DNA from: Kibdelosporangium aridum
Lineage (GTDB): Bacteria > Actinomycetota > Actinomycetes > Mycobacteriales > Pseudonocardiaceae
Reading direction: 5' to 3'
DNA length: 64,000 nt
Assembly (NCBI RefSeq): GCF_900176515.1
Contig: NZ_FWXV01000001.1
Coordinates: forward strand, 1,054,001 to 1,118,000
Position numbers and translations under genes: made by a program. Position 1 is the stretch's first letter, and every line of letters starts with the position of its first letter. Shown here in pieces: positions 1 through 64,000 of this stretch. Under the pieces are notes generated by a model, which did no database searches, was not told where the DNA came from, and worked only from the letters and a program-made list of their open reading frames with translations.

Positions 1-666
1 AGTAAATGGGGCTACGAGTACACAGCGGACTGGCGTCCCGACGCGACTGTGCACGAAGTGAAGGAACATTCGCTCGCCCGGTTCGAGCGCCAGTGGAGCG
101 AGACTCGAGCCCTGCTCGAAGTCGCGTTGTACCAAGTGCATTCGCTGACCGCCGACAGCCCGTTGTTCGCCGACAAGGACTTGCAGGCCCGGATGGCGGA
201 TATCGGCGTACCTGTCGGGTTCTCCACGAGCGGACCGGCGCAGGCTGACACGATCCGGCGCGCGTTCGACCTGGAGGTCAACGGGCAGCGGCTGTTCTCG
301 GCGGTGCAGTCCACTTGGAACCTCCTGGAGACCTCAGCGGGCCCGGCCTTGGCCGAGGCCCATTCCGAAGGCGCACGGGTGATGCTCAAAGAGGTCATGG
401 CCAACGGCCGGCTGGCGATGCAGCCACCTGGCCCGGTCGCGGAAATCGCCATCCGGCACGGCGCCGGCCCTGACGCGGTCGCGATGGCCGCCGCCTTGGC
501 CCAGCCGTGGGCCGATCTGGTGCTCAGCGGCGCGGCGAGCGTTCCGCAGTTGTACGCCAACCTGATGCCGGTCGAACTGGACGTCGTCGACCACGAGTTG
601 CTGCGAGACCTCGCCGAGCCGCCACAGGACTACTGGAAACACCGCTCGGCACTGAGTTGGAACTGA
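1..666 (+). CDS. Incomplete gene, C-terminal part of a protein of unknown function
   Basis: The reading frame is open from the first base, so the 5' end lies outside the window. About 221 residues are visible, ending at TGA 664-666. An internal GTG at 49 could act as a start, but the 16 open codons before it (beginning SKWGYEYTADWRPD) read like protein. The visible part is mostly helical, mildly acidic and soluble, with no signal peptide, membrane segment or catalytic motif I recognise. It is not the C-terminus of the Mpa/ARC proteasome ATPase that often precedes dop, because the typical terminal tyrosine-leucine ending is absent. Function unknown. Confidence 0.7.
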   Translation, partial: SKWGYEYTADWRPDATVHEVKEHSLARFERQWSETRALLEVALYQVHSLTADSPLFADKDLQARMADIGVPVGFSTSGPAQADTIRRAFDLEVNGQRLFSAVQSTWNLLETSAGPALAEAHSEGARVMLKEVMANGRLAMQPPGPVAEIAIRHGAGPDAVAMAAALAQPWADLVLSGAASVPQLYANLMPVELDVVDHELLRDLAEPPQDYWKHRSALSWN

Positions 667-900
667 CCACATCAGACTCGGGACGTGGCCAGCATTCCGC
701 CGTGCGGGGAAGCGCGCTCGACGAACGAGGGGGCCAAGTGGGCATCGCGCGGTGTCGTCGCCGGCTATATCACCCCGACACGACCGGCTTCCAGGTCGGC
801 GAGCTCAGCACGGGGTGTGCCGCCGACACCTCGTTGAACGGGCACCACTAAAGTCTGCCTCGGGGAAACAACCAAGATCGCAACAAGGGGACGACACACC

Positions 901-1572
901 TTGCGTCGTGTGCACGTGCTCGCCGGCGTCGGTGCGGCGCTGCTGTTGGCGAGCTGCTCGGACCGGCCGAACGACCTGCGGGACAACCGGTACTACCAGG
1001 ACCCTGAACCGCCCCCGTCCAGCGCTCCGCCCGCACCGGCCGCACAGCAAGAGACCCCGCGCCCGGCCGCCGCGCCGACAACCCAGCGCAAAGCCGCGCA
1101 GCTGGACCGTGTGGCCATGACGGCGCAGGACCTCGCTGAGGAAGGTGTCCAACCGTCCGGGAGCCCGTCACGGGCCGTCCAGGCGGCGCTGCCGGACTGC
1201 CAGGCGCCGCTGGGTAAGGCGACGTCGGCGTATCAGACCTCGTGGGAGTACCCGACCGGATCGATCGTCCGGCAGTACTTGGCGGAGTACGACGGAAATG
1301 CCGGTGAAATCGTTACCGCCGCCCGCGCGAAGCTCAACTGCGGCAAGTACCAGTCCGCTGGCGCCGAGGTCCGCGTCAGCACCCCTGTCGTCACGGACGG
1401 GCAGGTCAGCTGGTGTGCCACGAGCAGCAGGCAGTCCTCGTGCACCGTGCTCAAGGCCGACGGTTCCGTGCTGTCCGTCGTGGTCGTCACGGCCACCACG
1501 GAGGCCAAGGCCAAGCCCGCGGTGACACGAATCGCACCACTCGCTGCAACGGCTCTGGCACGCAACTCATAG
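901..1572 (+). CDS. Secreted lipoprotein with two cysteine pairs, upstream of dop
   Basis: A 223-residue protein starting at TTG 901, with an AAGGGG ribosome site about 10 bases upstream. Residues 1-19 form a lipoprotein signal ending in the lipobox LLASC, so Cys19 would be lipidated and the protein anchored outside the membrane. A proline/alanine-rich linker (about 30-65) leads to a compact domain with four cysteines (in LPDCQ, LNCGK, SWCAT and SSCTV), presumably two disulfides. This layout recalls the PknH-type extracellular sensor domain, but the match is only by eye. The stop codon TAG at 1570-1572 is also the first half of the proposed dop -10 box. Confidence 0.75.
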   Translation: MRRVHVLAGVGAALLLASCSDRPNDLRDNRYYQDPEPPPSSAPPAPAAQQETPRPAAAPTTQRKAAQLDRVAMTAQDLAEEGVQPSGSPSRAVQAALPDCQAPLGKATSAYQTSWEYPTGSIVRQYLAEYDGNAGEIVTAARAKLNCGKYQSAGAEVRVSTPVVTDGQVSWCATSSRQSSCTVLKADGSVLSVVVVTATTEAKAKPAVTRIAPLAATALARNS

Positions 1573-1575
1573 GCT
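1570..1575 (+). promoter_or_regulatory. Leaderless -10 box of dop
   Basis: TAGGCT lies six bases before the dop ATG, with no Shine-Dalgarno sequence between. This is the TANNNT-N6/7-start arrangement of actinobacterial leaderless transcripts. The same hexamer and spacing precede pafA. Confidence 0.6.
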
Positions 1576-1581
1576 TGTCGC

Positions 1582-3090
1582 ATGCGGCGGATCATGGGTA
1601 CTGAGGTCGAGTACGGCATTGCCGTACCTGGCGATGCGACAGCCAATCCCGTACTGACATCGACCCAGGTCGTGCTTGCCTACGCGGCAGCAGCCGATAT
1701 ACCGCGTGCCCGTCGGGCGCGTTGGGACTACGAGGTCGAGTCGCCGCTGCGGGACGCGCGCGGGTTCGACCTGGGCGCGCCGAGCATGGCCCCGTCCGAC
1801 CCGGACGTCGAGGACCTCGGCGCGGCCAACGTCATCCTCACCAACGGCGCCCGGCTGTACGTCGACCACGCGCACCCGGAGTACTCCGCGCCCGAGGTCA
1901 CCAACGCGCGTGACGCGGTGATCTGGGACAAGGCAGGGGAGCGGGTGATGGAGGAGGCTGCGCTCAAGGCCGCCACCGTGCCCGGTCAGCCCCGGCTGCA
2001 GCTGTACAAGAACAACGTCGACGGCAAGGGCGCGAGCTACGGCACGCACGAGAACTACCTGATGAACCGGAGCACGCCGTTCACCTCGGTGATCTCCGGG
2101 CTCACCCCGTTCTTCGTGTCCCGCCAGGTGATCTGCGGCTCCGGGCGGGTCGGCATCGGTGTGGCCGGCGAGGAGGCCGGGTTCCAGCTGTCCCAGCGGT
2201 CGGACTACATCGAGGTCGAGGTCGGCCTGGAGACCACGCTCAAGCGCGGCATCATCAACACCCGCGACGAGCCGCACGCCGACGCCGACAAGTACCGGCG
2301 GCTGCACGTGATCATCGGCGACGCGAACCTCGCCGAGTACTCCACCTACCTCAAGCTCGGCACGGCGGCACTGGTCATCGACATGATCGAGTCCGGGCTC
2401 CGGTTCGACCACCTCAAACTGGCCGATCCGGTCCGCGCGGTGCACAACCTCAGCCACGACCCGACGCTCAAGACCGTCGTCGAGCTGTCCAACGGCCGCA
2501 AGTTCACCGGGTTGGACATCCAGTCCGCGTACATGGAGATGGCCGCCGAGCACATCGAGAAGACCGACCAGGACTCGGTGTCCCGGCACGTGCTGCAGAC
2601 CTGGGCGGAGATCATCGACGCGCTGCGCCGTGACCCGATGGAATGCGCCGACCGGCTCGACTGGCCTGCCAAGCTGCGCCTGCTCGAGGGCTTCCGGGCC
2701 CGGGACAACCTGCAGTGGTCCTCGCCGCGGCTGTCCCTGATCGACCTGCAGTACTCCGACGTGCGGCTGGACAAGGGCCTCTACAACCGCCTGGTGGCCC
2801 GTGGCTCGATGAAACGGCTGGTCACCGAGGACGAGGTGCAGGCGGCGATCACCGAGCCGCCCAGCGACACCCGGGCCTACTTCCGCGGCCGCTGCCTGGA
2901 GAAGTACCCGACTTCGATCGCTGCCGCATCGTGGGATTCGGTGATCTTCGATCTGGGCCGTGAGTCGCTGGTGCGCATCCCGACCCTCGAACCGCTGCGC
3001 GGGACAAAAGCGCACGTCGGAGCCCTGTTGGAGGCCGCTGACACGGCCGAGGAACTGGTCGACGCGCTCACCGGCGCGCCCCGCGGTTAG
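1582..3090 (+). CDS. dop: Pup deamidase/depupylase Dop
   Basis: A 502-residue protein of the Dop/PafA carboxylate-amine ligase family (glutamine synthetase fold). Dop removes Pup from tagged proteins and, where Pup ends in glutamine, deamidates it. The N-terminus GTEVEYGI carries the ATP/metal-binding glutamates. Residues about 36-78, rich in alanine and arginine and ending near [11 protein letters not shown], are the Dop loop absent from Paf[20 protein letters not shown] and [17 protein letters not shown] are family signatures shared with PafA in this window. The ATG at 1582 is supported by the TAGGCT-N6 box. pup and prcBA follow on the same strand. Because Pup here ends in glutamate, the depupylase role should be the relevant one. 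Confidence 0.95.
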
Positions 3091-3183
3091 TTCACTGGCG
3101 GAGAAACACCCGTGAACCTGTGGGACACATGTCGGTCCCCCTGGGTAATGTTCATGTAGGCCAGTCGAAAACCGGGAGGCCAG

Positions 3184-3378
3184 ATGTCCCAGGAAAAGGT
3201 CCAGCGCCAGGGCGGCGGCGACAACGACGACGATGCCGTCGACGGTGCGCCTGCCGGTCAGGAGCGCAGGGAAAAGCTCGGCGAGGACGTGGACACCATC
3301 CTCGACGAGATCGACGACGTACTTGAGGAGAACGCGGAAGACTTCGTCCGCGCCTACGTGCAAAAGGGCGGCGAGTAA
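3184..3378 (+). CDS. pup: Prokaryotic ubiquitin-like protein Pup
   Basis: A 64-residue, very acidic and hydrophilic protein, the normal size for Pup. The N-terminal half is disordered (glycine, asparagine and aspartate rich). The C-terminal half is the helical ATPase-binding segment, with the conserved stretch EDVDTILDEIDDVLEENAE followed by FVRAYVQKGGE. It ends in Gly-Gly-Glu rather than Gly-Gly-Gln, so PafA could use it directly without prior deamidation. A GGGAGG ribosome site lies just before the ATG. The 93 bases after dop have room for a separate promoter. Confidence 0.97.
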   Translation: MSQEKVQRQGGGDNDDDAVDGAPAGQERREKLGEDVDTILDEIDDVLEENAEDFVRAYVQKGGE

Positions 3379-3453
3379 CCTTCTCGCGCCTGATCAGCGC
3401 GGGTGATCGGCACCGCCGGTAAGCAGGAACCAGCAGAGCGACGAAAGCAGGGC

Positions 3454-4308
3454 ATGGACCACACCTTCACCCGCCAGGGGGCGGGCACCGGGCTACCGGC
3501 TGCCTATCTCTCGGCCGCGTCATTGTCATTCAGCGACTTCCTGCGCTCGCAGGCGCCCGATCTACTTCCGGGCGCCCGCGCGGCGGAACTGAACAACCAG
3601 AGTGCTCTCGCGGAGGTCCCGCACGGCACGACCATCGTCGCGGTGACCTATTCCGGCGGCGTGCTGCTCGCGGGTGACCGGCGTGCGACGTCGGGCAACC
3701 TGATCGCTCAGCGCGACATGGAGAAGGTGTTCGTCACCGACGACTACTCGGCGGTGGGGATCGCGGGCACCGCGGGTCTCGCGGTCGAGATGGTCCGCCT
3801 GTACACGGTGGAACTCGCGTACTACGAGAAGATCGAGGGCGTGCCGCTGTCGTTGGACGGTAAGGCGAACAAGCTCGCCTCGACGGTGCGCGAGAACCTC
3901 GGGATGGCGATGAACGGCCTGGCAGTGGTGCCGTTGTTCGTCGGCTACGACATCGACGCGGACCAGCCGCACGGCCGGATCGTGTCCTACGACGTGGTCG
4001 GCGGCCGCTACGAGGAGCGGGCAGGCTTCCACGCGGTCGGTTCCGGCTCGTTGTTCGCCAAGTCCGCGCTCAAGAAGCTCTACGATCCGCAAGGCGACCA
4101 GGCCGCCGCGATCCGGTGGGCGGTCGAGGCGCTGTACGACGCCGCCGAGGACGACAGTGCGACCGGCGGGCCGGACCTGTCGCGGCGGATCTTCCCGTCC
4201 ATCATCACCATCACCGGACCGGAAGGCGCGGTGCGCCTGACCGACGAGGAAACGGGTGCGGTGGCCGAGGCGGTCGTCGCCGACCGCAGTCAACGGCCGC
4301 GTGGCTAA
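3454..4308 (+). CDS. prcB: 20S proteasome beta subunit precursor PrcB
   Basis: The catalytic subunit of the bacterial proteasome core. The chosen ATG at 3454 gives 284 residues; a GTG 17 codons upstream (3403) also reads in frame but adds an untypical stretch. Residues 1-58 are the propeptide. Self-cleavage in HG|TTIVAV would expose Thr59 as the N-terminal nucleophile. The core GDRRATSGN and the partner catalytic aspartate/lysine positions look normal. prcA begins 36 bases after the stop, with its own ribosome site. Confidence 0.95.
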
Positions 4309-4344
4309 CGAGTCCAGTCCGCACAAGATCCAGGAGCCACTGCT

Positions 4345-5103
4345 GTGAGTATGCCGCTGTTCGCCTCGCCCGAGCAGTTGATGCGGGAGAAGTCCGAGAT
4401 CGCCCGTAAGGGCATCGCGCGGGGCCGCAGTGTCGTCGTGCTGAAGTACGCCGGTGGCGTGCTGTTCGTCGCGGAGATCCCGGCCAAGAGCACCCTGCGC
4501 AAGGTCTCTGAGCTCTACGACCGCATCGGGTTCGCCGCGGCCGGTCGCTACAGCGAGTTCGAAGGCCTGCGCCGCGGCGGCATCAGGCACGCCGAGCTGT
4601 GGGGCTTCGCGTACGACCGCCGGGACGTTTCGGCGCGCCAGCTCGCCAACGTCTACGCGCAGTCGCTCGGTGCGATCTTCACCGAGCAGCTCAAGCCGTA
4701 CGAGGTGGAGCTCTGCGTCGCCGAGGTCGGTGTCACGGCCGAGCAGGACCAGATGTTCCGGCTGACCTACGACGGCTCGATCGTCGACGAGTCGCGGTTC
4801 ATGGTGATGGGCGGCAACGTCGACCCGATCGTGACCGCGCTGAAGGACACCTACAGCGAGGGCATGGAGTTGCCCGCTGCCGTTGACGTCGCTGTCCGCG
4901 CGCTGAGCAAGTCGAGCAGCAACAGCAACAACGGCGGCGACGGCGGACTGCTCGCCTCGGAGAACCTCGAGGTGGCAGTGCTCGACCGGGCAAGGCCACG
5001 GCGTGCGTTCCGCCGGATCTCCGGCGAGGCGCTGACCGCGCTGCTGCCCACGAGCGAGCCGCCCAAGGCCGCCGAGGAAGAGCCGCCGGCCACCGACAAG
5101 TAG
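4345..5103 (+). CDS. prcA: 20S proteasome alpha subunit PrcA
   Basis: A 252-residue alpha-ring subunit that forms the gate of the 20S core and docks the activator. The N-terminus [23 protein letters not shown] matches the family gating segment. GTG 4345 is preferred to the ATG two codons later because CAGGAG (4331-4336) sits 8 bases before it. Alpha subunits lack the catalytic threonine, as here. A serine/asparagine/glycine-rich insert at about 190-205 and a proline/glutamate-rich C-terminal tail are lineage-variable. A terminator-like hairpin follows. Confidence 0.95.
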
Positions 5104-5121
5104 GACACCAGAGTCATACAT

Positions 5122-5158
5122 CCGGACCCGGGAGCCGACTCCGCGCTCTCGGGTCCGG
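5122..5158 (+). terminator. Hairpin terminator after prcA
   Basis: Arms 5122-5134 and 5146-5158 pair over 13 positions with one mismatch around an 11-base loop, followed by a short T-containing stretch. It separates prcA from the caspase-like/EccC gene, suggesting the two are not one transcript. Confidence 0.65.
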
Positions 5159-5183
5159 GCTTTGTCATGGGGAGGAAACCGGC

Positions 5184-8100
5184 GTGACAGGCCGCCGAAT
5201 CGCGCTGCTGGTCGCGACGACCGAGCACATCGATCCCAACTTGCGTGGCCACAGCGTGCCGCCGGGGGACGGCAGGCGTCTGCGGGAACTGCTGCTCGAC
5301 CCGGACGTGGGCGGGTACGACGAGGTGGTCCTGCTCGCGAACGAGTCCAAGTCCGGGATCGAACGCGAACTGGAGCGCCTGCTGCGGGATCGCGCGCCCG
5401 AGGACACGGTGTTGCTGCACCTGACCGGATGCGCGGTGTGGAACGCGTACGGCCAGTTGTTCTTCGCCACGGCGGGCACTGACGCGATGCAGCCGTGGTC
5501 GACGGCTCTGTCGGCCATGGTGCTGGGGTACATGCTCGCCGAGTGCCAGGCGAAGTCGAAGGTCGTCCTGCTGGACTGCGCCATAGGGGCGCAGCCGTTC
5601 CTGAACGACTACCTCGGCACGAGCGCGTTCTTGATCTCGGCGACGAACCGGCTCACCGCGACGGTCGTCCGCGCGCTGGACACCGGCGCGGCGGACAAGG
5701 ACGGCGACGGCCAGATCTCCGCTTCGGAGCTGCACGACTTCGTCACTGCCGAACTGCACGACGAGGGAACGCAGGGGTGCGCCAGCCAGGTCGAGCCGAA
5801 CATCGTGATCGCCAAGGCACGCACGCAGACCACCGAGCCCGCCGAGCCCGCCGCGCCGCCGCAGCCGGTCGAGCCCGGCGGCCAACCAGATCTGCTTGAC
5901 CTGCTGGGGATTTCGTCTCCGGTGACGTTCGACGTCCAGCACGCGTGGCGGCGGCGACCGGAGAACGAGCGGTACCGCGTGCCGATCGGTGTCGACGAGA
6001 GCGGCCAGCCGGTCGTGGTGGACATCAAGAACGCCGGGATGGACGGCATGGGCCCGCACGGCCTGTGCTTCGGCTCGCTTTTCGATTCCGGCACAACGGA
6101 TTTCGTCCGCACCTTCGTCCTTGGGCTCGCGGCGGCCCATTCGTCGCAGATCCTCAACTTCGTCATCGTGGACCTCGACAGCGGGGCCGCGTTCCAAGAG
6201 CTGGCCAACCTGCCGCATGTCTCGGCGCTGCTCACCGACCTCGGCGACAACCTGCTGCTGGTCGACCGGTTGATGGACGCGCTGGCCGGTGAGATGAACA
6301 GGCGCCAGGAACTGCTGCGTGCGTCCGGCAACTTCAAGAACTTCTGGGAGTACGAACAAGCCAGGGACAGCGGCGCCGACCTCGACCCGATGCCCGCACT
6401 GGTCATCGTCGTCAACGAGTTCGCGAGCCTGATGACCGCCAAACCTGCGCTGGAGCGGGTTTTCGTCGCGCTGGGCAGGCTGGGAAAGTCGCTGGGACTG
6501 CACATGCTGCTGGTGGCCAAAGCGATGGATCAGGGCAGTCTGCGGGCGCTCGACCCGTTCCTGTCGTACCGGATCGGGCTTCGGATGTCCTCGGCCGAGG
6601 AATCCCGTGTGGTGTTCGGCATTCCGGACGCCCACGAACTCCCGGCCGACGCTGGTGCCGCATACCTGAAGAAGGACGTCGGGACGTTGGTCCGGTTCAC
6701 CACGGCGACTGTCACCGGGAACGTGGACGATTCGCCGGACGCGTGGCCCAGGTTCGATCTCGTCGTGCACCGGATGCTCGGTCAAGGACCACCGGCTCAC
6801 GAGATCTGGCTGCCGCCGCTGGATGGGCCGTGTTCGCTGGACGTGCTGATGCCGCCGTTGCACGTGACAGATCGGGGTCTGTGCCCACAGAACACCCCGT
6901 GGCTCGGGCAGCTGCAGACGCCCGTCGGGGTTGTCGACAAGCCGTTCGAGCAGCGGCGTGACCTGCTGTGGGCGGATTTCTCCGGCGCTGCGGGGCATGG
7001 CGCGGTCGTCGGCGCCGCGGGATCGGGCAAGTCGATGCTCCTGCGCACGCTGCTGGTGTCGATGGCTTTGACCCAAACCCCGCTGGAGGCCCAGTTCCAC
7101 TGCCTCGATCTCGGTGGCGGGACGCTCGCTTCGGTGGCCGAGTTGCCGCATGTCGGTTCGGTCGCGTCGGCAGCCGACCGGGACTTGGTGCCACGGATCG
7201 TCACCGAACTCGCCTCGCTGGTCGCCGACCGGGAGCGGCGGTTCCGCGAGCAGGGCGTCGATTCGATGGCCGAATTCCGGGACCGCAAGCGGCAAGGGCG
7301 AATCACCGACGACCCGTTCGGTGACGTGTTCCTGGTCGTGGACGGCTGGCAGGTGTTCCGGCGGGAGTTCCCGGCACTGGAAGGCCCTGTCGTCAACCTT
7401 GTCGCACAAGGGTTGGCGTATGGCGTGCACGTGATCGTGTCCGCCGAGCGGTGGGCCGACATCCCGCCCGCGACAAAGGACCTGCTGGGCACGAGGTTCG
7501 AGCTGCGCGTCGACGACCCAGCTGAGTCCGAAGTGGACAACCGGATCGCGGTGAACGTTCCCATCGGGCGCCCCGGGTTCGGGCTGAGCCAGCAGAAGCT
7601 GCACTTCGTCGGCGGCCTGCCGCGGATCGACGGCTCGGCATCCGCCGACGACGTGGACGCCGGTGTCCAGGACGCACTCGGCAAAATCCGCCAGCACTGG
7701 CGCGGGCCGGTGCCGCCGTTGGCGCGCCCGGAGCCGTACACGGCCAAGAGCCGCACGATCCAGATCGGCGTGAACGACGGCCAAGCCCCTGTGTCCGTCG
7801 ACTTCGACGCCGAGCCCCACTTCCTGGTGTTCGGCGCGGGTGAGTCAGGCAAGACGAACGTGCTGCGCACCATCGTGCGCGGCATCATGCAGCAGTACAC
7901 GCCGGAAGACGCGGTGATCATGCTCGTCGATTACCGGCGCTCCATGCTCGGGTACATCGACACGCAGCACCTCCTGGCGTACGCCTTCTCGCCGTCCCAG
8001 CTCGCGGACATGGCAGCGGATGTCATCGCGTCGCTGCGTAAACGCCTGCCAGGCCCGGATGTCACACAAGAACAGGCGAAGGACCGGTCCTGGTGGAAGG

Positions 8101-8444
8101 GACCCGAGCTGTTCCTGATCGTGGACGACTACGAACTGCTGACAGCGCAGGAGAACAACCCGCTCGCACCGCTGCGGGAGTTCGTGCCCCTCGCCAAGGA
8201 CGTCGGGCTGCACGTCATCGTCGCGAGCCGTCCCATGGCCCCGGCGCGGGCGTCGTTCGATCCGGTCATCGGCATCCTCAAGGAGTTCGCCAGCCCGGGC
8301 GTCGTGCTCAGCGTGCCGGAGGACCAAGGCCCGCAGATGGGCAACTACCGCCCCACGCTCCTGCCACCCGGCCGCGGCACGATGATCACCCGAGGCGGAC
8401 AGCAGGGCCTCCAGCTGACGTGGACTCCGGACATTCAGCGGTAG
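5184..8444 (+). CDS. Fusion of a degenerate caspase-like domain with an EccC/FtsK-type triple ATPase
   Basis: A 1,086-residue soluble protein; GTG 5184 follows GGGGAGGAAA. Residues 1-210 resemble bacterial caspase-like (C14) domains: an opening ALLVATTEHID strand, TGCAVWNAYGQLFFAT where the family has SGHG...G.L..A, and VVLLDCAIG where it has a catalytic Cys before a small-residue turn. Both catalytic positions appear replaced (His by Cys83, Cys by Ala133). Residues 171-182 are a textbook EF-hand loop (DKDGDGQISASE). After a proline-rich linker, residues 245-1086 follow the three-ATPase layout of type VII secretion EccC. D1 is degenerate (GSLFDSGTT 297-305; VIVVN 407-411). D2 (GAAGSGKS 610-617; FLVVD) and D3 (GAGESGKT 884-891; FLIVDD) are intact. 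EccC's N-terminal membrane helices are missing and no other esx/ecc gene is nearby, so secretion is doubtful. Confidence 0.85.
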   Translation: MTGRRIALLVATTEHIDPNLRGHSVPPGDGRRLRELLLDPDVGGYDEVVLLANESKSGIERELERLLRDRAPEDTVLLHLTGCAVWNAYGQLFFATAGTDAMQPWSTALSAMVLGYMLAECQAKSKVVLLDCAIGAQPFLNDYLGTSAFLISATNRLTATVVRALDTGAADKDGDGQISASELHDFVTAELHDEGTQGCASQVEPNIVIAKARTQTTEPAEPAAPPQPVEPGGQPDLLDLLGISSPVTFDVQHAWRRRPENERYRVPIGVDESGQPVVVDIKNAGMDGMGPHGLCFGSLFDSGTTDFVRTFVLGLAAAHSSQILNFVIVDLDSGAAFQELANLPHVSALLTDLGDNLLLVDRLMDALAGEMNRRQELLRASGNFKNFWEYEQARDSGADLDPMPALVIVVNEFASLMTAKPALERVFVALGRLGKSLGLHMLLVAKAMDQGSLRALDPFLSYRIGLRMSSAEESRVVFGIPDAHELPADAGAAYLKKDVGTLVRFTTATVTGNVDDSPDAWPRFDLVVHRMLGQGPPAHEIWLPPLDGPCSLDVLMPPLHVTDRGLCPQNTPWLGQLQTPVGVVDKPFEQRRDLLWADFSGAAGHGAVVGAAGSGKSMLLRTLLVSMALTQTPLEAQFHCLDLGGGTLASVAELPHVGSVASAADRDLVPRIVTELASLVADRERRFREQGVDSMAEFRDRKRQGRITDDPFGDVFLVVDGWQVFRREFPALEGPVVNLVAQGLAYGVHVIVSAERWADIPPATKDLLGTRFELRVDDPAESEVDNRIAVNVPIGRPGFGLSQQKLHFVGGLPRIDGSASADDVDAGVQDALGKIRQHWRGPVPPLARPEPYTAKSRTIQIGVNDGQAPVSVDFDAEPHFLVFGAGESGKTNVLRTIVRGIMQQYTPEDAVIMLVDYRRSMLGYIDTQHLLAYAFSPSQLADMAADVIASLRKRLPGPDVTQEQAKDRSWWKGPELFLIVDDYELLTAQENNPLAPLREFVPLAKDVGLHVIVASRPMAPARASFDPVIGILKEFASPGVVLSVPEDQGPQMGNYRPTLLPPGRGTMITRGGQQGLQLTWTPDIQR

Positions 8445-8450
8445 ACGGAT

Positions 8451-9920
8451 TCAGCGGTAGACGGTGAGGGCGGCTGGCTGGGCGGTGAAGCGGAACCTGG
8501 TGCCCAGCGGGCCGACTTCGCCGTCCGTGGCGATCCTGATCGGCTTGCCGTACACCTTCACGTCCAGCTCGGACACTTCCAGATGCCGGTACGTCTTGCT
8601 GCGGTGCAAGGCGCCCAGCACAGCGCCGAACACGAACCGCAGCCGTGAGAACGGGACGTCGGCGCGGATGTAGCGGACGTCCATCAAGCCCGTGTCCAGC
8701 TCGAACCGGGTGGTCGGGGCGAAGCCCTTCGGCCGGTAGGACCCGTTGCCGACGAACACCATCCAGACCAGGTGCCGTTCGTTGTTGATGGTCAGGTGCA
8801 GCGGCGCCGACTTGGCCAGCACGCGGACCAGCGCGATCGCCCCGGCAGGCCACTTGCCCCAGCGGCGGGTGAGTTTTTCGCGCAGCCGCACCATGTCCGG
8901 GTAGCCACCGAGGCTCGCGGTGTTGAGGAACCAGCGCGGCGGGTGTTCGTCCACGTCGACGTGGCTCAGGTCGACGCGGGCACCGTTACCGATCGCCAGG
9001 GCGTCGGCCACGCTCTGGATGCCGTCGATCCCGACATCGCGGGCGAAATGGTTCAACGTTCCCGCTGGCACGAGCACCAGCGGCAAGTGGCGTTCGGCTG
9101 CGACCGCCGACACCGCGGCGACAGTGCCGTCGCCGCCCGCCACCCCCAGGGCCTTCGGCGGTACTTCGGCCTCGTCGATCGTCTTGTGCAGGTGCTCGAT
9201 CAAGCTGTCGCCCTCGGGGTAGACCACCGTCGCCTTCGGCCAGTACGACTGGATCTCCTCGGTCGGGTCGTTGCCGTCGATGCCCGAACCCGGGTTCACG
9301 AGTACGAGAACGCCCTCGCCGTTCTCGATCGCTGGTAACGCCGACTGCGGGTGCGCGCTCGCGGGCTCGTCCGCGCCGGGCGGCCACCAACGGCGGGTGG
9401 CCAGGCCCGCGGCGACGCCGATGGCAGCGCCCGCGGCCACGTCCGTCGGCCAGTGCACACCAGTGTGGACGCGCGAATATGCAACCGCTGCCGCCAACGG
9501 CAGCACCGCGGCGCCGAGCACCGGGCTCTCCATCGTCAACGCTGTCGTGAACGCCACCGCGGACGCTGAATGGCCCGACGGGAACGACGAGGACGTCGGC
9601 CGCTTGGTCAGCCGCCGGTATGTGGGCAACAACTCAGCGGCGGGTCTACGCCGCGGAAACAGTTGCTTGCCGATCAGGTTCGCGCTGAAGCTCGCGAAGC
9701 CGATCGCGACCACTCCCCGTAACGCCGCCCGGCGGGGCTTGCCTTTCCGCATGGCGAGAACACTCGCCACGCTGAACCACAACACGCCGTGGTTCGCCGA
9801 TTTGGTCAAACTCTTCAGCGCCCGGTCGACCCTTGTCTCCGGCAGCTCGGCACTGCGGCGGACAAGGGTTTTGTCCATCTGGCTGGCGTCGCGCAGCGAT
9901 CTTCGAACACGTCGGAACAC
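8451..9920 (-). CDS. PAP2 phosphatase-diacylglycerol kinase fusion protein
   Basis: A minus-strand protein of 489 residues from GTG 9920, chosen because TACCGT lies exactly seven bases upstream (leaderless pattern). ATG 9878 (475 aa) and GTG 10007 (518 aa) are alternatives. The N-terminal half is a membrane PAP2 phosphatase with all three signatures: KQLFPRRRP, SSFPSGHSAS and YSRVHTGVHWPTD. The C-terminal half is a DAGK-type lipid kinase domain with VLVNPGSG, AGGDGTVAA and PAGTLNHFARD. The pairing suggests turnover of phosphorylated lipids such as phosphatidic acid or polyprenyl phosphates at the membrane. It ends seven bases from the convergent EccC-like gene. Confidence 0.85.
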   Translation of the reverse strand: MFRRVRRSLRDASQMDKTLVRRSAELPETRVDRALKSLTKSANHGVLWFSVASVLAMRKGKPRRAALRGVVAIGFASFSANLIGKQLFPRRRPAAELLPTYRRLTKRPTSSSFPSGHSASAVAFTTALTMESPVLGAAVLPLAAAVAYSRVHTGVHWPTDVAAGAAIGVAAGLATRRWWPPGADEPASAHPQSALPAIENGEGVLVLVNPGSGIDGNDPTEEIQSYWPKATVVYPEGDSLIEHLHKTIDEAEVPPKALGVAGGDGTVAAVSAVAAERHLPLVLVPAGTLNHFARDVGIDGIQSVADALAIGNGARVDLSHVDVDEHPPRWFLNTASLGGYPDMVRLREKLTRRWGKWPAGAIALVRVLAKSAPLHLTINNERHLVWMVFVGNGSYRPKGFAPTTRFELDTGLMDVRYIRADVPFSRLRFVFGAVLGALHRSKTYRHLEVSELDVKVYGKPIRIATDGEVGPLGTRFRFTAQPAALTVYR

Positions 9921-9927
9921 ACTGTGA

Positions 9928-9933
9928 ACGGTA
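9928..9933 (-). promoter_or_regulatory. Leaderless -10 box of the PAP2-lipid kinase gene
   Basis: On the minus strand TACCGT is followed by seven bases and GTG 9920. It decides between the possible starts of this gene. Confidence 0.45.
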
Positions 9934-10029
9934 GCGACAGAGCCGATGCGGCGCCGATCGGATGTCTCATTTCGGGTAGTTGACCTATGTCGCCCCGAAC
10001 GGCGCACGGTAGTCAGCGCCGAGACCGCC

Positions 10030-10035
10030 TAGGCT
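10030..10035 (+). promoter_or_regulatory. Leaderless -10 box of pafA
   Basis: TAGGCT, six bases, then the pafA ATG at 10042. Hexamer and spacing are identical to dop. Confidence 0.6.
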
Positions 10036-10041
10036 AAAGGG

Positions 10042-11400
10042 ATGCAGCGGCGGATCTTCGGCATCGAAACCGAGTTCGGTGTGACCTGCACCTTTCACGG
10101 GCAGCGCAGGCTGAGCCCCGACGAGGTGGCCAGGTACCTGTTCCGGCGGGTCGTGTCATGGGGGCGTTCATCGAACGTCTTCCTGCGCAATGGCTCGCGC
10201 CTCTACCTGGACGTCGGGTCGCATCCGGAGTACGCCACGGCCGAGTGCGACGACCTGGTACAGCTGGTCACGCACGACAAGGCCGGTGAGCGGATCCTGG
10301 AGGATCTGCTCGTCGACGCCGAGCGTCGGCTGGCCGACGAAGGCATCGGCGGCGACATCTTCCTGTTCAAGAACAACACCGACTCGGCGGGCAACTCATA
10401 CGGCTGCCACGAGAACTACTGTGTCACGCGGGCCGGCGAGTTCTCGCGGATCGCTGACGTGCTGCTGCCGTTCCTGGTGACACGCCAGCTCATCTGCGGC
10501 GCGGGCAAGGTGCTGCAGACGCCTCGCGGAGCTGTCTATTGCCTGTCACAACGCGCCGAGCACATCTGGGAAGGCGTCTCCAGCGCCACCACCCGGTCCC
10601 GGCCGATCATCAACACCCGCGACGAGCCGCATGCGGACGCCGAGCGGTACCGCAGGCTGCACGTGATCGTCGGCGACTCGAACATGTCCGAGTCGACCAC
10701 CCTGCTCAAGGTCGGCAGTGCCAACCTGGTGCTCGAGATGATCGAGGAAGGCATCCAGTTCCGTGACTTCAGCCTGGACAACCCGATCCGCGCGATCCGC
10801 GAGATCAGCCACGACCTGACCGGAAGGCGCCTGGTCCGGCTGGCAGGCGGCCGCGAGGCGTCGGCGCTGGACATCCAGCGCGAGTACTACGCCAAGGCTG
10901 TGGAGCACGTCGAGCGCCGCGGGACCGGCGCCGTGGCACAGCGCGTTATCGAACTGTGGGGCCGCACCCTCGACGCGGTGGAGCAAGAGGACCTCAGCAA
11001 GATCGACCGCGAGATCGACTGGGCGATCAAGCACCGGCTGGTCGAGCGCTACCAGGCCAAGCACAACCTGGAACTCTCCAGCGCCCGCGTGGCCCAGCTG
11101 GACCTGGCGTACCACGACATCCGCCGCGGCAGGGGGATCTTCGACCTGCTGCAGCGCAAGGACCTGGTGGCCAGGGTGACCGACGACGGCGAGATCGAAG
11201 CAGCCAAGGACACCCCGCCGCAGACGACGCGGGCGAAGCTGCGCGGCGATTTCATCGCGGCGGCACAGGAAGCAGGCCGTGACTTCACAGTGGACTGGGT
11301 CCACCTGAAACTGAACGACCAGGCACAGCGCACAGTGCTGTGCAAGGACCCGTTCCGGGCAGTGGACGAAAGGGTCGAGAGGTTGATCGCCTCCCTGTGA
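10042..11400 (+). CDS. pafA: Pup-protein ligase PafA
   Basis: A 452-residue ATP-dependent ligase that joins the C-terminal glutamate of Pup to target lysines. It shares the fold and signatures of Dop in this window ([37 protein letters not shown]) but lacks the Dop loop: after [19 protein letters not shown] it runs directly into the core. The N-terminus [11 protein letters not shown] carries the active-site glutamates. It is transcribed in the same direction as dop-pup-prcBA but separated from them by the EccC-like gene and the minus-strand lipid kinase. Confidence 0.96.
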
Positions 11401-11404
11401 GGCC

Positions 11405-11548
11405 GTGTCCACCTTTCCAGCACAGCGTGTCGACCACTCCGGCACAGTGAAATCCCCGCCGAGCACCCCCGGCGGGGATTTCACTGTGCCGGAACGGAGA
11501 TTTCGGGGTGCCGGAAAGTGCATTTCAGGGTGCCGCAAAGGTGGACAC
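11405..11548 (+). repeat. Nested palindromic element with three 22-base-period repeats
   Basis: The outer arms GTGTCCACCTTT (11405-11416) and AAAGGTGGACAC (11537-11548) are exact reverse complements. Inside, a perfect 24-base inverted repeat (11438-11461 with 11470-11493) surrounds an 8-base loop. The right half contains three 17-base units of form ATTTCNNNGTGCCGGAA at 11478, 11500 and 11522, i.e. a 22-base period. It sits 5 bases after pafA and could terminate it, but it is much larger than an ordinary terminator and looks like a repeat element. Confidence 0.75.
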
Positions 11549-11659
11549 GAAGGTGCACGGCGGGCCGCCGCAAATAAGCTTGTCGGCGGGCAGGGCCGTA
11601 GGTCCTGCCTGCGGTTTTGGTCCTGCTTTGCGGCGCAGAGGCTCCACACCAAATCGCGC

Positions 11660-11733
11660 CGCCCCAGCCATCTCACCCGAGGGCTAAGAATTCAACCGCC
11701 CCAGCCACCTCACCCAAGAGCCAAGAATTCAAG
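11660..11733 (+). repeat. 37-base direct repeat, two copies
   Basis: Two adjacent 37-base units (11660-11696 and 11697-11733) start with CGCCCCAGCCA and end with AAGAATTCAA plus one base; they differ at only a few positions. The surrounding 11401-12118 stretch has no convincing gene apart from a weak minus-strand ORF and the palindromic element. Confidence 0.7.
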
Positions 11734-11768
11734 CGGAACCCCCGGCCACTCACAAAGGCGACAGGGCA

Positions 11769-11975
11769 TCAGCGGCCCGGTGCCGCATAGTGGGCGCGCT
11801 GCCGTCTTCCACTTGGCCTTCGAGGGCCACTTGGCACGTAGTGGGATCTGATGACCACGCAGGTCGAGGCCACCGCCTGGACATGATCGACCTCGACTTC
11901 GGGATAGGTCCGGGCGTTGCGCCGGGCGGCGAGGAACGCGACAAGGCCGAGCACGAGCACGAGACAGATCCACAC
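11769..11975 (-). CDS. Possible small membrane protein, perhaps frameshifted
   Basis: A 68-codon minus-strand ORF from GTG 11975 begins with a clear single membrane helix (MWICLVLVLGLVAFLAARR). Codon choice is typical for the genome for about the first 45 codons, then deteriorates. The neighbouring frame, from about 11840 down to 11750, has good codons again (QVALEGQVEDGSAPTMRHR). Either the gene carries a frameshift or it is a chance ORF. No family recognised. Confidence 0.3.
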   Translation of the reverse strand: MWICLVLVLGLVAFLAARRNARTYPEVEVDHVQAVASTCVVIRSHYVPSGPRRPSGRRQRAHYAAPGR

Positions 11976-12105
11976 GCGCAGTAGCCTGGATCACTGCGGC
12001 TCGTTTCGCGCTGGATGCCACCCGAACGTGTCACGAGTCCGCGCCGACGGTCCGTTCGTACGGTCTCGTTGGCGCGTTGGGTGTCAGGCGCTCTTCGGGT
12101 GGCGT

Positions 12106-12111
12106 TAAGGT
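12106..12111 (+). promoter_or_regulatory. Leaderless -10 box of pafB
   Basis: TAAGGT, seven bases, then GTG 12119. This favours GTG 12119 over the in-frame upstream ATG at 12077. Confidence 0.5.
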
Positions 12112-12118
12112 CGTCTCC

Positions 12119-13093
12119 GTGTCCATCGCCCGTGCGGAACGCCTGGTGAACCTGGTGCTCTGCTTGTTGTCCACCCGGCAGTTCCTGTCCGCTGACCGGA
12201 TTCGCGCGATCGTGCCCGGATACGCCGACGCGCCGAACACCGAGGCCTTCTCCCGCATGTTCGAGCGGGACAAGACCGAGCTGCGGGAACTGGGGATCCC
12301 GCTGGAGACCGGGCGCAACACCGGGTTCGACGGCTTCGACTCCGTCGACGGCTACCGCATCGCACGCCGGGACTACGAACTCGGCGACATCGATCTCGAG
12401 CCGGACGAGGCGGCGGCGGTCGCGCTCGCGTCGCGCCTGTGGGACTCGCCGGAGCTCACCGGGGCCGCGCACGGCGCGATCATCAAACTCCGGGCCGCCG
12501 GTGTCGACGTCGACCAGTCGTCGCCCGCGATCGTCGAGCCGAAGGTGCGCACGGCCGAGCCGGCGTTCAGCCCGTTGCTCGCCGCGGTCCAGGAAGGCAA
12601 AGCCGTCACGTTCTCCTACCGTCGCCCGAGCCCGGCGGAGCTGAAGATGCGGACCATCGAGCCGTGGGGTGTGGTCTCCTGGCGTGGCCGTTGGTACGTC
12701 GTGGGCCACGACCGCGACCGCGACGCACCTCGCTGCTTCCGGCTGTCGCGCATCGTCGGTGACGTCAAACTCGTCGGTGAAGCCGGTGCCGTGCAACGCC
12801 CCGACAACATCAACTTGCTGGATTTCGTTGCCACCACCGGAAACGAACCGTCCAGTACATCGACGGCCAAGGTGTGGGTCGCGCGAGGCAAGGCCGCCGG
12901 TGTCCGGCGGCGTGCCAAAGTCCTTGGCAGCCGCGAGATCGGCGGTGTCAACGGCGACGAGGTCGAGCTGGAGCTGCGGTTCCCGGAGTCTGCCGCTTCG
13001 TGGCTGGCCGGGTTCGGCCCCGATGTCCTTGTCCTCGAACCGGAAGTGCTCCGCAAATCGGTGTACGAGCGGCTGCTGGAGGCGGCGAAATGA
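12119..13093 (+). CDS. pafB: WYL-domain DNA-damage regulator PafB
   Basis: A 324-residue regulator from GTG 12119. Residues 1-75 form an N-terminal helix-turn-helix (SIARAERLVNLVLCLLSTRQFLSADRI...). The middle carries a WYL-type ligand-sensing domain (YRRPSPAELKMRTIEPWGV...WYVVGHDRDRDAPRCFRLSRI), followed by the WCX C-terminal extension. In mycobacteria PafB and PafC together activate promoters of the RecA-independent DNA-damage response. pafC overlaps it by four bases (ATGA), so translation should be coupled. Confidence 0.93.
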   Translation: MSIARAERLVNLVLCLLSTRQFLSADRIRAIVPGYADAPNTEAFSRMFERDKTELRELGIPLETGRNTGFDGFDSVDGYRIARRDYELGDIDLEPDEAAAVALASRLWDSPELTGAAHGAIIKLRAAGVDVDQSSPAIVEPKVRTAEPAFSPLLAAVQEGKAVTFSYRRPSPAELKMRTIEPWGVVSWRGRWYVVGHDRDRDAPRCFRLSRIVGDVKLVGEAGAVQRPDNINLLDFVATTGNEPSSTSTAKVWVARGKAAGVRRRAKVLGSREIGGVNGDEVELELRFPESAASWLAGFGPDVLVLEPEVLRKSVYERLLEAAK

Positions 13094-14052
13094 GCGACCG
13101 GCTGCCCAGGCTGCTCGCCCTGGTGCCGTACCTGCTGGCCAGGCCGGGCATCAAGGTCGTGGACGCGGCCGCGGACTTCGGCGTGACCGAGAAGCAGCTG
13201 CGCAAGGACCTCGAGCTGCTGTGGATGTGCGGGCTGCCCGGTTACGGACCGGGCGACCTGATCGACCTGTCCTTCGAAGGCGACACGATCACGGTCGCGT
13301 TCGACGCGGGCATGAGCCGCCCGTTGCGGCTGACCGGTGCCGAGGCGACGGCGTTGCTGGTGGCGCTCAGGGCGCTGGGGGAGACCCCGGGAGTCGTGGA
13401 CGGTGAGGCCGTCCGGCGCGCGGTCGCGAAGATCGAAGCGGCCGCCGGCCTTGCCCAGCCCGCCGGTGTGGTGGTCGGTCTCGGTGTGCGGGAAGGCGAG
13501 GACACCGCGGAAGTCCGGCGAATCGTCCAGACAGCGCTGACCGCGCAGAAAGCCCTGCGGATCACGTACTACACCGCCTCCAAGGACGAGATCACCGAGC
13601 GGACAGTCGACCCGATGCGGCTGCTGATCGTCGAAGGCCGCTCGTACCTCGAAGCCTGGTGCCGTCGCGCCGACGCGGTGCGCCTGTTCCGGCTCGACCG
13701 CATCGACGAGGTCACCCAGCTCGCTGAGCCTGCTTCCCCGCCGCCGTACGCCGAACCGACGGACGTCTCAAGTGGCCTGTTCACGCCACAACCCGATCAG
13801 CTGGTCGCCACCCTGGTGCTGGAGCCGGACACCCGCTGGATCTCCGAGTACTACCCGGTGGAAAGCGTGGAAGAGCTGGAAGGCGGCCGGGTCCGGGTGC
13901 GTATGCGGTACTCGGATCGTGCCTGGATGGTGCGGCTCCTGCTGGGCCAGGGCGGCGAGGTGCACGTCGAATCGCCGCCCGATCTCGCCGACCAACTGCG
14001 GACACGTGCCCGTCAGGCACTTGAACTAGCCAGCAACCTGGCGTCAACCTGA
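13090..14052 (+). CDS. pafC: WYL-domain DNA-damage regulator PafC
   Basis: A 320-residue partner of PafB, starting at the ATG that overlaps the pafB stop. The N-terminal winged helix runs over about 1-75 (LPRLLALVPYLLARPGIKVVDAAADFGVTEKQLRKDLELLWMCGLPGY). The WYL region includes ITYYTASKDEITERTVDP, RSYLEAWCRRADAVRLFRLDRI and a WCX tail. A longer reading frame extends upstream inside pafB, but the ATGA junction is the natural start. PafC lies in the same operon as PafB and presumably acts as a heterodimer with it. Confidence 0.93.
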   Translation: MSDRLPRLLALVPYLLARPGIKVVDAAADFGVTEKQLRKDLELLWMCGLPGYGPGDLIDLSFEGDTITVAFDAGMSRPLRLTGAEATALLVALRALGETPGVVDGEAVRRAVAKIEAAAGLAQPAGVVVGLGVREGEDTAEVRRIVQTALTAQKALRITYYTASKDEITERTVDPMRLLIVEGRSYLEAWCRRADAVRLFRLDRIDEVTQLAEPASPPPYAEPTDVSSGLFTPQPDQLVATLVLEPDTRWISEYYPVESVEELEGGRVRVRMRYSDRAWMVRLLLGQGGEVHVESPPDLADQLRTRARQALELASNLAST

Positions 14053-14058
14053 GACCGA

Positions 14059-14064
14059 TACGCT
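14059..14064 (+). promoter_or_regulatory. Leaderless -10 box of the small membrane gene at 14072
   Basis: TACGCT, seven bases, then GTG 14072, fitting the leaderless pattern. Confidence 0.45.
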
Positions 14065-14071
14065 TCCGCTC

Positions 14072-14299
14072 GTGCAATACATACCGGCCGTAGTGCTTGG
14101 GGCCGTCGGCCTGGTTGTTCTGGTCTTGGTGCTGCTGAGCCTCGCCAAGGCCGCACGCAGGTTCGCTGTGACGCGTGGTCACGTGAACGCCGAAGTGGGC
14201 GCCCGGATGGGCATGCTCAAAGCCCGGAGGGCCGCATTGCGTATCGCTGTCCGTGACCGTTTCCGGCGCACGGAGATCGATAAGTCCACGCAAGCGTGA
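14072..14299 (+). CDS. Small single-helix membrane protein between pafC and tatA
   Basis: A 75-residue protein with one N-terminal membrane helix (residues about 4-25, IPAVVLGAVGLVVLVLVLLSL) followed by a basic, helical cytoplasmic tail rich in arginine. GTG 14072 fits a leaderless start. Its position between pafBC and tatAC suggests a conserved member of the neighbourhood. No function is assigned. Confidence 0.7.
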   Translation: MQYIPAVVLGAVGLVVLVLVLLSLAKAARRFAVTRGHVNAEVGARMGMLKARRAALRIAVRDRFRRTEIDKSTQA

Positions 14300-14347
14300 T
14301 GACAGGTAACATGCAACTGAGTTGGGCGACGCGTCAGGAGGAGTCCC

Positions 14348-14704
14348 GTGGGTAACCTCGGACCTACCGAGTTGATCATCATCGCGGTGGTGATCATCCT
14401 GCTCTTCGGAGCCAAGAAGATGCCGGACATGGCCCGGTCGCTGGGCCGTTCGATGCGCATCATCAAGGCCGAGACCAAGGGCATGAAGCAGGACGACCAG
14501 GACGCCGCGCAGGCGACCACCGCCACTGCGACCACCCCGGCACCCGCCGCACCGGCGCAGCTGCCGGAGGCCAAGCCCGCAGCGCCGGCCGCTCCGGCCG
14601 CGGCGCAGCCGGACGTCGAGAAGATGCAGAAGCAGATCGACGACCTGCAGGCCAAGCTGAACAACAACCAGGCCGCTCCCACCCAGGCACCCAAGAACGC
14701 CTGA
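14348..14704 (+). CDS. tatA: Twin-arginine translocase subunit TatA
   Basis: A 118-residue pore-forming component of the Tat pathway, which exports folded proteins. It has a short N-terminal membrane helix (LIIIAVVIILLFGAKKMP), the conserved FG hinge, an amphipathic helix (DMARSLGRSMRIIKAE) and a long alanine/proline-rich tail of about 70 residues. GTG 14348 follows AGGAGG. tatC follows after 24 bases. Confidence 0.95.
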   Translation: MGNLGPTELIIIAVVIILLFGAKKMPDMARSLGRSMRIIKAETKGMKQDDQDAAQATTATATTPAPAAPAQLPEAKPAAPAAPAAAQPDVEKMQKQIDDLQAKLNNNQAAPTQAPKNA

Positions 14705-14728
14705 CAACCAAGAGAGACGGTTCGCACG

Positions 14729-15706
14729 GTGGCGCGTGATCCGCACCGCCGGGAGTCGCGGCGGGTAAGAAGCCGCAAGCAGAATCCCGACGGCACGATG
14801 AGCCTGAGAGATCACCTGTACGACCTCAGGCACCGGCTGACCCTGGCCATGGCCTTCCTCGCCGTTGGAGCCATCTTCGGCTACATCTGGTGGGGCTGGG
14901 ACATCTGGCCGAACGGATCACTCGGCGACATCATGATCGCGCCATACTGCGGTCTGCCGCCGGAGATGCGGCTGCCGCAGCATCCGTGCACCCTGCTGCA
15001 GACCACCCCGTTCGAGGGCTTCCTCGTGCGCTTGAAGGTCGGTCTCGGCGCGGGCGCGGTGCTGACCAGCCCGCTGTGGCTGTACCAGATCTGGGCGTTC
15101 GTCGCGCCGGGCCTGTACGACAAGGAGCGCAAGTTCGCGCGCACCTTCGTGCTGTTCGCCTCCGTGCTGTTCGTGCTCGGTGCCTTCCTGGCCTACTACG
15201 TGGTGCCGCAGGGCCTGGACGTGCTGGTCAGCTTCGGTGGCGGGCAGTTCACCACGGCGCTGAAGGCGGACGACTACTTCTCGTTCATCCTGGTGATGCT
15301 GCTGATCTTCGGCGTCAGCTTCGAGCTGCCGCTGGTGATCATCATGCTGAACCAGACCGGGGTGCTGCCGTACGACAAGCTCAAGCGCTGGCGTCGCGGG
15401 TTCTTCTTCGGCTTGTTCGTGTTCGCCGCGATCGCGACACCGGGAACGGACCCGTTCTCGATGCTCGCTCTCGCGGTCGCGATGGTCATGTTGTTCGAGA
15501 TATCCGTGCAGTTCGCACGGATTCACGACAGGCGCAAGGCCAGGCGCGAGCTGGGGTCCGAAGAGGACTACTCCAAGCTCGACGACGACGAGGTGTCGTC
15601 GTTGAACCTCGACAACCGGCCCGCCGAGGATGAGCAGCCGAGCCCGAGCCCGACTCCGGCCTCGCCGCCCGACAAGCCTTCCTCGGGCTACGACGATGTG
15701 ACGTAA
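14729..15706 (+). CDS. tatC: Twin-arginine translocase subunit TatC
   Basis: A 325-residue, six-helix inner-membrane receptor for twin-arginine signal peptides. The family core MSLRDHLYDLRHRLTLA begins near residue 24 after a basic N-terminal extension. FEGFLVRLKVGLGAGAVLTSPLWLYQIWAFVAPGLYDKERK is the central conserved stretch and FGVSFELPLVI a later one. The C-terminal tail is acidic then proline-rich. GTG 14729 is used; an ATG at 14798 would give the short family form. The stop overlaps the next start by one base (TAATG). Confidence 0.94.
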   Translation: MARDPHRRESRRVRSRKQNPDGTMSLRDHLYDLRHRLTLAMAFLAVGAIFGYIWWGWDIWPNGSLGDIMIAPYCGLPPEMRLPQHPCTLLQTTPFEGFLVRLKVGLGAGAVLTSPLWLYQIWAFVAPGLYDKERKFARTFVLFASVLFVLGAFLAYYVVPQGLDVLVSFGGGQFTTALKADDYFSFILVMLLIFGVSFELPLVIIMLNQTGVLPYDKLKRWRRGFFFGLFVFAAIATPGTDPFSMLALAVAMVMLFEISVQFARIHDRRKARRELGSEEDYSKLDDDEVSSLNLDNRPAEDEQPSPSPTPASPPDKPSSGYDDVT

Positions 15707-16599
15707 TGCGGGCCGCTCTCGTCGTCTGCCCAGCATCGGGGCTGGGTACCGCGGCCCGTGTCGCAGGCACGGTCTCGGCGACGCTGCGCGACTCGGTCGA
15801 CCACCTCGATCAGTACGTTCCGACTTCGGCTGACGAAACCGTCGCAGTCATGCGTCGTCTCGTGGCCGACGGGGTCGAGGCTGTCGTGGTGCTCGGCGGT
15901 GACGGCGCCGCGCACGCCGGAGTCCAAGCCTGCGCCGGAACGACAACCGCGCTGGCGATCGTTCCCGCAGGTACAGGCAATGATCTGGCCCGCGCCTTGG
16001 ACTTGCCCAAAGACCCGATCGAAGCGGCGGCACAGGTCGGTGCCGCACTGGCCGCAGGGCACAAACGCAGCGTGGACCTGGGCAAAGTCGACAACGGCGC
16101 CTGGTTCGCGACCGTGCTGTGCGCGGGCTTCGACTCGGCAGTGAACGAACGCGTCAACCGACTGCGCTGGCCACGCGGGCCGCGCCGCTACGACGTCGCG
16201 ATCGTCGCTGAACTGGCCGCGTTGAAGTCATCCCGGCTAGTCGTGCGGACCGAGTCGGAGACGCTCGAACTCGACGCGAACTCGATCGCGATCGGCAACA
16301 CGCGCTACTACGGCGGCGGGATCCCGGTCTGCCCGGACGCCGACCCGGCCGACGGCTGGTTCGACGTGACCGTCGTCGGCAAAGCCCACCGCCGCGACCT
16401 GGTGCGGATTCTGCCCAGCCTGCGGACCGGCTCGCACGTGGACCATCCAGCGGTGACCACGCTGCGGGCGAAGTCGATCACGATCGACAGCGACGGCGGC
16501 TGGATCGGGTACGCCGACGGCGAGCGGATCCGCGAACTGCCCCTCGACGTGCGCTGTGTGCCCGGCGCGCTCAGCGTTGTCGCAGGTCAACGCGCTTGA
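15706..16599 (+). CDS. Diacylglycerol kinase family lipid kinase
   Basis: A 297-residue soluble lipid kinase of the DAGK/YegS family. The nucleotide-binding signature VLGGDGAAHAG and the PAGTGNDLARAL motif are present, followed by the beta-rich C-terminal domain (GNTRYYGGGIPVCPDADPADGWFDVTVV). The ATG overlaps the tatC stop, so it is translated with the tat operon. It probably phosphorylates a membrane lipid; the substrate cannot be told from sequence. Confidence 0.85.
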   Translation: MRAALVVCPASGLGTAARVAGTVSATLRDSVDHLDQYVPTSADETVAVMRRLVADGVEAVVVLGGDGAAHAGVQACAGTTTALAIVPAGTGNDLARALDLPKDPIEAAAQVGAALAAGHKRSVDLGKVDNGAWFATVLCAGFDSAVNERVNRLRWPRGPRRYDVAIVAELAALKSSRLVVRTESETLELDANSIAIGNTRYYGGGIPVCPDADPADGWFDVTVVGKAHRRDLVRILPSLRTGSHVDHPAVTTLRAKSITIDSDGGWIGYADGERIRELPLDVRCVPGALSVVAGQRA

Positions 16600-16615
16600 C
16601 CAATAGATGCGACGA

Positions 16616-16638
16616 TTGTCGTAGGTATTCGTTACTGT
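16616..16638 (+). promoter_or_regulatory. Candidate PafBC-type damage promoter of helY
   Basis: TTGTC (16616-16620) begins 17 bases before TACTGT (16633-16638), which is followed by six bases and GTG 16645. Mycobacterial PafBC-dependent (RecA-independent) promoters have TTGTC at this distance from a TANNNT box. The bases after TTGTC (GTAGG) only partly fit the remembered consensus. Confidence 0.45.
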
Positions 16639-16644
16639 AGACAT

Positions 16645-19395
16645 GTGGCCGCACGCCCTTCGCGTACGCCGGCTGAGGCTTTTCAGGCGGCCAAGCGCCG
16701 CTCAGAAAGCCCCGAGCTGGCCGAATTCACTTCCGTGCTCTCCTTTGAGCTCGATCCGTTCCAGGTCCAGGCGTGCGAGGCGCTCGAAGCCGGGCATGGT
16801 GTGCTCGTCTGTGCCCCGACCGGCGCGGGCAAGACCGTGGTCGGCGAGTTCGCCGTGCATCTCGCGTTGGCCGAGGGCCGCAAGTGCTTCTACACAACGC
16901 CCATCAAGGCGCTGTCGAACCAGAAGCACGCGGACCTCGTCGCCCGGTATGGCGCTGGCAAAGTCGGCCTGCTGACCGGCGACACGTCGGTCAACGGCGA
17001 CGCGCCGATCGTCGTGATGACGACCGAGGTCCTGCGCAACATGCTCTACGCGGGATCCAACGCGCTCAAAGGCTTGCAGTACGTCGTCATGGACGAGGTG
17101 CACTACCTCGCCGACAGGTTCCGTGGCGCGGTGTGGGAGGAGGTCATCCTGCACCTGCCGGACCACGTCCGGCTGGTCAGCCTGTCCGCGACGGTCAGCA
17201 ACGCCGAGGAGTTCGGCGAGTGGCTGGTCGAGGTGCGCGGCGACACCACCGTCGTGGTCGACGAGCACCGCCCGGTCCCGTTGTGGCAGCACATGATGGT
17301 CGGCCCGCGGATGATGGACCTGTTCGTCGGTGAGGACCCGCAGGGCGAAGCGCGGATCAACCCGCACCTGATCCGCCGGATCGAGGAGACCACGCGGATG
17401 CACGCGTGGCAGCCGGTCGGCCGGGGCAAGCGGCGTCCGCCGATCAACCGGAGCCGGTTCAAGCCGCCGTCGCGGATCGACATGACCCAGCGGCTGGACG
17501 CGGCCGGGCTGCTGCCCGCGATCGTGTTCGTGTTCAGCCGCGCGGGCTGCGACGCGGCCGTCATGCAATGCGCGCGGTCCGGAGTGCGGCTCAATTCCGA
17601 CGCCGAGGTCACCGAGATCCGCCGGATCGTCAACGCCAGGACCCGTGACCTGCCCGAGGGCGACCTCGGGGTGCTCGGGTACTGGGAATGGCGCGACGCG
17701 TTGGAGCGTGGGTTCGCCAGCCACCACGCCGGTCTGCTGCCCGCGTTCAAGGAGACCGTCGAGGAGCTGTTCGTCCGTGGCTTGGTCAAGGTCGTGTTCG
17801 CGACCGAGACCCTGGCACTGGGCATCAACATGCCCGCGCGGACGGTCGTGCTCGAACGGCTCGTGAAGTACAACGGTGAGGCGCACGTCGACCTCACGGC
17901 AGGGGAGTACACCCAGCTCACCGGCCGTGCCGGGCGCCGGGGGATCGACATCGAGGGCCACGCGGTCGTGCTGTGGCAGCCGGGTGTGGACCCCAAGCAG
18001 GTCGCCGGGCTCGCGTCGACCCGGACTTATCCCCTCAAATCGTCGTTCAAGCCCGGCTACAACATGGCGGTCAACCTGGTCGCCCGGTTGGGCTCCGAGG
18101 CCGCACGCGGCCTGCTGGAGCAGTCTTTCGCCCAGTTCCAGGCCGACCGGTCGGTGGTCGGCGTGTCCCGGCGGATCGAGCGCAACCGCGAAGCCCTCGA
18201 GGGGTACGCCGAGTCGATGACGTGCCACCTCGGCGACTTCACCGAGTACGCCGAGCTGCGCCGCAAGCTCACCGACCGAGAGAAGTCGCTGGCCAGGCAG
18301 AACTCCTCGGCGCGCCGGGCCGAAGCGGCCGCGTCGCTTGAGCGGCTGCGCAAGGGCGACGTGATCGCCGTGCCCAGCGGCCGCCGGTCCGGGCTGGCGA
18401 TCGTGATCGACCCGGGTCTCGACCCGATGGGCGAGCCACGGCCGCTGGTGATCACCGAGGACCGGTGGGCCGGGCGGCTGTCGGTCACCGACTTCCCGCA
18501 CCCGGTCGAGTCGCTCGGCCGGATCCGGCTGCCCAAACAGGTCGACATCCGCTCACCACGATCCCGGCGTGACCTCGCGTCCACGTTGCGCAGCACGGGA
18601 ATCAGCGCACCGGCTCGGGGCAAGCGCCGGTCGGGGCCAGATGACGACGCGGACTTGGCCGCGTTGCGCAGGGCGCTGCGCGCACACCCGTGTCATGGTT
18701 GCCAGGACAGGGAAAGCCACGCGCGCTGGGCCGAGCGCTACCACCGGCTCAAGGCGGAAACCCAGCAGCTGGAACAAAAAGTGGCCGCGACAACGCACTC
18801 GCTGGCCCGCAGCTTCGACCGGATCCGCAAACTGCTCACCGAGCGGGACTACCTGGCAGGCAACGGTCATGAGGAAGTCACCGCGCACGGCCGCAGACTG
18901 GCCCGGCTCTACGGCGAGTCCGACCTGCTGGCCGCGGAATGCCTGCGGCACGGCGTATGGGAGGGCCTCAACCCGGCCGAGCTCGCCGCGGTCGTGTCCG
19001 CACTGGTCTTCGAAGCCCGCCGCGACTCGCCGTTCGAGGCAAGGGTGCCGCAAGGCGCGGTGACCGATGCGCTGGCGCAGACCGCGCAGTTGTGGGCAGG
19101 GCTGAACGAGGACGAGCGACGGCACAAGCTGGAGCGCACCCGTCAGCCGGACGCCGGCTTCGCGTGGCCGGTGTACCGCTGGGCGCGGGGCGAATCGCTG
19201 GAGCGGGTACTGACCGCGGCGGAATCGGCGGGCGCGGAGCTCACCGCGGGCGACTTCGTGCGCTGGTGCCGCCAGGTGATCGACTTGCTCGACCAGATCA
19301 AGGACGTCGTCGGCGGCGATTCCGACCTCGGGGCGACTGCCGCACAGGCCGTGTCCGACATCCGACGCGGCGTAGTAGCCGCCGGGACGACATGA
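16645..19395 (+). CDS. helY: Ski2/Mtr4-like DEVH-box helicase HelY
   Basis: A 916-residue superfamily 2 helicase that unwinds RNA or DNA with ATP. Walker A is APTGAGKT at 57-64 and the DEVH box lies at 150-153. SLSATVSNAEEF is motif III. Motifs IV-VI include FVFSRAGCDAAVMQC, ETLALGINMPARTVV and QLTGRAGRRGIDIEG. The C-terminal DSHCT-type domain contains DDADLAALRRALRAHPCHGCQDRESHARWAERY, with paired cysteines. Length and domain order match actinobacterial HelY. GTG 16645 is supported by the TACTGT-N6 box. Confidence 0.93.
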   Translation: MAARPSRTPAEAFQAAKRRSESPELAEFTSVLSFELDPFQVQACEALEAGHGVLVCAPTGAGKTVVGEFAVHLALAEGRKCFYTTPIKALSNQKHADLVARYGAGKVGLLTGDTSVNGDAPIVVMTTEVLRNMLYAGSNALKGLQYVVMDEVHYLADRFRGAVWEEVILHLPDHVRLVSLSATVSNAEEFGEWLVEVRGDTTVVVDEHRPVPLWQHMMVGPRMMDLFVGEDPQGEARINPHLIRRIEETTRMHAWQPVGRGKRRPPINRSRFKPPSRIDMTQRLDAAGLLPAIVFVFSRAGCDAAVMQCARSGVRLNSDAEVTEIRRIVNARTRDLPEGDLGVLGYWEWRDALERGFASHHAGLLPAFKETVEELFVRGLVKVVFATETLALGINMPARTVVLERLVKYNGEAHVDLTAGEYTQLTGRAGRRGIDIEGHAVVLWQPGVDPKQVAGLASTRTYPLKSSFKPGYNMAVNLVARLGSEAARGLLEQSFAQFQADRSVVGVSRRIERNREALEGYAESMTCHLGDFTEYAELRRKLTDREKSLARQNSSARRAEAAASLERLRKGDVIAVPSGRRSGLAIVIDPGLDPMGEPRPLVITEDRWAGRLSVTDFPHPVESLGRIRLPKQVDIRSPRSRRDLASTLRSTGISAPARGKRRSGPDDDADLAALRRALRAHPCHGCQDRESHARWAERYHRLKAETQQLEQKVAATTHSLARSFDRIRKLLTERDYLAGNGHEEVTAHGRRLARLYGESDLLAAECLRHGVWEGLNPAELAAVVSALVFEARRDSPFEARVPQGAVTDALAQTAQLWAGLNEDERRHKLERTRQPDAGFAWPVYRWARGESLERVLTAAESAGAELTAGDFVRWCRQVIDLLDQIKDVVGGDSDLGATAAQAVSDIRRGVVAAGTT

Positions 19396-19504
19396 CGTGT
19401 GTTGGGCCACGGCTCGGACAAGCTTGCCGGGTCGAGTGGGGAAATCACCACGACCTGTGGTTGGATCGCGCGGAATGGCTGCATAAGGACACCGGAGGCA
19501 AAGC

Positions 19505-20200
19505 ATGAGCAGCCCGTACGGGCCCGGCGGGAACGATCCGCAGCAGTGGGGGCAGCAACCTCAGCAACCCTACGGCCCACCGTCGGGCGGCTTCCCGGCC
19601 CAACAGCCAGGGGGATACCCCCAGCAGCCGGGCCAGCCGCAGTACGGTGGCTACCCCCAGCAGCAGCAACCAACGGCGCCGTATGGCCAGCCGCAGGAGC
19701 AGTCGCCCTACGGCCAGCCGCATGACCCCAACACGCCGGGCAGTGGTGGCTTCCCGGCACAGCAGCCGTACGGCCAGCCACAACAACAGCAGCAGTACCC
19801 GGGTTACGGTCAGCAACCGCAGCAGCCGTACGGCGGCTATGGACAACAGCCGCAGTACCCCGGCCAGGAGCCGCCGAAGAAGAAGTCCGGCGCGATGCTG
19901 TGGGTGATCGTCGGTGTCGTGGTGCTCGTGGTCGCCGCGCTCGGCGTGCTCGGGTTCGTGACCCCGGGCTTCTTCATGACGAAGGTCCTGGACAAGAACG
20001 CGGTCCAGCAGGGTGTCGTGAAGATCCTCGACGAGCGGTACGGCGACAAGGCCACCGACGTGGTGTGCCCGGCCGACCAGGAGGTCAAGGTCGGTAACAC
20101 CTTCGAGTGCACCTTGAAGGTCGACGGTGACGACCGCAAGGTGACCATCACGGTGAAGTCCGAGGACAAGGCCGAGTACGAAGTCAGCCAGCCCAAGTAG
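19505..20200 (+). CDS. Glutamine/proline-rich membrane protein with DUF4333 domain
   Basis: A 231-residue protein. Residues 1-125 are low-complexity repeats of proline, glutamine, tyrosine and glycine (QQPYGQPQ type), presumably disordered in the cytoplasm. One membrane helix follows ([20 protein letters not shown]). The C-terminal external domain has the DUF4333 pattern: an amphipathic segment, [24 protein letters not shown] with two cysteines that probably pair, and a beta-rich end. Function unknown. The downstream inverted repeat 20217-20260 could terminate it. Confidence 0.85.
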
Positions 20201-20216
20201 AAAATCGGTCGAACTC

Positions 20217-20260
20217 GCGAAGTCGGCCATGACATCATCCGCTGTCATGGCCGACTTCGC
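20217..20260 (+). repeat. Perfect 18-base inverted repeat covering the next gene's start
   Basis: Arms GCGAAGTCGGCCATGACA (20217-20234) and its exact reverse complement (20243-20260) surround an 8-base loop. Both candidate start codons of the acetyltransferase (ATG 20229 and ATG 20247) lie in the arms. It may terminate the upstream gene, hide the ribosome-binding region of the downstream gene, or both. Confidence 0.75.
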
Positions 20261-21461
20261 TGTTCGGGTACTGACCGAGGACACCGAGCTGCGGGCGGCG
20301 CATTCGTTGCTGCGCGTGGCACTGCACTCCCCGCCGATGTCCGATTCGGACTGGGAGTCGGTGAGGAAGACCTACGCGCCTAAGCGTTACTTCGGTGCGA
20401 TCGCCGACGGTGTGGCCGTTGGCTCCGCGTACGTCTATGACTCGGCGATGGCCGTACCCGGTGGAAACACTGTGCTGATGGGCGGTCTCGCGCGAGTGGG
20501 TGTCCGTGCTGACTACCGCAGGCGTGGCGTTATGACTGAGCTGATGCGATTCCAGCTCGCCGACGCGAAGGCCAACGGCCATGTGCTGTCCACTTTGCAC
20601 GCCAGCGAATCCGGGATCTACGGCAGGTTCGGCTACGGGATCGGCACTCGCGCACGGGAGATCCACCTGATCAAACCGCGGATACGGGCAGGCGTACCGC
20701 GATCGGGGCGCGTGCGGATGCTCAGCTCGGCCGAAGCGATCGAGCAGACCGCGCCGCTGTACGAGCGGATCGGCTTGTACCGCACGGGAATGATGGCCCG
20801 TGGCCGCGACTGGTGGACCGTCCAGTTCGAGGATCCGACGCGCGGTGACGAACCGTATCTGGTCGCCGTGCACTCTGGTCCGGATGGCGACGACGGATAC
20901 GTGATCTACAAGGCGAAAGGCAACGACAGATACGTCGCCGACGATTACGGCGCCACACTGGAGGTTTTCGACCTCGTCGGCGCGAATCAGGCGGCACGCA
21001 ACGACTTGTGGCGATTTCTCATCGAGATCGACCTGGTCAGGGAGATCCACGCGCATGCACGTCCGGTCGACGAACCGGTCGAGCTGCTGCTGGAGAACCC
21101 TCGCTCGTGCATCACGCGCAACATCGACGACGACGTGTGGGTTCGCCTCGTTAACGTCCCGGCGGCACTGTCGGCACGGACGTATGGTGACGCTGATCCT
21201 GTTGTCGTAGCAGTGAACGACGCCTTCCTGCCGGAGAATTCGGGGTCATATCTGGTTTCCCGTGAGGGCGTCACCAAGGCAACGGCGCAGGCCGAGCTGA
21301 CGCTGGATGCCGACACGCTCGGAATGCTGTACTTCGGTGCGTGGCGGCCGTCGGATCTCGCGGCGGCCGGCCGGATCCGGGTGGGCGACCACGCGGCGCT
21401 GGCCCGTGCCGACAGGTTGTTCGAGCCCGATTCGATCCCGTGGTGCGGCACCAACTTCTGA
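20247..21461 (+). CDS. Eis-like GNAT N-acetyltransferase
   Basis: A 404-residue protein with the enhanced-intracellular-survival (Eis) architecture: a GNAT domain with the acetyl-CoA loop VGVRADYRRRGVMTELM, a second GNAT-like domain, and a C-terminal sterol-carrier-like domain ending in the exposed carboxylate. The tail SIPWCGTNF matches the family, where the C-terminus takes part in catalysis. Eis enzymes acetylate lysine side chains or aminoglycosides. ATG 20247 (MADFAVRVLTED) is chosen; ATG 20229 is possible. Both lie in a perfect hairpin. Confidence 0.87.
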   Translation: MADFAVRVLTEDTELRAAHSLLRVALHSPPMSDSDWESVRKTYAPKRYFGAIADGVAVGSAYVYDSAMAVPGGNTVLMGGLARVGVRADYRRRGVMTELMRFQLADAKANGHVLSTLHASESGIYGRFGYGIGTRAREIHLIKPRIRAGVPRSGRVRMLSSAEAIEQTAPLYERIGLYRTGMMARGRDWWTVQFEDPTRGDEPYLVAVHSGPDGDDGYVIYKAKGNDRYVADDYGATLEVFDLVGANQAARNDLWRFLIEIDLVREIHAHARPVDEPVELLLENPRSCITRNIDDDVWVRLVNVPAALSARTYGDADPVVVAVNDAFLPENSGSYLVSREGVTKATAQAELTLDADTLGMLYFGAWRPSDLAAAGRIRVGDHAALARADRLFEPDSIPWCGTNF

Positions 21462-21590
21462 TTCGTTTGCGCTATTTCTACGCTCACGTAGCGCGATCGT
21501 GTTAATCCCAACTCCGGTTGGTTTCAACTCGCGAGTACGCCGTTACCCTGACTCCGACGGCAGTCGACGAGCAAGGGGTGGGGTTCAGGC

Positions 21591-22397
21591 GTGACCGACG
21601 CGATGACCGAATGGGTACCGACCGGCATTGACGAGGAAGTGCCCAGCGCGGCACGTGTCTACGACTACCTGCTCGGCGGCGGGCACAACTTCAGCGCCGA
21701 CCGGGCGCTCGCGGAGAACCTGCTGAAGGTGCTGCCCGCCCGGGACATGGCCCGGTTGAACAGGCAATACCTCGACCGCGTCGTGCGCTACATGATCAGT
21801 GAGGGCATCACCCAGTTCCTTGACCTGGGTTCGGGCATCCCGACCGTGGGCAACGTGCACGAGGTGGCGCAGAAGCTCAACCCCGCGGCCCGCGTGGTGT
21901 ACGTGGACAACGAGTCGGTCGCCGTCGCGCACAGTGAGCTGATGCTGCGTGACAACCCCAACGCCGCCGCGATCGAGGCGGACATGCGGGAGCCCGACGT
22001 CATCTTCGCCAACGAGCACGTCCGGCGGCTGATCGACTTCTCGCAGCCAGTTGGCCTGCTGATGGTCGGGGTCGTGCAGTTCGTCCCGGACGCCGACGAC
22101 CCGTGGGCGATCGCCGAGCGGTTCCGCGCCGAGCTGGCCCCCGGTAGCTACTTCGCGCTGTCCGCGTTCACCTGGGACAACGCTCCCGAAGGCATGCGTG
22201 CGGCGATCGAGGTGTTCAAGAACAGCCGTGATCCGATCTTCCCGCGTACCTACGAGGAGATCCTGCGTATGTTCGGCGACTTCACCCTGGTCGAGCCGGG
22301 TCTGGTCTACACGCCAGAGTGGCGTCCCGACCGGGCGAGCGACGTCGCGGACGCCTCGCGCTCCAACCTTTACGCGGGCGTCGCCATCAAGGGATGA
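21591..22397 (+). CDS. SAM-dependent methyltransferase (Methyltransf_19 type)
   Basis: A 268-residue protein of the actinobacterial family PF04672. Its typical opening is PSAARVYDYLLGGGHNFSADR, followed by the SAM-binding strand and glycine loop FLDLGSGIPTVGNVH and the acidic ribose ligand VYVDNESVAV. Members are numerous in filamentous actinomycetes and few have known substrates. GTG 21591 has AAGGGG upstream; the ATG five codons later is an alternative. The 129 bases before it are relatively AT-rich, with a palindrome ACTCGCGAGT at 21527-21536. Confidence 0.88.
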   Translation: MTDAMTEWVPTGIDEEVPSAARVYDYLLGGGHNFSADRALAENLLKVLPARDMARLNRQYLDRVVRYMISEGITQFLDLGSGIPTVGNVHEVAQKLNPAARVVYVDNESVAVAHSELMLRDNPNAAAIEADMREPDVIFANEHVRRLIDFSQPVGLLMVGVVQFVPDADDPWAIAERFRAELAPGSYFALSAFTWDNAPEGMRAAIEVFKNSRDPIFPRTYEEILRMFGDFTLVEPGLVYTPEWRPDRASDVADASRSNLYAGVAIKG

Positions 22398-22527
22398 GGC
22401 GACGGTTCGCCATTCCCCGGTTCTTGACAACGCTGGCCCATTAAGGTCCATTGGGTGCTGCCGTCGGTGGTGCGAAATTCGCGCGCGTCCGATGGCAGTT
22501 GGACAGCGGTTGGCGAGGGGCGGAGTG

Positions 22528-23133
22528 GTGACCAGCGTTCGAACCACAGGCGACGATCCTCCGTGGGAGGGCTTGCAAGGCGCGGAACGGTATGCGGCAT
22601 GTATGCGCGCCGCCAGAGCCGGTAACCGGGTCGCGCGGTCGACCCTGGTCACCGACCTCACGCCGTTGGTCTGGCACGTCGCACGCGGCAACGGTCTCGA
22701 CCGCACTCTCGCCGAGGACGTCGTACAGACGGTCTGGCTCGCACTGTTCAGCCACCTCGACTCGCTGGCCGAGCCGAAAGCACTGGCCAGCTGGCTGATC
22801 ACCACGACTCGCCGGGAAGCGCAGCGGGTGCGTACCAAGGGCGCGAACGACTTGCCGCTCACCGACGAGATGGCCGAGCAGCTGACGAGCACGCAGCCGC
22901 AGCCCGAGGACGAGGCGCTGCGCGCGGACCGTGACACGAGACTCTGGCGCGCGTTCAGCGAGTTGCCGGAGAAGTGCCAGGAGCTGCTCCGGCTGACAGT
23001 GCTGGCGGGCCGTAGCGAATATCGTCTGGTCGCCGAGGCCTTGCACATGAAGCGCGGGAGCATAGGCCCGACCAGGGGACGGTGCCTGACCACGCTGAGG
23101 GAGCTCTTGGACGCCAAAGGGGGCGGGGGATGA
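22528..23133 (+). CDS. ECF-type RNA polymerase sigma factor
   Basis: A 201-residue sigma-70-family protein. Region 2 spans about 30-90 (ARSTLVTDLTPLVWHVARGNGLDRTLAEDVVQTVWLALFSHL...SWLITTTRREAQRV). Region 4 includes ELPEKCQELLRLTVLAGRSEYRLVAEALHMKRGSIGPTRGRCL. GTG 22528 follows GAGGGG by seven bases; GTG 22525 is equally possible. The stop overlaps the next gene (ATGA), so the two are translated together. Confidence 0.87.
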   Translation: MTSVRTTGDDPPWEGLQGAERYAACMRAARAGNRVARSTLVTDLTPLVWHVARGNGLDRTLAEDVVQTVWLALFSHLDSLAEPKALASWLITTTRREAQRVRTKGANDLPLTDEMAEQLTSTQPQPEDEALRADRDTRLWRAFSELPEKCQELLRLTVLAGRSEYRLVAEALHMKRGSIGPTRGRCLTTLRELLDAKGGGG

Positions 23134-23609
23134 CGAAGACCAACGCGGGCGGCCACGCGCATCCCGACGACGAGACCTTGCTCGCGGCCCTTGACCGGAT
23201 GATCGACGAGTTCGACCCGCCGCCGGCCGGCCTGATCGAACGGGTGCAGTTCGCCATCGAGCTGGAAGACCTCGACGTGGAGGTGGCCCGCTGGGAGCGC
23301 GCGGACGCCTTGGCGGGTGTGCGAGGCGGCGGCGACAGCCACGGGACCATCACGTTCACCGTCGACAACCTGATGGTGATGATCAACCTGACCACGGTCG
23401 GCGAGAACAACCAGATCGACGGCTGGCTCGTGCCGCCAGGCCAGCATTCCGTCGAGGTGCGTGTCGCCGGCCACGGTTCCCACGACACAACCTCGGACGA
23501 GGACGGCCGGTTCGTGCTTGATCGCGTGCCGCGCGGCACGACGCAGATCGTCATCCATTTCGACGGCCCGCCCAACCGGACCGTCATCACTCCGACGGTG
23601 TTGCTCTAG
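23130..23609 (+). CDS. Small protein with carboxypeptidase-regulatory-like fold, partner of the sigma factor
   Basis: A 159-residue acidic protein starting at the ATG that overlaps the sigma-factor stop. The N-terminus (DDETLLAALDRMIDEFDPPPAGLIERVQFAIELEDLDVEVARWE) is helical. The rest is a beta-sandwich-like region (PPGQHSVEVRVAGHGSHDTTSDEDGRFVLDRVPRGTTQIVIHFD) resembling carboxypeptidase regulatory domains. It lacks a membrane helix and the zinc-binding anti-sigma motif, so if it is an anti-sigma factor it is a soluble, atypical one. Its end overlaps the convergent gene by 23 bases. Confidence 0.8.
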   Translation: MTKTNAGGHAHPDDETLLAALDRMIDEFDPPPAGLIERVQFAIELEDLDVEVARWERADALAGVRGGGDSHGTITFTVDNLMVMINLTTVGENNQIDGWLVPPGQHSVEVRVAGHGSHDTTSDEDGRFVLDRVPRGTTQIVIHFDGPPNRTVITPTVLL

Positions 23610-24213
23610 CCCTCAGCTGGCGTTTTCCGGCGAGGCTGCGCTCGCTGCGGGCGAGGTCTCGCAGGCCATATAGCGCGAACAACGGTTTGATCGGCCATGC
23701 CTCGCCGAGTCGGTAGTCGGCGGCGCGCACCAGGCGGTCGGCGAGGTCGGGACGTTGGTGCCGCAGGTAAAGCCGTGCTTTCTGGGCATGCAGCGGATTC
23801 GACACGAACTTGATCTGGTCGGCATCCTCGATCAGCGGGATCACGTTTTCCACGTTCTGCCAGGTGCTTCGCGACTCTTCGTCGAGCTTCACCGTGCCGG
23901 TGAAGCCGCGTTCCACCGCGTAACACGCGAGCAGCGCCGCCTCGGATACCGAAGCCGAGCCGCTCGCGCCGGAGCAGACCAAGATCGAGCTGGCCAAGGT
24001 GGGATCGATCGAACGCAACGCCGCTCGCACCCGCCACCGGTTCAGCGCGTTCGCACGATCACCGCGGGCGTTGCGGTATCCCAGCACCACCACCGCTTCA
24101 GAACGAGCAGGCAGACGCTCGTGCGCGTGAGCACGACTGGCCCGCCAGTGCACGAACTCGCCCCAGGCCGCCAACCCGAGAATTCCGAGAACCACCAGTG
24201 GTTTGCGTGTCAT
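23587..24213 (-). CDS. DUF218/YdcF-SanA-like membrane-anchored protein
   Basis: A 208-residue protein from ATG 24213. A short hydrophobic N-terminal segment (PLVVLGILGLAAWGEFVHW) is followed by a Rossmann-like DUF218 domain: AVVVLGYRN, ILVCSGASGSASVSEAALLACYAVERGF, LDEESRSTWQNVENVIPLIEDADQIKFVSNPLHAQKARLYLR. These match the family core (GG/SGA then E-x-x-S-x-T-x-E/QN). The domain is linked to envelope integrity in enterobacteria; its role here is unknown. Confidence 0.82.
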   Translation of the reverse strand: MTRKPLVVLGILGLAAWGEFVHWRASRAHAHERLPARSEAVVVLGYRNARGDRANALNRWRVRAALRSIDPTLASSILVCSGASGSASVSEAALLACYAVERGFTGTVKLDEESRSTWQNVENVIPLIEDADQIKFVSNPLHAQKARLYLRHQRPDLADRLVRAADYRLGEAWPIKPLFALYGLRDLARSERSLAGKRQLRARATPSE

Positions 24214-24247
24214 GGTCCGCGATCTTCCCACGGCCGTGCCGGGAAAA

Positions 24248-24726
24248 TCAGTCTGTCAGCAGTTTCGCAACCGCGCGGCCCGAGGCGCCGCTGACACTGG
24301 GCCTGCCCGAGTCCGTGCTGGACGAGGTGTCCGGCGCGCTGGACAGCCCCAGTGTCCTGATTGAGCGCCTGCATCAGACCATCGGCCTGCGGCGTGGTCA
24401 GGTCCATGCTGAGCAGCGGCATCACCGACTCGAGATGTCCGGAAAGGACATGGCGGTGGCTGTTCCACCTTGGACATATCGCAGGCCGTGCTTGCCGAGT
24501 TCCGTGCCCAGTTCGGCGAAGACGGGTGATCCGACCAGGACCGGGTGCAGCGCCGAGTACGTGTCGTGCACGAATCCGGGCAGCGTGACTCCTCGCTGCG
24601 CACGAGCCCGCCTGGCCGATCGCCTTGCTCCAGCAGGCACACGCTGCGGCCTGCCTTGGCCAGGTACGCCGCCGCCACCAGCGCGTTGTGCCCGGCGCCG
24701 ATGAACACCACATCGAAACTGGTCAT
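24248..24726 (-). pseudogene. Remnant of an NAD(P)/FAD-dependent (phytoene-desaturase-like) oxidoreductase
   Basis: The minus strand starts at ATG 24726 with an intact FAD-binding N-terminus (FDVVFIGAGHNALVAAAYLAKAG and GDRPGGLVRSEE). After a frameshift near 24590 the next frame continues the same family (VTLPGFVHDTYSALHPVLVGSPVFAELG). A further frame carries GHLESVMPLLSMDLTTPQADGLMQAL, and the last frame ends in SGASGRAVAKLLTD at TGA 24248-24250. Family members have about 500 residues. Here the middle is missing and at least two frame changes are needed, so the gene is dead. Confidence 0.8.
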
Positions 24727-24919
24727 GTCCGCAGACTATGTACGCCGCCGCCGTTCCCTGTCCCGGCAAGGACACCGGCACAGTCACACAACTGAGATTC
24801 GCCAACACGCCGCCCGCGTCCACAATGGGCAGTCCACCTTCGTGTGCCCGGACCGGCTCCAGCGCACGGACATGGTCGAGGACGTCGAACGCCGCCTCGA
24901 TCACACCACGACCGTTCAC
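24727..24919 (-). pseudogene. Remnant of an IclR-like transcription regulator
   Basis: Reading from GTG 24919, the N-terminal helix GRGVIEAAFDVLDHVRALEPVRA resembles the start of an IclR-type winged helix. It is joined directly to GGVLANLSCVTVPVSLPGQGTAAAYIV, which resembles the C-terminal effector-domain end of the same family. Roughly 200 residues between are missing. The frame then runs into the neighbouring oxidoreductase remnant. Assignment is by eye and tentative. Confidence 0.5.
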
Positions 24920-24990
24920 GCTTTCAGGATCCGCCGGCAGTCCGCGCCGAATCGGGGCGCTGCCCGTTTTTCCTCCAAACGCGTCCCCGA

Positions 24991-25920
24991 TTACCCGGTG
25001 ATCGCCTTGACCAGCCGGTCGACTGAGTTACCCAGGTCCCAGCGCTCCTTCAGCGCCATGACCCGGTCGAGGTCCGCGGGCGCGGCGGGCAGCTTGTCGT
25101 CCCGGTCGAGCACGACCGGAGCGTCCACCGCCACCGCGACCACCGTGGGAGCGGCGGCGAGGTACTCGGCGGACGCGACCAGATTTGCTTGGGCACGCTT
25201 GGGAATCCGCTTGTCCCCGGCCTCGGCGCCGGCGAGCAGTTCTTGCAGCGAACCGAACTCCCGGATCAGCTTGGCCGCGGTCTTCTCGCCGATTCCCGGC
25301 ACACCAGGCAAACCGTCCGAAGGGTCGCCACGCAACACGGCCATGTCGGCGTAGCGCGGGCCGGTGTCCTCGGTCGGCAGGTCGTACTTCTCGGCCAGCT
25401 CGGCCGGGCCGATCACGACGGCTTTGTTCCAGCCGCTGCCGACGTACCAGACTGTGGCGGGCGTGGGGGAGTACCGCACGACCTGGAACATGTCCCGGTC
25501 GCCGGTGATGACCTCGACCGGGTCGACCGTCTCGCGGTGCGTCAGCGCCCCCATCACGTCGTCGGCCTCGTAGCCCACCGCTTCGGCTGTGCACAGGCCG
25601 ACCGCGTCGAGCAGGTCGAGGATGATCGGGATCTGCGGCGAGAGCAGGTCGGGCACTTCCTCTTCCAGGCCGTCGCCTTCCTCGGCCACGCGGTGTGCCT
25701 TGTAGGTCGGCAACGCCTCGACGCGGAACGCGGGCCGCCAGTCCGCGTCCAGGCACGCCACCAGGCGCGTCGGCCTGCGGTCGGTGATGATGCGGGCGAT
25801 GGTGTCGGCGAAGCCGCGCACGGCGTTCACCGCGGTGCCGTCGGGCGCCCGCATCGAGTCGGGCAGGGCGTAGAACGCGCGGAAGTACAGACTGGCGGAA
25901 TCAAGCAACGCGAGGGTCAC
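24991..25920 (-). CDS. Stand-alone 5'-3' exonuclease (PolA N-domain/FEN-like)
   Basis: A 309-residue nuclease similar to the 5'-nuclease domain of DNA polymerase I. Acidic metal-binding motifs occur at LLDSASLYFRAFYALP, VACLDADWRP, GYEADDVMGAL and VITGDRDMFQVV. The helix-hairpin region GDPSDGLPGVPGIGEKTAAKLIREFGS binds DNA. Such proteins remove flaps and RNA primers. GTG 25920 is preceded by TAGGCT-N6, a leaderless start. Confidence 0.9.
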   Translation of the reverse strand: MTLALLDSASLYFRAFYALPDSMRAPDGTAVNAVRGFADTIARIITDRRPTRLVACLDADWRPAFRVEALPTYKAHRVAEEGDGLEEEVPDLLSPQIPIILDLLDAVGLCTAEAVGYEADDVMGALTHRETVDPVEVITGDRDMFQVVRYSPTPATVWYVGSGWNKAVVIGPAELAEKYDLPTEDTGPRYADMAVLRGDPSDGLPGVPGIGEKTAAKLIREFGSLQELLAGAEAGDKRIPKRAQANLVASAEYLAAAPTVVAVAVDAPVVLDRDDKLPAAPADLDRVMALKERWDLGNSVDRLVKAITG

Positions 25921-25926
25921 GCGTGC

Positions 25927-25932
25927 AGCCTA
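25927..25932 (-). promoter_or_regulatory. Leaderless -10 box of the exonuclease gene
   Basis: On the minus strand TAGGCT is followed by six bases and GTG 25920, the same arrangement as dop and pafA. Confidence 0.5.
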
Positions 25933-26913
25933 GGCCGGTGGTGGCGACGTTGTGGCGCGGACGATGAGTTGCGTGTCGAGATCGACGTGACGCACCTCGG
26001 CCTGCCCTGAGTTGAGGCCGTCGAGCAGCAGGTCCACCGCGAGCGTCCCGGCGGGCGCCAGCGGCATGGCCACAGTGGTCAGCGGTGGCGAGCAGAGCTC
26101 GGCGAACATCAGGTCGTCAAAGCCCGTCACGCTGACGTCCTCCGGCACGCTGACCCCGCGGTCACGCAACCGGGCGAGCACACCCAAGGCCATGATGTCG
26201 TTGTACGCCATGATCGCCGTCGGCTTGGCTGCCAAGGCCAGGTCACACGCCTGCAGGCCGCCTTCGTAGCGCGGCGGGAACGGCCCGAGCTCGATCAGCT
26301 CGACGCCGTGCTGCTGGGTCGCCAGCCGCAGGCCGCGCCGACGCTCCTTGTTGGACCAGGACGTCCGAGGCCCGTTGAGGTACACGAGCTTGCGGTGTCC
26401 CAACGCGACGAGGTGGTCGACGATCTGCCGCATGCCCGAGGCGCTGTTCATCAACGCGGCGGGCACGCCCCGCAGCCGCCGGTTCAGCATCACCAGCGAC
26501 GTGATGCCCGCGGCCTCGTAGAGCTGTGTGTCGTCGATGCCGGGCGAACAGACGATCACGCCGTCGACTTGCTTGGCCATCGCGCGCACCAGCTGCTCTT
26601 CGGTGGCGCGGTCTTCGTCGCTGTCCGCGACGAACACCGCGTAGTCGGCCTGGCGGGCCCGCGCCTGCACGCCCTTGAGCACGCCGGTGAAGAACGGGTT
26701 GTTCAGGTCCGGCACGACGATGCCGAGGTTGCCGGTCCGGCCGGTGATCAGGCCGCGAGCGGCGCGGTTTGGCTGGTAGCCGAGCTGGCTGGCGGCGTTG
26801 AGGACACGGTCACGTGTCGCGGGCCGGACCAGATCGGGCGAGGACAACGCACGCGAGACCGTGGCAACGGAAACTTGAGCTTCCCGTGCGACGTCGCGGA
26901 TGGTAACCGCCAC
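25930..26913 (-). CDS. LacI-family transcription regulator
   Basis: A 327-residue regulator. Residues 1-55 are the DNA-binding head (VTIRDVAREAQVSVATVSRALSSPDLVRPATRDRVLNAASQLGYQPN), followed by a periplasmic-binding-protein-like effector domain (GIVVPDLNNPFFTGVLKGVQ, AIMAYNDIMALGVLARLRDRGVSVPEDVSVTGFDD). GTG 26913 with GGAGG upstream is chosen over GTG 26928. It diverges from the aldolase-family gene at 27086, with a LacI-type operator between, and probably represses that gene in response to a sugar or sugar acid. Confidence 0.9.
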   Translation of the reverse strand: MAVTIRDVAREAQVSVATVSRALSSPDLVRPATRDRVLNAASQLGYQPNRAARGLITGRTGNLGIVVPDLNNPFFTGVLKGVQARARQADYAVFVADSDEDRATEEQLVRAMAKQVDGVIVCSPGIDDTQLYEAAGITSLVMLNRRLRGVPAALMNSASGMRQIVDHLVALGHRKLVYLNGPRTSWSNKERRRGLRLATQQHGVELIELGPFPPRYEGGLQACDLALAAKPTAIMAYNDIMALGVLARLRDRGVSVPEDVSVTGFDDLMFAELCSPPLTTVAMPLAPAGTLAVDLLLDGLNSGQAEVRHVDLDTQLIVRATTSPPPA

Positions 26914-27046
26914 CGGGCACACCTCCACTCGTCGCTTTGCGGGAATCGTACCGGCCGATGTAACGCGGGACCGGTACCGGGCCGTCGGCGCGGCGGTTCC
27001 GACGTGCGGCGCGTTGACCTCCCGGCCTCACGGATGGAAACATAAC

Positions 27047-27058
27047 GAAAACGTTTAC
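27047..27058 (+). promoter_or_regulatory. LacI-type operator between divergent genes
   Basis: GAAAACGTTTAC is a 12-base near-palindrome with a central CG and one mismatch, as expected for LacI/GalR-family operators. It is 28 bases before the start of the aldolase gene. Confidence 0.6.
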
Positions 27059-27085
27059 ATCCTTTCGGGCTGGAAGGGAAGAGGC

Positions 27086-27985
27086 ATGGACGCGCTCCGC
27101 TCGGTAGTGTTGATCAACGCGACGCCCTTCGACGAGAACGGCGGGGTGGCGACGGACGACTACGCCCGTGTCCTCGACCACGCGGTGACCGCCGGAATCG
27201 GCGCGGTCACGCCGAACGGCAACACCAGCGAGTTCTATTCACTGACCCCCGACGAGCTGGACACCGCGCTCGCCGTCACCGTCGAGACGGTCAAGGGCCG
27301 CGCTCTCGTGGTCGCCGGGGTTGGCCATGAACTCGACCGTGCGATCCGTATGGCCAAGGCGGCACATGATGCCGGCGCCGAGGCGGTCATGGTGCACCAG
27401 CCCGTCCACCCGTACATGTCAGAAGACGGTTGGGTCGAGTACCACCGCGCGATCGCCGACGCGGTGCCGTCATTGGGCGTGGTGTGCTACCTGCGTAGCC
27501 CCCACATCGGCCCGTCGGCCGTGCACCGGTTGGCGGTCGAGTGCCCGAATGTCGCGGGCGTGAAGTACGCGGTGCCCGACGCGATCGCGTTCGCCGACAT
27601 CATCACGCAGACGGCGTTCGGTGGCGCGGAGCGGCTGGTCTGGGTGTGTGGCCTGGCTGAGTCATGGGCACCGTTCTTCTGGGTCGCGGGCGCGGAAGGC
27701 TTCACCACCGGCCTCGGCAACGTCGCGCCCGAGTTGTCGCTGCAGTTGTTCGACCAGTTGGACGCGGGCAACCCAGGTTCGGCGATGCAGTTGTGGCGCA
27801 AACTGAAGCCATTCGAGGACCTGCGGGCACGGCACGGCAACGCGTACAACGTTTCCGCGGTCAAGGAAGCGTTGGCACAGCTGGAAATGTGTCGCAGGGA
27901 CGTCCGGCCGCCGATCAGTGAACTGCCCGAGGCCGAACGCGCCGAAGTCGGCAAGATCCTGCGCGACTGGGGCATCGGTGGCTGA
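27086..27985 (+). CDS. Dihydrodipicolinate synthase/N-acetylneuraminate lyase family protein
   Basis: A 299-residue (beta/alpha)8 class I aldolase. The Schiff-base lysine is Lys160 in VAGVKYAVPD, Tyr135 is the likely catalytic tyrosine, and NGNTSEFYSLTPDE is the substrate-carboxylate loop (GTTGE in the classical enzymes). The changed loop and the neighbouring LacI gene and IlvD-type dehydratase suggest a 2-keto-3-deoxy sugar-acid dehydratase or aldolase rather than lysine biosynthesis. ATG 27086 has AAGGGAAGAGG upstream. Confidence 0.85.
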   Translation: MDALRSVVLINATPFDENGGVATDDYARVLDHAVTAGIGAVTPNGNTSEFYSLTPDELDTALAVTVETVKGRALVVAGVGHELDRAIRMAKAAHDAGAEAVMVHQPVHPYMSEDGWVEYHRAIADAVPSLGVVCYLRSPHIGPSAVHRLAVECPNVAGVKYAVPDAIAFADIITQTAFGGAERLVWVCGLAESWAPFFWVAGAEGFTTGLGNVAPELSLQLFDQLDAGNPGSAMQLWRKLKPFEDLRARHGNAYNVSAVKEALAQLEMCRRDVRPPISELPEAERAEVGKILRDWGIGG

Positions 27986-28047
27986 CCGGACGACTGGCAA
28001 CAGGAAACCTGTCGCGTTACTCCATGTGGCCGCTGCTACCGTGCCGC

Positions 28048-28593
28048 ATGCCAGGCGACGAGCGCCGCTACGACGCGTTTATTTCCTATAGCTACCAGAC
28101 AGATGGCCCACGGCTCGCGCCTGCGGTTCAGCGTGGTCTGCAGCGCCTGACCGTCCCGTGGTACCGGCGGAGTCCCAGGCGGATCTTCCGTGACCACACG
28201 AGCGTGCCTGCGGGCAGCAACCTCGGCCAGTCCATCGAGGAGGCCCTCGCCGACTCGCGGTACTTTGTGCTGATGGCCTCAGTCGCGTTCAGCCCGGATG
28301 GCAGACTGCTGGCCAGCGGGAGCGGCGACAACTCCGTGCGGCTGTGGGATGTCGCCACTCGCGAGCAGGTCAGCGACCCGATTCTGGGGCATTCCCGGCC
28401 GGTGCGGTCGGTGAAGTTCAGCCCGGACGGACGGTCGCTGGCTTCCGGTGGCGAGGACACCATGGTCCGCATGTGGGACGTCGGCTACACGGTCGACGTC
28501 GTCAAGTCCTTGTGCGACAAGGTGAAGCGTGATCTCACTGCCGACGAATGGGCTCGGTACGTCCCGGATGTCGAGTACCGGACGGTCTGCTGA
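28048..28593 (+). CDS. Shortened TIR-WD40 protein (internal deletion of a large TIR-STAND-WD40 gene)
   Basis: A 181-residue product. Residues 1-75 are the first part of a TIR domain (RRYDAFISYSYQTDGPRLAPAVQRGLQ...PWYRRSPRRIFRDHTSVPAGSNLGQSIEEALADSRYFVLMAS). The frame then switches mid-domain straight into WD40 repeats (VAFSPDGRLLASGSGDNSVRLWDV and VKFSPDGRSLASGGEDTMVRMWDV). The ending DLTADEWARYVPDVEYRTVC is the normal C-terminus of the large family. Typical members exceed 1,000 residues, so the TIR catalytic half, the NTPase and most propeller blades were lost in one in-frame event. ATG 28048 follows TACCGT by five bases. Probably a relic. Confidence 0.75.
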   Translation: MPGDERRYDAFISYSYQTDGPRLAPAVQRGLQRLTVPWYRRSPRRIFRDHTSVPAGSNLGQSIEEALADSRYFVLMASVAFSPDGRLLASGSGDNSVRLWDVATREQVSDPILGHSRPVRSVKFSPDGRSLASGGEDTMVRMWDVGYTVDVVKSLCDKVKRDLTADEWARYVPDVEYRTVC

Positions 28594-28602
28594 GCAGAGA
28601 AA

Positions 28603-28634
28603 TGGCCCGCCGTGCCCCCCGGTGCGACGGGCCA
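28603..28634 (+). terminator. Hairpin after the TIR-WD40 gene
   Basis: TGGCCCG (28603-28609) pairs with CGGGCCA (28628-28634), with further partial pairing inside. It lies between convergent genes and could serve both strands. Confidence 0.5.
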
Positions 28635-28691
28635 CTCCTTCTGGGAAAGGACACTATCGGCGCCGGGCACGGGCGCCCAGCGTATAACTAC

Positions 28692-30404
28692 TCATGTCGC
28701 GTCAGGCTCCGGATTTTCGCCTGGTGCGGCCAGGAAATCGAAGTCGCAGCCCTCGTCGGCCTGGGTGATGTGCTGGGCGTGCAGGGCCGCGTAGCCGCGC
28801 AGGAACCGCGTTTCCGGCGGCGACCACTGCGCGCGGCGTCGGTCGAGTTCGTCGTCGGAGACCTCGAGCCGCAGTTCACGGCCGGGCACGTCCAGGGTGA
28901 TCATGTCGCCGGTGCGGACCAGCGCGAGCGGCCCGCCGACGTGGGACTCGGGTGCCACGTGCAGTACGCACGTACCGAAGCTGGTGCCGCTCATCCGGGC
29001 GTCGGAGATCCGGACCATGTCCCGGACTCCTTGCTGGAGCAGGCTTTTCGGGATCGGCAGCATGCCGTGTTCCGGCATGCCCGGCCCGCCGAGTGGCCCG
29101 GTGCCGCGCAGCACCAGCACCGACGAGGCCGTGACGGGCACCGTGTCGATGGTGCGTTGCATCTCGGCGTACGAGTCGAACACGACCGCCGGACCTGTGT
29201 GCCGTAACAAGGACGGGTCGGCGGCGATCGGTTTGATCACCGCGCCGGACGGGGCCAGGTTTCCGTGCAGAACCGCGAGGCCTCCTTCCGCGGCCAGCGG
29301 GTTGTCCAGTGGCCGGATCACTTCGGGGTCGTGCACCGACGCGTCGGCGAGGCCGTCGTCGAGCGTCCCGCCGGACGCCACTGGACGCGACACGTGCAGC
29401 CACGGCTTGAGTTGTGCCAGCAGCGCACGCAGGCCGCCCGCGTAGTAGAAGTCCTCCATCAGGAACCGGCCGCCGGGCTGGATGTCGGCCAATACCGGCA
29501 CCGGCCGGTCGAAGTCCGAAAGCGACAGTGGGACGCCCGCCCTGCGGGCCATCGCGACCAGGTGGATGACGGCGTTTGTCGACCCGCCGAGGCCGAGCAC
29601 GGTCACCACCGCGTCCGAAAAGGCCTCGGCCGTCATGATCTTCGCCGGGGTCAGGTCCTCCCACACCATGTCCACGATCCGGGCACCACTCGCCGCGGCC
29701 ATCCGGGAGTGTGCCGAGTCGACGGCCGGAATGGACGCCGCGCCGGGCAACGTCATGCCAAGCGTCTCGGCCACGGACGTCATGGTCGAGGCGGTGCCCA
29801 TCGTCATGCAGTGACCGGGGGAGCGGGCCAGGCCTTCCTCCAGTTCCGCCAGTTGACGGTCGTCCACCAGGCCGGCGCGCTTGTCGTCCCACGCCCGCCA
29901 CATGTCGCTGCCGCTGCCCAGAGTCTTGCCGCGCCAATGCCCGCGCAGCATCGGCCCGGCCGGAACGAAGATCGACGGCAGTCCGGCGGACGTCGCGCCC
30001 ATCAGCAGCGCGGGGGTGGTTTTGTCGCAGCCGCCCATCAGCACCGCGCCGTCAACCGGGTACGAGCGAAGCAGTTCCTCGACTTCCATCGCGAGCAGGT
30101 TGCGGTACAGCATGGCGGTCGGCTTCTGGAACGTCTCACCGCACAACGCGCTCGCGGGTAGCTCGATCGGGTAGCCGCCTGCCTGCCACACTCCCCGTTT
30201 GACCGCTTCGGCTCGCTCCCGCAGATGCAGGTGGCACGGGTTGATCTCGCTCCAGGTGTTCACGATGCCGATCACCGGCTTGCCCATGTGCTCGTCCGCG
30301 CCGATGCCCAATTGCCTTGTCCTGGTTCGGTGGCTGAACGAACGCAGCCCTTCGCCGCCGTACCAACGCCTGCTGCGCAGCTGCTCGGGCGACTTCCGGG
30401 TCAT
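28692..30404 (-). CDS. IlvD/Edd-family sugar-acid dehydratase (L-arabinonate dehydratase-like)
   Basis: A 570-residue iron-sulfur dehydratase. Cluster cysteines are visible at Cys57 (INPCH), Cys126 (GGCDKTT) and Cys199 (GHCMTMGTAS). The N-terminus EQLRSRRWYGGEGLRSFSHRTR and TWSEINPCHLHLRERAEAVKRGV are closest, by eye, to the L-arabinonate/pentonate dehydratase branch rather than biosynthetic IlvD. It would convert an aldonic acid to its 2-keto-3-deoxy form, the expected substrate of the aldolase-family gene at 27086. The two genes are separated by the TIR-WD40 relic. Confidence 0.85.
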   Translation of the reverse strand: MTRKSPEQLRSRRWYGGEGLRSFSHRTRTRQLGIGADEHMGKPVIGIVNTWSEINPCHLHLRERAEAVKRGVWQAGGYPIELPASALCGETFQKPTAMLYRNLLAMEVEELLRSYPVDGAVLMGGCDKTTPALLMGATSAGLPSIFVPAGPMLRGHWRGKTLGSGSDMWRAWDDKRAGLVDDRQLAELEEGLARSPGHCMTMGTASTMTSVAETLGMTLPGAASIPAVDSAHSRMAAASGARIVDMVWEDLTPAKIMTAEAFSDAVVTVLGLGGSTNAVIHLVAMARRAGVPLSLSDFDRPVPVLADIQPGGRFLMEDFYYAGGLRALLAQLKPWLHVSRPVASGGTLDDGLADASVHDPEVIRPLDNPLAAEGGLAVLHGNLAPSGAVIKPIAADPSLLRHTGPAVVFDSYAEMQRTIDTVPVTASSVLVLRGTGPLGGPGMPEHGMLPIPKSLLQQGVRDMVRISDARMSGTSFGTCVLHVAPESHVGGPLALVRTGDMITLDVPGRELRLEVSDDELDRRRAQWSPPETRFLRGYAALHAQHITQADEGCDFDFLAAPGENPEPDAT

Positions 30405-30425
30405 CGCACCTCCCGATCAAGCGGT

Positions 30426-30442
30426 AAACCTTTTCAAGGTTT
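30426..30442 (-). promoter_or_regulatory. Palindromic operator upstream of the dehydratase gene
   Basis: AAACCTT-TTC-AAGGTTT is a perfect 7-base inverted repeat with a 3-base spacer, 22 bases before the dehydratase start. It differs from the LacI-type operator at 27047, so a different regulator is likely. Confidence 0.5.
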
Positions 30443-30527
30443 CTGTAACCCATCTTCGCATGACAAAAGACCATTGCCGAACACCGAGCGCCGTGGTGCA
30501 GTGGGACGTTGGTCCAGAAGGAGGGAA

Positions 30528-31769
30528 ATGAGACGGCGCCTGCCGCTGCTTGCCTTGCTTGGCGCGTTCGGAATCTCGCATGCCGGATCGGTCATGACAC
30601 TGCTCGCGATCCCGTGGTTCGTCTTGCAGACCACGGGAAGCGGCGTCCAGACCGGTGTGGTGACGGCGGCGGAGACGGTCGGTCTCCTCGCGTCGTCCAT
30701 TCTGTCCGGACCGGTCATCGACCGGATCGGCGCACGTGGCATCAGCGTGCTCGCCGACCTCGCCGCGGTGGTGGCGGTGGGCGCGATCCCGCTCGCTGAC
30801 GCCACCACCGGGCTGTCACTGCCCCTGCTGACTGTCCTAGCCGGACTCGCCGGGTTGACGCGGGCGCCAGGCGACACCGCCAAACGAGTGCTCCTGCCGG
30901 GCGTGATCACCTTGGCGGGCACCACACTCGAAAGAGGCTCAGGTTCCGCCGACGCCATGGTCCGAATCGGCCGGACGCTCGGCGCGCCGCTCGCCGGAAC
31001 GATGATCATGGTCATCGGCGCACCCGGCGTACTGCTGCTCGACGCGGCCACCTTCCTCGTCGCCGCGCTGTTGATCGGCCTGTGTGTCCGGGTCGACGAG
31101 GAAGCGATGCTGACCGAGCCCGGCGGGTACTTCGGCTGGCTGGCCACAGGTCTGCGCTACGTCCGCCGCGACCGGCTGATCCTCGCGATCATCGGCACGG
31201 TCACGATGATGAACGCACTCGACGCCGGCATGAACGCGGTCCTGCAGCCCGCGTTCGCCGCGCACGTAATGCGCAGCCCCGTACTGCTCGGCGAACTGAT
31301 GGGCGTGTTCGGACTCGGCGCCGCCGCGGGCAGTGTCATGTACGGCTGGTGGGGCGCGCGCTGGGGCAGGTGGAACACGTTCGCCGTCTGTGCGTTGCTT
31401 GCTGGAGCGCCGAGGTTCCTGCTGCTGTGGGTGGAACCGTCAGTGCCGTTGCTGCTGTTCGGGTTCTTCGCGTGCGGGCTCGCCGCGGGCAGCCTGAACC
31501 CCCTTCTGGTCACCGTCGAACTCGACCGTATCCCGCCGCACCTACGGGCTCGCGTGCTCGGCGCGGGGGAGGCGGGCGTGCTGGCGATGATGCCGGTCGG
31601 CGCGCTGGCAGCGGGCGTGCTGCTCGACGGGATCGGGCTCGAAGCGACGTTGCTGGCGTTCGCCGCCGTGTACGCGGTGACAACTTTGTGCCCGGTGGCG
31701 TTCCGCGTATGGCGACAGATGGACGATCACAGGCTCCCAGCACCCACACGACAACCAGTCGCGGTTTAG
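30528..31769 (+). CDS. MFS exporter
   Basis: A 413-residue membrane protein with about 12 helices of the MFS_3 (EntS-like) group. It opens with LPLLALLGAFGISHAGSVMTLLAIPWFVLQTTGSG and has the motif-A-like GPVIDRIGARG between helices 2 and 3. Substrate unknown; relatives export siderophores or drugs. ATG 30528 has an ideal GAAGGAGGG ribosome site. The stop TAG is part of the -10 box of the next gene. Confidence 0.87.
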   Translation: MRRRLPLLALLGAFGISHAGSVMTLLAIPWFVLQTTGSGVQTGVVTAAETVGLLASSILSGPVIDRIGARGISVLADLAAVVAVGAIPLADATTGLSLPLLTVLAGLAGLTRAPGDTAKRVLLPGVITLAGTTLERGSGSADAMVRIGRTLGAPLAGTMIMVIGAPGVLLLDAATFLVAALLIGLCVRVDEEAMLTEPGGYFGWLATGLRYVRRDRLILAIIGTVTMMNALDAGMNAVLQPAFAAHVMRSPVLLGELMGVFGLGAAAGSVMYGWWGARWGRWNTFAVCALLAGAPRFLLLWVEPSVPLLLFGFFACGLAAGSLNPLLVTVELDRIPPHLRARVLGAGEAGVLAMMPVGALAAGVLLDGIGLEATLLAFAAVYAVTTLCPVAFRVWRQMDDHRLPAPTRQPVAV

Positions 31770-31772
31770 GCT
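31767..31772 (+). promoter_or_regulatory. Leaderless -10 box of the M24 peptidase gene
   Basis: TAGGCT, seven bases, then ATG 31780. The TAG doubles as the MFS stop codon. Confidence 0.5.
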
Positions 31773-31779
31773 CTGGCTC

Positions 31780-32916
31780 ATGTCGTCCACCGCCGCACCT
31801 GTGCCCGCACCCGAGATCCTTCGCAGCCGACTGGAGCGCGCCGCCGCCGCGGCGGAGAAGGCGGGCTTTGACGCCCTGTTCGTCACGCCAGGGTCCGACC
31901 TGCGCTACCTGATCGGTGCGGTCGGCGGGTCGTTCGAGCGGCTGACCTGCCTCGTGCTGCCCGTGTCGGGAAACCCGACGCTGGTCGTGCCCAAGCTGGA
32001 ACTGCCGGGCTACGAGTCCGTGCTGGTCGACGAGCTCGGCGTGCAGGCCGCCACCTGGGTGGACGGCGAAGACCCGGCCGCGCTGGCCGCCGGACTGGTC
32101 AAGTCGGCCAAGCGGGTCGCAGTCAGCGACTTCACCCCGGCGCTGCACGTGCTCGGCCTGCGCGACGCGCTGTCCGGCGTCGAGCAGCAGCTGGCCGGGC
32201 CGGTCATCCGCGAGCTGCGGATGCGCAAGGACGCCAGTGAGATCGACTCGCTGCGCCAGGCGGGCGCCGCGATCGACCGCGTGCACGCCCGGATGGGCGA
32301 GTTCCTGCGGGCCGGTCGTACCGAGAACGAGGTGGCTGCCGACATCGCCGCCGCGATCCTCGAGGAAGGCCACGCGGTCGCCGAGTTCGTGATCGTCGGC
32401 TCCGGCCCGAACGGCGCCAGCCCGCACCACGGCGCGTCCGACCGCGTGGTCGAGCAGGGCGACGTGGTCGTGATCGACATCGGCGGCCCGGTCGCCGAGG
32501 GCTACAACTCCGACTCGACCCGCACGTACGCCATCGGCACCCCGCGCGACGAGGACGTCGCCAAGACCTACGCCGTGCTGCAGCAGGCCCAGCAGGCCGC
32601 TGTGGACGCTGTCCGGCCTGGCGTGACGGCGCAGGACGTGGACCGCGCCGCGCGCAAGGTGATCGAGGACGCGGGCTTCGGCGAGTACTTCATCCACCGC
32701 ACGGGTCACGGCATCGGGTTGGACGTGCACGAGGAGCCGTACATCGTCGAGGGCAACGAGCTGCCGCTCGAACCGGGCATGGCGTTCAGTGTCGAGCCGG
32801 GCATCTACCAGTCCGGCCGTTGGGGCGCGCGGATCGAGGACATCGTCGTGTGCACCGAAGACGGCGTCGAGTCGCTGAACAACCGGCCACACGAACTGGT
32901 GGTGCTCGGCGAGTGA
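31780..32916 (+). CDS. M24 family Xaa-Pro dipeptidase/aminopeptidase
   Basis: A 378-residue metallopeptidase with a creatinase-like N-domain and a pita-bread catalytic domain. All five metal ligands are visible: DIGGPVAEGYNSDSTRTY (two Asp), HRTGHGIG (His), FSVEPGIY (Glu) and GARIEDIVV (Glu). It cleaves dipeptides or N-terminal residues before proline in the cytoplasm. The stop overlaps the Lrp-type regulator start (GTGA), so the two are co-translated. Confidence 0.9.
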   Translation: MSSTAAPVPAPEILRSRLERAAAAAEKAGFDALFVTPGSDLRYLIGAVGGSFERLTCLVLPVSGNPTLVVPKLELPGYESVLVDELGVQAATWVDGEDPAALAAGLVKSAKRVAVSDFTPALHVLGLRDALSGVEQQLAGPVIRELRMRKDASEIDSLRQAGAAIDRVHARMGEFLRAGRTENEVAADIAAAILEEGHAVAEFVIVGSGPNGASPHHGASDRVVEQGDVVVIDIGGPVAEGYNSDSTRTYAIGTPRDEDVAKTYAVLQQAQQAAVDAVRPGVTAQDVDRAARKVIEDAGFGEYFIHRTGHGIGLDVHEEPYIVEGNELPLEPGMAFSVEPGIYQSGRWGARIEDIVVCTEDGVESLNNRPHELVVLGE

Positions 32917-33371
32917 GTACACCCAGTCAACTGGAGCCGCTCGACCAGGCGATCGTGCGAGAACTGGCCGCCGACGGCCGGTGCAGCTTCACCGACCTCG
33001 CCGAACGCGTCGGCCTGAGCGTGTCGGCCGTCCACCAGCGGGTGAGACGGCTCGAGCAGCGTGGCGTGATCCGTGGGTACACCGCACGGCTGGACGCCGA
33101 CTCGATCGGCCTGCCGCTGACGGCGTTGATCTCCTTGACACCGATCGACCCGGCCGCGCCGGACGACTATCCACAACGGCTCGCGCACATCACGGCGATC
33201 GAATCGTGCTATTCGGTCGCCGGCGACGAATCGTACGTCCTGCTCGTCCGGGTCGGCTCGCCCGCCGATCTGGAAGACCTGCTGCGCCAGGTGCGCGAGG
33301 CCGCGAAGGTGTCCACACGCACCACTGTCGTCCTCTCGACACCCTACGAGGGCCGTCCACCGGCCCTTTAG
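32913..33371 (+). CDS. Lrp/AsnC-family transcription regulator
   Basis: A 152-residue regulator from the GTG overlapping the peptidase stop. The N-terminal helix-turn-helix is LDQAIVRELAADGRCSFTDLAERVGLSVSAVHQRVRRLEQRGVIRGYTARLD. The C-terminal RAM domain senses small ligands, usually amino acids. Operon linkage to a peptidase fits control by peptide or amino-acid supply. Confidence 0.9.
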   Translation: MSTPSQLEPLDQAIVRELAADGRCSFTDLAERVGLSVSAVHQRVRRLEQRGVIRGYTARLDADSIGLPLTALISLTPIDPAAPDDYPQRLAHITAIESCYSVAGDESYVLLVRVGSPADLEDLLRQVREAAKVSTRTTVVLSTPYEGRPPAL

Positions 33372-33445
33372 GGCGAGACGAAGCAACAAGGCGTTAACCA
33401 CACTGGCAATTCCCCAACCGGGGTCTGTCCTGGGAGGATGCGTCA

Positions 33446-34771
33446 GTGTTCGGTATCAAACGCTCCACGCACCCAGTGGACCAGCTGCTGCCTGCCGGGC
33501 AGATGGGCGCACTGGGTCTGCAGCACGTGCTGGCGATGTACGCGGGCGCTGTCGCCGTGCCGTTGATCGTCGGCAGCGCGCTCGGCATGTCCAAAGCGGA
33601 CATCGGCTACCTGATCAACGCGGACCTGCTCATCTCGGGCGTGTCCACGCTGATCCAGTGCCTTGGCTTCTGGCGCTTCGGCGTCCGGCTGCCGTTGATG
33701 CAGGGCTGCACGTTCGCCGCGGTCACACCGATGGTGTTCATCGGGACGAGCGACGGGATCACCGCGATCTACGGCGCGGTGATCGTCTCCGGGCTGCTGA
33801 TGATCCTGCTGTCACCGTTGTGGGGCAAGCTGTTGCGGTTCTTCCCGCCGCTGGTGACCGGCACCGTGATCACGGTGATCGGCCTGGCGTTGATCCCGGT
33901 GGCGGTGAACTGGGCAGCGGGCGGCGTCGGATCGCCGAGCTTCGGCGCTCCCGGCAACCTCGCGCTGGCGCTCGGTGTGTTGCTGCTTGTGCTTGTGGTG
34001 CAACGGTTCGCGCCGCCGGCATTGAGCCGGATCTCGGTGCTCGTCGGGATCGTGCTCGGCACGCTCGTCGCGATCCCGTTCGGGTTCACGGACTTCTCCG
34101 GGGTGTCGGACGCGCCGATCTTCGGCATCAGCATCCCGTTCCACTTCGGACTGCCCACGTTCAACATCGCCGCGATCGTCGCGATGATCGTCGTCATGCT
34201 GGTCACCATGACCGAGACGACCGGTGACATCCTCGCTGTCGGCGAGATGGCTGGCCGCCCGGTCGACGGCAGGCGACTGGCCGACGGTCTGCGCGCGGAC
34301 GGACTGTCCACGGTGCTCGGTGGGGTGTTCAACACCTTCCCGTACACGGCTTTCGGCCAGAACGCGGGCCTGGTCGGGCTGACCAAGGTGTACAGCAGGT
34401 TCGTCGTCGCGGTGGGCGGCGGGATCCTGGTGATCCTCGGTCTGTTCCCGATCCTCGGCGAGATCGTCGCCCGGATCCCCGCTCCCGTGCTCGGCGGGGC
34501 AGGCATCGTGATGTTCGGGACGGTCGCCGCCATCGGCATCAAGATGCTCGCGAAAGTCGCCTTCGACAACAACGGCAACCTGATGGTCGTCGCGGTCTCA
34601 CTCGGCGTCGGCCTTGTCCCGACCGCCGTGCCGAACATCTACGAGCACTTCCCCAACTGGTTCCGCACCATCATGGAGTCGGGGATCAGCGCGGGCGCAC
34701 TGTCCGCGGTCGTGCTGAACCTGCTGTTCAACCACATCAAAGGCAGGCGGCAGAAGGAAACCACAGCCTGA
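33446..34771 (+). CDS. NCS2-family xanthine/uracil permease
   Basis: A 441-residue transporter with about 14 membrane segments. Family signatures include GALGLQHVLAMYAGAVAVPLIVG near the start, the MTETTGDILAVGEM segment and the substrate-filter motif FGQNAGLVGLTKVYSR. It imports a purine base, xanthine or uric acid more likely than uracil. GTG 33446 follows GGGAGG. Confidence 0.9.
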   Translation: MFGIKRSTHPVDQLLPAGQMGALGLQHVLAMYAGAVAVPLIVGSALGMSKADIGYLINADLLISGVSTLIQCLGFWRFGVRLPLMQGCTFAAVTPMVFIGTSDGITAIYGAVIVSGLLMILLSPLWGKLLRFFPPLVTGTVITVIGLALIPVAVNWAAGGVGSPSFGAPGNLALALGVLLLVLVVQRFAPPALSRISVLVGIVLGTLVAIPFGFTDFSGVSDAPIFGISIPFHFGLPTFNIAAIVAMIVVMLVTMTETTGDILAVGEMAGRPVDGRRLADGLRADGLSTVLGGVFNTFPYTAFGQNAGLVGLTKVYSRFVVAVGGGILVILGLFPILGEIVARIPAPVLGGAGIVMFGTVAAIGIKMLAKVAFDNNGNLMVVAVSLGVGLVPTAVPNIYEHFPNWFRTIMESGISAGALSAVVLNLLFNHIKGRRQKETTA

Positions 34772-34775
34772 GCAA

Positions 34776-35843
34776 TCATGAACCGACGGTCGGTGCCGCG
34801 TGCAGGTTGCCGTCCGGTCCGGCCAGGCAGCTCGCCGAACGACCCCCGATGGCAAGGAATTCGCCGAGACACCGGCCGATCTGCTCGTAACCGGCGGCGT
34901 TGGGGTGGAAGGACTCCTGCAACGCGTGAGTCGCTCGTTCCTGTGCGCGCAGGTCAGTCCACTGCACGGCCAAGCGGCGGAACCATTCCCTGTTCGGGTC
35001 GGTCGACGAACACGCCTCCCGGCCATTGCCCGCGCGGGACAGATCAAGGAAACGGGCGCCGCTGTCCTGCGCGGCCTTGCGCAGTCCTGTCGTGAGGGTC
35101 GGCACGGCGGTGTTCCGGACCCACTCCAAATCCTCTGTCCTGAACGGACATCCGGACAGATCCTGCAGGCTGTGCAACACATCGGGGGAGATTGGGGAGG
35201 CGTACGACTGCAGCACGAGCTGGTAGTCACTGTCCTGATATCCCGCGCCCGCCATGACCTTCTTGATGTCGCCGAGGACCTTCGTCACCTTCGGGACCAT
35301 CGCGTCGATCCGGCGTTGCCATCCTTGGCCGAGTGAAAGGCTGCACGCCGGTTTGCCTGTGTCGAACCACGCCTCGACGCAGCTGTTGAGCGAGTTGGCG
35401 AACGACGGGTCATCGTTCGCGCCGACCGCGACCACCACCGCCACAACCCGCTGCTGGCGCGCCAGCACAGCGAGCCTGCCTGCCTGCGACGGTTCGGTGT
35501 ACTGCTTCGCCTCGCCAAGGCCGACCTGTGCGCTGGACGCACCGGAGCACGCCAGGCTGATCGTCGCCGCGACGTCGGGCATGCCCGTCTTGTGGATGGA
35601 CGCGTTGCGTGACCTGTGACACCAGTCACCATTTTCGCCGTTCGTGCCCGGCTCGTAGTCCCCGGCGCCCTCACCTGAGATCGTGCTGTCGCCCATCGCG
35701 ACCAACACCCTGGGAACGTTCTCCGGTGGCCGTAACCCCGGCTCAGGCGGTTGTTGCTGGTCCCCGCCCACGACGAAGACCGTGATCAGCGCGACTGCGA
35801 GCAGTCCCGCGAGAGCCATCAGGTGCCAGCGCCACTTTCGCAT
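34776..35843 (-). CDS. Secreted or membrane-anchored SGNH/GDSL-type hydrolase
   Basis: A 355-residue protein with an N-terminal hydrophobic anchor (WHLMALAGLLAVALITVFVVGG) and an external SGNH esterase/lipase domain. Block I is VAMGDSTISGEG (nucleophile Ser), block III is VAVGANDD, and block V is SFHPNAAGYEQIG with the catalytic His. Six or more cysteines suggest disulfides. The substrate is unknown. TAGAGT lies eight bases before ATG 35843, compatible with a leaderless start. Confidence 0.85.
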   Translation of the reverse strand: MRKWRWHLMALAGLLAVALITVFVVGGDQQQPPEPGLRPPENVPRVLVAMGDSTISGEGAGDYEPGTNGENGDWCHRSRNASIHKTGMPDVAATISLACSGASSAQVGLGEAKQYTEPSQAGRLAVLARQQRVVAVVVAVGANDDPSFANSLNSCVEAWFDTGKPACSLSLGQGWQRRIDAMVPKVTKVLGDIKKVMAGAGYQDSDYQLVLQSYASPISPDVLHSLQDLSGCPFRTEDLEWVRNTAVPTLTTGLRKAAQDSGARFLDLSRAGNGREACSSTDPNREWFRRLAVQWTDLRAQERATHALQESFHPNAAGYEQIGRCLGEFLAIGGRSASCLAGPDGNLHAAPTVGS

Positions 35844-35899
35844 CTCTGCTAACTCTAGTGCGATGTCCCCATACAGTCGCCCATGCGGGAGGGGAGCCT

Positions 35900-36412
35900 A
35901 TGAGCGACGTCGAGATCAGGACGGCGACCGACGCCGACTTAGACGTGCTGATCAGCACGTTCGGCGACGAGGACTTCTTCGTCGACCGGATGGCTCGGCA
36001 GCACGCCGGCCGCGGCATGCTGCTGACGGCATGGCTGCACGACAAACCCGTCGGGGACGTGTACCTCTGGCTGGAACGTGCCGACGAAGCCGAGGTCCGG
36101 GAGCACTTGCCCGGGGTGCCGTTGCTCAACCACGTCGAGGTCCATCCAGAACACCGCAACAAGACTGTCGGCACACAACTGGTGTGGGCGGCGGAAAGGC
36201 TTCTGGCACAACGTGGTCACGACCGAGTCGCACTCGCTGTGCGGATCGACAACCTCGACGCGCACCGGCTGTACTTGCGGCTCGGGTACGAGACGTGGCC
36301 GTATCCTCCGGTCGTCTGCATGTACGAGCTCCGGCTCCCGGATGGCACACGCAAGCGCTGTCCGGAAACCTGCTACATGATGGTCAAATCGCTCCGCGAT
36401 AGCAGTGCATGA
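35900..36412 (+). CDS. GNAT-family N-acetyltransferase
   Basis: A 170-residue acetyltransferase from ATG 35900, which has GGAGGGGA just upstream; the longer frame from 35858 lacks such support. The acetyl-CoA region is NHVEVHPEHRNKTVGTQLVWAAERLL and the later core VALAVRIDNLDAHRLYLRLGYETW. Substrate unknown. Its 3' end overlaps the convergent gene by 29 bases. Confidence 0.82.
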   Translation: MSDVEIRTATDADLDVLISTFGDEDFFVDRMARQHAGRGMLLTAWLHDKPVGDVYLWLERADEAEVREHLPGVPLLNHVEVHPEHRNKTVGTQLVWAAERLLAQRGHDRVALAVRIDNLDAHRLYLRLGYETWPYPPVVCMYELRLPDGTRKRCPETCYMMVKSLRDSSA

Positions 36413-37511
36413 GACCGATGTCGGCGAGCAGTTTCTCCAGACCACCGCGCTGATAACGATGTTCGGTCTGTGCCACGTGCCGCTGCCAGATGCGCCGGTC
36501 GGCGCGCCAGGCTTCCAGGTATCGCACGCAGAAGTCCGGTTTGATCAGCATGCTCCGGCCGCCTGCCGCCTTCAACGCGATGATCATCCGGCTGCGCTCC
36601 GCCTCGGTGAGCGGCGCCGTCTCGGCCATCTCCAGCACTTCGGCGATGAAAGACCTGCGCTTGTCCAGGAACACACGCCAGTACGCGTCGGTCGCGTCGG
36701 TCAGGTCCTTGCCGGTGGTCAGCAGGCTGAAAAGCCCTTCGGCCAGAGTGTCGCCGAACTCCTCGGAGCGGGCGCGTTCCCCGTCCCGATAGGGGTCGTA
36801 CGGCTTCTGGATGACCTGGCCGGTCATCGCCGACGGCCGCAATCCCTTGTCGTCAAGGAGGAAGAACCAGTCCTCGTTGTAGATGTTGGGAAAGAACGAG
36901 GTGTACGACCTGTTCCCGATCGCCAGCGCGCCGCCGCCGATGAACGTGTCCTGCTCGCCGCCGGAATCCCGGTAGGCGTGGCAGACAACGGAGTTGTCCC
37001 AGAATCCGCCGATCGACAGTCCCACGCCGGCGTAGCCGTCGAGCAGGCCGGCGGCCTCGTTGAGGTCTTCCACGCGCGGCACGCTGATGTCGTCGTCGAG
37101 GAACAGGATCCGTTCCCAGCCGGCCACCAGTGCCAGCAGCAGTCCGAGGTTGCGCTTGGTGCTGGTGTCGGTGCGCCGGTCGAACTTGGTGTGCCGCAGG
37201 ATCGTCGAACTGTGGAAGGTCGGCAGCAGCCGCTTGCTCAATCGGGGCACGTCGACGGCCAGTATCTGCGTCCCCATGTCCTTGGCGAGGTTGAAAGCGG
37301 CCTCGGCGGATGCGCGTTTGCTGCACAACGCGACGAGGATGCACCCTTGCGCACGCGCTAACGCCATCGCGGTGCGCAGGTAGCCGACCGTCCGCGCGGT
37401 GGGCACGATGATCGCGTTGATCTCGGCGGACCGGGCGACCGCGTCGTCGGTGACCAGTTTGCGGTGCGATGGGATGTGGTTCGTGGTCCCCGTCGACGCG
37501 GTGGGATTCAT
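36384..37511 (-). CDS. Glycosyltransferase-like protein with DDD motif, operon partner of the HTH protein
   Basis: A 375-residue cytoplasmic protein starting at the ATG that overlaps the stop of the upstream HTH gene (ATGA), so the two are made together. The Rossmann-like N-terminal half leads to RNLGLLLALVAGWERILFLDDDISVP, where DDD at 139-141 resembles the metal-binding motif of GT-A glycosyltransferases. GGFWDNSVVCHAY, DTFIGGGALAIGN and NIYNEDWFFLLDDKGLRP complete a conserved-looking core. No membrane segment. The acceptor and donor are unknown. Its tight coupling to a regulator-like protein, opposite a cyclase-like gene, suggests a signalling or defence role rather than cell-wall synthesis. 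Confidence 0.7.
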   Translation of the reverse strand: MNPTASTGTTNHIPSHRKLVTDDAVARSAEINAIIVPTARTVGYLRTAMALARAQGCILVALCSKRASAEAAFNLAKDMGTQILAVDVPRLSKRLLPTFHSSTILRHTKFDRRTDTSTKRNLGLLLALVAGWERILFLDDDISVPRVEDLNEAAGLLDGYAGVGLSIGGFWDNSVVCHAYRDSGGEQDTFIGGGALAIGNRSYTSFFPNIYNEDWFFLLDDKGLRPSAMTGQVIQKPYDPYRDGERARSEEFGDTLAEGLFSLLTTGKDLTDATDAYWRVFLDKRRSFIAEVLEMAETAPLTEAERSRMIIALKAAGGRSMLIKPDFCVRYLEAWRADRRIWQRHVAQTEHRYQRGGLEKLLADIGLMHCYRGAI

Positions 37512-38590
37512 GCTTCGGGCTCCAGCCACTCGTGCACCCGTGTGTCGGGTTGAGTCCAGTCAGGGGTCAACGCCTGCCCCATCACCACCTCGACACGGGT
37601 GAGGATGCTGAAAGCCGGAGCGTTGTCGAAGTGTCGTGCCAGGAACGTTTCGTTGCGATTGCGGAACCTGGCGTCGGTCAGTGCCCGGACCACGCCGAGC
37701 GTGCCACGGCCGTACATGCCGTTGCAGATGGTCACGGTTCGCTTGGCGTTGAACGGGTTGCGTCCTCGGTAGAAGTGCCCCACGTCCTCGACGAGCTGAC
37801 CGTCCCGGTCCAGTTGTGGCGCGAACAGCTTCGTCCCGTTGTCCAACCGCACCTCGAAGCCGCCGATATCCTGCTCGTCGGCCCTGGCGACCTGACGGAC
37901 CGGCAGTTCCACCCGCTTGAGCAGGTCGCGGGTGAGGAAGTTCCAGTCGACTCCGCCGAGCAGGACCAGGTGTGAGGTGTAGTCGTCGGTGACGAGTTCC
38001 GGTGCGGTCTTGAAGTAGACCTGGTTGTTCGGGTTGACCATCCGGATATGACCGTACAACTCGATCAACGCGTCGAGATCCGCGTATGTATAGAGGGCAA
38101 CGTAGTCCGGGCTCGTCGGATCCGCGTAGCTGAAGCCGGCCAACAGGTCCTGCGGCAGCTGGGCGCACACGATGGTGATGATGTTCTCGTCGTTGAAGTG
38201 CCAGAAGCCGCCGGGCGGTCGCGGTGGTGCGTCGGTGATCGGGCCCGGTTCGGTTGCCGCCCGGTCGCGCAGCATGAACAGTTCGTGCCGCAGCGCGTCC
38301 CGGGTGGCCCGTTCGTCCTCGGTGAGCTGGCTCGGCAACAGCAGCCGATACGGGTTGGTCTCCACTGATCGCATTGTCGCGAAGAAGGTCGCGTATGCCT
38401 CGAGCCGCCGTGCAGGCGGAATCGCCGTCATGTTCTCCCACGACGAGATCAGCGAGATGCTCAGCGGTCTGCGCCCGCCGCCGAACGCCTCGGCCAGCTG
38501 GTGCTGGGTGATGCCCAGTCCCGGCCAGTGCTCCTCACGCAGCGCCCGCAGACGGCGGGCCAGCGCGCGGCGAGGGTCATCCGGGAGCAC
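37508..38590 (-). CDS. HTH protein with large uncharacterised C-terminal domain
   Basis: A 360-residue protein from GTG 38590. Residues about 5-70 form an XRE-like helix-turn-helix (ALARRLRALREEHWPGLGITQHQLAEAFGGGRRPLSISLISSWEN). The remaining 230 residues are one alpha/beta domain with conserved-looking blocks: GGFWHFNDENIITIVCAQLP, YADPTSPDYVALYTYADLDALIELYGHIR, HLVLLGGVDWN, and NPFNAKRTVTICNGMYGRGTLGVVRALTDARFRNRNETFL. I recall similar proteins in actinomycetes next to cyclase-like or STAND genes, but not their function. The domain could bind a nucleotide signal. It overlaps the glycosyltransferase-like gene by four bases. Confidence 0.75.
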   Translation of the reverse strand: MLPDDPRRALARRLRALREEHWPGLGITQHQLAEAFGGGRRPLSISLISSWENMTAIPPARRLEAYATFFATMRSVETNPYRLLLPSQLTEDERATRDALRHELFMLRDRAATEPGPITDAPPRPPGGFWHFNDENIITIVCAQLPQDLLAGFSYADPTSPDYVALYTYADLDALIELYGHIRMVNPNNQVYFKTAPELVTDDYTSHLVLLGGVDWNFLTRDLLKRVELPVRQVARADEQDIGGFEVRLDNGTKLFAPQLDRDGQLVEDVGHFYRGRNPFNAKRTVTICNGMYGRGTLGVVRALTDARFRNRNETFLARHFDNAPAFSILTRVEVVMGQALTPDWTQPDTRVHEWLEPEA

Positions 38591-38602
38591 GGCACTTAAC
38601 CT

Positions 38603-38791
38603 TTCAGTGAACTTCAGTTAAGCACTAGAAGTGCGAGTGTACAGCCCGGCCATCTCCACCTGTGAACCCCTATGTGTCATAAGAAGAACCCAGGTGGTGG
38701 CGGATATTGTGCATCACCATTACAAGCCTTACGCTGAAGCTTAGCAAAGTCGAGGCAACTTTACTGAAGTTTCTGAAATTCAGTTAGGCAC
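38603..38791. promoter_or_regulatory. Divergent promoter region with six TTCAG/CTGAA half-sites
   Basis: TTCAG occurs at 38603, 38613 and 38779, and its complement CTGAA at 38734, 38764 and 38773. Two longer copies, TTCAGTTAAGCAC (38613-38625) and TTCAGTTAGGCAC (38779-38791), match at 12 of 13 positions. The first pair is spaced 10 bases apart, one helical turn. The 299-base gap 38591-38889 is clearly more AT-rich than its surroundings. The HTH protein encoded next to it is the obvious candidate binder. Confidence 0.6.
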
Positions 38792-38889
38792 AAGTTGGTC
38801 TCGACCGGGCACACCTTCGCAGGCAGGGACGGAGGAGACCAGGAGACACGCCGACCGGCGTCGACCAAACGAACCGGAAGGGGGTCGTC

Positions 38890-39516
38890 ATGACGAACTC
38901 ATCATCGCCACCAACCCCTGTGCAACCCCGTCATCGGGCCATCGTCGCCGTGGACATCGAAGGATCGACCACGAGGACCAACAAGGCACGCGCGTCGCTG
39001 CGCAACGCCATGTACGAACTGCTCGAGGAAGCGCTGCTGATCAGCGGCATCAAGGAGCACCACCGCGACGTGATCGACCGGGGGGACGGTGCCTTCATCC
39101 TGATCCACCCGGTCGACGACGCTCCGAAGACGGTCCTGCTCACCACAGTCATCCCGACACTGGCCGAGTTGCTCGCGCAGTACGAGCCCGAGCGGCCCGA
39201 CCACCGGTTCCGGCTGCGCGCCGCGGTCCACGCGGGCGAAGTGCACTACGACAACCGCGGCTGGTACGGCGAGGACCTGGACGTCACCGCCCGGTTGCTG
39301 GACGCGCCGGAGCTCAAACGCAGGCTCAAGCAGACCAAGGCGCGGCTGATCCTGGTCGTGTCGCACGACATCTACCGCTCAGTGGTCCGGCACGGCTACG
39401 ACGGCATCGACGACGCCTCGTACCAGCAGGTCGTGCAGGTCCAGATCGGCAGGCGGCGGCAGCGCGGGTGGGTGCAGATCCCCGGCGTCTCCGGCTACAC
39501 CGGCCTGACGGCCTGA
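38890..39516 (+). CDS. Small class III nucleotidyl-cyclase-like protein
   Basis: A 208-residue single-domain protein. IVAVDIEGSTTRTN resembles the first metal-binding motif of class III cyclases (Asp22), DRGDGAFILI the second (Asp66), and YGEDLDVTARLL the VNxAARL helix, with Arg135 kept and the usual Asn replaced by Asp131. The lysine that selects adenine (K-x-x-G-D) is not present; isoleucine occupies that place. So either the enzyme makes a different cyclic nucleotide, pyrimidine ones being known from Pycsar, or it is a binding domain. No membrane or effector domain. It has an AGGGGG site near the ATG and diverges from the HTH gene. Confidence 0.7.
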   Translation: MTNSSSPPTPVQPRHRAIVAVDIEGSTTRTNKARASLRNAMYELLEEALLISGIKEHHRDVIDRGDGAFILIHPVDDAPKTVLLTTVIPTLAELLAQYEPERPDHRFRLRAAVHAGEVHYDNRGWYGEDLDVTARLLDAPELKRRLKQTKARLILVVSHDIYRSVVRHGYDGIDDASYQQVVQVQIGRRRQRGWVQIPGVSGYTGLTA

Positions 39517-40250
39517 TTCGCCTCGATGTGCTCGCTGATGGCGGCGATCACCGCGGGGGCGTTGGCATCGATGTAGAAGTGGTCTCCGGAGAACACCCGG
39601 AACTGGAACTCGCCGGTGGTGTGCTCGGCCCATGCGCGGGCCTCGTCCTGGTTCACCTTCGGGTCGGCGTCGCCGATGAACGCGAAGACGGGGGTCGACA
39701 GCTTCGGGCCAGGGGTCCAGCGGTAGGTCTCCGCGGCCCGGTAGTCGGCGCGGATGGACGGCAGCACCATCGCGAGGATGTCCTCGTCGTCGAGCAGGTG
39801 TGAGCCTGCGCCACCGAGCCGCTTCACCTCGGCGATCAGGCCCTCGTCGTCACGCAGGCTGACTTGTTCGTCACGCACCCGGCTGGGGGCGCGCCTGCCG
39901 GAGGCGAACAGCGCGGTCGGCCGCACGCCGACGTCCTCGAGCCTGCGGACCAGTTCGAACGCGACCGAGGCGCCCATGCTGTGGCCGAAGATGGTGAGCG
40001 GCTTGTCGGTGAGCGGCCGCAGCGCCTCGAAGACCCCGTCGGCCATCTCCTGGCACGTCTCCAGGCACGGCTCGTCGCGCCGGTCCTGCCTGCCGGGGTA
40101 CTGGATGGCCAGCACGTCGACCTTGGGCGCCAACGCCTTGGCCACCGGCAGGTAGTAGCTGGCCGACCCGCCGGCGTGCGGCAGGCAGACCAAGCGGGCC
40201 GATGCTCCCGGCGCCTGGACGAAACGTCGGATCCACCGGTTGTCGGTCAT
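39495..40250 (-). CDS. Type II thioesterase (alpha/beta hydrolase)
   Basis: A 251-residue GrsT/RifR-like thioesterase. The nucleophile elbow is IFGHSMGASVAFEL, the catalytic Asp is likely in FIGDADPKV and the His in FSGDHFYID. CLPHAGGSASYYLPVAKAL is the typical N-terminal signature. Such enzymes edit polyketide or nonribosomal peptide synthases by releasing wrong acyl groups, but no such synthase is in the window. It overlaps the TetR gene (ATGA) and the convergent cyclase-like gene by 22 bases. Confidence 0.88.
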   Translation of the reverse strand: MTDNRWIRRFVQAPGASARLVCLPHAGGSASYYLPVAKALAPKVDVLAIQYPGRQDRRDEPCLETCQEMADGVFEALRPLTDKPLTIFGHSMGASVAFELVRRLEDVGVRPTALFASGRRAPSRVRDEQVSLRDDEGLIAEVKRLGGAGSHLLDDEDILAMVLPSIRADYRAAETYRWTPGPKLSTPVFAFIGDADPKVNQDEARAWAEHTTGEFQFRVFSGDHFYIDANAPAVIAAISEHIEANQAVRPV

Positions 40251-40966
40251 TGCGTGTCATCCCATTCTCTCAAGCGCCCGAGTCGCTGCTCCATCCCGTC
40301 GAGACAGCGTTGCACGGCGTACTGGAAGAGGTCGGTGAAAAAGCAGGCTACGCGCTCGGGGTGACCGGCGATCGCGGCGACGAAGTCACCGACCGCGGCG
40401 AGGCCCGGCAGGTCGGTGCGGTCGCGGAACGCCTGGTACTGCTGCGCGTGCACACTGCGCATCGCGGCGATCCGGCGCTGGTCGTCCTCCAACGCGATGT
40501 ACTGGCACGCCGTGGTCATCACGACGTTGTAGGCCAGGACGCTGTCGTCGCCGAACCCGGCTTCCTGCAACAGCCGCACACCCAAGTCGATGATCGGCCC
40601 GCCACACGACGCGGGCGGACCGTGCATGGCCAGCCGGTACGCGACGCCGGGGTAGCGGCGCAGCACTTCCCGGTGATCGTCGAGCAGCAGCCCGAACCAC
40701 TCGCGCCATGGAAGCGTCTCGGGTGGGACCGTCAGCTCGCGGACCACATGGTCGAGCACGAGGCTGACGACGGCCTCCCGGTCACCGACGTGGTGGTAGA
40801 TCACCGCCGGTGACGCCTCGATCCTGGCCGCGAGTTGCCGCAGCGTCCAGTTGTCCAGGCCGGTGTCCGCAGTCAGCGCGACGGCCTCGGCCACGATCTG
40901 CTCGACCGTGACCGCGGGCAGTCCGGCGCCGTTACGCGAGCGCGCCCGCTGCTGCGGAATCCCCAT
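40247..40966 (-). CDS. TetR-family transcription regulator
   Basis: A 239-residue regulator, first gene of a two-gene operon with the thioesterase. The DNA-binding domain is TVEQIVAEAVALTADTGLDNWTLRQLAARIEASPAVIYHHVGDREAVV. The C-terminal ligand domain is of the TetR_C type and includes several cysteines. TACTGT lies seven bases before ATG 40966 on the minus strand, so it is probably leaderless. Confidence 0.88.
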   Translation of the reverse strand: MGIPQQRARSRNGAGLPAVTVEQIVAEAVALTADTGLDNWTLRQLAARIEASPAVIYHHVGDREAVVSLVLDHVVRELTVPPETLPWREWFGLLLDDHREVLRRYPGVAYRLAMHGPPASCGGPIIDLGVRLLQEAGFGDDSVLAYNVVMTTACQYIALEDDQRRIAAMRSVHAQQYQAFRDRTDLPGLAAVGDFVAAIAGHPERVACFFTDLFQYAVQRCLDGMEQRLGRLREWDDTQ

Positions 40967-40973
40967 AGCGGCG

Positions 40974-40979
40974 ACAGTA
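40974..40979 (-). promoter_or_regulatory. Leaderless -10 box of the TetR-thioesterase operon
   Basis: On the minus strand TACTGT is followed by seven bases and ATG 40966. Confidence 0.45.
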
Positions 40980-41021
40980 GCGTTTCCGGTTGCCGAGGCT
41001 GTGCCGATTGCTCAGAGTTAG

Positions 41022-41036
41022 GGGGTTTCCAACCCC
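41022..41036 (-). terminator. Short hairpin after the solute-binding lipoprotein gene
   Basis: GGGGTT (41022-41027) pairs perfectly with AACCCC (41031-41036) around a 3-base loop, just downstream of the minus-strand stop at 41043. Confidence 0.4.
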
Positions 41037-41042
41037 ACGTTC

Positions 41043-42368
41043 TCACAATGTGATCGCTGTCAGGTCCACGTCGTGCGCGGCGTTCGCGGTGACGTCACGC
41101 ACTCGCTCGGCCCACACCGCGTGGCCGTGCTTTGTCCACAGTGGAGCGACGGGGAGTTCGCGGAGGATCTCGTTCTCGACCAGCCGGTAGTTCTCCGCCT
41201 GCACAGCGGGATCACCGGATGCGGCCGCGGCGTCGACGAACGGCTTGACAGCGGCCGTGTTCAGCCTCTTGACCAGCTCATAGGGACTGTCCAGGGCGAA
41301 GTCCAGCTGCCGGACCACGACGGCGGGGCCGGTGCCGGTCGGCAGCCTCAGATTGGCGCTGACCTGGTCAATGACCGCCTTCAGCTGTGCCGGATCGCCG
41401 TCGGTGAGGTTCACGCCGCCAAGGCCGGCCTGCTCGCGCAGGGTTTTCGCGGTGGCGGCGTCGAAATTGCACGCACGGCACACACCGGACGTTTCGCCCG
41501 GCGCGACGGCAGGCGCGAACAGCCTCGTGGCCGGGTCGAACTGGTTGTCGAGCGGGCCTTCGGTGACGGCCTTGCGGTTGATGGACAACGCGATCGCGTA
41601 CCGCGCGGCCGGGTCGGTGATCTCCGGGCTGAACTCGAGGTAGCTGGCGGCCGGCTTCGGCCAGACGGCGTGCCGTGCGGCGAAGTCCTGGTGCATGGCG
41701 TGGTGCCTGCTGCCGGGGAAGTCGACGAGAAGGTCCAGCTTGCCCGCCTTGACCTCGTCGAAGGCGGCACCGAGGTCGCGGTACACCTTGAGGTCGATCC
41801 GCTGCGCCTTCGTGCCGATCGGGTTGATCCGGACCAGCCGGCCACCTTTGCCGTTGTCCCACTGCCCGTCGAGCCGGAACGGGCCGTTGCCGATGAGCTC
41901 CTTGCCACCGCGTACCGGCAATGCCCGCCACGAGGCGAGGAAGGCAGGCACGTAGCTGGCTGGCGATTTCGTGGTCAGCCGGATGGTCAGCTGGTCGACC
42001 GGCTCGATCCGGTCGACCGGAACCGGGTTGTCGGCCAGCTTGGTCCAGGCGTCCACATAGGAGTTCGCGGTGACCGGCGTGCCGTCGTGGTACGTGCTGG
42101 GCCGCAGCTTGATCGTCCACGTGACCTGGTCGGTACTGCCGGTGACCGACTCGGCGGCACGCGGGGTGATCTTGCCGGTCGCTGGATCGTAGTCGACCAG
42201 CGGCGTGTACAGCGCATTGCTGATCATGCGGTCACGCGCGGGTCCAAGTACCGGTTCGCCGATACCGACGGTGAGCAAACCGGGCTCCTGTGCGGGAACG
42301 GGCTCCGGAGTACTGCTACAGCCGGTGATCACGAGGGCGGCGGCGAGCAGGATCGTGGTGACGCGCAT
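41043..42368 (-). CDS. Family 5 extracellular solute-binding lipoprotein
   Basis: A 441-residue protein from ATG 42368. The signal MRVTTILLAAALVITGC has its lipobox at VITGC, so Cys17 is lipidated. The mature part follows the oligopeptide-binding (SBP_bac_5) plan: ISNALYTPLVDYDPATGKITPRAAESV, VTWTIKLRPSTYHDGTPVTANSYVDAW and the long central domain. No permease or ATPase genes are adjacent, so it is an orphan binding protein. Two nearby cysteines (GVCRACNF) may form a disulfide. Ligand unknown. Confidence 0.86.
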   Translation of the reverse strand: MRVTTILLAAALVITGCSSTPEPVPAQEPGLLTVGIGEPVLGPARDRMISNALYTPLVDYDPATGKITPRAAESVTGSTDQVTWTIKLRPSTYHDGTPVTANSYVDAWTKLADNPVPVDRIEPVDQLTIRLTTKSPASYVPAFLASWRALPVRGGKELIGNGPFRLDGQWDNGKGGRLVRINPIGTKAQRIDLKVYRDLGAAFDEVKAGKLDLLVDFPGSRHHAMHQDFAARHAVWPKPAASYLEFSPEITDPAARYAIALSINRKAVTEGPLDNQFDPATRLFAPAVAPGETSGVCRACNFDAATAKTLREQAGLGGVNLTDGDPAQLKAVIDQVSANLRLPTGTGPAVVVRQLDFALDSPYELVKRLNTAAVKPFVDAAAASGDPAVQAENYRLVENEILRELPVAPLWTKHGHAVWAERVRDVTANAAHDVDLTAITL

Positions 42369-42438
42369 GTCGCAAGTCCTAGCAGATAAGGGCTGCAGCA
42401 ACGACTAAAGGCCGTTGTGTCTCATTTGGTAAGGCGCT

Positions 42439-42444
42439 TAGGGT
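42439..42444 (+). promoter_or_regulatory. Leaderless -10 box of the LVIVD gene
   Basis: TAGGGT, seven bases, then GTG 42452. Confidence 0.45.
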
Positions 42445-42451
42445 CACCGGG

Positions 42452-43828
42452 GTGCGTAGGTGGTTATTCGGTTCTGCAGTCGCAATGTCCGCGGTAGCGC
42501 TGATGTTCGTCAGCACAGTGCCCGCTCAAGCTTGCGGTGACGAGGTTTTCGGCAACCCGTCCAACGCCGCACATGCCGGCCATAGTGGTCCCAAAGCCGA
42601 GGGAGTGGCCGCGACCAGCGCGGTCAAGAACGTCGAACAGGTGGCCAACGTGCCGGACGCGGCCGGCGCCACCTCAGTGCGGTTCTTGAAGTACGGCCGC
42701 AAGGACGTGCTGTTCGTCTCCGGCACGTTCGGGTTGAAGTCGTACGACGTCGACAATCCGCGCAAGCCGAAGCTGCTCGGCGAGGTGAAACTGCCCGGGT
42801 TCTGGCAGGGCGAGGACACCGAGGTCGACGAGAAGCGCAAGCTCGTCTTCCTCGCTCGCGACCCGCGTGCGTACGGCGGCAACACGCAGACCGGCGAGTC
42901 CGGTATCTACACCGTCGACGCCAAACGCCCGGACAAGCTGGAGATCGTCAGCTACGTGAAGGTCCCGGCGGGCCACACGACCAGCTGCGTCAACGACTGC
43001 CGGTACGTCTGGACCGGCGGTCCGGCCAAGGCCGACAACCAGCCCGCTGACTGGGGCGGCCGGCCGATCTGGGTGACCGACATGAGGGACCCGCGTAACC
43101 CCAAGGTCTTCCCGAACCCGATCGACCTGTACCGCAACGACGGCAAGACCGACTACGCCCACGACGTCCAGGTGGACGCCATGGGCATCGCGTGGTCGTC
43201 GGGCCGTGGCGGTGTGCGCGGCTACTGGACCGACGGCTGGCACCGTGACCCCACGACCGGCAAGGTCCGCAAGGCCACGGCCTTGAATCCGGTCCCGTAC
43301 GCCGGTGGCGGCATCTCCGAGCTGGCAGCACCGTCGAAGTTCATGCACAACAGCTACCGGCCGGTGGGCTGGCGCGCCAAGGACGGCGGCGACCACGAGC
43401 GCTGGGGCCGTAACGGCGATCTGATCTACGCGACCGAGGAGTCCTTCCTCGACGGATGCGCAGGCGACGGCATCCTCGTGATCGCGTCGCTGAAGGGCTC
43501 GTACAACGGTGAAGGCTGGCGGTCCACGCCGGACAAGCCGTTCCGGCTCAAGACCATCGGCAGCTGGGGCGTGGCTGGCCAGGAAGGCAGCGACCCGGCC
43601 AGCGGGGACTGCTCGGCGCACTACTTCGACGTCGAGGGCAAGATCCTCGTGCAATCGTTCTACGCGCAGGGCACGCGGTTCCTGGACATCAGCGACCCGA
43701 CCAACCCGCGGCAGATCGCGTACCACCGTCCGGGTGACGGCCGGTCCTGGTACCCGGCCTGGCACAAGGGCCTGGTCTACGTCGCCGACAACACGCGCGG
43801 CATCGACATCCTGAAGCTCACCCGCTGA
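42452..43828 (+). CDS. Secreted LVIVD-repeat (beta-propeller-like) protein
   Basis: A 458-residue secreted protein with a Sec signal (WLFGSAVAMSAVALMFVSTVPAQA) cleaved before CGDEV. The rest is a propeller built from LVIVD-like units in the form FVSGTFGLKSYDVDNPRKPKLLGEV, IYTVDAKRPDKLEIVSYV, IWVTDMRDPRNPKVF and FLDISDPTNPRQIAY. No enzyme motif seen. GTG 42452 fits a leaderless start. Confidence 0.85.
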   Translation: MRRWLFGSAVAMSAVALMFVSTVPAQACGDEVFGNPSNAAHAGHSGPKAEGVAATSAVKNVEQVANVPDAAGATSVRFLKYGRKDVLFVSGTFGLKSYDVDNPRKPKLLGEVKLPGFWQGEDTEVDEKRKLVFLARDPRAYGGNTQTGESGIYTVDAKRPDKLEIVSYVKVPAGHTTSCVNDCRYVWTGGPAKADNQPADWGGRPIWVTDMRDPRNPKVFPNPIDLYRNDGKTDYAHDVQVDAMGIAWSSGRGGVRGYWTDGWHRDPTTGKVRKATALNPVPYAGGGISELAAPSKFMHNSYRPVGWRAKDGGDHERWGRNGDLIYATEESFLDGCAGDGILVIASLKGSYNGEGWRSTPDKPFRLKTIGSWGVAGQEGSDPASGDCSAHYFDVEGKILVQSFYAQGTRFLDISDPTNPRQIAYHRPGDGRSWYPAWHKGLVYVADNTRGIDILKLTR

Positions 43829-43839
43829 ATCCCGGCACC

Positions 43840-43869
43840 GGCGCCCCTGACTGTGCGGTCAGGGGCGCC
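43840..43869 (+). terminator. Terminator after the LVIVD gene
   Basis: GGCGCCCCTGAC (43840-43851) and its exact complement (43858-43869) form a perfect 12-base stem with a 6-base loop, 12 bases after the stop. Confidence 0.75.
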
Positions 43870-43959
43870 GAGCCTTGTGCACCACCGGCCCTGGTGGTGC
43901 ACACGGGCGGCCAAGAACTGTCGTACCCCTCCGGTAACGTGAAGATCAGGGGCTCCCCT

Positions 43960-44290
43960 GGATGGCGGGGTTTGTCGCGATGGGCAGGCGCTCTCGCGAC
44001 GCCGGGTTGTTCCCCGCGGCCCGGGATTGTGAGGCCGGGGTTGCGCGGCCGGGATCCTCCTTCGCGCCGCCGGGGTGCGCGGTCAGGGTCCTTCGAGGCC
44101 GGGCATGACGTCGGTTGCGATGCCGGGCTCCTTCGCGCGGCCGGGCTGCGCGGCAAGGGTGCTCGGCCCGGGGCCTTCGTGGTCGGGTCCTTCGCGGTCG
44201 GGTTGCGCCGCCGGGATCCTCCGCGCGGCCGAGATTATGAGCGTGGCTGTGCGCCCGAGATTGTGCGGCTGGTTCGTGAGACCGGGACCT
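43960..44290 (+). repeat. GC-rich degenerate tandem repeat tract
   Basis: The gap 43829-44415 (587 bases) contains a tract built from imperfect copies of a unit like GGTTGCGCGGCCGGGATCCT, clearest near 44038, 44110, 44150 and 44203, mixed with CCTTCGCGG segments. Frames on both strands are open here only because of the base composition, and none looks like a protein. The rest of the gap holds the terminator at 43840 and about 120 bases before the next gene. Confidence 0.6.
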
Positions 44291-44415
44291 GCCACAGGAC
44301 TCCAGCAGCGGCCGAAACCCCCGCTGGATCTCCATGTTTAAGCTTTTGGCCCAAGGGGTAGACCCTTCGAGGGGCGTGGGCACATCTCGCCCAGGCAAGA
44401 GGGAGTGAGCCTCTC

Positions 44416-46269
44416 GTGGGACGTGCGATCGGGGGCGATCCGGCTGACGTGGCACGAGCCTTCGAGCATCTGCCCGCTGTGGTGTGGATGCTGGAAGGCC
44501 CAGAGCACATCGTGGTCGCCGCGAACCGTGCCGCTCGGGCGAGTGTCGGAGATCTCGATCTGATCGGGATGCCCATCCGGCTGGCCGGGAAGGCCCTGCC
44601 GGGTACACGGCTGCTGGACATGCTGGACGAGGTGTACCGCGAGGGCCGGACCCTCTCGGTCCAGGAAACGGACGCGCTCGTGACCGTGCGGCCGGTGATC
44701 GACGCGTACGACGTCGTGACCGGTCTGATCGCGCAGGCCGTGGTGATGTCCGACCAGCCGCCGCCCTTTCGGCGCGACGAACACGAAGTCGCGCTCGACC
44801 TTCAGCTCGCGGTGTTGCCGCACGGTCTGCCGGTCCTGCCGGAGATCAGCATGGCCGCCGCGTACCTCCCCGCAGGCGCCAACGACGCCGCCGGCGGGGA
44901 CTGGTTCGAAGTGGTCCCGATGCCGGGCCGCAAGCTTGGGCTCATCGTCGGCGACGTGGTCGGGCACGGCCCGCGCGCGTCGGCGATCATGGGTCAGCTG
45001 CGTGCGATCGTGGCCGAGCGGATGCTGCTCGGCAGCGAGCTCAGGGACGTCGTCAACGCGCTGGACACGTTCGCCCACAACGCGCCAGAAGCCCGTGGCA
45101 CGACGGTCTGCGTGGCCATCCTTGACCGGCAGACCGGTTCGCTGGAGTACTGCACGCGCGGGCACCCGCCGCCTCTAGTGGTCAGCACGAACGGGGACAC
45201 GCGAGTGCTGCCGCAGCCGAGCGGGCCGCCGTTGGCCTTCGGCGAGGGCGAGTTCATGTTCGCCGAGGACGTGTTGTGGCCTGGCGAAACGATCCTGCTG
45301 TACTCGGATGGGGCGGTGGAGCGGCCCGGTCGCACGATCGTGGACGGGATAGGCGAGCTGGCCGCGTGTTCCGCGCATGTGGTCCGGTTCAACGGTACGG
45401 GCCAGCGCGCACTGGCCGACCGGATCTGTCAAGGCGGCCTGCAGCTGATCGAAGACAGTCACGCGCCGCACGACGATGCGAGCCTGCTCGCGGTGACGGT
45501 GCTGCTGCCGTTCGTCGAACCGCTGGTGATGTCGGTGCCGGCGGCCCCTGAGCAGCTGACCGAGGTCCGGCGTGAGCTCGGCAAATGGCTGGCCGACCTG
45601 CGGCTGATGGAAGACGACCTGGTCGCGGTGGAACTGAGCGTGATCGAGGCGGTCACCAACAGCATCGAGCACGCGTACAGCGAGCCCGGCGGGGAAGTGC
45701 ACATCGAAGCGTCGCTTGACGAAGTCGGCCGTCTGCACGTTCAGGTCGCGGACACCGGCGCGTGGAAGAGACCCGACGACGAACCGGGTTTCCGCGGTCG
45801 CGGCATGCTGATGATGCGCGAATCGATGGATGAGATGCGTTTGTCCACCACGTCAAAGGGAACAGTGGTGGAGATGTCCAAAACCGTGCGGCGACCGGTG
45901 CGAACCGGCGCGACACGCGTGGCGCCCGCGCGTGACGAAGAAGCAGACGACCTGCACATCGAGACGATGAGCGCGCCGGACTCCCTGTGGCTGACAGTTT
46001 CCGGAGCGCTCGACGGCAGTTCGGCCGCCCGGTTGCGTAGTGCGTTGCTGGAAGCCGCGCGCGGTGGCAGCCGATTGCCGATCACGCTCGTGCTCGACGA
46101 CGTGACCGCTCTCGGCAGCGCTGGCCTGCGAGTGCTGACCGAGCAAGGCAGACGGCTCGGTGACGCGGGCAGAGTGCTTCGTGTTGTCGCGACGCCAAGC
46201 AGTCCGGCCGGAAACGTGTTGTCGATCAGTGGCGTGGACATGCTGCTGGATGTCCGGGCGCACGCTTGA
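44416..46269 (+). CDS. PAS-PP2C phosphatase-HATPase-STAS multidomain regulator
   Basis: A 617-residue cytoplasmic protein joining the parts of a partner-switching module. Residues about 10-110 resemble a PAS sensor. Residues 125-365 are a SpoIIE/RsbU-type phosphatase with its metal aspartates (AGGDWFEV, GDVVGHG, SDGAVE, HDDASLL). Residues 375-505 are an RsbW-like ATPase (VIEAVTNSIEHAY N-box; DTGAW and GFRGRGMLMM G-boxes). Residues 525-617 are a STAS anti-anti-sigma domain with the target serine in ALGSAGLRVL. Kinase, phosphatase and substrate lie in one chain. GTG 44416 has a GGGAG site somewhat upstream. The controlled sigma factor is not evident nearby. Confidence 0.88.
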   Translation: MGRAIGGDPADVARAFEHLPAVVWMLEGPEHIVVAANRAARASVGDLDLIGMPIRLAGKALPGTRLLDMLDEVYREGRTLSVQETDALVTVRPVIDAYDVVTGLIAQAVVMSDQPPPFRRDEHEVALDLQLAVLPHGLPVLPEISMAAAYLPAGANDAAGGDWFEVVPMPGRKLGLIVGDVVGHGPRASAIMGQLRAIVAERMLLGSELRDVVNALDTFAHNAPEARGTTVCVAILDRQTGSLEYCTRGHPPPLVVSTNGDTRVLPQPSGPPLAFGEGEFMFAEDVLWPGETILLYSDGAVERPGRTIVDGIGELAACSAHVVRFNGTGQRALADRICQGGLQLIEDSHAPHDDASLLAVTVLLPFVEPLVMSVPAAPEQLTEVRRELGKWLADLRLMEDDLVAVELSVIEAVTNSIEHAYSEPGGEVHIEASLDEVGRLHVQVADTGAWKRPDDEPGFRGRGMLMMRESMDEMRLSTTSKGTVVEMSKTVRRPVRTGATRVAPARDEEADDLHIETMSAPDSLWLTVSGALDGSSAARLRSALLEAARGGSRLPITLVLDDVTALGSAGLRVLTEQGRRLGDAGRVLRVVATPSSPAGNVLSISGVDMLLDVRAHA

Positions 46270-46335
46270 TCTGCGAGTACGCGCGGTACCCCATAGGTTG
46301 GACACGCGAGAGAACCAACCCCAGAAGGAGCGGAT

Positions 46336-46635
46336 ATGCTCGCAGTTACGGACGCCGCTGCCCAGGCAATCGAGGCGTTGACCAGCCAGAACGGTCAGCA
46401 GCAAACCGAGGGCGGGCTCCGGTTCAGTTTGCAGTCCAGTGATGACGCCGGTGCCCAGCTGGCGCTTGCCGTGACCAAGCAGCCGGAGCAGGGCGACCAG
46501 GTCGTCACCGCCGACAACGGCGCGAATGTGTACCTCGAACGTGGCGCGGCCGAGTTCCTTGACGACAAGGTGCTCGACATACAACGCAACACGGATGGCG
46601 AGGTCGCCTTCGCCCTTGCGCCCCAAGGCGTATAA
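46336..46635 (+). CDS. HesB/IscA-like small protein without cysteines
   Basis: A 99-residue protein with the size and fold pattern of A-type iron-sulfur carriers (LAVTDAAAQAIEALTS at the start, GLRFSLQSSDDAGAQLALAV in the middle, GANVYLERGAAEFLDDKVLDIQ later). It contains no cysteine at all, so it cannot bind a cluster in the usual way. Actinobacterial relatives are often annotated as HesB or adhesin; the role is unknown. ATG 46336 follows AAGGAG. A strong terminator follows. Confidence 0.8.
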   Translation: MLAVTDAAAQAIEALTSQNGQQQTEGGLRFSLQSSDDAGAQLALAVTKQPEQGDQVVTADNGANVYLERGAAEFLDDKVLDIQRNTDGEVAFALAPQGV

Positions 46636-46641
46636 AAAGGT

Positions 46642-46678
46642 CGGGCTGAAGGCGGGCGTGGCGGTCGCCTTCAGCCCG
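46642..46678 (+). terminator. Terminator after the HesB-like gene
   Basis: CGGGCTGAAGGCG (46642-46654) and its exact complement (46666-46678) form a 13-base stem with an 11-base loop. Confidence 0.75.
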
Positions 46679-46787
46679 GCCACTCTGGTGCCCCTCATCG
46701 CACACGTTTGCACCGGCTGTAGATCAAGGTATGACCCAGCTGTCGGCGCGGCCATGACGAATATGACCTAGGTATGGCGAAGAACCC

Positions 46788-47789
46788 CTAGTGGTTGCGC
46801 TGCGCGGACCTTGTCTGTCCAAAAGGGACAGCGCGGAGTGCGAATGCCCACCCGACCAGCGCGATGATGAACGCTGGCAGCCAAACCGCTCTGGCCAGTA
46901 CCCACATGGGATGATCCGGCAAAGTGTGCAGACCAGGCAGGACACCGAAAGCGCCGAGCAGCAAAGTGACCGTCAGCAAAGCACTTTGATGTAGCAAGAA
47001 CAGTGCCAACGCGTGCCGGTTCAACCAGTTGGTTATTCGCCACCGTATCGGCCTCGCCAGCAGCAGCACCAGTCCGATCTGAGCAGCGGCCAACGCCAAT
47101 GCCGCAGGGGAGGGCGGTGCGAGGTTGGAACGTGCCTCACCCGTCCCGCCCACCGCACTGACGGGGTATCCCGCGTACGTCACAAGCACGAAGTAGGCAA
47201 CGGCACCCGTTGCCAGCAAAGGCAATCCCCATGCGCGCTGAAGGCCGACGCGCGCCATCACAACGCCCGCTTGCCAAGGCGCCCACCACACAGCGAGCAC
47301 ATTGATCTCAGTGAGGGTGAATTCCCCAATGATCGTAAGCATTGTCGGGATGAGGATCGCCCATGCGCCGAGTCGTTCGTCCAACCATCGGAAGACCGGT
47401 GTGAGTCCTTGCAGGATGACGTAGACACCGAGAAACCACAGTGGACTGACAACCAGGTGGATGACGGTCCTGCTGGTCTCGTCGGGCATTCCGCTGACAA
47501 TGATGATCAAACCCCACACGCCGACAACGACGGCGACGGGGATCGCGAGCCTGCGGACCTTGAGCCATAAGGCTGTTTTGGAACGCGCGGCGGCGAACCC
47601 ACCGGCGAAGAAGAAAAGCCCCAACGTCTGCAGCAGCCAGCTCACCGGCGCCAGCTCCGGCATCCACCGCAACGGACTCTGCACAGTGAAGCCGTCCGGG
47701 CCGGCGACGAGTGCGGTCACCAACCAGTGACCCGCGATGACCCCGACTACAGCGACAGCGCGGATCAGATCGACCGCAGGGTCCCTCAT
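46788..47789 (-). CDS. Acyltransferase-3 family membrane protein
   Basis: A 333-residue membrane protein with about ten helices. The chosen start is ATG 47789 (MRDPAVDLIRAVAVVGVIAGHWL); the frame is open much further upstream, but only as a shadow of the DUF1707 gene. The opening R-A-x-A...V..H is typical of acyltransferase-3 proteins, which transfer acetyl or other acyl groups to sugars or lipids at the membrane. Substrate unknown. Confidence 0.82.
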   Translation of the reverse strand: MRDPAVDLIRAVAVVGVIAGHWLVTALVAGPDGFTVQSPLRWMPELAPVSWLLQTLGLFFFAGGFAAARSKTALWLKVRRLAIPVAVVVGVWGLIIIVSGMPDETSRTVIHLVVSPLWFLGVYVILQGLTPVFRWLDERLGAWAILIPTMLTIIGEFTLTEINVLAVWWAPWQAGVVMARVGLQRAWGLPLLATGAVAYFVLVTYAGYPVSAVGGTGEARSNLAPPSPAALALAAAQIGLVLLLARPIRWRITNWLNRHALALFLLHQSALLTVTLLLGAFGVLPGLHTLPDHPMWVLARAVWLPAFIIALVGWAFALRAVPFGQTRSAQRNH

Positions 47790-47826
47790 GCCCAGATTGT
47801 GACTCAGCCGTCGGGCACCCCGCTCA

Positions 47827-47832
47827 TAGAAT
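47827..47832 (+). promoter_or_regulatory. Leaderless -10 box of the DUF1707 gene
   Basis: TAGAAT, six bases, then ATG 47839. Confidence 0.45.
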
Positions 47833-47838
47833 GCGGCC

Positions 47839-48291
47839 ATGGGGAAGGGCGACAGCACCATCCGGATCAGCGACGCGGAGCGAGATGAAGCCGTCGCGAA
47901 ACTCGGCACGCACATGACGACCGGCCGACTGGACCTGTCGGAGTACGAGGAACGCTGCGGGCAAGCGGCAGCGGCCAGAACGAGAGCGGACCTGGAGGCC
48001 CTGTTCGAAGACCTGCCCGCACCGCACCCTGACCTGAGTTCAGCGACCCGCCCGGTCGACATCGTCAAGAAGACGGGCCAGCTGGTGAGCAGGTCAACGA
48101 AGAAGGAGCTGGAAACGCCGACCACCGCGGCGCTGGACGCGATCGCGGGCGTGGCGTTCATCATCGGTATCCCCGCCGCCATCCTGCTGACGATCTTCCT
48201 GGGCATGTGGTGGCTCTTCATCCCAGTCGGGGCGGTGCTCGTGATAGCGGGCAGCGCCAGCGACGCAGCGAAGAAGCGCGCCTCGGAGTAA
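47839..48291 (+). CDS. DUF1707-domain membrane protein
   Basis: A 150-residue protein. Residues about 8-62 are a DUF1707 domain (RISDAERDEAVAKLGTHMTTGRLDLSEYEERCGQAAAARTRADLEALFEDLP). A linker leads to two closely spaced C-terminal membrane helices (IAGVAFIIGIPAAILLTIFLGMWWLFIPVGAVLVIAG). Function unknown; the domain is common in actinobacterial membrane proteins. Confidence 0.85.
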   Translation: MGKGDSTIRISDAERDEAVAKLGTHMTTGRLDLSEYEERCGQAAAARTRADLEALFEDLPAPHPDLSSATRPVDIVKKTGQLVSRSTKKELETPTTAALDAIAGVAFIIGIPAAILLTIFLGMWWLFIPVGAVLVIAGSASDAAKKRASE

Positions 48292-48304
48292 ACGCCGGGG
48301 GCTG

Positions 48305-48310
48305 TACAGT
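48305..48310 (+). promoter_or_regulatory. Leaderless -10 box of the TIR gene
   Basis: TACAGT, eight bases, then ATG 48319. It is also part of the dyad TGTAC/GTACA flanking the start. Confidence 0.4.
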
Positions 48311-48318
48311 CAACGTAC

Positions 48319-49650
48319 ATGGGTGGCGTCTTCGTCAACTACCGCACCGGAGACGGGGACTGGGCAGCGGCACTGATAGCCCGTGAACTGGCCGTGAAGT
48401 TCGGGCAGGAGAAGGTCTTCTACGCCAGCAAGTCGATCCAGGTAGGAGAAGACTTCACAACCCGAATACTCCAAGGACTGCGCCAGTGCGCCATTTTGCT
48501 GGTCGTAATCGGCCCCCAATGGCTGCATAAGACCGACCGCCAAGGTGCGCGCCGCCTGGACAACCCAGAAGACTGGGTCCGCCGGGAGATAATCGAAGCA
48601 TTCAGCTGCGGTCTGCGTGTGATCCCGGTGTTCCTGGACAGCACAGAGGTCATCAGTGAACGTGACCTGCCGGATGACCTAGCCTCATTGGCCCGGTGTC
48701 AGTACTTGCGATTGCACCACCGCAATGACGACCGAGACGTCGCTCGCCTCCTCGAAGAGGTCGGCACCATTCTTGATGGCACTGTCCCTTCGGCAGATGT
48801 CGTTCCGTGGTTGAAGAAGGCTCTCGCAGATCCGGGCCAGTTGGCTTCTGTACGTGAGGCTTTTGACGCGGCCACGACGAAGGCACTGGATGCCCTCACC
48901 GATTCCCGTTACCCGGTGTCCATGCCCGACCTGCCGGAGGAGGATATCCCGGCAGTGCTTGAGGAACGGCTGGTGTCGTACGCGGACGACATGATGCCGC
49001 TGCTCAAACTTGTGGCCGCCGGCGTTGCCTTTGGTGATGACGAGTTGTGGTTCCACGCATTGACCCGTGTGCTGAACCGGCCCACCAAGCGCTCGACCCG
49101 CTTCAATGAACCGTGGGTTGCCGCATCGGCTTATCCAGCACTCCTTCTGCTCTATGCGATCGGCGTAGCCGCGATGGCTTCCGGCCGCAGTGAAGTCGTC
49201 TACCGAGCGCTTACCGATGTCAAGGTGCAAGCCTCCGGCGACACGGTGCTGCGTGCCTTGGCGTTGCGCCATGTCGTCGATCCCCGGCTGGCGGAATCTT
49301 TTCCCAGCGCGCGGGGCCTGCCTCATCGTTACGTCCTGAGCAGGCACCTTCGACTGTGCCTGAGGACTGCCTTCGAGGACATCTCGGATGACCGCGATTA
49401 CCAGGCGGCATTCGAGGAGTTCGAGTACCTGCGAAGTTTGTTGGAGCTGCACGACACCGCGTTCACGTCGTTGGGAGAATTCGCGTTCCATTGTGCAGAA
49501 AACCGGATAGCCGTCCACGAACGTGTGAAGAAGCTGCTCAGTGCCGACTCGGCTCTACTGGCTTCTGGTGCGTTCAGCGGTGTCGTCAATAATGTGATCG
49601 CCGCGCGACGGCAACTGGACACGACTGTCCAGGGCAGATACTCCCGGTGA
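48319..49650 (+). CDS. TIR-domain protein with uncharacterised helical C-terminal region
   Basis: A 443-residue protein. Residues 1-145 are a complete bacterial TIR domain: GVFVNYRTGDGDWAAALIARELAVKFG, KVFYASKSIQVGEDFTTRI, CAILLVVIGPQWL, and DWVRREIIEAF with Glu90 at the position of the catalytic glutamate of NAD-cleaving TIRs. Residues 150-443 are helical with no family I recognise; they hold short acidic stretches and LLLLYAIGVAAMASG. Bacterial TIR proteins act in immunity or signalling by cleaving NAD. No partner gene (STAND, Argonaute, SLOG) is adjacent, so the C-terminal part would have to be the sensor. Confidence 0.83.
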   Translation: MGGVFVNYRTGDGDWAAALIARELAVKFGQEKVFYASKSIQVGEDFTTRILQGLRQCAILLVVIGPQWLHKTDRQGARRLDNPEDWVRREIIEAFSCGLRVIPVFLDSTEVISERDLPDDLASLARCQYLRLHHRNDDRDVARLLEEVGTILDGTVPSADVVPWLKKALADPGQLASVREAFDAATTKALDALTDSRYPVSMPDLPEEDIPAVLEERLVSYADDMMPLLKLVAAGVAFGDDELWFHALTRVLNRPTKRSTRFNEPWVAASAYPALLLLYAIGVAAMASGRSEVVYRALTDVKVQASGDTVLRALALRHVVDPRLAESFPSARGLPHRYVLSRHLRLCLRTAFEDISDDRDYQAAFEEFEYLRSLLELHDTAFTSLGEFAFHCAENRIAVHERVKKLLSADSALLASGAFSGVVNNVIAARRQLDTTVQGRYSR

Positions 49651-49680
49651 TGGTGGGCGAATGGTCGGGGTCGGGAGAAC

Positions 49681-52596
49681 TTATTCCTTCTTGCATTCTA
49701 TGCCTGCGCAACCCAGTTGATCTCTGGATGAGGTGTTTCCGCCCCCGTCCGAACTGTCGATCGCGCTCATTCCGTAACCATAATTATCTTGAGAGCGATT
49801 ATTTGAAACCTCGATCCCGGAGTTGACTGGTCCATTGACGAAGAGTCCACCACGTATCACGGTGGACGTGGGGTCCTTTTCGGAATATCCATTGTTTGTG
49901 AACAAATTGTGCGAGACTTCGTATTGCACTCCACTCTCAATTTGCAGCCCGAGAAGGCTGTTTGTTGTAAATGTATTTCCCGTTATCCGTCCACTTGTGC
50001 GCCATACGGCCAGGCCATAATGCATATTGGAGAACTCATTGCGTGCAATGTCCACGCTGGCGTAGCTTATAGAAATGATCGTCGGTCCGGGTTCTCGACT
50101 TTCGGGTGTTGTGAATGCAGTGTTCTCGGTCATTGTTATGTGTTGTGCGGCGTGGTTTGTAAAAGGAAGAATGCGGTTGTTCTTCAACGTAACGGAGTGG
50201 CATCTATAGCCGATTTCGGTCGAATCGACGTCACTGCCCTCGATTGACAGGTAGCTCTGGTCCACCTCGTCGGCGCATGATATGTCAGAAAGTTTTAGAA
50301 CGCTTTCTGCTAGTGTGCACCTGCTGTGGCTGGTGCATAATGCTTTGCCTCGTTCCGCTCTCTGTTTTGCATTGTTCGAAAGAGTGGAGTTTGCGATTCT
50401 GATGTCAGAGTTCTCGTGGAACATGAAAGGAGCGTTGCCAGTGAGATTGGTGTGCGAAACCTGAACGTCGAGTGCGTTGACCCCGTAGATGTCCCCCGCG
50501 AGTTGTTCGAAGTTGTTGGCGTCGGCTGACGATGCCACGGTCATGGCCGAGAGCTTGACCCCGGACACGTCGGTCAAGCCGACACCGGTTCTGAACCGGG
50601 TCAGCGTGCCGTTCTTGATGGTGGTGTTCTGGATCGTCCGAGAGCCGGCCACCTTGATTCCGGTACTGGTTTCGCTAGGGGTGTCAGTGCTAAGCGTGTG
50701 CCCGCGAAGGTCAAGAGTGACGTTGTCGGCGGCGATGGTTAGCGCGATGTCATTGGGACAGACGAGGTCGTTCTTGAGGACGGCGCTGGCAGTCAGGACG
50801 TCACCGCATCGCACTGGCGGTGGTTCGGGCGCGACAGTGAGCTGTCGAGATCGCTGAACCTGGACTCCGCCAGCCAGCACAGCCAGAGTCACGGTGTAGG
50901 TGCCCGGTGCTGCGAAGGTGTGCGAAAACTCGGGGAGCGACGACACGGTTTCGGTGCCTTGGTCGCCTTGGATGGTCCATTCCCAGCGATCGGGCCAGCG
51001 CCCGCTGACCCCAGCGGTGAACCGCACGGCTTCACCGACGCGTGGTGTTTCCGGATCGACGCTGATCGAATCGATGCGCGGTGGCGTGCCCGCAGGCTCG
51101 ATGATCACTGTGGCAGTGGCGGTCGGTGCGGCCAGTCCGCTGGTGAGGGTCGGCGCCACGTTGACCTGGAACTGTCCTGGCCTTTGCCAGCGGTGACGTA
51201 CGACGAGTCCTGTCGACTCAGTGCCGTCGCCGAAGGTCCATCGTGCGGTGGCGATGCCGATAGGGCTGCGCGATACGACGCTGAGCTCGAACTCATCGCC
51301 GACGAGCCCACGGTTGCGCGGTTTGATGACGATGTCTGCGATGGGCGCGCCAACTGGTGCAGGCGGGTTGGGCTCGAACCTGCCTGGTCCGCTTACTGGT
51401 GGCACGTTGCCGGTCGGGCCGGATCGCGGTCGGTTGGTTGGTGGTGACGACTGCCGCGGAGCGCTTGGAGTGTTCGCGGCTACCTCGACAGGACCAGTGT
51501 CTGGCTTGGTTGGGTTGTACTTCGAGACGGCACGGACATTGCCGTCGAGGTCGAGAACGCCCGCCTGGTCGCTGTCGGGATCGTTGTAGAACACGATGCC
51601 GTCGTGCGACAGTAGCTCGAAGCGCACTGGACGGTCGAACAGCTGGCGTTCGACGACCACGCGCATCGTGGTGAGATTGACGATCCACACTCGTCCAGTC
51701 GAGTAGTCCGGCACGATCGCGTGGTTGTCGACCTCCACCGCAGCACCGAGATCTGCCTTGCCCGCCCCCAACGGGACGGGCTCATGACATGCCGAGTCGA
51801 ACGCGCAGACCATGAGCAAGCCGCGGGAGGCGATGGAGATCAGGATTCTGCGCTCGGTTGGCGAACCGGTCACCGATACCGTGTCGTCTGGTCGCACGTC
51901 CGCGCGGACCGACGACAGGATCGAGCCGGTCTCGGGGTCGAGGAGAGAAACCTGGCGTCGGTCCAGGTCGAGCAGTGCCGGATGGCCGGACGCAACAGCG
52001 ATACGGGTTCGTTCCGCTGTACCGGCGTGGTCTCGTGAACCCCGGGAGTCGGCGGCGAACCATGACAGGTCGCCGGTGCGCTGATCGAGGAGCCACAAGC
52101 GGCCGCCGCCGTCGACGATGGCCCCGTCGGGAGTGACCTTGGCAGCGAGGGAATGAGGCGCGCCGCGGGGCGTCAACGTGCCTGGGTCGATCGGGGTGAG
52201 GAGTCCGCGCTCTGAGTTGAGGAGGTGCAGGGTCTGGGGCGTTGGGAACAGCGAAGATCCCAGGGGCTTCGACGGCTGGGATGGTTCCAGCGTCGCGCCG
52301 TCCACCCGGACGACTGAGTTGTCCAAGAGGTTGAGGGCATAGCCGGTTGGCCCCAGCTGCGAAGAACGAATGGGTGTGCCGGGCGGTGCGACCGAGACCT
52401 TCGCCGCGACCTCTGCCGAAGAGCCGTCCAGCAAGGTCAGTTGGCCGACTTTGCTGGAAGCCAGCCACGCTGCCCCGCCATGTAGGCGCACCCGTGGAGC
52501 CTGATGGGCCTTGTCCGCTCCCACCACGACAACACTCGTGAGGCACGTGGCCGCCGCTAAACACAAGGCCCAGAAGCGTTTGCGTCGGATTATCAA
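49681..52596 (-). CDS. Secreted beta-propeller/PKD/parallel-beta-helix protein of the MoxR operon
   Basis: A 971-residue protein with an N-terminal signal or anchor (FWALCLAAATCLTSVVVVGA). Residues about 35-370 form a propeller-like region (WLASSKVGQLTLLDGSS..., VDGGGRLWLLDQRTGDLSWF, PDYSTGRVWIVNL). A proline-rich linker follows, then two PKD-like domains (TARWTFGDGTES...VRHRWQRPGQFQVNV; EWTIQGDQGTE...FSHTFAAPGTYTVTLAV). Residues 600-971 form a right-handed parallel beta-helix (IKNGTLTRFRTGVGLTDVSGV, NSDIRIANSTLSNNA, ISYASVDIARNEFSNMHYGLAV). It is the last gene of the operon, overlapping the upstream one by four bases. Its 3' part (about 49680-50500) is close to 50% GC, far below the genome. 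Confidence 0.83.
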   Translation of the reverse strand: MIIRRKRFWALCLAAATCLTSVVVVGADKAHQAPRVRLHGGAAWLASSKVGQLTLLDGSSAEVAAKVSVAPPGTPIRSSQLGPTGYALNLLDNSVVRVDGATLEPSQPSKPLGSSLFPTPQTLHLLNSERGLLTPIDPGTLTPRGAPHSLAAKVTPDGAIVDGGGRLWLLDQRTGDLSWFAADSRGSRDHAGTAERTRIAVASGHPALLDLDRRQVSLLDPETGSILSSVRADVRPDDTVSVTGSPTERRILISIASRGLLMVCAFDSACHEPVPLGAGKADLGAAVEVDNHAIVPDYSTGRVWIVNLTTMRVVVERQLFDRPVRFELLSHDGIVFYNDPDSDQAGVLDLDGNVRAVSKYNPTKPDTGPVEVAANTPSAPRQSSPPTNRPRSGPTGNVPPVSGPGRFEPNPPAPVGAPIADIVIKPRNRGLVGDEFELSVVSRSPIGIATARWTFGDGTESTGLVVRHRWQRPGQFQVNVAPTLTSGLAAPTATATVIIEPAGTPPRIDSISVDPETPRVGEAVRFTAGVSGRWPDRWEWTIQGDQGTETVSSLPEFSHTFAAPGTYTVTLAVLAGGVQVQRSRQLTVAPEPPPVRCGDVLTASAVLKNDLVCPNDIALTIAADNVTLDLRGHTLSTDTPSETSTGIKVAGSRTIQNTTIKNGTLTRFRTGVGLTDVSGVKLSAMTVASSADANNFEQLAGDIYGVNALDVQVSHTNLTGNAPFMFHENSDIRIANSTLSNNAKQRAERGKALCTSHSRCTLAESVLKLSDISCADEVDQSYLSIEGSDVDSTEIGYRCHSVTLKNNRILPFTNHAAQHITMTENTAFTTPESREPGPTIISISYASVDIARNEFSNMHYGLAVWRTSGRITGNTFTTNSLLGLQIESGVQYEVSHNLFTNNGYSEKDPTSTVIRGGLFVNGPVNSGIEVSNNRSQDNYGYGMSAIDSSDGGGNTSSRDQLGCAGIECKKE

Positions 52597-54701
52597 GACA
52601 CCCCCAGTTCTCGCAAGTTCCTTCGGGTTGTGCGGGCGTGGCGCCAGCTGACCAGCAACGGCCGTGGGCTGAGCCAGGCTCGCAACGAGCGCGGCGAAGG
52701 GCGCGGGCTGAGTTCGCGGCGCAGTTGCTTTTCCAGTTGCCAGGCATGGCGCGCGTCGTCGTTGGTCACGTGGTCTGGCGCGAAGACGGCTGCGGTTGCC
52801 AGTGGCGCCAGCGGTGCCAATCCCACAACACGTTCGGCTGCTTCCGCGAACGTCGTTGATACGGCGAATGTCGCTCCGCGTTCGACAAGGCGGTCTGTTG
52901 CCTCATCCCATGCGCCCAGCACCCGGGCCGCATGATCGGGCGCCTTGCGCCTGCGCCAGCGGCGACGCGCTTTCTCCGCGAGGATCAAGCCGGTCAGGAG
53001 AATCAAGAACGAAACGAAGCTGATCGCCACGACCGCTGTCGTGCGGAGGACGTCACCCCAGCCGGAACCTGGCTCTCCTGAGGGATCCGGGGTGGGGCCC
53101 TCGGCGGGTGGGGCTGCGAGCGGCGGGTTCGGGGGCGGTGGTCCGGAGACCGGGCTGTCCGATTGAGTACGGGGTTCGCTCGGTTTGCTCTTGACGTCGG
53201 TGGGTTCGAACGGGACCCAGCCGACCCCGTCGAACGCCACCTCGGCCCAAGCGTGGGCATCGCTGGTCGTCACGGAGCCGTTGGCTGGCAACCGATATCC
53301 CACTGCGACTCGGGTGTGGAACCCCAATGCACGAGCGAGCACGGCGAATGCGGCGGCGTGTTGCTCGGCATGGCTTGCGGCGTCAGCTGGGTCAGTGGCG
53401 GTCAACACGCGGGTCAAAGCGCCGTACGAGTGGCCAGGTGGGGCATCGATGTTGTACGGCAAGCGCCGCAGATAAGTCTCGATTGCCAGGAGCTTCGCAT
53501 AGGGCGTTTGGGCGCCGAGGGTGAGTTGTTGGGCCAGCGCGCGGAGTTGTGGCGGCGGGCCGTTGGGCAATGGGACGGTCGCGCTGGGTATTGCGGCGTG
53601 GAGGCGTTGGTCATCGCGTGGGTTTACGTTGCCGACGATGGTGTAACGCAGGCCTTTGGGATTGGTTTCGGTTGTGGCGAGGACACCGGAGGCTTCGCTG
53701 TAGCCGATCTTGGTGATGTCGTCGACTGTCAGGTCGAGTCTCGTCGGCTCGCCGACCACCGGCAGGAACGGACCTTTGAGGGTGTCTATCTCGATGTCTG
53801 CTGTGACGGCCGGGCCGTCGACGTCAGAAAGTTGACGGCCTGCGACAACGAACTGGTCCGCCGATGTCCACAATGTACCGTCGTAGTCGTTGAGAGTGGC
53901 GGTTCGGATCCGGTCAACTGCTGGGTCCGTGCGGACAGTGAACAGTTGGCGTGGCGGTTGTTCGCGGAGCTGGCTCTTGATTTCGGCCAGGGGCGTCAGG
54001 GTGTCGGCGATCCACAACGGCGCCTTGTGCAGGTCCCGGGGATCGAATCGGTCATCTCCCCGGCTGAGTGGCGTTATGAGGCCTACGCCGATGCCCAGAG
54101 CAGCAACGATGACGACAACCGGAACACCGTATCGGAGGGCGCTTTGGTTGGCACGCAGCAACACCAGGGACAACGCGCCTGCGAGGAACACTGTGGTGGC
54201 GATGACGTGAGTGCCTGGCCGGTCGCCGACGAACAGCAGCGCGATCGCGAAGGCCGCCAGCGGTGGTCCGATGGGCGCGAGCGCGGAGCGGGTGCGTGTG
54301 GCCAACGTTGTTCCGGTGAAGCCGGCGATCCACGCGATCAGTACCGGGGTGATGAGCAAGTCGCCGCGTACGTCGACTGGCAAGCCGACTGTGAGCATTC
54401 GAGCCCATCCGCCGACCACGCCCCAGAACAGCTCTGTCATTGTTGCGTTGCTCGGCGCCCCATACTCGACTGTGTCGGCAAAGACTCCGTAGATGGCGAG
54501 GACGATGAAACCGCCGCACGCGATGAGTGCGCTCCTGGCCAGCGACCAACGTTGGATCGCGGCAATCAAAGCACCGCCGAATGACGCTATGCATAACGGC
54601 AGCAGATAGCCCGCAGAAGCGAAGAACGCCCCGTAGATGAGGCTGGCGCCCAAAGTGGCCACTCCGCATGCGACAGCTTCAGCGACTGCTTGGCGGTTCA
54701 C
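52593..54701 (-). CDS. TgpA-type transglutaminase-like membrane protein, probably inactive
   Basis: A 702-residue protein with about seven N-terminal membrane helices (1-205), an external domain (DUF3488/TgpA layout), a transglutaminase core, a proline-rich linker and a last membrane helix (VVAISFVSFLILLTGLIL) before a basic cytoplasmic tail. In the core, SHAEQHAAAFAVLARALGFHTRVAVGY aligns with the catalytic segment, but the nucleophilic cysteine position holds alanine. The His (SDAHAWAEVAF) is kept, and FEPTD stands where DPT is usual. Middle gene of the MoxR-DUF58-TgpA operon, overlapping both neighbours by four bases. Confidence 0.87.
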   Translation of the reverse strand: MNRQAVAEAVACGVATLGASLIYGAFFASAGYLLPLCIASFGGALIAAIQRWSLARSALIACGGFIVLAIYGVFADTVEYGAPSNATMTELFWGVVGGWARMLTVGLPVDVRGDLLITPVLIAWIAGFTGTTLATRTRSALAPIGPPLAAFAIALLFVGDRPGTHVIATTVFLAGALSLVLLRANQSALRYGVPVVVIVAALGIGVGLITPLSRGDDRFDPRDLHKAPLWIADTLTPLAEIKSQLREQPPRQLFTVRTDPAVDRIRTATLNDYDGTLWTSADQFVVAGRQLSDVDGPAVTADIEIDTLKGPFLPVVGEPTRLDLTVDDITKIGYSEASGVLATTETNPKGLRYTIVGNVNPRDDQRLHAAIPSATVPLPNGPPPQLRALAQQLTLGAQTPYAKLLAIETYLRRLPYNIDAPPGHSYGALTRVLTATDPADAASHAEQHAAAFAVLARALGFHTRVAVGYRLPANGSVTTSDAHAWAEVAFDGVGWVPFEPTDVKSKPSEPRTQSDSPVSGPPPPNPPLAAPPAEGPTPDPSGEPGSGWGDVLRTTAVVAISFVSFLILLTGLILAEKARRRWRRRKAPDHAARVLGAWDEATDRLVERGATFAVSTTFAEAAERVVGLAPLAPLATAAVFAPDHVTNDDARHAWQLEKQLRRELSPRPSPRSLRAWLSPRPLLVSWRHARTTRRNLRELGVS

Positions 54702-55822
54702 TGTGGTACCAACTGGTTCCAGGCCGCCGCGAACCTCTCACTGGACGTCGCGTCCACGGCGATGACACCGGGCGGCGCCGGAGTCGGTGACTGTCCGATC
54801 TGGATGAGGCTGACCGTCAGGAAATGCGGCCGCACGGCCGAAAGCAGGTCGAGGTCGTCGAGGGTCGCCCGTCCGGTGATCACTGCGAGTGCGCATCCTT
54901 CGTTGGCTGCCAACGCGTCGTGGATGATCTCCGGCAGCGTCGACAGTCCACGGTCGCCTGCCGAGCACTCCACGCTCGCCAGTACGTCCAGCGCTTGAAG
55001 CTCGGTGTGGGCCGACTCGGTCGCAGTGCGGGTCACCCGCAGATCGATCGGGAAGCCTGATCTGCTCGCGGCCACACACAATGAGGCTGCCACCCGGACG
55101 GCGTCTTCGAAGCCGTCGTGTGCCCTGGTGTCGAGGACTATCAGATGGCGAGGCTCGTCGGGAACAACGTTGTGTCGTACGACCAGAGTTCCGGTCCGGG
55201 CCGTGGACTTCCAGTCGATCAGCCGCCAGTCGTCGCCGGGGGAGTAGTCGCGCAGGCTGTGAAAGGCCATACCGCCCAACGGTGAACGGGCCGAAGTGGA
55301 CCCCTCAGCGTCGCGCGGGCCACCGATCGGAACCGGCGCGACATCGTGCACCTGCGGATGTACATAAAGGACGGACTCGCTGCCGGTCCTGCGGCCGATG
55401 TGCAGAAGCCGCAGCGGATCCGAGTGTCCAATCGTGAGTCCGGAGATGAGATAGCGGCCGCGTCGGGTGGTCGGCAGCGGATACGTTGTCTCGTAGCTGG
55501 TTCCGGCCGCCAGGCTTCGCAGTGGGACGCTTGTGCTTCGATCCGCGATCGTTTCGGTGACGACAAGGGGAGGGCTACGGCGTGGCCCTGTGTTCGTCAA
55601 GGTCAGGACAGCTCTGGCGGGGCTTCCCTCGGTCACCCGCTGTGGGCGGATCTCGCGAACCGCTGTGATCTGCGGCCGCCAGAGCATCCACGTCGCGGCT
55701 ACCAACAGGGCTATGGCACCGGCCAGTCCGACCATGACCAGTTCGGGGTAGTTCGCCACCGCTCCGGCGGTCACCAGAACCACCGCGGAGACGGCCACCG
55801 CCACGCCGGTTCGTGTGAACAC
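54698..55822 (-). CDS. DUF58 (von Willebrand-like) protein
   Basis: A 374-residue protein with two N-terminal membrane helices and the DUF58 signature SLRDYSPGDDWRLIDWKSTARTGTLVVRHN, followed by a vWA-like fold (HLIVLDTRAHDGFEDAVRVAASL). It works with the MoxR ATPase, probably as adaptor to envelope substrates. It follows moxR by six bases and overlaps the transglutaminase-like gene. Confidence 0.9.
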   Translation of the reverse strand: MFTRTGVAVAVSAVVLVTAGAVANYPELVMVGLAGAIALLVAATWMLWRPQITAVREIRPQRVTEGSPARAVLTLTNTGPRRSPPLVVTETIADRSTSVPLRSLAAGTSYETTYPLPTTRRGRYLISGLTIGHSDPLRLLHIGRRTGSESVLYVHPQVHDVAPVPIGGPRDAEGSTSARSPLGGMAFHSLRDYSPGDDWRLIDWKSTARTGTLVVRHNVVPDEPRHLIVLDTRAHDGFEDAVRVAASLCVAASRSGFPIDLRVTRTATESAHTELQALDVLASVECSAGDRGLSTLPEIIHDALAANEGCALAVITGRATLDDLDLLSAVRPHFLTVSLIQIGQSPTPAPPGVIAVDATSSERFAAAWNQLVPQ

Positions 55823-55828
55823 GGCGAT

Positions 55829-56794
55829 TCACCTCCGTCTCGACGCACGCGGGACTGGCGCACTCGCCAGGATGTCCTCGACGATCGCTTCGCCCGTCTG
55901 GTTCTGGATCTTGGCTTCCGGGGTCAGCAGGAGGCGGTGGTTCAGCACCGGCACCGCAACGGTTTTCACGTCGTCCGCTGTCGCGAACGGCCGTCCCATT
56001 GAGATCGCGTACGCCTGGGCAGCGGCGGCGAGTGCGATGCTGCCACGGGGACTCACGCCGAGCTTGACGTCCGGGTGATTGCGGGTCGCCCGGGTGATCG
56101 TCGCGATGTAGCGCTGCAGTTCGTCGGACAGGTGCAGATCCTGGACGGCGTTGATCATCAGGCGCAGGTCGTCCAGTTCCATGACCGACTTGAGTTCCTC
56201 GGGCATCCGCCGGGCCACGCCGTCCGCGATGATCGTTACTTCGTCGTCCAGGTTCTCCGGGTACCCGATGGAGATCCGCATCATGAACCGGTCGAGCTGG
56301 GCCTCCGGCAAGGAGAAGGTCCCGTGGTGTTCGACGGGGTTCTGCGTGGCGATGCACAGGAAGGGCTCAGGCACGGGACGGGCGCGTCCGTCCACAGTGA
56401 CCTGGCGCTCGGCCATCACCTCGAGCAGCGCCGACTGGGTCTTCGGGGACGCACGGTTGATCTCGTCCGCCACCAGGATGTTGGTGAACACCGGTCCCTG
56501 GCGGAACTCGAAACGGCCGCTTGCTTGGTCGTAGACCTGGACACCCGTGACGTCCGAAGGCAACAGGTCGGGGGTGAACTGGATGCGCTTCACCGTCGTG
56601 GCCGCGATCGAACGAGCGATTGCTTTGGCCAGCGATGTCTTCGCCACGCCGGGCACGTCCTCGATCAGCAGATGGCCCTGCGCCAGCAGGCACACCACCG
56701 CGAGGCGGACGACTTCGGGCTTGCCCCGGATGAAGTCGTCGATGTTGCGGCACAGTTCGTTGAACTGCCGCTGGAAGATAGCCTCGTCCGCCAC
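55829..56794 (-). CDS. MoxR-family AAA ATPase
   Basis: A 321-residue AAA+ chaperone-like ATPase, first gene of the operon. Walker A is EDVPGVAKTSLAKAIA, Walker B is ILVADEINRASPKTQSALLEVM, sensor 1 lies in LCIATQNPVEHHGTFSLPEAQLDRFMMR, and a C-terminal lid domain follows. MoxR proteins activate or assemble partners carrying vWA domains, here the DUF58 protein. GTG 56794 has a GGGGG site. Confidence 0.92.
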   Translation of the reverse strand: MADEAIFQRQFNELCRNIDDFIRGKPEVVRLAVVCLLAQGHLLIEDVPGVAKTSLAKAIARSIAATTVKRIQFTPDLLPSDVTGVQVYDQASGRFEFRQGPVFTNILVADEINRASPKTQSALLEVMAERQVTVDGRARPVPEPFLCIATQNPVEHHGTFSLPEAQLDRFMMRISIGYPENLDDEVTIIADGVARRMPEELKSVMELDDLRLMINAVQDLHLSDELQRYIATITRATRNHPDVKLGVSPRGSIALAAAAQAYAISMGRPFATADDVKTVAVPVLNHRLLLTPEAKIQNQTGEAIVEDILASAPVPRASRRR

Positions 56795-56815
56795 CCGGGT
56801 CCCCCTACTGCTTGC

Positions 56816-58108
56816 TCAGAATGCTGGTGCGTGCAGCGCGGTGGTCAGGCGCGGCTGCAGGTCACGGACCGACGAATGGGACGGCCACCGGGCGATCGTG
56901 CGCCCGATCCGGCGCAGATCGAACCGGACGGTGGCCGAGTCGACGAGTTCAGCACTGTCGAGAACCTGGTGTGTCAGCGTGCAAGCACGGTCGATGTCGC
57001 CTGCCGCGGCATGGGACAGCGCCAGCCTGGCGCCGAAGCGGGCGTGTGCACGCCGGGACACGGCGGGAAGGTGGGCGATTTCCTCGGCGAGGATTTCCGC
57101 GGCTTCGGCTGGACGGCCGAGGTCGTACAAGCACCAACCGGTCACCATCGGCCCGATGGCCGACACCGCAGTCGTGCCAAGGACCATTCCGTCCGTCGAA
57201 TCGACGGTCTCCAGCAGCCGGATCGCGCGGTCCAATGTATTACGGCAGAGTTTGTCGTTGCCTGCCAAGGCATGCCCTTGCGCTTCACGCAGTGCGGCGA
57301 GGCCACGAATGCGGGCGGGTGTCGCCGGATCGGCCTGCGCCTGCCGCGAAAGCTCCACGGTTTGGGTGGCATCATCCCGGTACAGCGCGATCAGGGCGTT
57401 GCGGACCAAGCTGTGCGCCGCCAGGTCGAGGTCGCCCGCGGCGCTGGCCATTTCCACAGCGGACTGCGTCCACCACAGCGCGGCCCGGTCGTTGCCCGCT
57501 TCCTGGGTCATCCAGCCGACGTACTCGGCGTATCGGGATGCCAAGCGGAGGAATTGCTCGCGCATGGGCGACCGCGTGGCTTTTGCCAGCCCGCGAAGGG
57601 TGTGCGTCTGCGCGATGAGCGCGGGCAGAACCAACGCGGGGCTTGTCGTCTGCCCGATCAGGCGATGTTGTTCGAAGATCTTCTGATAGCCGGCGATCGT
57701 CGTTTCCTGCTGGGCCGCGGCCGACGCGTGCCGCTCGGTGAGGCCGAAGGCGAGCAAAGCCGCCCCGGAGGCGAGCGCGTCGCGGCGTTTCACCGGGTTG
57801 AACCAGCTGGAACCGCTGGACTCCAGGTTCAACATCCACACCTCCGCGTCCCACGACTCGTGCTTGCCATCGGAGTCCGCTGCCATCGGAGTGCGCTGCT
57901 CGACCAGCGAGCGGAGCTCACCACCGGCGTCGAGCGCCGCATCGCACCGTCGAGCCAGGTCAGCACCCGCGGGCTTGACCCCTGTCTCGATCTTGCTGAG
58001 GTAGCCCTTGCTGTAGTGGACGCGCTTGGCCAGCTCCGACAGCGAAACTCCCGCGGCCAACCGGATGCGCCGCAGTTGTTCCGCGAACAGTCTCGCTTGA
58101 TCGTCCAT
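56816..58108 (-). CDS. XRE-family regulator with TPR-like C-terminal region
   Basis: A 430-residue protein. Residues about 8-65 form an XRE helix-turn-helix (AEQLRRIRLAAGVSLSELAKRVHYSKGYLSKIETGVKPAGADLARRCDAAL). The segment RRDALASGAALLAFGLTERHA is typical of actinobacterial members. The rest is a tetratricopeptide-like helical array (ASRYAEYVGWMTQEAGNDRAALWWTQSAVEMASAAGDLDLAAHSLVRNALIAL...). Such proteins often answer small peptides or act in differentiation. ATG 58108 has a GGGGG site. Confidence 0.87.
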   Translation of the reverse strand: MDDQARLFAEQLRRIRLAAGVSLSELAKRVHYSKGYLSKIETGVKPAGADLARRCDAALDAGGELRSLVEQRTPMAADSDGKHESWDAEVWMLNLESSGSSWFNPVKRRDALASGAALLAFGLTERHASAAAQQETTIAGYQKIFEQHRLIGQTTSPALVLPALIAQTHTLRGLAKATRSPMREQFLRLASRYAEYVGWMTQEAGNDRAALWWTQSAVEMASAAGDLDLAAHSLVRNALIALYRDDATQTVELSRQAQADPATPARIRGLAALREAQGHALAGNDKLCRNTLDRAIRLLETVDSTDGMVLGTTAVSAIGPMVTGWCLYDLGRPAEAAEILAEEIAHLPAVSRRAHARFGARLALSHAAAGDIDRACTLTHQVLDSAELVDSATVRFDLRRIGRTIARWPSHSSVRDLQPRLTTALHAPAF

Positions 58109-58320
58109 ACAACCCCCAGATGTTGCCCGTTTCCCACCGCCTCAGTCGACGGGAAACCCCTCCCCGGCAGGCGCCACGCCGACCCATCCTGGTCAGGAAC
58201 CACCGCGGCAGACGGAGATTACCACGAGTTACACGTGCGATCTCCAGTGTGACGACGTGGAAATGGGTTGTCCCCTTGCCGGTCGTCCGGCACGGAACTC
58301 GACGAAAGGTTTTGACCATC

Positions 58321-58734
58321 GTGCGTTGGTTCAAAAGCACCTGCGCGGTCGCGGGACTTGTGCTGGCCAGCGTGGTCGCCACTCCCGCTGTCGCCGTGGA
58401 AGACGTGTCGAATGCGGTATTCACGGATTGCCGAGCCGGCTGGTTCTGTGTTTGGCAGCCCAATGACGGCACGGGCGAATGGGTGGAAACTCGGCGTGCC
58501 CAACCTGACCTGACCCTGGCTATTGATGGTTACGTTTTCAACGACCAGGTCTCGTTGCTGTGGAATCGCACGAACGTTGAATGGTCTGTCCACGAGCACG
58601 GTGGATACGGTGGACGGCGTTTGGTCATCGCGCCCGGCTGGCGAGGCGATCCCGGCCCGGAGTACGACTTCGGCGATCTGATCAGCTCGATGCGGCCAGA
58701 GCCTGCCGCCAAGAACGGCCCGCTCCCGGACTGA
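58321..58734 (+). CDS. Secreted peptidase-inhibitor I36-like protein
   Basis: A 137-residue secreted protein with a Sec signal (WFKSTCAVAGLVLASVVATPAVA). The mature part has the paired-cysteine opening TDCRAGWFCVWQPNDGTGEW and a beta/gamma-crystallin-like pattern, as in the I36 inhibitor family of streptomycetes. GTG 58321 with AAAGG upstream is chosen; the open frame before it runs to 58120 without support. A strong terminator follows directly. Confidence 0.8.
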   Translation: MRWFKSTCAVAGLVLASVVATPAVAVEDVSNAVFTDCRAGWFCVWQPNDGTGEWVETRRAQPDLTLAIDGYVFNDQVSLLWNRTNVEWSVHEHGGYGGRRLVIAPGWRGDPGPEYDFGDLISSMRPEPAAKNGPLPD

Positions 58735-58769
58735 AGGTTTCGGCCGTCCGAGGGGGACGGCCGAAACCT
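58735..58769 (+). terminator. Terminator after the I36-like gene
   Basis: AGGTTTCGGCCGTCC (58735-58749) and its exact complement (58755-58769) form a perfect 15-base stem with a 5-base loop, beginning one base after the stop codon. Confidence 0.85.
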
Positions 58770-58796
58770 GTCCCCGGACAACTGCTGACCAGCGGC

Positions 58797-58829
58797 TACG
58801 ACGAAATTGTCGTACCCCCGGTCTAGCGT
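58797..58829 (+). promoter_or_regulatory. Candidate PafBC-type damage promoter of the AraC-VOC-ogt operon
   Basis: TTGTC at 58807-58811 begins exactly 17 bases before TAGCGT (58824-58829), which lies seven bases before ATG 58837. A perfect dyad TACGAC-N6-GTCGTA (58797-58814) overlaps the TTGTC element. The helY promoter at 16616 has the same TTGTCGTA and spacing. Confidence 0.45.
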
Positions 58830-58836
58830 GGCACCC

Positions 58837-59637
58837 ATGCGGACGACGACTGTGCTGGCGCGACGGCCCGGGTTCGGGATCGACGTCGTGACCTGCCGGG
58901 ATGACCACACCGGGTGGTCGACGCCGGAGCCGAGGGCGGGCTTCGGGTTCGTGCTGGCCTGGCGGGGCCGGTTCCGCTTCTCGTCGCACGGGCGTGAGGT
59001 CGATGTCGACCGGACCGTCGGGTACGTGACCGTTCCTGGGGCAGAGGAGCGGTTCTCGCATCCGGTGGGCGGGGATGTGTGTACCTCGGTGGCTGTGGCT
59101 CCAGAACTGTGGCGAGGTTCGGATGGGCCTGCGCTGTACGTCGACGCGCGGGTGGATTTGGCGCATCGGCGGCTGTTGGCTGCCGTTCACAGTGGGGATG
59201 TCGACTACGCGGTGGTCGACGAGTTACTCCGGCTGCTGGTGATCGCTGGCAGGTCGCCTGTCGGGGACGGGTCGCGGGAGCGCACGATGGTGGCGGCTGC
59301 CCGTGCGGCGGTTCTGGCCGAGGATCCGGGTGGTCTGTTACCGCTGGCCGGGAAGCTCGGGGTGTCGCCGTATCGGTTGAGCCGGGCGTTTCCACGGGAG
59401 CTTGGGGTTTCGGTCACGCAGTACCGCAACCGGGTCAGGGCGGCCAAGGCCCTCGACCGGATCGCCGAGGGGGAGCGGGACCTCGCCGGGCTCGCGGCCG
59501 ACCTGGGGTTCGCCGATCAGGCGCACCTGTCGCGGGTGCTCAAGGCCCAGGTCGGGCGGACACCGGGGGCGTTGCGCGCGCTGCTGCAAGAATCTTCAAG
59601 ACCAGGACAGGACCCACGCCGAGACTCGTCGGCATGA
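58837..59637 (+). CDS. AraC-family transcription regulator
   Basis: A 266-residue regulator from ATG 58837, placed by the TAGCGT-N7 box. The N-terminal cupin-like sensor region (GFGFVLAWRGRFRFSSHGREVDVDRTVGYVTVPGAEERFSHP) precedes a C-terminal double helix-turn-helix (LPLAGKLGVSPYRLSRAFPRELGVSVTQYRNRVRAAKALDRI...LAGLAADLGFADQAHLSRVLKAQVGRTPGALR). It overlaps the next gene by four bases (ATGA). Linkage to a DNA alkyltransferase suggests a role in alkylation or electrophile stress. Confidence 0.88.
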   Translation: MRTTTVLARRPGFGIDVVTCRDDHTGWSTPEPRAGFGFVLAWRGRFRFSSHGREVDVDRTVGYVTVPGAEERFSHPVGGDVCTSVAVAPELWRGSDGPALYVDARVDLAHRRLLAAVHSGDVDYAVVDELLRLLVIAGRSPVGDGSRERTMVAAARAAVLAEDPGGLLPLAGKLGVSPYRLSRAFPRELGVSVTQYRNRVRAAKALDRIAEGERDLAGLAADLGFADQAHLSRVLKAQVGRTPGALRALLQESSRPGQDPRRDSSA

Positions 59638-59987
59638 CCCACACGTTGACAACCGTAGTGATCGACAGCGCCCAACCGTTGGCACTGGCCAAGTTCTACC
59701 AGGCCGTCACCGGCTGGGAACTCGCCTCCGGAACGGACGACTTCGCCTCGCTCACCGGCGGCCCGGTCGGCCTGGCGTTCCAGTACGTGCCGGACTACCG
59801 CGCCGCCGGCTGGCCTGATCAGGGCAAGCACGTGCATCTCGACTTCGAAGTGGACGATGTGACCGCGGCGGTCCGGGAGCTGGAAGGTGCCGGTGCGACC
59901 AAACCCGAGTTCCAGCCCGGTGGCGAGGACTGGACGGTGTTGCAGGACCCGGAGGGCCATGTGTTCTGCCTGGTGCCACGAGGATAA
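59634..59987 (+). CDS. VOC-family (glyoxalase/bleomycin-resistance fold) protein
   Basis: A 117-residue protein of two beta-alpha-beta-beta-beta units, starting at the ATG overlapping the AraC stop. VVIDSAQPLALAKFYQAVTGWELASG and HLDFEVDDVTAAVRELEGAGATKPEF are typical, ending DPEGHVFCLVPRG. His and Glu/Asp metal positions are plausible (KHVHLDFE). The substrate could be an electrophile or a drug. Middle gene of the operon; ogt follows after 11 bases. Confidence 0.86.
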   Translation: MTHTLTTVVIDSAQPLALAKFYQAVTGWELASGTDDFASLTGGPVGLAFQYVPDYRAAGWPDQGKHVHLDFEVDDVTAAVRELEGAGATKPEFQPGGEDWTVLQDPEGHVFCLVPRG

Positions 59988-59998
59988 GAGAGGACAGG

Positions 59999-60526
59999 AT
60001 GAGTGCTGACGTCGCCATCGGCTCGCTGGAGACCCCAGTGGGGCGGCTGCACGTGGCCGTGACCGACGTCGGCCTCGTCGACGTGAGCTGGGCCGAGACA
60101 CGGGTCGCGTTACGCGTCGTCGACGACCCTGTACGGACCAAGGCCGTGCTGGACATGCTGGCGGAGTACTTCCGCGGTGAGCGCAAGCGGTTCGACATCC
60201 CGATCGACTGGCGGCTGACTTCGGGTGTGCAGCGGGACGTGCTGGAGACGTTGTACTCCACTGTGGACTACGGTCAGTCCGTCACGTACGGCGAACTCGC
60301 TGTCCGCAGTGGAGACCGCGTGCCCGCGCGCGGAATCGGCTCGATCATGGGCTCGAATCCCGTCCCGATTGTCGTTCCCTGCCACCGGGTCGTCGCCAGT
60401 GACGGACTCGGTGGCTACAGCGGCGGAACGGGACGAGACGGCCTCGCGGTCAAGCAGTGGTTGCTGATCATGGAGGGAGCGCTGCCACCGACCCTCGGCT
60501 GGGATCCCGGCCGCCTCGAGCTCTGA
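59999..60526 (+). CDS. ogt: Methylated-DNA-[protein]-cysteine S-methyltransferase
   Basis: A 175-residue suicide DNA-repair protein that transfers O6-alkyl groups from guanine to its own cysteine. The active site is VPCHRVV, preceded by the helix-turn-helix region VTYGELAVRSGDRVPARGIGSIMGSNPVPIVVPCHR; the arginine finger is in that helix. The N-terminal ribonuclease-like domain is short. ATG 59999 has AGAGGACAGG upstream. The last 59 bases overlap the convergent GGDEF gene. Confidence 0.92.
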   Translation: MSADVAIGSLETPVGRLHVAVTDVGLVDVSWAETRVALRVVDDPVRTKAVLDMLAEYFRGERKRFDIPIDWRLTSGVQRDVLETLYSTVDYGQSVTYGELAVRSGDRVPARGIGSIMGSNPVPIVVPCHRVVASDGLGGYSGGTGRDGLAVKQWLLIMEGALPPTLGWDPGRLEL

Positions 60527-61718
60527 CCGCGGCGCAGACCTTGTTGCGGCCCTGCTTCTTCGCCCGGTACATCGCTTGATCGGCCACGGCGAGCACGTCG
60601 TCGAGCGAAGCGCCTGAGTCGCTGTGCACGGCCACACCGACCGACACGGAGATGCCCCGCACGACGGTGCCGGAATGCGTGACTTCCAGGAGGGTCACGG
60701 CGTGCCGGATGCGTTCCGCGACGCTCATCGAATGATCCTGGGACGTCGCCGGCAGCAGGACAACGAACTCCTCGCCGCCGAACCGGCCGACGAGGTCGCC
60801 CTTGCGTACCTCGTCGGAGATGGTGGACGCGACCGCGCGCAGCACGGCATCCCCGGCGAGGTGACCGTGTGTGTCGTTGATCCGTTTGAAGAAGTCCACG
60901 TCGATCATCAGCACGCCGTACGGCTGTGACGCCTGCGCGAGTTCGGCGCTCGCACGGCGCTGCCATTCGCCCGCAGTCAGCACGCCGGTCTTGGCGTCGT
61001 GCCCGGAGGTCATATGCAGCTGTCTGCTGAGATCGCCTCGTGGCAGCAGCACAACAGGCAGCAGCACCAGCAGGATCATGGCCGGGTGCTCGATCAGCAG
61101 AACGGCAGTGACCCCGCCGAGGCACAAGGTCGTCGTTTCGAGCAGGTGGTCAGCCAACGAGCCGGTCAGCGAGACGACTGTCCGAGATGGGTTGTGCAGC
61201 CGGAAGCCGATCACCACCAGCACCAGATTGACGAGCATGTAGGCCACGCCGCTGAGCACGATCGAGACCGAACCCAGCGGCAGGGACAACGCGCTTTGGG
61301 CGGCAACGACCGACAGCGCGGCCGTCGCCGCGGAACACACGGCCCGATAGAGCCGGACGCTCGGCACCACTCGCCAGATCCGCAGCCACAGGTGGGCGTA
61401 TGTCAGCGCGGCCAGCGCACAGGCGATGCTGAGCGGCAGCAGCAACGCTCCAGCGAAGAGCCAGACCGACGTCATGTTCACGTGCGGGTTGTTGCTGAAG
61501 AACCGTCGCATGCGTTCTACCTGCACCGACAGCTCGGCTTGCGTCACCGCCGCGGCCAGCAGGGCCACGAACCAGACCCAGTCCTGACCGGTCACGGCGC
61601 GGCCTGGCAAGATCACCGGCAGCATGACCGCGGCGAGTTCGAGCGTGAGGTAGTACGGCAGGACCCCGCTCGGTGCGCTGAGCAGCCGAGCACCCCTGGA
61701 ATCGCGTGAGGTATCCAC
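60468..61718 (-). CDS. Membrane GGDEF-domain diguanylate cyclase
   Basis: A 416-residue protein from GTG 61718, which has an excellent GGGGGAGGAA site; the frame extends further upstream without support. Residues about 20-230 form seven or eight membrane helices. The C-terminal GGDEF domain has VLMIDVDFFKRINDTHGHLAGDAVL and the active-site motif GGEEF in GRFGGEEFVVLLP, so it should make cyclic di-GMP. No RxxD inhibitory site was noted. The upstream gap to the next gene (61719-62023) holds an AT-rich stretch and an operator-like palindrome. Confidence 0.88.
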   Translation of the reverse strand: MDTSRDSRGARLLSAPSGVLPYYLTLELAAVMLPVILPGRAVTGQDWVWFVALLAAAVTQAELSVQVERMRRFFSNNPHVNMTSVWLFAGALLLPLSIACALAALTYAHLWLRIWRVVPSVRLYRAVCSAATAALSVVAAQSALSLPLGSVSIVLSGVAYMLVNLVLVVIGFRLHNPSRTVVSLTGSLADHLLETTTLCLGGVTAVLLIEHPAMILLVLLPVVLLPRGDLSRQLHMTSGHDAKTGVLTAGEWQRRASAELAQASQPYGVLMIDVDFFKRINDTHGHLAGDAVLRAVASTISDEVRKGDLVGRFGGEEFVVLLPATSQDHSMSVAERIRHAVTLLEVTHSGTVVRGISVSVGVAVHSDSGASLDDVLAVADQAMYRAKKQGRNKVCAAVRARGGRDPSRGSVAALPP

Positions 61719-61915
61719 TGTTCCTCCCCCGAGAAGTGGATGACCGCCGAGCGTAGCCACATCGCCACGCTCTGAACAGGGAGTTCCGCCTACCGGCTGA
61801 TACCAACCGGACTGGGCCGGCGCTATTTGTTTAGTATGTGAACTATTTAAAGTCCTGTGTGTACAACGGAAACCTGTCGTTGACATGAGCAGATAGCCAC
61901 GTCACACTCAGGCCC

Positions 61916-61929
61916 GGGAGAGCGCTCCC
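61916..61929 (+). promoter_or_regulatory. LacI-type operator-like palindrome before the sugar dehydrogenase
   Basis: GGGAGAGCGCTCCC contains the palindromic core GAGCGCTC and resembles the GGGAGCGCTCCC operators of actinobacterial carbohydrate genes. TTGACA lies upstream at 61880-61885. The rest of 61719-62023 shows only an AT-rich stretch around 61830. Confidence 0.4.
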
Positions 61930-62023
61930 TCAGTTGGATACCGGACCACGCCCCGCCGCCAGCGCTGGCCGGATCCGCCCGTGCCCAACCCTGCCCGCAC
62001 GGGCCGATCTCGGAAGGAGAACC

Positions 62024-64000
62024 GTGACTTCCGGTTACTCTGTCACTTTCGCGCGCCCAAAACGGCTGTTCGCAGCCGGTTTACTGGTCGCTGCCACCGT
62101 TACCGTCGGGCCGATGGCCGTCACTGGCCAGGCCGCGCCGCCAGTCAATCCTGCGGACTACCAGCAGATCACGCTGGCCAAGGGTGAGCCGGAGATGGGC
62201 GAACCGATGTCGATGACGGTGCTGCCCGACCGAACTGTCCTGCACACCGCGAGAAATGGCACGGTCCGGGCCACCGACGCGGCCGGCAACACCAGAGTCA
62301 TCGGCACCATCCCGGTGTACAGCCACGACGAGGAGGGCATGCAGGGCATCGCCGCCGACCCCGGCTTTGCCACGAACAGGTTCATCTACATCTTCTACGC
62401 ACCACCGTTGTCCACCCCCGCGGGCGACGCACCGCTCAACGGGACGGCCGCGGACTTCGCCCGGTTCAACGGCGTCAACCGGCTCGCGCGCTACACCCTC
62501 AACAGTGACCTGACCATCAACATGGCCAGCGCGCGCACCATTCTCGAAGTGCCCACCAGCCGCGGCCTGTGCTGCCACGTCGGCGGTGACATCGACTTCG
62601 ACGCGGCCGGAAACCTGTACCTGACCACAGGCGACGACTCCAACCCGTTCGTCGACGGGTACGCCCCGCTGGACGACCGGCCGAGCCGCAACCCGGCTGT
62701 CGACGCCCAGCGCAGCGCCGCGAACTCCAACGACCTGCGCGGCAAACTGTTGCGTATCAAGGTCAATGCCGACGGCAGCTACTCGATCCCGGCCGGCAAC
62801 ATGTTCCCGCAGGGGACGGCCAACACGCGGCCCGAGATCTACGCCATGGGCTTCCGCAACCCGTTCCGGATGAACGTGGACAAGGCGACCGGCATCGTCT
62901 ACCTCGGTGACTACGGTCCTGACGCGGGAAGCACAACAAACCGCGGCCCCAGCGGCCAGGTCGAGTTCAACCGGGTCACCAGCCCCGGCTTCTACGGCTG
63001 GCCGTACTGCACCGGCAGCAACACCGCCACCGAGACGTACGCGCAGTACAACTACGACACCGGTGCCGTGGGCGCGAAGTTCAACTGCGGCGCGCCGGTG
63101 AACAACTCCCGTAACAACACCGGTATCAAGAACCTGCCCGCGGCGAAGCCCGCGTGGATCAAGTACGCCGGTGACAGCGGTTCGCCGCCGGAGTTCGGTG
63201 GCGGCTCCGAGTCACCGATGGGTGCGCCGGTGTACCGCTTCGACCCGAACCTGCAGTCCTCGGTGAAGTTCCCGCAGTCGTTGGACGGACACGTGTTCGC
63301 CACCGAGTTCGGCCGCCGCTGGATCAAGGACATCGAAGTGCTGTCCAACGGTGACCGCGGCACGATCCAGCCGTTCCCGTGGTCCGGCACGCAGATCATG
63401 GACGCGCAGTTCGGCCCGGACGGCGCACTGTACATTTTGGACTACGGCACCGGCTGGTTCCAGGGTGACGCGAACTCGGCCGTCTACCGCATCGAGTACC
63501 GGCCAGCGGGCCAGCGGCCACCGGTCGCCGCGGCCAGCGCCAACCGGACATCCGGTGCGGCACCGCTGGCAGTGAACTTCTCGTCGGCCGGGTCGTCCGA
63601 TCCGGACGGTGGACCGTTGACCTACCGCTGGACCTTCGGTGACGGCGGTACTTCAACAGCTGCGAACCCGTCGCACACCTACACCGCGAACGGGACGTAC
63701 ACGGCGCAAGTCACCGTAACGGACAACCAAAACCTGACCGCCAACGCGAGCGTGATCATCAACGTCGGCAACACCGCGCCGACAGTGACAGTCGAACTGC
63801 CCGCGCACGGCCAGGTGTTCAACTTCGGCGACACTGTTCCGTTCCGGATCAGGGTGACTGACCCCGAGGACGGCACCATCGACTGCAGCCGCGTCAAGAT
63901 GACCTACATCCTGGGCCACGACAGCCACGGCCACGCGATCACCTCGCAAAACGGTTGTACAGGAAGCATTGCGACGCCGTTGGACGGTGAACACGACACG
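62024..64000 (+). CDS. Secreted PQQ-dependent sugar dehydrogenase-like protein with PKD domain, incomplete
   Basis: The frame opens at GTG 62024 (GGAAGGAG just upstream) and stays open to the window end, giving 659 residues without a stop. A Sec signal (RLFAAGLLVAATVTVGPMAVTGQA) leads to a glucose/sorbosone dehydrogenase-type propeller (MTVLPDRTVLHTARNGTVRATD, GMQGIAADPGFATNRFIYIFYAP, EIYAMGFRNPFRMNVD, GYFGWPYC-like GFYGWPYC, FGPDGALYILDYGTGW). A PKD domain follows (SGAAPLAVNFSSAGSSDPDGGPLTYRWTFGDGGTS), then the start of another beta domain (TVTVELPAHGQVFNFGDTVPFRIRVTDPEDG). It is extracellular and probably acts on or binds carbohydrate; cofactor use is inferred from the family. Confidence 0.87.
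   Translation, partial: MTSGYSVTFARPKRLFAAGLLVAATVTVGPMAVTGQAAPPVNPADYQQITLAKGEPEMGEPMSMTVLPDRTVLHTARNGTVRATDAAGNTRVIGTIPVYSHDEEGMQGIAADPGFATNRFIYIFYAPPLSTPAGDAPLNGTAADFARFNGVNRLARYTLNSDLTINMASARTILEVPTSRGLCCHVGGDIDFDAAGNLYLTTGDDSNPFVDGYAPLDDRPSRNPAVDAQRSAANSNDLRGKLLRIKVNADGSYSIPAGNMFPQGTANTRPEIYAMGFRNPFRMNVDKATGIVYLGDYGPDAGSTTNRGPSGQVEFNRVTSPGFYGWPYCTGSNTATETYAQYNYDTGAVGAKFNCGAPVNNSRNNTGIKNLPAAKPAWIKYAGDSGSPPEFGGGSESPMGAPVYRFDPNLQSSVKFPQSLDGHVFATEFGRRWIKDIEVLSNGDRGTIQPFPWSGTQIMDAQFGPDGALYILDYGTGWFQGDANSAVYRIEYRPAGQRPPVAAASANRTSGAAPLAVNFSSAGSSDPDGGPLTYRWTFGDGGTSTAANPSHTYTANGTYTAQVTVTDNQNLTANASVIINVGNTAPTVTVELPAHGQVFNFGDTVPFRIRVTDPEDGTIDCSRVKMTYILGHDSHGHAITSQNGCTGSIATPLDGEHDT

Follow-up and report, generated by a model that had tools for sequence, protein, structure and literature searches.

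The closest described relatives of the locus studied here are the EACC1-caspase modules, System 4 in the main text of Kaur et al. 2020 (PMC7159879), in which a one-helix membrane EACC1 protein accompanies a caspase with a variable C-terminal effector; that text suggests a sensing role at the membrane for EACC1, which would switch on the caspase; the caspase would then free the effector by autoproteolysis. EccC has 0 occurrences in the same main text. The second point of reference is EccC itself, whose D3 domain binds the C-terminal signal of Esx cargo through a pocket described as hypervariable among EccC proteins (PMC6954902, sections on the pocket).

The gene described below lies in a 64,000-nucleotide stretch of Kibdelosporangium aridum DNA (the window, meaning the whole of that stretch) and has the EACC1-caspase layout of an N-terminal caspase followed by a C-terminal effector region. 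Its parts and neighbours, by position in the window, are:

4345..5103, + strand: prcA, the flank upstream of the insertion
5121..5159, + strand: strong hairpin (z -4.75) in the gap that separates prcA from the fusion gene
5169..5177, + strand: ribosome-binding site of the fusion gene, GGGGAGGAA
5184..8444, + strand: disarmed caspase-EccC fusion gene, 1086 aa
5184..5783, + strand: caspase-fold domain, aa 1-200, with active-site loops shorter than in K. banguiense
5430..5432, + strand: Cys83, at the position of the catalytic His
5580..5582, + strand: Ala133, at the position of the catalytic Cys
5784..5888, + strand: linker, low confidence in part; armed relatives have an extra FtsK-type domain, D0 (~300 aa), here
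5889..6728, + strand: EccC D1-like domain with a degraded nucleotide site
6072..6101, + strand: D1 Walker A, degraded (GSLFDSGTTD, aa 297-306)
6402..6422, + strand: D1 Walker B, changed (VIVVNEF, aa 407-413, Asp replaced by Asn411)
6816..7673, + strand: EccC D2-like domain (Walker A GAAGSGKS at 7011-7034)
7731..8441, + strand: EccC D3-like domain (Walker A GAGESGKT at 7833-7856; Walker B VDD)
8451..10007, - strand: PAP2-diacylglycerol kinase (PAP2-DAGK) fusion, the downstream flank
10042..11400, + strand: pafA

The initial annotation had read the gene as a degenerate caspase-like domain joined to an EccC-type body, and the present analysis bears this out. The N-terminus adopts a caspase/paracaspase fold (clan CD), as seen in the predicted model only, and an intact His-Cys dyad is absent, with C83 and A133 at the dyad positions. 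Three EccC-type FtsK-type ATPase domains follow. The membrane helices of EccC had been reported missing, and indeed the best TIGR03924 stretch covers only 371-672 of the 673 profile positions, the caspase standing at the N-terminus instead of the EccC membrane part, which supports the proposal that the EccC scaffold is used as a soluble protein. Alignment with relatives likewise confirms that the D1 nucleotide site is no longer intact, Walker A being degraded and Walker B changed, and that D2 and D3 keep theirs; the D2 and D3 Walker lysines are retained in all five of the full-length disarmed copies. The setting is not that of an EccC in an ESX locus: matches to eccB, eccD and WXG100 relatives of this genome's ESX genes number 0 in the window and occur in 0/25 neighbourhoods with the window included, a search that distant forms could escape. 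The eccB and eccD matches of the genome above the cut-off are on contigs C21 and C26. Against a library of known defence systems, PADLOC returned only FtsK/HerA- or ATPase-type matches (best mad8, SspH).

The family was searched across 390 genomes, of which 185 had a caspase-domain match of any kind; neighbourhoods were taken from 20 of these 185 and gene stretches from 5 more, and 120 listed of 257 proteins were used from the protein search. Longer fusions of about 1400 aa are found in other Pseudonocardiaceae, Streptomyces, Micromonospora and others, and also in Glycomyces. In 14 other-genus neighbourhoods (L046-L059) the caspase has the motifs GHG and DCC[YF]SG, and the full-length proteins consist of caspase, D0, D1, D2 and D3, with a D0 Walker A motif in 14/14 sequences (L045-L048, L050-L059). 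The fusion at L049 is cut by a contig end. A scan for the dyad covered 123 retrieved proteins, 87 of them EccC-type by a motif rule, and both dyad residues are retained in 82 of these 87, a set that includes the window; the five without a full dyad are the window protein and four others, whose records name them as Kibdelosporangium or Actinosynnema sp. ALI-1.44. The motif rule leaves out one more protein that lacks the dyad, P0008 of K. philippinense (716 aa), and also P0086, a different fusion that aligns poorly.

Armed fusions have a gene of about 120 residues directly upstream. When three such genes were tested, the Pfam EACC1 call (PF19953) was above the cut-off for one and below it for two; the upstream gene of K. 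banguiense (G213) passes. With a profile of our own, built from 11 sequences that match by construction, a copy was found directly upstream in 15/15 dyad-intact loci (L045-L059) and in 0/6 dyad-less loci (the window and L040-L044); further copies are present at L137 (in the same genome as L048), L138, L151, L196 and L198, and the matches independent of the profile's training are L045, L054, L055, L058, L138, L151, L196 and L198. Two points were absent from the initial annotation: besides three ATPase domains the ancestral form has a fourth, together with an EACC1 partner, and in many armed fusions the body follows the EccC of its own cell. Many public records of caspase-EccC proteins are named 'type VII secretion protein EccCb'; that such fusions exist in public records is already known, and the label is a caution against taking names at face value.

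The neighbours named at the outset, prcA and, past a convergent gene (PAP2-DAGK), pafA, are correct, and the fusion gene starts 80 bp after the end of prcA. The genus group of the window comprises eight genomes; the fusion gene adjoins prcA in six of the seven congeners fetched, and the seventh, Actinocrispum wychmicini (G219), has an empty site, where the fusion gene is missing and prcA leads on to the PAP2-DAGK gene and pafA. In K. banguiense (G213, L045) the same interval holds EACC1 and an armed 1472-aa fusion with an intact dyad and D0, and in the window and L040-L044 the prcA-pafA interval holds the disarmed form without EACC1 (the contig of L041 ends before pafA, so that only the prcA side is visible). 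One insertion within the genus, followed by disarmament, is the simplest history, and the suggested connection to a conflict system holds as one of descent, an intact EACC1-caspase-EccC pair standing at the same site in K. banguiense. In a midpoint-rooted D1-D3 protein tree with several long branches flagged, L044 the longest, the six disarmed copies group together (99) with L045 next to them (80). All six have lost EACC1, the dyad, the active-site loops and D0. A broken D1 Walker A is found in four of them (the window, L040, L041 and L044), with letters that differ among L041, L044 and the window/L040 pair, while L042 and L043 keep the motif; since the dyad is gone in all six, silencing of the caspase preceded the decay of D1. 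Five of the six disarmed copies are full length, and the frameshift in L044 indicates that the gene can be lost.

The same evidence bears on the possibility, raised in the initial annotation, of a function with the Pup-proteasome, for which we found no support. An adaptor or unfoldase working with Pup and PrcBA would be in keeping with a place right behind prcA that is kept in 6/6 disarmed copies; the site, however, is an insertion inside one genus, none of the 14 armed relatives elsewhere adjoins proteasome genes, and the D1 motor site is degraded. Of 48 prcA matches, 30 came with loci, 28 of these from other genera (of 46 other-genus matches), and in 0/28 of these other-genus loci was a fusion gene present within 1.5 kb of prcA; conversely, no dop, prcB, prcA or pafA was found in the 14 other-genus caspase-EccC neighbourhoods. 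Outside the one genus, no conserved linkage to proteasome genes was found in these loci. In addition, a hairpin stands 3' of prcA, between it and the fusion gene, in 7/7 insert-bearing loci (the window and L040-L045). Its role as a terminator is inferred: the U run in the window is weak, and a consensus scan of the gap returned no promoter or U-tract terminator. With a hairpin in this place, the fusion gene may be transcribed by read-through from prcBA or have a start of its own. Altogether we consider a proteasome-linked adaptor very unlikely, and a link acquired later possible.

Whether the disarmed form still does anything is best judged from its closest pair. The window and L040, both fully disarmed, differ at 153 silent and 82 replacement changes, giving an omega of 0.168 (bootstrap 0.127-0.219) by NG86 counting, which ignores base composition; a one-ratio GY codon model on five disarmed copies, which averages lineages, gives 0.169. 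By domain, the counted values for the pair are 0.125 for the caspase part (the lowest of the four), 0.199 for D1, 0.155 for D2 and 0.138 for D3. In neutral simulation, the open reading frame survived in 6/2000 runs at 0.1 substitutions per site and in 0/2000 at both 0.2 and 0.3. The neighbours of the same pair have omegas of 0.046 (dop), 0.051 (prcA), 0.024 (pafA), 0.144 (PAP2-DAGK) and 0.346 (prcB), mostly lower, and the fusion gene is thus held more loosely than most of its neighbours. On these codon comparisons, the dead form appears to be under purifying selection of moderate strength.

The alternative to be weighed here is that of a dying relic, in which the armed system was lost and the fusion gene decays without function. 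It would accommodate the frameshift in L044 and the different decay of the D1 Walker motif in L041, L044 and the window, and the counted omegas of more distant pairs are higher (window-L041 0.40, L042-L043 0.46, window-L042 0.52; 0.47 for the window and the armed L045); D3 in L042-L043 reaches 0.81 (interval 0.56-1.17), almost free evolution and poor for a conserved cargo site. Against it stand the low omega of the window-L040 pair, in which both copies were already dead and the caspase part stands at 0.125, the loss of every simulated neutral frame at a divergence of 0.2, and the full length of all disarmed copies except one. We regard a relic as rather unlikely. A selected dead caspase could also act as a dominant-negative regulator of the cell's other caspase conflict systems, binding their peptides or partners. 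About 70% of effector-position caspases in another system are inactive, and dominant-negative or peptide-binding roles were suggested for them (main text of Kaur et al. 2020, PMC7159879); in the window-L040 pair it is the caspase part that has the lowest omega, and the genome has another caspase-domain gene and one EACC1 gene elsewhere. In window-L041, however, the highest omega of any domain (0.59) falls on the caspase part; its active-site loops are deleted and no candidate partner was found, and such a role seems unlikely to us. Our preferred reading is instead that the gene descends from an armed EACC1-caspase-EccC system and that selection appears to have kept it; what its EccC-like half may do is suggested by the armed relatives.

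D0 domains form one clade (100) against D2 domains in a tree where L055 contributes a long-branched D0 adjacent to the D2 group, and the caspase-EccC fusion therefore arose once; independent fusions in each lineage are ruled out by this single D0 clade while D1-D3 interleave with canonical EccC proteins. In the D1-D3 tree, body and own EccC are sisters in G202, G220, G342 and G103 (starred support) and in G248 (81), the EccC of G060 stands next to the bodies of G060 and G075 (92), and body and own EccC are unpaired in G009 and G021. Each genome entered the comparison with a single canonical eccC, chosen as the closest to the window protein, and a better own match could be missed, as in G344 and G369, where the chosen eccC belongs to another ESX type. 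Because the fusion arose once, pairing with the cell's own EccC requires replacement of D1-D3, not new fusions.

The DNA itself points the same way. We compared the longest exact run of 21 armed genes (the dyad seen in all 21; G389, G390, G391 and G392 were late additions) and 6 disarmed genes with the eccC loci of 98 records. The own eccC ranks first in 10 of the 21 armed genes, where equal closeness of all records would give each gene a chance of 1 in 98; for G072 there is a tie with L186, a second record of the same genome, and counting it makes 11/21. In the remaining 10, where no own-genome excess is seen, the own eccC ranks 2 to 57. Runs of at least 100 bp with the own eccC are present in 7/21 (G389 701 bp, G342 549, G343 388, G060 364, G202 191, G075 132, G072 121), and the longest run with another genome among the matches listed, the L186 duplicate aside, is 86 bp (G342 body and G343 eccC). 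The 701 and 121 bp runs carry less weight: the contigs of G389 and G072 end inside the fusion gene, and these runs may reflect assembly breaks at repeats. In G342, and likewise in G343, the two genes share a single contig. For the disarmed copies the own eccC ranks 27 (window), 42, 3, 32, 23 and 59, and for the armed K. banguiense it ranks 2, behind a congener. The window body is 62% identical to its own EccC and 64% to that of a congener; judged by these matches, the tracking of its own EccC has been lost.

Identical codons among conserved residues, counted in 21 pairs and the window, show where the likeness lies. In G342, G343 and G075 only, the rise is restricted to D2-D3: for D1, D2 and D3, respectively, the own eccC shares 58, 86 and 93% in G342, 58, 85 and 89% in G343 and 68, 91 and 95% in G075, against other-genome maxima of 67, 79 and 82%, 68, 76 and 83%, and 65, 79 and 86%. 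D1 is high too in G060 (82, 93, 92%), G202 (87, 91, 83%) and G391 (82, 86, 84%); G389 has 93% in D1 and 100% in D2 with D3 not seen, and in G390 the highest share is in D1. Codon sharing of this kind suggests that whole bodies can be homogenised with eccC, with D2-D3 favoured in some, and the process could be passive recombination between similar genes. At the signal pocket, compared at ten residues named in PMC6954902 (as given in the sections on the pocket) and mapped by alignment, the armed body and its own EccC agree at 10/10 in G060, G342 and G213, at 9/10 in G103, at 6 to 8/10 in G202, G220, G248, G009 and G021, and at 4/10 in G344 and G369, whose chosen EccC is of the other type. The disarmed copies agree at 7 to 8/10; the window's 8/10 with its own EccC, set against a D3 identity of 61%, is a match not clearly above background.

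The longest DNA match with the same cell's eccC in about half of the armed relatives leads us to infer that the armed body is a bait. The EccC-like body of an armed fusion would be engaged by the cell's own cargo, by EccC protomers or by an attacker of EccC, whereupon the caspase would fire as the output. In the window protein, the output and the trigger are lost and only the binding half would be left: D2 and D3, whose ATP-site motifs are intact, joined to a dead caspase and a degraded D1. Such a protein would bind export cargo but neither cleave nor pump it. We thus tentatively explain the window gene, in a reading that is quite possible though short of probable, as a disarmed descendant of an EACC1-caspase-EccC system, apparently kept by selection and now a soluble EccC look-alike, which would bind Esx-type cargo or EccC through D2-D3 as a decoy or regulator. 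It is the best explanation we have; its observed part consists of the losses, the site itself, seen empty in one congener and with an armed relative in another, and the low replacement rates between the closest dead copies. A wider scheme, which we advance with more doubt, is that an actinobacterial integrated-decoy death switch guards the cell's own type VII secretion, gene conversion with eccC keeping the bait matched to the real motor, which would let anything that attacks or hijacks that motor engage the bait as well, and that in this genus the switch was placed in the proteasome locus and disarmed stepwise into a soluble EccC decoy.

Two things give the locus wider meaning. It offers a one-locus disarmament series for a bacterial caspase system, with an empty site, an armed copy, dead copies that look selected and a broken copy. 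The match of many armed bodies to their own EccC also yields a claim open to test: type VII secretion would be guarded or mimicked by these caspases. On that question we found nothing in the open-licence literature searched. No paper on the caspase-EccC fusion or its conversion with eccC was found in a search of open-licence main texts, and no bacterial EccC decoy in the open-licence literature searched.

Integrated decoys of immune receptors are copies of one of the cell's own components, attached as bait to a domain for signalling or death, and an EccC copy on a caspase resembles them by analogy only. In firmicutes, too, paralogues linked to type VII secretion are described as recombining (in the account of PMC9484751), but those are tandem immunity genes, and here a caspase fusion and a distant secretion-motor gene are involved. 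Like the cyanobacterial pseudo-orthocaspases, as far as PMC6426788 characterises them, the window protein is a caspase homologue with a replaced dyad; unlike them, it has Cys and Ala, not Tyr and Ser, at the dyad and is fused to EccC. From EccC (T. curvata 4nh0; M. tuberculosis EccCb1) it differs in having no membrane part, a lost D1 site, a caspase in front and a place outside an ESX locus. With the EACC1-caspase System 4, as outlined in PMC7159879, it shares the N-terminal caspase of the EACC1-associated type and the C-terminal effector, and a congener has the whole pair at the same site, whereas the window gene lacks both EACC1 and the catalytic dyad. The window gene is a disarmed derivative of the EACC1-caspase systems, neither a working member of these nor a member of EccC.

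Within the caspase part of the fusion lies an EF-hand-like calcium loop, and the gene that follows the fusion on the opposite strand encodes lipid enzymes:

Window 5688-5744 (residues 169-187): EF-hand-like calcium loop, DKDGDGQIS...E
Window 8451-10007, minus strand: PAP2 phosphatase-diacylglycerol-kinase domain fusion gene, between prcA and pafA

The loop matches EF-hand_5 of Pfam with an E value of 0.00038, under the Pfam cut-off, and is retained in the dead caspase-EccC copies, the exception being the frameshifted congener locus L044, where it is altered. It may be a hint that the armed caspases, those with the His-Cys dyad, are controlled by calcium. The PAP2-diacylglycerol kinase gene repeatedly links lipid enzymes with the region of the proteasome genes, lying at most 1.5 kb from prcA in half of the other-genus prcA loci (14/28).

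Two disarmed loci of congeners vary as follows:

L040 (closest relative) 13296-14492, minus strand: additional gene with a weak, below-cut-off NB-ARC match, between the fusion and PAP2-DAGK genes
L044 (genome G215) 8193-11236: fusion gene split in two frames, 716 + 309 residues

A K. philippinense protein of the same kind, P0008, also of 716 residues, is on record from three contigs. The K. aridum genome itself holds two further genes elsewhere, on separate contigs (C32 versus C26):

G000:C32:346699-347097: another caspase-domain gene, 636-residue frame
G000:C26:753497-753700: single EACC1 gene

Among the armed loci of other genera, one has two neighbours beside its fusion:

L053 4700-5431, minus strand: separate small FtsK-type frame
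L053 10572-12971, plus strand: Lon protease gene

The gene cluster to which this Lon gene belongs is represented at L051 and L059 as well, which makes three armed loci. Near four others, from two genera, lies the mur/mraY/ftsW cell-wall cluster, identified by Pfam for L046 and by common gene clusters for L047, L050 and L056; it constitutes, after the proteasome locus, a second housekeeping site for armed caspase-EccC inserts.
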